A stretch of 10,723 bases of DNA, taken from the NCBI GenBank assembly GCA_015657535.1, contig JADHZB010001019.1, forward strand, positions 1 through 10,723, given 5' to 3'. Below the pieces are notes generated by a model that saw nothing but the letters and a program-made list of their open reading frames with translations, was not told the origin of the DNA and ran no database searches. Shown piece after piece: positions 1 through 10,723 of the stretch (within the stretch, counting starts at the first letter, position 1; every line of letters starts with the position of its first letter). A program made the position numbers and the translations under genes. This DNA comes from Nephromyces sp. MM_2019 (taxonomy: Eukaryota; Apicomplexa; Aconoidasida; Nephromycida).

Positions 1-170
1 GTGTGTGTGATGCTGTTGTGATGTGTGTGTGATGCTGTTGTGATGCTGTTGTGATGTGTGTGTGTGGTGCTGTTGTGATGTGTGTGTGATGCTGTGATGC
101 TGTTGTGATGCTGTTGTGATGCTGTTGTGATGTGTGTGTGATGTGTGATGCGCTTGTGATGTGTGTGTGC
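1..170. repeat. 11-bp minisatellite, TGATGCTGTTG / TGATGTGTGTG
   Basis: Two 11-base unit types, TGATGCTGTTG and TGATGTGTGTG, alternate irregularly from the left edge to about 170, with a few units shortened or extended by TG. The array continues off the window. It probably sits in an intron or intergenic sequence; no coding frame is credible here. Confidence 0.85.
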
Positions 171-241
171 GTATTACGCTATCGCTAAGTCTCTGTGTGT
201 AAATCCTATCTCCCGTGTTTTTTGTTTGTGTGGGATTAAAG

Positions 242-391
242 CATGATACCACCCCAAGAGTTATACTTACCGCTGTCCACTATATTGAGCCCATCTTCAC
301 TGTCTTCAATATCTGTGTGTGTGCTTGTGTGTGCGACAGGCGAAAGCTCGGCCACCCATGAAGAGATGAGATCTTTCTTCAGCGTATCTCT
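242..391. CDS. Exon candidate, strand undecided
   Basis: Two readings compete. On minus, an exon 391-271 follows ATATGACAG and ends at a consensus donor G/GTAAGT. It reads RDTLKKDLISSWVAELSP, then a CA-derived HTSTHT, then DIEDSEDGLNIVDS. On plus, 242-314 reads HDTTPRVILTAVHYIEPIFT up to T/GTGTGT, and 340 onward reads ESSATHEEMRSFFS; the two join in phase 1, but across an intron of only 25 nt. The minus reading has the better donor and a hydrophilic product; the plus reading agrees with the TG orientation of the surrounding tracts. No family is recognised. One of the two is probably coding, but I cannot say which. Confidence 0.4.
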
Positions 392-481
392 CTGTCATAT
401 ATAATCAGAGGGAGCAGCGAACTTTAAGATTCCCAGAGCAACGTGTGCTGTAGGACAGCATTTTTTCGTTGTGTGAGTAGC

Positions 482-553
482 TTTGTGTGTGTGAGTGACT
501 TTGTGTGTGTGAGTAGCTTTGTGTGTGTGAGTGACTTTGTGTATGTGAGTAGC
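482..553. repeat. 18-bp tandem repeat in a 36-bp alternating pattern
   Basis: Four 18-base units, 482-499, 500-517, 518-535 and 536-553. They share TTTGTGTGTGTGAGT and alternate between endings GAC and AGC, so the true period is 36. A shorter, degenerate unit precedes them at about 468-481. Confidence 0.85.
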
Positions 554-1316
554 TTTTTTTATATGTGTATCTTACCTTCTACGTGTGCATGAATCTAGCA
601 TTGTGTGTGTTTTTATTTCTCTGTTGTCTCTGTGTCCCTATTTCTTTATGCTTCTATGTGTGTCCTATCTTTCTACAGACTTTTGTGTGTGTATGTATGG
701 AATAGATTAATCGCAATGAATGAGAGCATCACTTAGAGTCTTTTAAGGCACTTCTTTCGGTGTATATACACTGCTGCTCTCATAGTTTTGTCCATCTTCA
801 TCCACAGTTTTAGCGATTTCTATTAATTAAATTTTTGTCTTTTCAGCAGTTTTCGAGTGTACATACTGCCGTAAGAATAATGCTAAACACGCATTTTGAG
901 AATTACTCATTTAATGAGTACATGCAACAGCATAGAACTTACAGCTGAGCTGTAGATTTTTATATTGAGAGGAATTTTTAGTGTATGCGGGGGGTATGTG
1001 TGTGTAAGCTGATATGTGTGTTTGATGGGCTGTTTACCATACTTTGTGCGAGGTATGTGTTTTGTTGCGGATTTATTTACTCTGCTGTATGAAGTATTTG
1101 TTTTAGGGGTGTACGTACATTACTGTGAGTGGAATGTGTGTGTTTTTGGGGTATATACATTGCTGTGTGCGTGCATGTGCGATTATATCTGCTTGTGGGT
1201 TGCTCCAGGTCTGGGTGTGTGTTGGCATTTGTTCTGCGTGTTGGTGTGCAACGTGTATTCTGTCGGTGTGTGTGTGTGTGTGCGTATCTCTTCGACTGGC
1301 CTAAAAGGTAGTCTAT
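554..1316. other. No secure gene; TG- and T-rich sequence
   Basis: Mostly T/TG-rich with no convincing exon. Two weak minus readings exist: 834-756, with TVDEDGQNYESS next to the palindrome, and a stop-free but ATG-less frame 1119-907. A plus reading at 847-893 gives FECTYCRKNNAKHAF. None has good splice sites on both sides. The copies of the palindrome at 761, 858, 1110 and 1150 lie here. Confidence 0.5.
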
Positions 1317-1394
1317 CTAGCAGTGAACTTCTCCTTTATTAAGATGTCTTGGAGTGTATGTACACTCTAGCGCCTCCAAGGTAGAACGTAACTG
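1317..1394 (-). CDS. Possible short C-terminal exon
   Basis: On the minus strand, an acceptor ending GTCGCTAG is followed by a 25-codon open frame, QLRSTLEALECTYTPRHLNK, then GEVHC and TAG. The palindrome at 1352-1367 falls inside, again as E-C-T-Y-T. It is short enough to be chance. It is listed because the same frame choice recurs in other exon candidates, and because the CA tracts on plus downstream of it (1400-1880) fit minus-strand introns. Confidence 0.25.
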   Translation of the reverse strand, partial: QLRSTLEALECTYTPRHLNKGEVHC

Positions 1395-1928
1395 CTAGCG
1401 ACTATTGAGACTATAAAGGCAGTCATGCACACACGCAGCGTAGTATATCGATTGAGCTAGAGCAAATCCAAGAGCCCTGTAGCCTAACTTCTTATAGCTG
1501 ACAGAGTGCTCTCACTAAATGCCTCACACAACATCAGGGACTATACATCAACTTCCCAGCGCTGTACATACACATGAAGTAGCACAAGCACAGAGTCGTT
1601 TGGTGTAGGTGAAGGTTGAAGGAAGGTCTCTTCACCCACACGCACACGTTATGAACGCGTCAGGACTCACAGTCTCACTCGCCACACATGCACCCACTTG
1701 CTACACCCCTGGATTGACAGACGGTCTCTCTCCACACACACACACACACACACACATATAACCATTGGGTATACCTTTGGATTGACCGAGAATCCCTCCA
1801 GACACACACACTCTCTGGGTACAGCTTTGGTGCACCCTAGAAAGCTTTCACCTTCAGTAACAGCAGCACACATCATATGGTGGCTGCTTTAGCTGTGTGT
1901 TAGGCCTTGCTCTCTCTCCTAATATTAG
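1395..1928. other. Non-coding CA-rich stretch
   Basis: No credible exon. CA-rich tracts on plus are scattered from about 1420 to 1880, including a perfect (CA)12 at 1733-1756. The palindrome copy at 1563-1572 is here. Confidence 0.5.
1733..1756. repeat. (CA)12 microsatellite
   Basis: Twelve uninterrupted CA dinucleotides directly after TCTCTCTC and before TATA. Confidence 0.9.
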
Positions 1929-1972
1929 GTGATGCGATTGATCAGGGTAGTCTAGAAGAGGAGCTTAAGTAA
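1929..1972 (+). CDS. Possible short acidic exon
   Basis: A pyrimidine-rich stretch (GCTCTCTCTCCTAATATTAG) precedes a frame reading GDAIDQGSLEEELK before TAA. A possible donor GTAAGG overlaps the stop (from 1969), so this could be either an internal exon or a C-terminus. It is very short, and the surrounding tracts are CA-rich on plus, which argues for minus-strand transcription. Unrecognised. Confidence 0.2.
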
Positions 1973-2082
1973 GGGTGAAGCTCAGCAGAGAGATATTAAG
2001 CTGGGCTACTCAAAAATCCGCCTGTACCCCAATCAATAAGCTATGCAATCTATATTCCTAGCATACAGTTAGCCTCTAATCT

Positions 2083-2088
<6 letters not shown>

Positions 2089-2113
<25 letters not shown>
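2089..2113. repeat. (CA)12 microsatellite
   Basis: Twelve CA units plus one C, preceded by ATATA. Confidence 0.9.
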
Positions 2114-2195
2114 GAACAATCATGATACAGCTCTATCGATTATGCCTAGTGGTATCTTCGGCTTAATAGATTTCGTAAAGCCGTTCTACGCTATA

Positions 2196-2704
2196 CCCCC
2201 CTCGACTCTACCTTTACCACTACCAGCCAGGGGGCTCTAACATTCGTATCTCTACCTCACACCACCATCTTCCTTTGCACCCCCCTATGAGCGCTGAGCC
2301 GTCGCGCAGCGCTCAGCCCCCCTCAGACCTAGTTTCCTTCCTGCTATCATCCAGCCCGGCTCATAAACCCCCCCTCACCACCACCCCCCGCCACCCTCCT
2401 ACCTGCACAACCACCGTCATATCCCCCTTATCGCTCAAAACTGCGAATCTTTTCCCTAAAAAAGTGATTTTCTGCGAATTTTTCTTACTTTTTCATCGTT
2501 TTCTTTGAAAATGCCAGAAGGTGCGAAGCGGAATGCAAAAAACTTTAATTTTCATCAATTGATTGCGATATTTTAGGGTTTTTGGAGCTTTTTGGGGGGT
2601 TTTTGGCGTTATTTGAAGCTTTGTAGAGGCTTATTGTTTTTATGAGGCTTTTTGGAGTTTTTTGAGGGTTTTTTGACGGTTTTTAGGGGTTTTGTTGAAC
2701 TTAG
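2196..2704. other. C-rich, then T-rich block upstream of a possible start codon
   Basis: 2196-2440 is C-rich with little G (runs of five to seven C) and includes a 77-codon Pro/Ser/Thr-rich plus frame from 2275 that is probably a composition effect. 2441-2500 is AT-rich with two copies of CTGCGAATYTTT. AAAATGCC at 2508-2515 is a possible start for the Cys-Pro gene. 2570-2704 is made of degenerate TTTTTGG-like units. The block may be the promoter and first intron of that gene, by inference only. Confidence 0.35.
2289..2314. repeat. GC-rich inverted repeat, 8-bp arms
   Basis: Arms GAGCGCTG (2289-2296) and CAGCGCTC (2307-2314) are perfect complements around a 10-base GC-rich loop. It is the most CpG-rich spot in the window and lies about 200 bases upstream of the possible ATG at 2511. 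Confidence 0.7.
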
Positions 2705-2891
2705 CTTGTTGAGCAACCTATAGAAGAGGAAGACGATGTTGAAGGAGAAGATGATGAAGGAGAAAGTGATGAAGGAGAAAGTGATGATGAAGATGATGAA
2801 GAGGAGAGAAGATGAAGAAGAGGATGTATTCAAAAGGAAGATTATGAAGAGCAGGGATGAATTTCTGGGAAAAGAAAGAAGAATTTTATGA
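2705..2891 (+). CDS. Possible acidic or Lys/Glu-rich low-complexity exon
   Basis: After a long T/G-rich run and the acceptor GAACTTAG, one plus frame reads VEQPIEEEDDVEGEDDEGES and further Asp/Glu to TGA at 2813-2815. An overlapping frame from ATG 2736 reads MLKEKMMKEKV, then REDEEEDVFKRKIMKSRDEF, ending at TGA 2889-2891. Purine-rich GAA/GATGA sequence keeps several frames open, so openness proves little. The acidic frame would resemble nucleolar or chromatin acidic tails, but this is only a compositional likeness. The minus frame is a Phe/Ile/Ser-rich shadow. Confidence 0.25.
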
Positions 2892-3213
2892 TTATTTGGA
2901 GGATGATGAGGCAGTTTTGGATTTTTTTCGTAAAATTCTTTGTTTTTCGGCGAAATATGCTTGTTTACATGGCTTTATTTTTTTGCGATGCTTTTGAGGT
3001 TTAAAGGTTGCATGGTGTGTTGGCATCTTCAATTTCATAACAATTGCTAGTAGTGTGTGTGATTTCTTACTTTTTCCTTGTGTGTGCGTAAGATGTGCGT
3101 ATATTTGAGTGTGCACATCTTTATCTGTGTGTGTGTTTCTTCATTTTTGTTCTTTCCTACGTTCTCATCTCGAATCTGCGCACACTCTTATCTGCAAACT
3201 TTCCGACTTTCAG

Positions 3214-4406
3214 GTGAGTCTGTATGTCCCTTCTCTGGTAAGGGAGGGAAGCTCTCGAAGGTTGCTCAAACTTTCCACGATAAAATGATGGGAAGCTGCC
3301 CGAAGCTTGAAGTTACTAAGCAAGTTGAGCAGCCGATAATTGAGGATGCTTACTCAAAGATGTTGAAGAGAGAGGGGCGATCTTCAGCCCCTCAGATTGG
3401 TCTGTGTGTGTGTATGTGTGTGTTTGTCTTTTCTCTATTTCTGTGTGTGTGTTTCATCTCTATTTGTGTGTGTAGTCGTTATTTGTGTTTTTCTAGTCTC
3501 TTATTGTGTGTAGTCCGTATGTATGTGCGTGTCTTATATTTCCCATTTTGTGTGTGAGTCTCATATCTCCCATTTCACCCGTATGTGTGTGTGTGAAATG
3601 ACCTTAGTCTTTCACCCTTCTTACAGGAGGCTGCCCTGTAATGCATAACCTTTCTAAAGGCGATTTGGAGGCTCTTATGAAGAATTTTGACAATCCTGAG
3701 AAGAGATCGGAGTTTGAGGCTTTACACAAGAGCTACATGGAGAGTGGGAAGCCAAGTGTTGCTTTGGAAGCTTTCTATAAAAGTAAAGGCTTGTTGGGGT
3801 GTACATACAGTCGATATGTATATAGATATGCGATATGCAGTCGAGCCAAAAGAACGCAGACACACTAGTACGCACATATATAGAGACTATGCTTACACAA
3901 ACACAAATCTGCAGACGCAAACACGCACCAGAGAGCACACAGTTTCCATACGCATACACACCCATTAAGTATAGGCTTATACAGTGGAGAATACACACAG
4001 TTGATGGGTGTACATACAGCTTAGTGAGCATGCATTACTTTTGTTGTTTTCCTGCGAAGTTTCATTATGTGCTGGTATGTGTGGGGCTGCGATAGTTATT
4101 TGTTTAACTCTTTTGTAAAAGGTCTTTTCTCCTAGTATACTCCTCGTTTTTTACGCGAAAGTGTGTGTGTGCGTGCACGGAGTTCTATGTATTTAGATAG
4201 CTTTGTGTGTGTGTGTGTTTATGAACCCTTCTGTATGTTTGTTTAAAACCTTGGTGTATTGTATAGCCCCTTGTGTGTCTGTATGTAAATACCCCATGCC
4301 TGTGTGTCTGTATGTAAATACCCCATGCCTGTGTGTGTGTTTCTTTGCTCTATGCACAGGCCAAGAGGATTTCACTAATGACCAACCGAAGATCAGTGAA
4401 GTTTAA
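3214..4406 (+). CDS. Unrecognised small basic protein with three Cys-Pro motifs, spliced
   Basis: I do not recognise this family. Exon A (3214-3399) follows a pyrimidine-rich acceptor ending TTTCAG; exon B (3627-3800) follows TTCTTACAG; a probable last exon C (4360-4406) follows ATGCACAG. All junctions fit phase 1. Exon A reads VCPFSGKGGKLSKVAQTFHD, then SCPKLEV; exon B reads GGCPVMHNLSKGDLEALMKN and a Lys/Glu-rich helical stretch ending AFYKSKGLLG; exon C ends NDQPKISEV and TAA. The three CP dipeptides resemble haem-regulatory motifs, and CPVMH resembles the N-terminal motifs of cytochrome c haem lyase, but no haem-lyase catalytic domain is visible. A tiny first exon ATGCCAGAAG (2511-2520, donor GTGCGA) fits the phase and would give 138 residues; this is speculative. 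After the exon C acceptor another frame stays open to 4521, so the C-terminus is uncertain. Exons A and B look clearly coding; the function is unknown. Confidence 0.6.
3400..3626 (+). other. TG-rich intron between exons A and B
   Basis: A 227-nt sequence that begins GTCTGTGTG and ends TTCTTACAG, bounded by reading frames that join exactly in phase 1 (Gly codon split G/GA). It is dominated by TGTG tracts and T-rich stretches on the plus strand, the sense strand of the flanking gene. Frames reading through it give only Cys/Val/Phe-rich strings. Confidence 0.6.
3801..4359 (+). other. Likely last intron of the Cys-Pro gene, with mixed CA and TG blocks
   Basis: It starts within the palindrome (T/GTACATAC at 3801) and ends ATGCACAG. 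The first part (3850-3970) is CA-rich on plus, the second (4160-4345) TG-rich. A second palindrome copy (4009) has flanks like the first: both are GGGTGTACATACAG. The CA part is unusual for a sense-strand intron here and might mark antisense or unrelated sequence. Confidence 0.4.
4272..4329. repeat. Perfect 2 x 29-bp tandem duplication
   Basis: Positions 4272-4300 and 4301-4329 are identical; the unit starts TGTGTGTCTGTATGTAAATA and ends CCCCATGCC. It lies just before the acceptor of the Cys-Pro gene's last exon, and perfect identity suggests a recent event. Confidence 0.95.
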
Positions 4407-4535
4407 AAGTTTTTTGAACTCCTATTCAGTCAATTCTCGATGTGCGGCTGCGTACATGTGCGATTCTGTGAAGATGAGGGATGAAATAAGTGTGCGTACA
4501 CTCCGCCCCTTGTATGTTTAGGGCTTGTTCCTTTG

Positions 4536-4694
4536 TTATGTTTGTCCATATTCACATAACCTCTTTGAAGGCTGCTGTACTACAGGTTGTGTGTTGTTTT
4601 TTATGTGTTTTTGAGTGTATGTACACTCAGGAAGATGTGTGTATATTTTTTTCAGTTCTTGATAAGGGATCTTCGCTCTATACGTTTTCCACTC
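4536..4694 (-). CDS. Likely last exon of an unrecognised minus-strand gene
   Basis: Read on the minus strand, an acceptor ending GGGTGTAG is followed by a frame open for 52 codons to TAA. It starts EWKTYRAKIPYQELKKIYTH, runs through ECTYTQKHIKNN and ends PSKRLCEYGQT. Composition is balanced and hydrophilic, unlike the TG-derived frames around it. The upstream sequence (4695-4759) is TG-rich on the minus strand, as expected of an intron. A 33-nt preceding exon at 4792-4760 (INGTINLHSTP) would join in phase 0. The palindrome TGTAYRTACA lies inside as Cys-Thr-Tyr. The end faces the end of the plus-strand Cys-Pro gene, so the two would be convergent. I recognise no family, and no start is seen. 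A competing plus-strand frame (ECMYTQED) is shorter and Cys/Phe-rich. Confidence 0.45.
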   Translation of the reverse strand, partial: EWKTYRAKIPYQELKKIYTHLPECTYTQKHIKNNTQPVVQQPSKRLCEYGQT

Positions 4695-4794
4695 CTACAC
4701 CCAGGTTTAGTCAGCTAAGAGAATGAGGTATTTGGTGCACAGAAAAAAAACACACACACTGGAGTTGAGTGCAAGTTGATAGTACCATTTATCT

Positions 4795-4973
4795 TTGAAT
4801 GAAGTTTAACAAGAGAGCGCGTGTGTGTGTACAAAAATGGAAATGAGTAAGCGTGAGTTTTTGTGTCCATATGTTTTAGTGTAGGTTTGTGGGTGTGTGT
4901 ATGTTCTAGTTTAGGAGCAGGAGTGTGTGTATGGGTTTTCATGTAGGTATGTGTGTGTTCTAGTGCAGCAGCG
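4795..4973. other. TG-rich intergenic or intronic stretch
   Basis: TG tracts on plus with no credible exon. It separates the two minus-strand C-terminal exon candidates. Confidence 0.4.
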
Positions 4974-5256
4974 TTATCTCCCCATTGGGATCAGCTTATT
5001 GAGGATGTTCCGCATCATCTTCAGCTCTTCAACACAATTTGCAGCGGTGTACGTACACCTCATGAATGCACTCATTGCTTTCCTTTTCTGCTTCCTGCTC
5101 CGGGGGAAGTCTTGTAGATCGAGTTTTTACACACACCAACCCACACATATACCCATACGCACAGCAGCTACTTTCGTTTGCTGTTGAGTTTTTTCATTGT
5201 ATGTACACCTGCTTGCTGAGGAGGGCCTGCTAATGGTTTCTATGGGCGAGTGCTGT
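4974..5256 (-). CDS. Two likely C-terminal exons of an unrecognised minus-strand gene
   Basis: Exon 5256-5159 (minus) reads QHSPIETISRPSSASRCTYN and on through EKTQQQTKVAAV. A 48-nt intron, 5158-5111, begins GTATGG, is TG-rich on the sense strand and ends CTACAAG. Exon 5110-4974 follows in phase 1 and reads FPRSRKQKRKAMSAFMRCTY, then AANCVEELKMMRNILNKL, then IPMGR and TAA. The basic RSRKQKRK cluster looks like a nuclear localisation signal and the end looks like an amphipathic helix. Both exons carry the dispersed palindrome, each time reading R-C-T-Y. An alternative donor CAG/GTGTACATAC at 5208 is also in phase. The plus strand here is also open (HWDQLIEDVPHH) but less balanced. Upstream exons above 5257 were not identified and I know no homologue. 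Confidence 0.45.
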
Positions 5257-5866
5257 CTACTTTTTGAAAGCTACGTTTTGTGTGTGTGCGTGTGTTGCAA
5301 GTGCTTAAGCTTTAGTTCTAGTAGTCCTGAGGAGTATACCTAATGAAGTGTACTGACAAAACTTTGTATTAACATTTGGCTGTGCGAGTAGTGCTGCGAA
5401 AGTTTTTGTGGTAAGTGTGTACGTGGAAAGAGGTGATGCCCAAACAGGAATGTGTAATAAGTGTGTTATTATTAGTAATGGAAACAGTACGAGAAAGGTT
5501 GGGAGATATGTGTGTGTGCATGTGTGTGGATTCGATATGTGTGGATTCTATATGTGTCTGGTGTATACGTTTGTTGACTCTACGTGGTTTTGTGGTGTGT
5601 GCGTGTGTTATGTGTGTGTGAATTCTATGTGTGTGCGTGAATTCTATGTGTGTGCTTGGACTCCATGCGTGTGCGTGGACTCTATGTGGGTTTGTGGTGT
5701 GTGTAGACTCCACACATGTGTATATGTGTGAGCTCCATAGGTGCGTGTATGTATGCATGTTTGCTTTCTTACTCTCTGCGTGTGTCGATGCAAAAGAGCC
5801 TAGCATGCATCTAGGTAATCTGGGTGTGTGTTAGAGTTTTTGTAGTACTACGTTTCGCTTTGCTAG
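5257..5866. other. TG-rich stretch with few coding signs
   Basis: Mostly TG-rich on plus. A consensus donor G/GTAAGT at 5411 and a short plus frame at 5420-5505 (VERGDAQTGMCNKCVI, then SNGNSTRKV) are the only hints of exons. The minus-strand His/Thr frame over 5369-5806 is a repeat artefact. Confidence 0.4.
5621..5696. repeat. 19-bp tandem repeat, four units
   Basis: Units 5621-5639, 5640-5658, 5659-5677 and 5678-5696 share the pattern RAYTCYATGTGTGTGCGTG with increasing divergence. Shorter related GTGTGGATTCTATAT units precede them from about 5520. Confidence 0.8.
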
Positions 5867-6061
5867 TCTTAAGCCTATAAAGCTGATGATGCTGCGGTAC
5901 GCAAGAAAAGGCAGGATTGCCCTAAGAAAGGTGAGCGCTGTAAGTATACCCACCAGGCATCATTTTCCAATGATTTTGGTGTGAAGCCTTCGCTCTTCCA
6001 CTCCAGCGCACACACACATAGTTATAGCTGCTGCCTTTCACACATGGCCTACGCTTTGTAG
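5867..6061 (+). CDS. Exon candidate with two competing readings (basic exon or CCCH-like half)
   Basis: An acceptor CGCTTTGCTAG at 5866 and a consensus donor AAG/GTGAGC at 5930 delimit a 64-nt exon reading LKPIKLMMLRYARKGRIALR, strongly basic, with no stop between the sites. In another frame the sequence 5873-6061 is open for 62 codons and contains DCPKKGERCKYTHQASFSND, which has the C-x6-C-x3-H spacing of the second half of a CCCH zinc finger; the first cysteine is not within the expected 7-9 residues upstream, so it would have to come from another exon. The GTGAGC donor lies inside the CCCH reading. The preceding 550 bases are TG-rich on plus, which fits a plus-strand intron. I cannot choose between the readings and claim no function. 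Confidence 0.35.
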
Positions 6062-6486
6062 GGAGTTAAAAGCTGTGCTTCACTTTCTTCCCCCTGGATG
6101 ACTATGCATACAACAAACAAGCTTCCAGACACATGCACACATGGCAGAGTGCCGACACACACATATAGAGTCCAGATGTATATACAGATGCCAGAGGCAC
6201 ATATGGAGTCCATAAACACACAGAGATCCCCACACCCACGCACATACTAATATAATATGATCAGGATCTACAAACAGGTTATAATATCTTATTGAATGAG
6301 TTGTTAAGTGCGTGTTCACACACTCTTAAGCTTTAACGTTCAAATTTGCGGTTCAAATCACTTAACACACACATCATATCAGCATTACTAGCTTCGCCAT
6401 CATGAGAATCAGCTTTGGTGGACAAGCACCAGCTCGCTCAGGTCTAGCAAGCACGTTCACACACACACAGACACACATGTTATTAG
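6062..6486. other. CA-rich stretch without a secure gene
   Basis: CA tracts on plus at 6110-6245 and 6360-6480. A weak plus exon at 6379-6440 (after CATATCAG, reading ITSFAIMRISFGGQAPARS) could join the region downstream in phase 1. The palindrome copy at 6177 lies here, in the reading SRCIYRC. Confidence 0.4.
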
Positions 6487-6612
6487 GGGAGAAATAGCAA
6501 TCGTTACTCCGCAATGACCGAAGAAAGCTTGCTGATTTGCAGGGTGTGGACATATCCCAAGTCTAGCGATGAAGTGGAGTGTACGTACACCGAAAGGCAG
6601 AGAAGCGGTTGA
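6487..6612 (+). CDS. Exon candidate, strand uncertain
   Basis: After GTTATTAG a plus frame is open for 41 codons: GRNSNRYSAMTEESLLICRV, then WTYPKSSDEVECTYTERQ and a TGA stop. A start ATG at 6514 is possible. The palindrome at 6579-6590 falls in it as E-C-T-Y-T. On the minus strand a complete 64-codon ATG frame (6698-6504) also looks protein-like, reading MDLDVHFRGLFRGRVYAKSL and ending QISKLSSVIAE. The surrounding CA tracts on plus favour minus-strand transcription, as does NOP10 just upstream on that strand. A third option is a plus reading from acceptor TTTGCAG (6541), giving KWSVRTPKGREAVEYE. No family recognised. Confidence 0.3.
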   Translation, partial: GRNSNRYSAMTEESLLICRVWTYPKSSDEVECTYTERQRSG

Positions 6613-6861
6613 ATATGAGTATAATACACAAGCGAAGTAAGAGATTTTGCATACACTCTACCTCTAAAAAGACCCCTGAAATGCACATCCAGGTCCACCT
6701 CTCACCACAGCCAAGGAGTCTCCCCTATACACGCAGACACACTCGCAGGCTAGCACACACACACACACACACCAACCCACATACACTGCAGTCCGGACAC
6801 ACAAATACACACAGCTCATTAAAACCCCCCTTCCCGCCAGCGCATACGCACCCCCTTCACT

Positions 6862-7579
6862 TTAGAGCCTCAGAGGCTCCTGCTGAGTAGGTAGAAGATT
6901 GAATCTTCGTTTACAGGCTATTCGCTGAGAGGAAAGCTTATCATCAGGTGAGAAGCGAGCAGGATGGGCCGAGAATGTGGGGTTACCATCAGGAGTGAGC
7001 GCCTAGAGGACACAGATAGTGAAAAGGCTTGTAATACAAACAAAAAGGCAGAACATAGAGAGAGCTAGAGAGTGAGAAAGAGTGACAGAGTGACACATAT
7101 GGAGAGAGAAAAACACACATATAGAGAGACACACACACATACACAGAGGCCAACTCACGTAGAGACTAACAAAAACACATAGAGACCAACCCACACGCAC
7201 ACAGACCACACACACATCAAACTACAAACATAGAGATCACACGTACACAGTATGAGCAAACATCGATAGTATAAAGAAGCGTAGTGAGCAGGTTAAGCTG
7301 GAAAAGAATGAAACCAGTTCAGCTGATACACACACACACAGTTAGGTACACACACAGAAGCTGAAAATATCTTCAATGTAACTACACCGTGTTGCAGGCC
7401 CTTACAGAAAAAGACTGAAAAATAAAACATACACACGCAAATATCCAAGAACATTAGAAAATCCCTATAAAATTTTCGGTAATGCAGGGTTTTGCACACA
7501 CTTGAAGGAGATGTGTGTCACCCACCTTCAGGGTATAAACCCTCTTTCCATCTGGGCCATCGTAATACCGAAGATACAT
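6862..7579 (-). CDS. NOP10: H/ACA ribonucleoprotein subunit NOP10, two exons
   Basis: Small core protein of H/ACA snoRNPs. In the nucleolus it binds the pseudouridine synthase (dyskerin/Cbf5) and helps guide rRNA pseudouridylation; in some lineages it is also part of telomerase. Exon 1 (7579-7526) starts at ATG and encodes [18 protein letters not shown], the typical N-terminal zinc-ribbon-derived strand region without its cysteines, as in eukaryotic NOP10. The intron 7525-7003 begins GTGGGT and ends CTCTAG, phase 0. Exon 2 (7002-6862) continues [20 protein letters not shown], the family signature, then a basic stretch [12 protein letters not shown] and a TAA stop. The total of 64 residues equals the human length, so the gene looks complete and intact. 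The intron is rich in TG on the sense strand (CA on plus). The flanking genes are unclear. Identity rests on recognising the conserved [12 protein letters not shown] block and on the exact phase match. I am very sure of this call. Confidence 0.95.
7003..7525 (-). other. NOP10 intron, TG-repeat-rich on the sense strand
   Basis: This 523-nt phase-0 GT-AG intron is fixed on both sides by NOP10 coding sequence, so it is the best view of intron structure in the window. Its sense strand carries many TGTG tracts, seen as CACA at 7080-7250 and 7325-7440 on plus. It ends with a pyrimidine-containing acceptor (TGTCCTCTAG). I found no snoRNA boxes inside it by eye. Confidence 0.9.
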
Positions 7580-7974
7580 CCTTATAACAGGGAGTTTTAT
7601 AGAGTATTTCAGGGGGTTTAGGGAAGAGCCTATACACTCAAAGAAGACACACACACAAGCTCTATGCGTACAAAAGAGATCATAGAATCAAGCTAAAGTG
7701 AAATTTCAGTATATGCTGGCTATCCATAATCTTAAGATCGTACAAAAAAACACACACTGAAACGAAGTGTGGGAAGATATATAGTGAAAAAAATCTAGCA
7801 ACACACACAGTAAAGTGAAATTCAGCAACACACAAGTACAAAGGGCCAACCAAGTCAACTGCAATCAGCACTCAATTCTTCGTTTATTGTCGTGTTAGTG
7901 TGTGTGTGGTTTTCTCCGTGTGTGTGTGTGTGTGTGGTCATCTTGTGTGCGAGATTATCTCCTTGTGTCCAGCA
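7580..7974. other. NOP10 upstream region
   Basis: The sequence upstream of the NOP10 start. TATAAAA (minus, 7601-7595) is only about 16 bases from the ATG, too close for a normal TATA box. CA tracts at 7640-7840 are TG on the sense strand. The related segments TAAAGTGAAATTTCAG (7695-7710) and GTAAAGTGAAATTCAGC (7810-7826) form a degenerate direct repeat. No exon is secure. Confidence 0.4.
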
Positions 7975-8409
7975 TCATCTCGTCTGCGTGTAGCATAAAA
8001 CCTTTTCCAAAACTATCTGCAGCAAATTCTCGCCACTCAGACTATTCTTTATACGCCTTACTGTACTGCACACTACAGAGAAACCATCAGAAAGAGAAGA
8101 TTCGCACACATACCAGGAATTCTCGCACACACCCTGAATTCTCACATATCCACACATGCGCAGCTTCTCATCTAGAAAACACACTATGCTTGGTATATCT
8201 ATGCGTAGCCAATGATCTTGAATGCGGTTCAAAAGTGAAGAAACAAGCATGAATGAGTGTGCACACACCTCCACTACCAGCAAGCTACAAGTGGGTGTAC
8301 ATACACCTCCATCACCTTCACTATCAGCCAGTAACACGGAAAATCTCAATATCGTTAAAAGCAAAAAGTTTAGGGCAAAACGTCTAACTTTTGAGGCAGA
8401 AAACACCAA
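7975..8409 (-). CDS. Long open minus frame, coding status uncertain
   Basis: A 144-codon frame without stops. Parts are protein-like: SLLNRIQDHWLRIDIPSIVC followed by FLDEKLRMCGY, and RRIKNSLSGENLLQIVLEK, which follows a possible acceptor GCAGTACAG and precedes a possible donor AAG/GTTTTA. Other parts are Cys/Val strings derived from TGTG. The plus strand is also open here (7902-8252, with KLSAANSRHSDYSLYALLY). The first third overlaps the better plus-strand Lys/Arg-rich candidate. It may contain one real exon at about 8075-8015, but I cannot support the whole frame. Confidence 0.2.
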   Translation of the reverse strand: MVFSASKVRRFALNFLLLTILRFSVLLADSEGDGGVCTPTCSLLVVEVCAHSFMLVSSLLNRIQDHWLRIDIPSIVCFLDEKLRMCGYVRIQGVCENSWYVCESSLSDGFSVVCSTVRRIKNSLSGENLLQIVLEKVLCYTQTR

Positions 8410-8627
8410 ATTCTCTTTCTCTTCAGTAAAGGCATATAAGCCACCAGGTAAAGCCGCTTTTAGAAGAGAATTGTGTAGAAAAAGGGAGTAACTTCTTCAT
8501 AGACGAAGAAGACGAAATTTTTGCTCACCTACGAAGAAGATAGGCAAATGGAAGAAAGTTGAGGGGTGTACATACACCGCCACGCCTTCGCTGGAGAAAC
8601 TGCAGAGGAGGAAAGAAACTGCTACAG
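8222..8627 (+). CDS. Lys/Arg-rich coding candidate with an in-frame TAA
   Basis: A plus frame from ATG 8222 runs to TAA at 8489-8491. It reads SKLQVGVHTPPSPSLSASN, then KSKKFRAKRLTFEAENTKF, then KPPGKAAFRRELCRKRE. The same frame continues after the stop from acceptor CTTCATAG (8502) with SPTKKIGKWKKVEGCTYT and PSLEKLQRRKETAT to a consensus donor ACAG/GTAAGA at 8628. The two halves share frame and basic character. The TAA lies in a 15-nt GTAAC..CATAG stretch, too short for an ordinary intron. It may be a true end with a second exon beginning at 8503, a longer intron from CAG/GTAAAG (8443), or a broken gene. The following sequence is TG-rich, as in other sense-strand introns. A minus frame (8409-7975, 144 codons) overlaps and cannot be excluded. 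Function unknown. Confidence 0.4.
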
Positions 8628-9075
8628 GTAAGAGGCAATGTGTGGGAAAGGGTTTGATGAAGATGTGACGGCATGGTGTGTACGAGATTGGATTGTGTGT
8701 ATATGTTGCGGGCAATAAGTGATGTGTGTGTGCTGGTTAGTGAGTAGTGTGTGCGTGTGCTGGTTAGTGAGTAGTGTGTGTGTGTGCTGGTTAGTGAGTA
8801 GTGTGTGTGTGTGCTGGTTAGTGAGTAGTGTGTGTGTGTGCTGGTTAGTGAGTAGTGTATGCGTGTGTTGGGGCAAATGAGTATTGTCTGTATACCTGTG
8901 TTTCGTGTGTTTTGTGGGGTTGAGGAATGAGTTTGGCTGCTAGGAATAGGTGTATCTGAGTAGGTTGGGTTGCCAGGAATATATGTGTAAGGTCGTTACT
9001 GTGTGTGTGTTAAACTATGAAAAATAGTGTGTGTTGCCCAGTTAGTAGTGTGTGTGTGCTTGGGAATGTTTGTAG
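8628..9075 (+). other. TG-rich likely intron containing a minisatellite
   Basis: It begins at the consensus donor GTAAGA and is TG-rich throughout on plus. It would end at TTTGTAG if the downstream exon belongs to the same gene. No coding frame is credible; the minus frame here is the repeat peptide QHTHTLLTN. Confidence 0.4.
8731..8865. repeat. 27-bp minisatellite, five units
   Basis: Five 27-base units start at 8731, 8758, 8785, 8812 and 8839. All begin TGCTGGTTAGTGAGTAGTGT and differ only in the TG tail. A degenerate sixth unit follows. The period is a multiple of three, so the minus strand reads a false nine-residue repeat. Confidence 0.95.
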
Positions 9076-9411
9076 TATGTGTGCGTCGGGAAGATGCTAA
9101 AATACTGCGGCGTTTATGCACTCTCCTGGTTTCTAGCGAAGATGCAGTAGCCTCATCTTTGCGTAATGTGTTATCTTCACCTACGCTGCCCTCGCACACA
9201 CACACGCACATGCACAGACACACACGCACATACACACGCACACACAGACACGCACACACAGACACACACGCACACACAGACACACACACGCACACACACA
9301 CGCACACACAGACACACACGCACGCACATCTTTGGATATCCTAGCAGGTGTATGAATCCCAACGATTGTGAGTGTTTGAGGGAGAAACTGCACGTACACT
9401 CAAAAATATAA
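9076..9411. CDS. Pair of exon candidates around a CA-rich block, strand undecided
   Basis: On plus, acceptor TTTGTAG at 9075 opens a frame reading [20 protein letters not shown], then DAVASSLRN. Joining at donor GTTATC (9170) across the CA block to acceptor CTAGCAG (9347) gives [20 protein letters not shown] and TAA at 9411 in matching phase. The first exon also fits phase 1 from donor 8628, so this could extend the Lys/Arg-rich gene. On minus, the same DNA reads [20 protein letters not shown] and, beyond the repeat, [20 protein letters not shown]; there the CA block would be a TG-rich sense intron, as in NOP10. Both models are coherent. Confidence 0.35.
9197..9331. repeat. CA-rich compound repeat
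   Basis: Interspersed CACACACG and CACAGACACA units, about 135 bases almost free of T. It separates the two exon candidates of 9076-9411 and is stop-free in several frames, which creates spurious ORFs on both strands. Confidence 0.85.
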
Positions 9412-9576
9412 ATCCACTAAAACATCACAATTTCCAAGTGTTTTGTTTCTTCAGTGAACTGCTTCGTCTTCACCCAATTATTCTTTTTCTACAATTTTTC
9501 AGTGAAATGTGTGTGTTTGCGCTATAAAAGGGAAATGAGAAGAATTTGCAGGTTGGAAAATAAGTGCGCTCTCATT
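9412..9576. other. AT-rich non-coding spacer
   Basis: AT-rich, with two TTCAGTGAA acceptor-like sequences (9450 and 9498) after pyrimidine runs. No exon is visible. Confidence 0.4.
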
Positions 9577-9755
9577 GAATAAAGGCTCGCACACACACTC
9601 ACGGTATTCTTGAAGAGTAAAATGAATGAGGTTTTCCACACGCACGGACATACATTGCTCTTGGAGGGTGAGAGATGAATAAAGTTTGACGCACACACAC
9701 ACCACTCTTGGGGAGTGAAAGATGAATGTAGTTTTTACACGCACACAGACATGGA
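9577..9755. repeat. Tandem modules of 47/53/47 bp
   Basis: Modules start at 9577, 9624, 9677 and 9724, each beginning GAATRWRG, passing a CACACGCAC tract and, in the first three, a CTTGRRGRGTGAAAGAT-like end. The last is incomplete. The minus-strand frame across them shows a degenerate repeat (FTLQE) and is best seen as a repeat product. Confidence 0.75.
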
Positions 9756-10664
9756 AATGTTAACCGACACCCCAACCTCCCACGTAAAAGCTAATAAAAC
9801 TGAGCTTCCGCCATGAATATGCATGTATAGAAGTGGAAAATAGTCATACACAAACATAGTTTTACTCACACAGTTTTAAACACGCACCGAAGTATATGCC
9901 AACGCACACACATACCCATACACACACCGGCAAGTATACTGACATACCTACACATACCCACACGTACTCATGCACCCACACACACACCTATACACACACC
10001 CCAAGAACTCACGCACAAACACTCTCATATTGCATCAAATCTACCGATGTTGCCCATATTCCGCGTGTTGCTCATTCTTTGCGTTCAAACTGAGTGCCAT
10101 GTATTAAAGCAGTGAATCTTCTGCGACAGAAAAACAAAGCTTGACAAGAGGGTACGTGCACTTTTGAGAAATAGGCAATCCTTATAGTGTGTGGAGACTT
10201 TTTAGGTGTGTGCGTGTGCTAATTTGTGCTGGCTGTGGCAAAGAACCACACTCAGCACTTGATTGATGCGTATCTTAAGCACCAAGGAAGCCCTCCTCAG
10301 TTTCTTTGCTTTTTGTAGGTTTTACCTCTATGATGTGTGTATTAGTTTGGCTGCTCATAGTAGACTAGTATGCCTTTGCTGGTGTGTGATATGTGTGTGT
10401 GTATTCTTTCTCTACATGACGTAGCTTATTGATACTGCCACGCAGCTACTGTGACTAAAGCTCTTCAGCTGAGGCTGCCTATGTGCTGTTATGCACACAC
10501 TTGGTGTAGAGCTCTGTGCAATTGTGAATGAATATCCATGCTCATTGCTCTGTACGCACACACGGTTTTGAGTAACTTATGCTATACTTTGAGGTGTGTG
10601 CACTGATTAGGCTTTGAGTATTAAGCTGAAAACCACCCCTTAAGTTCAGTAGTTTTCTTCCCAG
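9756..10664. other. CA-rich then TG-rich sequence without a secure gene
   Basis: CA tracts on plus to about 10020, TG after 10170. Weak exon hints: plus 10227-10306 (AKNHTQHLIDAYLKHQGSPP), plus 10452-10480 (TVTKALQLRLP after CCACGCAG) and minus 10195-10087 (RIAYFSKVHVPSCQALFF). None has convincing splice sites on both sides. The orientation switch suggests convergent or divergent units, or a change of transcribed strand near 10100. Confidence 0.35.
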
Positions 10665-10723
10665 GCACCCTCTAACTTGTCTGATACCTCCCTGACCCCC
10701 TTAAACCTTCTGACGCTCCCTCT
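10665..10723 (+). CDS. Partial exon running off the right edge
   Basis: The acceptor AGTAGTTTTCTTCCCAG is among the best in the window. Only one of the three following frames stays open to the edge, reading APSNLSDTSLTPLNLLTLP, a Ser/Thr/Pro/Leu-rich segment. The upstream 450 bases are TG-rich on plus, consistent with a plus-strand intron. The product is unknown, and the sequence is too short to test further. Confidence 0.35.

Follow-up and report, generated by a model that had tools for sequence, protein, structure and literature searches.

The palindrome TGTAYRTACA recurs along a 10,723-nt stretch of Nephromyces sp. MM_2019 DNA (hereafter the window), and the question is whether these copies are a by-product of the surrounding TG/CA tracts, an RNA element or a site bound by a protein, and if so by which one.

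Abundance of the palindrome in the window and in the genome

A sequence scan recovered all 13 exact copies that had been predicted between positions 761 and 8576 (Table 1). The random expectation had been put at about 0.04, which is somewhat low (200 dinucleotide shuffles gave a mean of 0.14 and a maximum of 2), but the excess itself stands. The extended form that had been called usual holds only a slight majority, with 7 of the 13 sites matching GTGTAYRTACAC; these same seven also match the 14-mer RGTGTAYRTACACY, for which the dinucleotide-shuffle mean is 0.00. The looser pattern RGTGTRNNYACACY adds two sites, at 4489 and 8256.

The element is not confined to this locus. The 10-mer occurs 5,646 times genome-wide, against 1,002 for its reversed control, and the 14-mer 1,698 times in 48.28 Mb, against 3. 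Copies are locally concentrated in the window, with 13 10-mer sites where the genome rate predicts 1.25, and seven 14-mers where it predicts 0.38.

Table 1. Copies of the palindrome and a predicted gene in the window.
Position	Strand	Feature	Evidence
759..772 (core 761-770)	.	14-mer-class copy GGTGTATATACACT	sequence scan
1110..1119	.	copy TGTACGTACA, 10-mer core only	sequence scan
1353..1366	.	14-mer copy AGTGTATGTACACT, outer bases symmetric to GAG..CTC	scan and arm-symmetry check
1563..1572	.	copy TGTACATACA, 10-mer core only	sequence scan
2708..3793	+	probable multi-exon gene with TG-rich introns; predicted exons about 2708-2806, 3210-3401, 3626-3793	codon-usage score
3800..3809	.	copy TGTACATACA, directly 3' of predicted + strand exon	scan and exon scoring
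4009..4018	.	copy TGTACATACA, 10-mer core only	sequence scan
4489..4502	.	degenerate copy AGTGTGCGTACACT, fits broader Plasmodium consensus TGTRNNYACA	scan with looser pattern
4614..4627	.	14-mer copy AGTGTATGTACACT, outer bases symmetric to GAG..CTC	scan and arm-symmetry check
5046..5059	.	copy GGTGTACGTACACC, perfect 14-bp palindrome	sequence scan
5198..5207	.	copy TGTATGTACA, 10-mer core only	sequence scan
6177..6186	.	copy TGTATATACA, 10-mer core only	sequence scan
6578..6591	.	14-mer-class copy AGTGTACGTACACC	sequence scan
8256..8269	.	degenerate copy AGTGTGCACACACC, fits broader consensus TGTRNNYACA	scan with looser pattern
8294..8307	.	14-mer-class copy GGTGTACATACACC	sequence scan
8565..8578	.	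14-mer-class copy GGTGTACATACACC	sequence scan

The copies could have no function, as by-products of TG/CA tract mutation or fossils of a small mobile element. In line with this, TG/CA runs are most abundant in sequence of GC ≥0.40, and 13 of the 14 14-mers in sampled 1-kb bins lie there (the sample excludes bins containing over 100 N and treats overlapping AP2 loci as separate). However, seven TG/CA-rich loci contain 30 copies of TGTAYRTACA where Markov models of orders 1-4 predict means of 0.4-2.7, which bears out the earlier view that TG slippage is an unlikely source, and the genome-wide contrast with the reversed control points the same way. The mobile-element fossil that had also been suggested finds no support, the copies being without common flanks: median flank identity over 595 site pairs is 0.289, the same as for random pairs, and only two pairs, where 6 would be expected, exceed the 99th percentile of random pairs; both lie within one local array (locus L049). 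By blastn there was a single match outside the window, between L041 and window positions 5591-5729, which is TG-rich and has no element inside; the window tblastx matches examined lie in TG/CA tracts. The reading without function is already refuted at the level tested, and we put its probability at next to nil.

A boundary of inversion or strand switching was also tried and rejected. In the window and five other loci, 29 of 30 sites lie in gaps between tracts, and 10 of these are in gaps where polarity switches, a class with 27% of the gap length; for the window alone the figures are 7 of 13 sites and 40% of length. The copies at 3800/4009 and 5048/5198 bracket short CA blocks within TG-rich sequence.

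A rigid dyad of two abutting half-sites

The two half-sites abut rigidly: genome-wide, 1,698 matches have no spacer, against 64 summed over spacers of 1-12 (control 40). The signal is weaker in AT-rich loci, where TGTA-N2-TACA occurs 45 times against 17 for the next best spacer (seven loci, L001-L004, L032, L040 and L042, were dropped from this count). The centre is constrained as well, since the AYRT form accounts for 1,698 of the 2,267 RGTGTRNNYACACY matches, where uniform use would give 4/64, and YR is central in 403 of the 482 GGTGTANNTACACC matches.

Loci L001-L004, chosen because the motif occurs in them, did not enter the AT-rich spacing, outer-base, arm-symmetry, flank and GC-bin tests; L005-L020 came from contigs listed with 10-mer matches, L021-L024 were chosen blind, and L045 lies on a contig with both element copies and an AP2 match.

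Symmetric outer bases, which the original prediction had noted, are present but reflect mainly a positional preference and not pairing between the arms. The 1,698 14-mers divide into 403 GG..CC, 820 mixed and 475 AG..CT (chi2 1.78, p 0.18), so that the outer bases of the two arms vary independently. The central bases behave likewise: the 50 listed GG..CC copies (of 403), from which centres and half-sites were counted by hand, give 21/23/6 against 21.1/22.8/6.1 expected under independence. Beyond the motif, arm symmetry at 30 sites averaged 1.47 against 0.91 in shuffled flanks (p 0.0056), an excess that is lost (1.03 against 0.86, p 0.12) without the single site L045:565, where the symmetry continues for another 14 bases in both directions.

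This exceptional site would suit an RNA element in a transcript, either a hairpin GGUGU-AYRU-ACACC or a PUF site (UGUANAUA), as would two of the seven copies folded (out of 13), which beat their shuffles (z -4.0 at 4607-4634 and -2.5 at 1346-1373). The remaining five, however, gave z of -1.1 to +1.5, the spacer is invariant in length whereas a hairpin loop would tolerate variation, and the outer pair shows no covariation among the 1,698 copies; L045:565 apart, neither compensatory arm changes nor loop-length tolerance was found. The PUF consensus needs A at a position where G is commoner (65/100 half-sites in the 50 listed GG..CC copies). We therefore give an RNA element almost no weight.

The AP2-G site

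The original prediction had proposed the site of an apicomplexan transcription factor, which appears right in kind, and had linked it to AP2-G, as two head-to-head GNGTAC half-sites; AP2-G in particular is not supported. The AP2-G site of Plasmodium and Theileria does share with the Nephromyces element the half-site GTGTAC and two-fold symmetry. Just over half of the window's half-sites (14 of 26) are GTGTAC, as are 65 of the 100 from the 50 listed GG..CC copies (of 403); AP2 domains are encoded in the genome, and RGTGTAY, palindromes included, is seen 49 times against 23.6-39.4, above all four Markov models. The AP2-G probe that has been tested, however, is GTGTACAC (GxGTACxC; PMC4537280, PMC12190761), a dyad with overlapping halves in a register other than that of TGTAYRTACA, whereas the Nephromyces halves abut. 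The window contains no GTGTACAC (0.56 expected), and the seven TG/CA-rich loci show no enrichment of it, with 2 copies against 2.1-11.1 in simulations. In those loci GTGTAC itself, seen 41 times, is above what the order-1 model predicts (25.1), but orders 2-4 account for that number (40.8-49.2). At least a third of the halves end in T (12/26 in the window, 35/100 in the 50 listed GG..CC copies), and a half-site ending in T breaks GNGTAC. Enrichment of neither GTGTACAC nor GNGTAC was thus found, and we consider an AP2-G site very improbable.

Sequence identity with the Plasmodium PFG/AP2-FG element

In sequence, the core is identical throughout to the ten-base sexual-stage element of Plasmodium, TGTAYRTACA/TGTRNNYACA. 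TGTAYRTACA is described as the female element of P. berghei, for whose recognition PFG is responsible (PMC11162789). The motif of PFG ChIP peaks is given as TGTRNNYACA, which PFG binds without AP2-FG, mediating AP2-FG binding and recruitment (PMC10945693). The element acts downstream of AP2-G (PMC11162789, PMC10945693), and the palindrome TGTANNTACA is reported to mark sexual-development genes in P. vivax (92/364) and P. falciparum (65/246). Homologues of PFG (PBANKA_0902300 in P. berghei), a protein with conserved regions 1 and 2, are reported from across the Apicomplexa, including Toxoplasma (TGGT1_239670) and Eimeria, and from Vitrella (Vbra_10234) (PMC10945693).

The Nephromyces sites follow TGTRNNYACA, chiefly as TGTAYRTACA, in a rigid palindrome without variable spacer, and share with the Plasmodium site the 10-bp word, the AYRT centre and the fixed symmetry. 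Copy numbers are of the same order, with 1,029 common PFG peaks in P. berghei (PMC10945693) and 1,698 14-mers here, and both organisms are apicomplexans with ApiAP2 and ACDC proteins. They differ in lineage, the Nephromyces genome standing near Cardiosporidium; in consensus, which is here 14 bp with added G..C and R..Y where ten bases are reported for Plasmodium; and in the strong clustering and local arrays, a Nephromyces feature. We found no report of the element outside Plasmodium in the open-access full-text literature, subscription papers lying outside the search. Among open-access papers with the element string, only PMC11162789 is apicomplexan by title.

Clustering and the host genome

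Distribution is very uneven. Contigs C1-C36 (36 of 1,127) carry 38 14-mers and 26 of them none (chi2 288 on 35 df; counted by hand among the 50 14-mer matches listed). C19 and C24 have none, though TG/CA-rich and, where sampled, of GC 0.43-0.44 like the window; density is 0.5-0.65 per kb on C535, C13 and C27. Local arrays occur in L049 (three copies at 23-bp spacing) and in L045 (8040-8260, decayed copies included), and the three 14-mers of the 86-kb contig C30, at 650, 82,809 and 85,160, all lie within 4 kb of an end.

These features would suit a site for some other dimeric DNA-binding protein, be it a further ApiAP2, a chromatin factor or an architectural one, with clusters and 23-bp arrays loading a boundary or heterochromatin protein and the Plasmodium likeness arising by convergence. 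The P. falciparum SPE2 site of PfSIP2 is a clustered bipartite ApiAP2 site of fixed geometry, a direct repeat of another core. The Nephromyces element is like it in fixed bipartite geometry and clustering, with some copies near contig ends, but differs in its core and in being palindromic. PfSIP2-SPE2 is subtelomeric (PMC2829057). Against a different protein stands the exact TGTAYRTACA identity, which extends to the preference for AYRT out of 64 possible centres, and we hold this alternative to be unlikely.

Uneven distribution could also be explained by the assembly, which possibly combines two related species. With 64 AP2 and 6 ACDC matches the genome is apicomplexan, and the one AP2 protein searched had its best match in Cardiosporidium cionae. 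The AP2+ACDC gene pairs C252/C371 and C18/C832 speak for two species, as do 50 CCT/Cpn60 matches on 16 contigs, about ten such genes being expected in one species; a single match to PRP8 domain IV speaks against two complete genomes.

Genes near the copies

The third exon of the predicted gene (Table 1) was scored over 3626-3772, its reading frame being open slightly further; the codon-usage training set (2,272 codons) included exons 2 and 3 themselves. Joined, these two exons gave no Pfam match and no homologue in profile and protein searches, and the window gave no Pfam match, RNA family or tRNA. The closest 14-mer upstream of this gene is at 1353. A splicing signal, also suggested earlier, would call for a constant, strand-specific place at exon-intron borders; read by eye, the copy at 3800 follows the predicted exon end, and the motif is strand-symmetric. 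Elsewhere, a well-scoring minus-strand ORF (L014:2-574) has a 14-mer (L014:724-737, the same as C13:724-737) 150 bp upstream of it, and the 2 kb preceding the AP2 gene that starts near 4,858 in L045 contain none. The L017 ORF 6480-8537 had no homologue at E 0.001 in a protein search.

A possibly older sexual-stage control system

The copies are better explained as a protein-DNA site with two-fold symmetry than as RNA hairpins, remnants of a mobile element or AP2-G sites. By analogy with Plasmodium for both factor and targets, the palindrome is probably a PFG/AP2-FG-type sexual-stage element in a nephromycid-like apicomplexan near Cardiosporidium. In RGTGTAY|RTACACY, a protein would contact two abutting identical half-sites at fixed spacing; a PFG-type factor would bind and recruit an AP2-FG-like ApiAP2 activator, and binding would switch on female gamete, zygote or oocyst genes. 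Several observations run against a PFG/AP2-FG-type element: the very uneven contig distribution, where a general regulon element should be more even; the local arrays, which a plain promoter element need not form; and outer G..C and R..Y beyond the ten bases of Plasmodium, with arm symmetry above shuffles in the 30 sites, though not once L045:565 is removed.

More tentatively, and with somewhat less than even confidence, we suggest that the PFG/AP2-FG switch predates the split between Plasmodium and Nephromyces/Cardiosporidium, and that the site here became a stricter, 14-bp dyad and spread in dense clusters and arrays. These would mark a compartment of sexual- or oocyst-stage genes, or else one of two sister species sequenced together. 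With 1,698 copies against 3 in an apicomplexan outside Plasmodium, the age of the female transcription programme becomes directly testable, the 14-bp consensus is sharp enough for target genes to be predicted from sequence alone, and Nephromyces offers a non-malaria relative for comparison. A Plasmodium palindrome present some 1,700 times in such a relative suggests that this system of sexual-gene control may go back further, and reach more widely, than the use known so far.

Abundance and definition of the palindrome

All 13 TGTAYRTACA sites that the original prediction had placed in the window are present, against a mean of 0.14 and a maximum of 2 in shuffled sequences; with one mismatch allowed, 22 sites were found where 3.0 were expected. 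Seven of the 13 belong to the 14-mer class RGTGTAYRTACACY, and the broader pattern RGTGTRNNYACACY adds two further sites. The element also occurs beyond this locus, with 5,646 copies of the 10-mer in the 48.28 Mb assembly (1,127 contigs) as compared to 1,002 for the same pattern with its letters reversed. Corresponding genome-wide counts were 1,698 versus 3 for RGTGTAYRTACACY, 2,267 versus 33 for RGTGTRNNYACACY, 475 versus 1 for the AG..CT form AGTGTAYRTACACT and 403 versus 0 for the GG..CC form GGTGTAYRTACACC (1,917 versus 25 with at most one mismatch). The element is therefore genome-wide and sharply defined across 14 bp.

Slippage of TG tracts had been considered unable to generate such sites. 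This view was upheld in seven TG/CA-rich loci (56 kb), where 30 copies were counted and Markov models of order 1 to 4 gave means of only 0.4–2.7, so that tract slippage is excluded within the reach of these models. In the same loci, the hexamer GTGTAC (41 occurrences) was in excess of the order-1 model only (25.1; orders 2–4 gave 40.8–49.2), whereas the half-site RGTGTAY, palindromes counted in, exceeded all four (49 versus 23.6–39.4). Flanks of different copies were no more alike than random pairs (35 sites).

Most of the window consists of long TG-rich or CA-rich strand-bias blocks that switch along the contig and perhaps track the direction of transcription. A polarity-switch role for the element was tested and dropped.

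Anatomy of the palindrome

The half-sites RGTGTAY and RTACACY adjoin directly, spacers of 1–12 bases giving together 64 matches versus 40 in the control. TGTA-N2-TACA occurs 14 times in the window, each other spacer from 0 to 8 at most twice; the figures are 16 and at most 2 in seven other GC-richer loci, and 45 and at most 17 in AT-rich loci. The centre is YR in 403 of 482 GGTGTANNTACACC genome-wide.

Arms extended symmetrically by 1.47 bases on average versus 0.91 in shuffled flanks (30 sites, p 0.0056), an excess due mainly to one site, L045:565, which has 14 further symmetric bases per side; without it the values are 1.03 and 0.86 (p 0.12). Complementary outer pairs are about as frequent per position as independent base choice predicts (30 sites, six TG/CA-rich loci). 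Genome-wide, the outer R/Y classes number 403, 820 and 475 versus 389, 848 and 461 under independence (chi2 1.78, p 0.18), and 50 listed GG..CC copies have 21 CG, 23 CA/TG and 6 TA centres versus 21.1, 22.8 and 6.1. This independence fits two identical half-sites read independently, not base-paired arms.

Distribution and clustering

In 1-kb bins of the sampled loci, those of GC at least 0.40 hold 13 of 14 14-mers, and the 171 bins below 0.38 hold one. The densest class combines GC of at least 0.38 with moderate TG/CA content (0.46 14-mers per kb, 24 bins). Copies also occur outside GC-rich DNA, at locus L023 and in two copy-bearing stretches at the ends of contig C30 (GC 0.31–0.33). Over contigs C1–C36 (1,005 kb), the 38 copies are very unevenly spread (chi2 288, 35 df), 26 contigs having none versus 15.4 expected at the genome rate; C19 and C24 have zero copies, though their base composition is window-like where sampled.

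Local features of the window and of two sampled loci
Location	Coordinates	Feature
Window	470-556	Minisatellite, 36-bp unit (one of several)
Window	2708-2806	Predicted exon, strongly acidic (VEQPIEEEDDVEGEDDEGESDEG...), gene otherwise without match
Window	8718-8871	Minisatellite, 27-bp unit (one of several)
L045 (C123:4400-13300)	551-588	Long inverted repeat round one element copy; two perfectly complementary 18-base arms, 2-base centre
L045	8040-8260	Decayed copies in a local array (read by eye)
L049	C32:5150-5350	Tandem array, three copies at 23-bp spacing; apparent decayed copies upstream

The host genome

The genome gave 64 AP2 matches at E 0.001 and 6 matches to ACDC, an apicomplexan domain, and is therefore apicomplexan. 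For a 750-aa AP2 reading (locus L026), the best of 7 matches was a Cardiosporidium cionae AP2 protein (334 bits; best local piece 71% across 11% of the query); the second scored 172 bits, and the other named matches were three Eimeria proteins and one from Besnoitia. The carrier is taken to be a nephromycid, probably Nephromyces; nephromycids have been placed beside or inside Hematozoa in the literature.

AP2 genes paired between contigs C252/C371 and C18/C832 each have an ACDC match just downstream, and are likely orthologues of two co-sequenced species, or duplicates. Together with CCT/Cpn60 matches spread over 16 contigs, these pairs suggest two related species in the assembly; the single PRP8 match counts against two complete genomes. 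C199 and C388, with Cpn60/TCP1 matches of identical score and spacing, are probably one locus assembled twice.

Relation to the Plasmodium female element

A full-text literature search for motif strings matched the 10-mer to a Plasmodium element. TGTAYRTACA is reported as a female cis-regulatory element recognised by PFG (PMC11162789), and TGTRNNYACA as the motif at PFG peaks (1,029 common peaks), bound by PFG without AP2-FG, reached by AP2-FG only via PFG, and no longer bound once mutated (PMC10945693). According to the same source, Toxoplasma, Eimeria and Vitrella also have homologues of PFG. TGTANNTACA is described at sexual-development genes of P. vivax (92/364) and P. falciparum (65/246) (PMC2850316, PMC4839107). 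We found no report of the element outside Plasmodium in the open-access full-text literature, and the cited Plasmodium papers, in the parts bearing on the motif, describe none; in a survey of Cryptosporidium motifs (PMC3734150), the string TGTA does not occur in the main text.

The original prediction had proposed AP2-G half-sites (GNGTAC) as a hypothesis. The AP2-G match did not hold, the tested probe GTGTACAC (PMC4537280, PMC12190761) being absent from the window and not enriched in the seven TG/CA-rich loci. The suggestion still lay in the right pathway, because PFG is a reported AP2-G target (PMC10945693).

The analysis establishes the site together with its abundance and clustering, the symmetry and spacing of its halves, and the presence of ApiAP2 and ACDC domains in the genome. 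The element is of a known kind in a new lineage: it has the same 10-mer as the Plasmodium PFG/AP2-FG element, but its consensus is sharper, spanning 14 bp, and its copies cluster unusually. By analogy, it probably functions as a sexual-stage element of the PFG/AP2-FG type, in which a PFG-type protein would bind the dyad and, once bound, would bring an AP2-FG-like activator to sexual-stage promoters.
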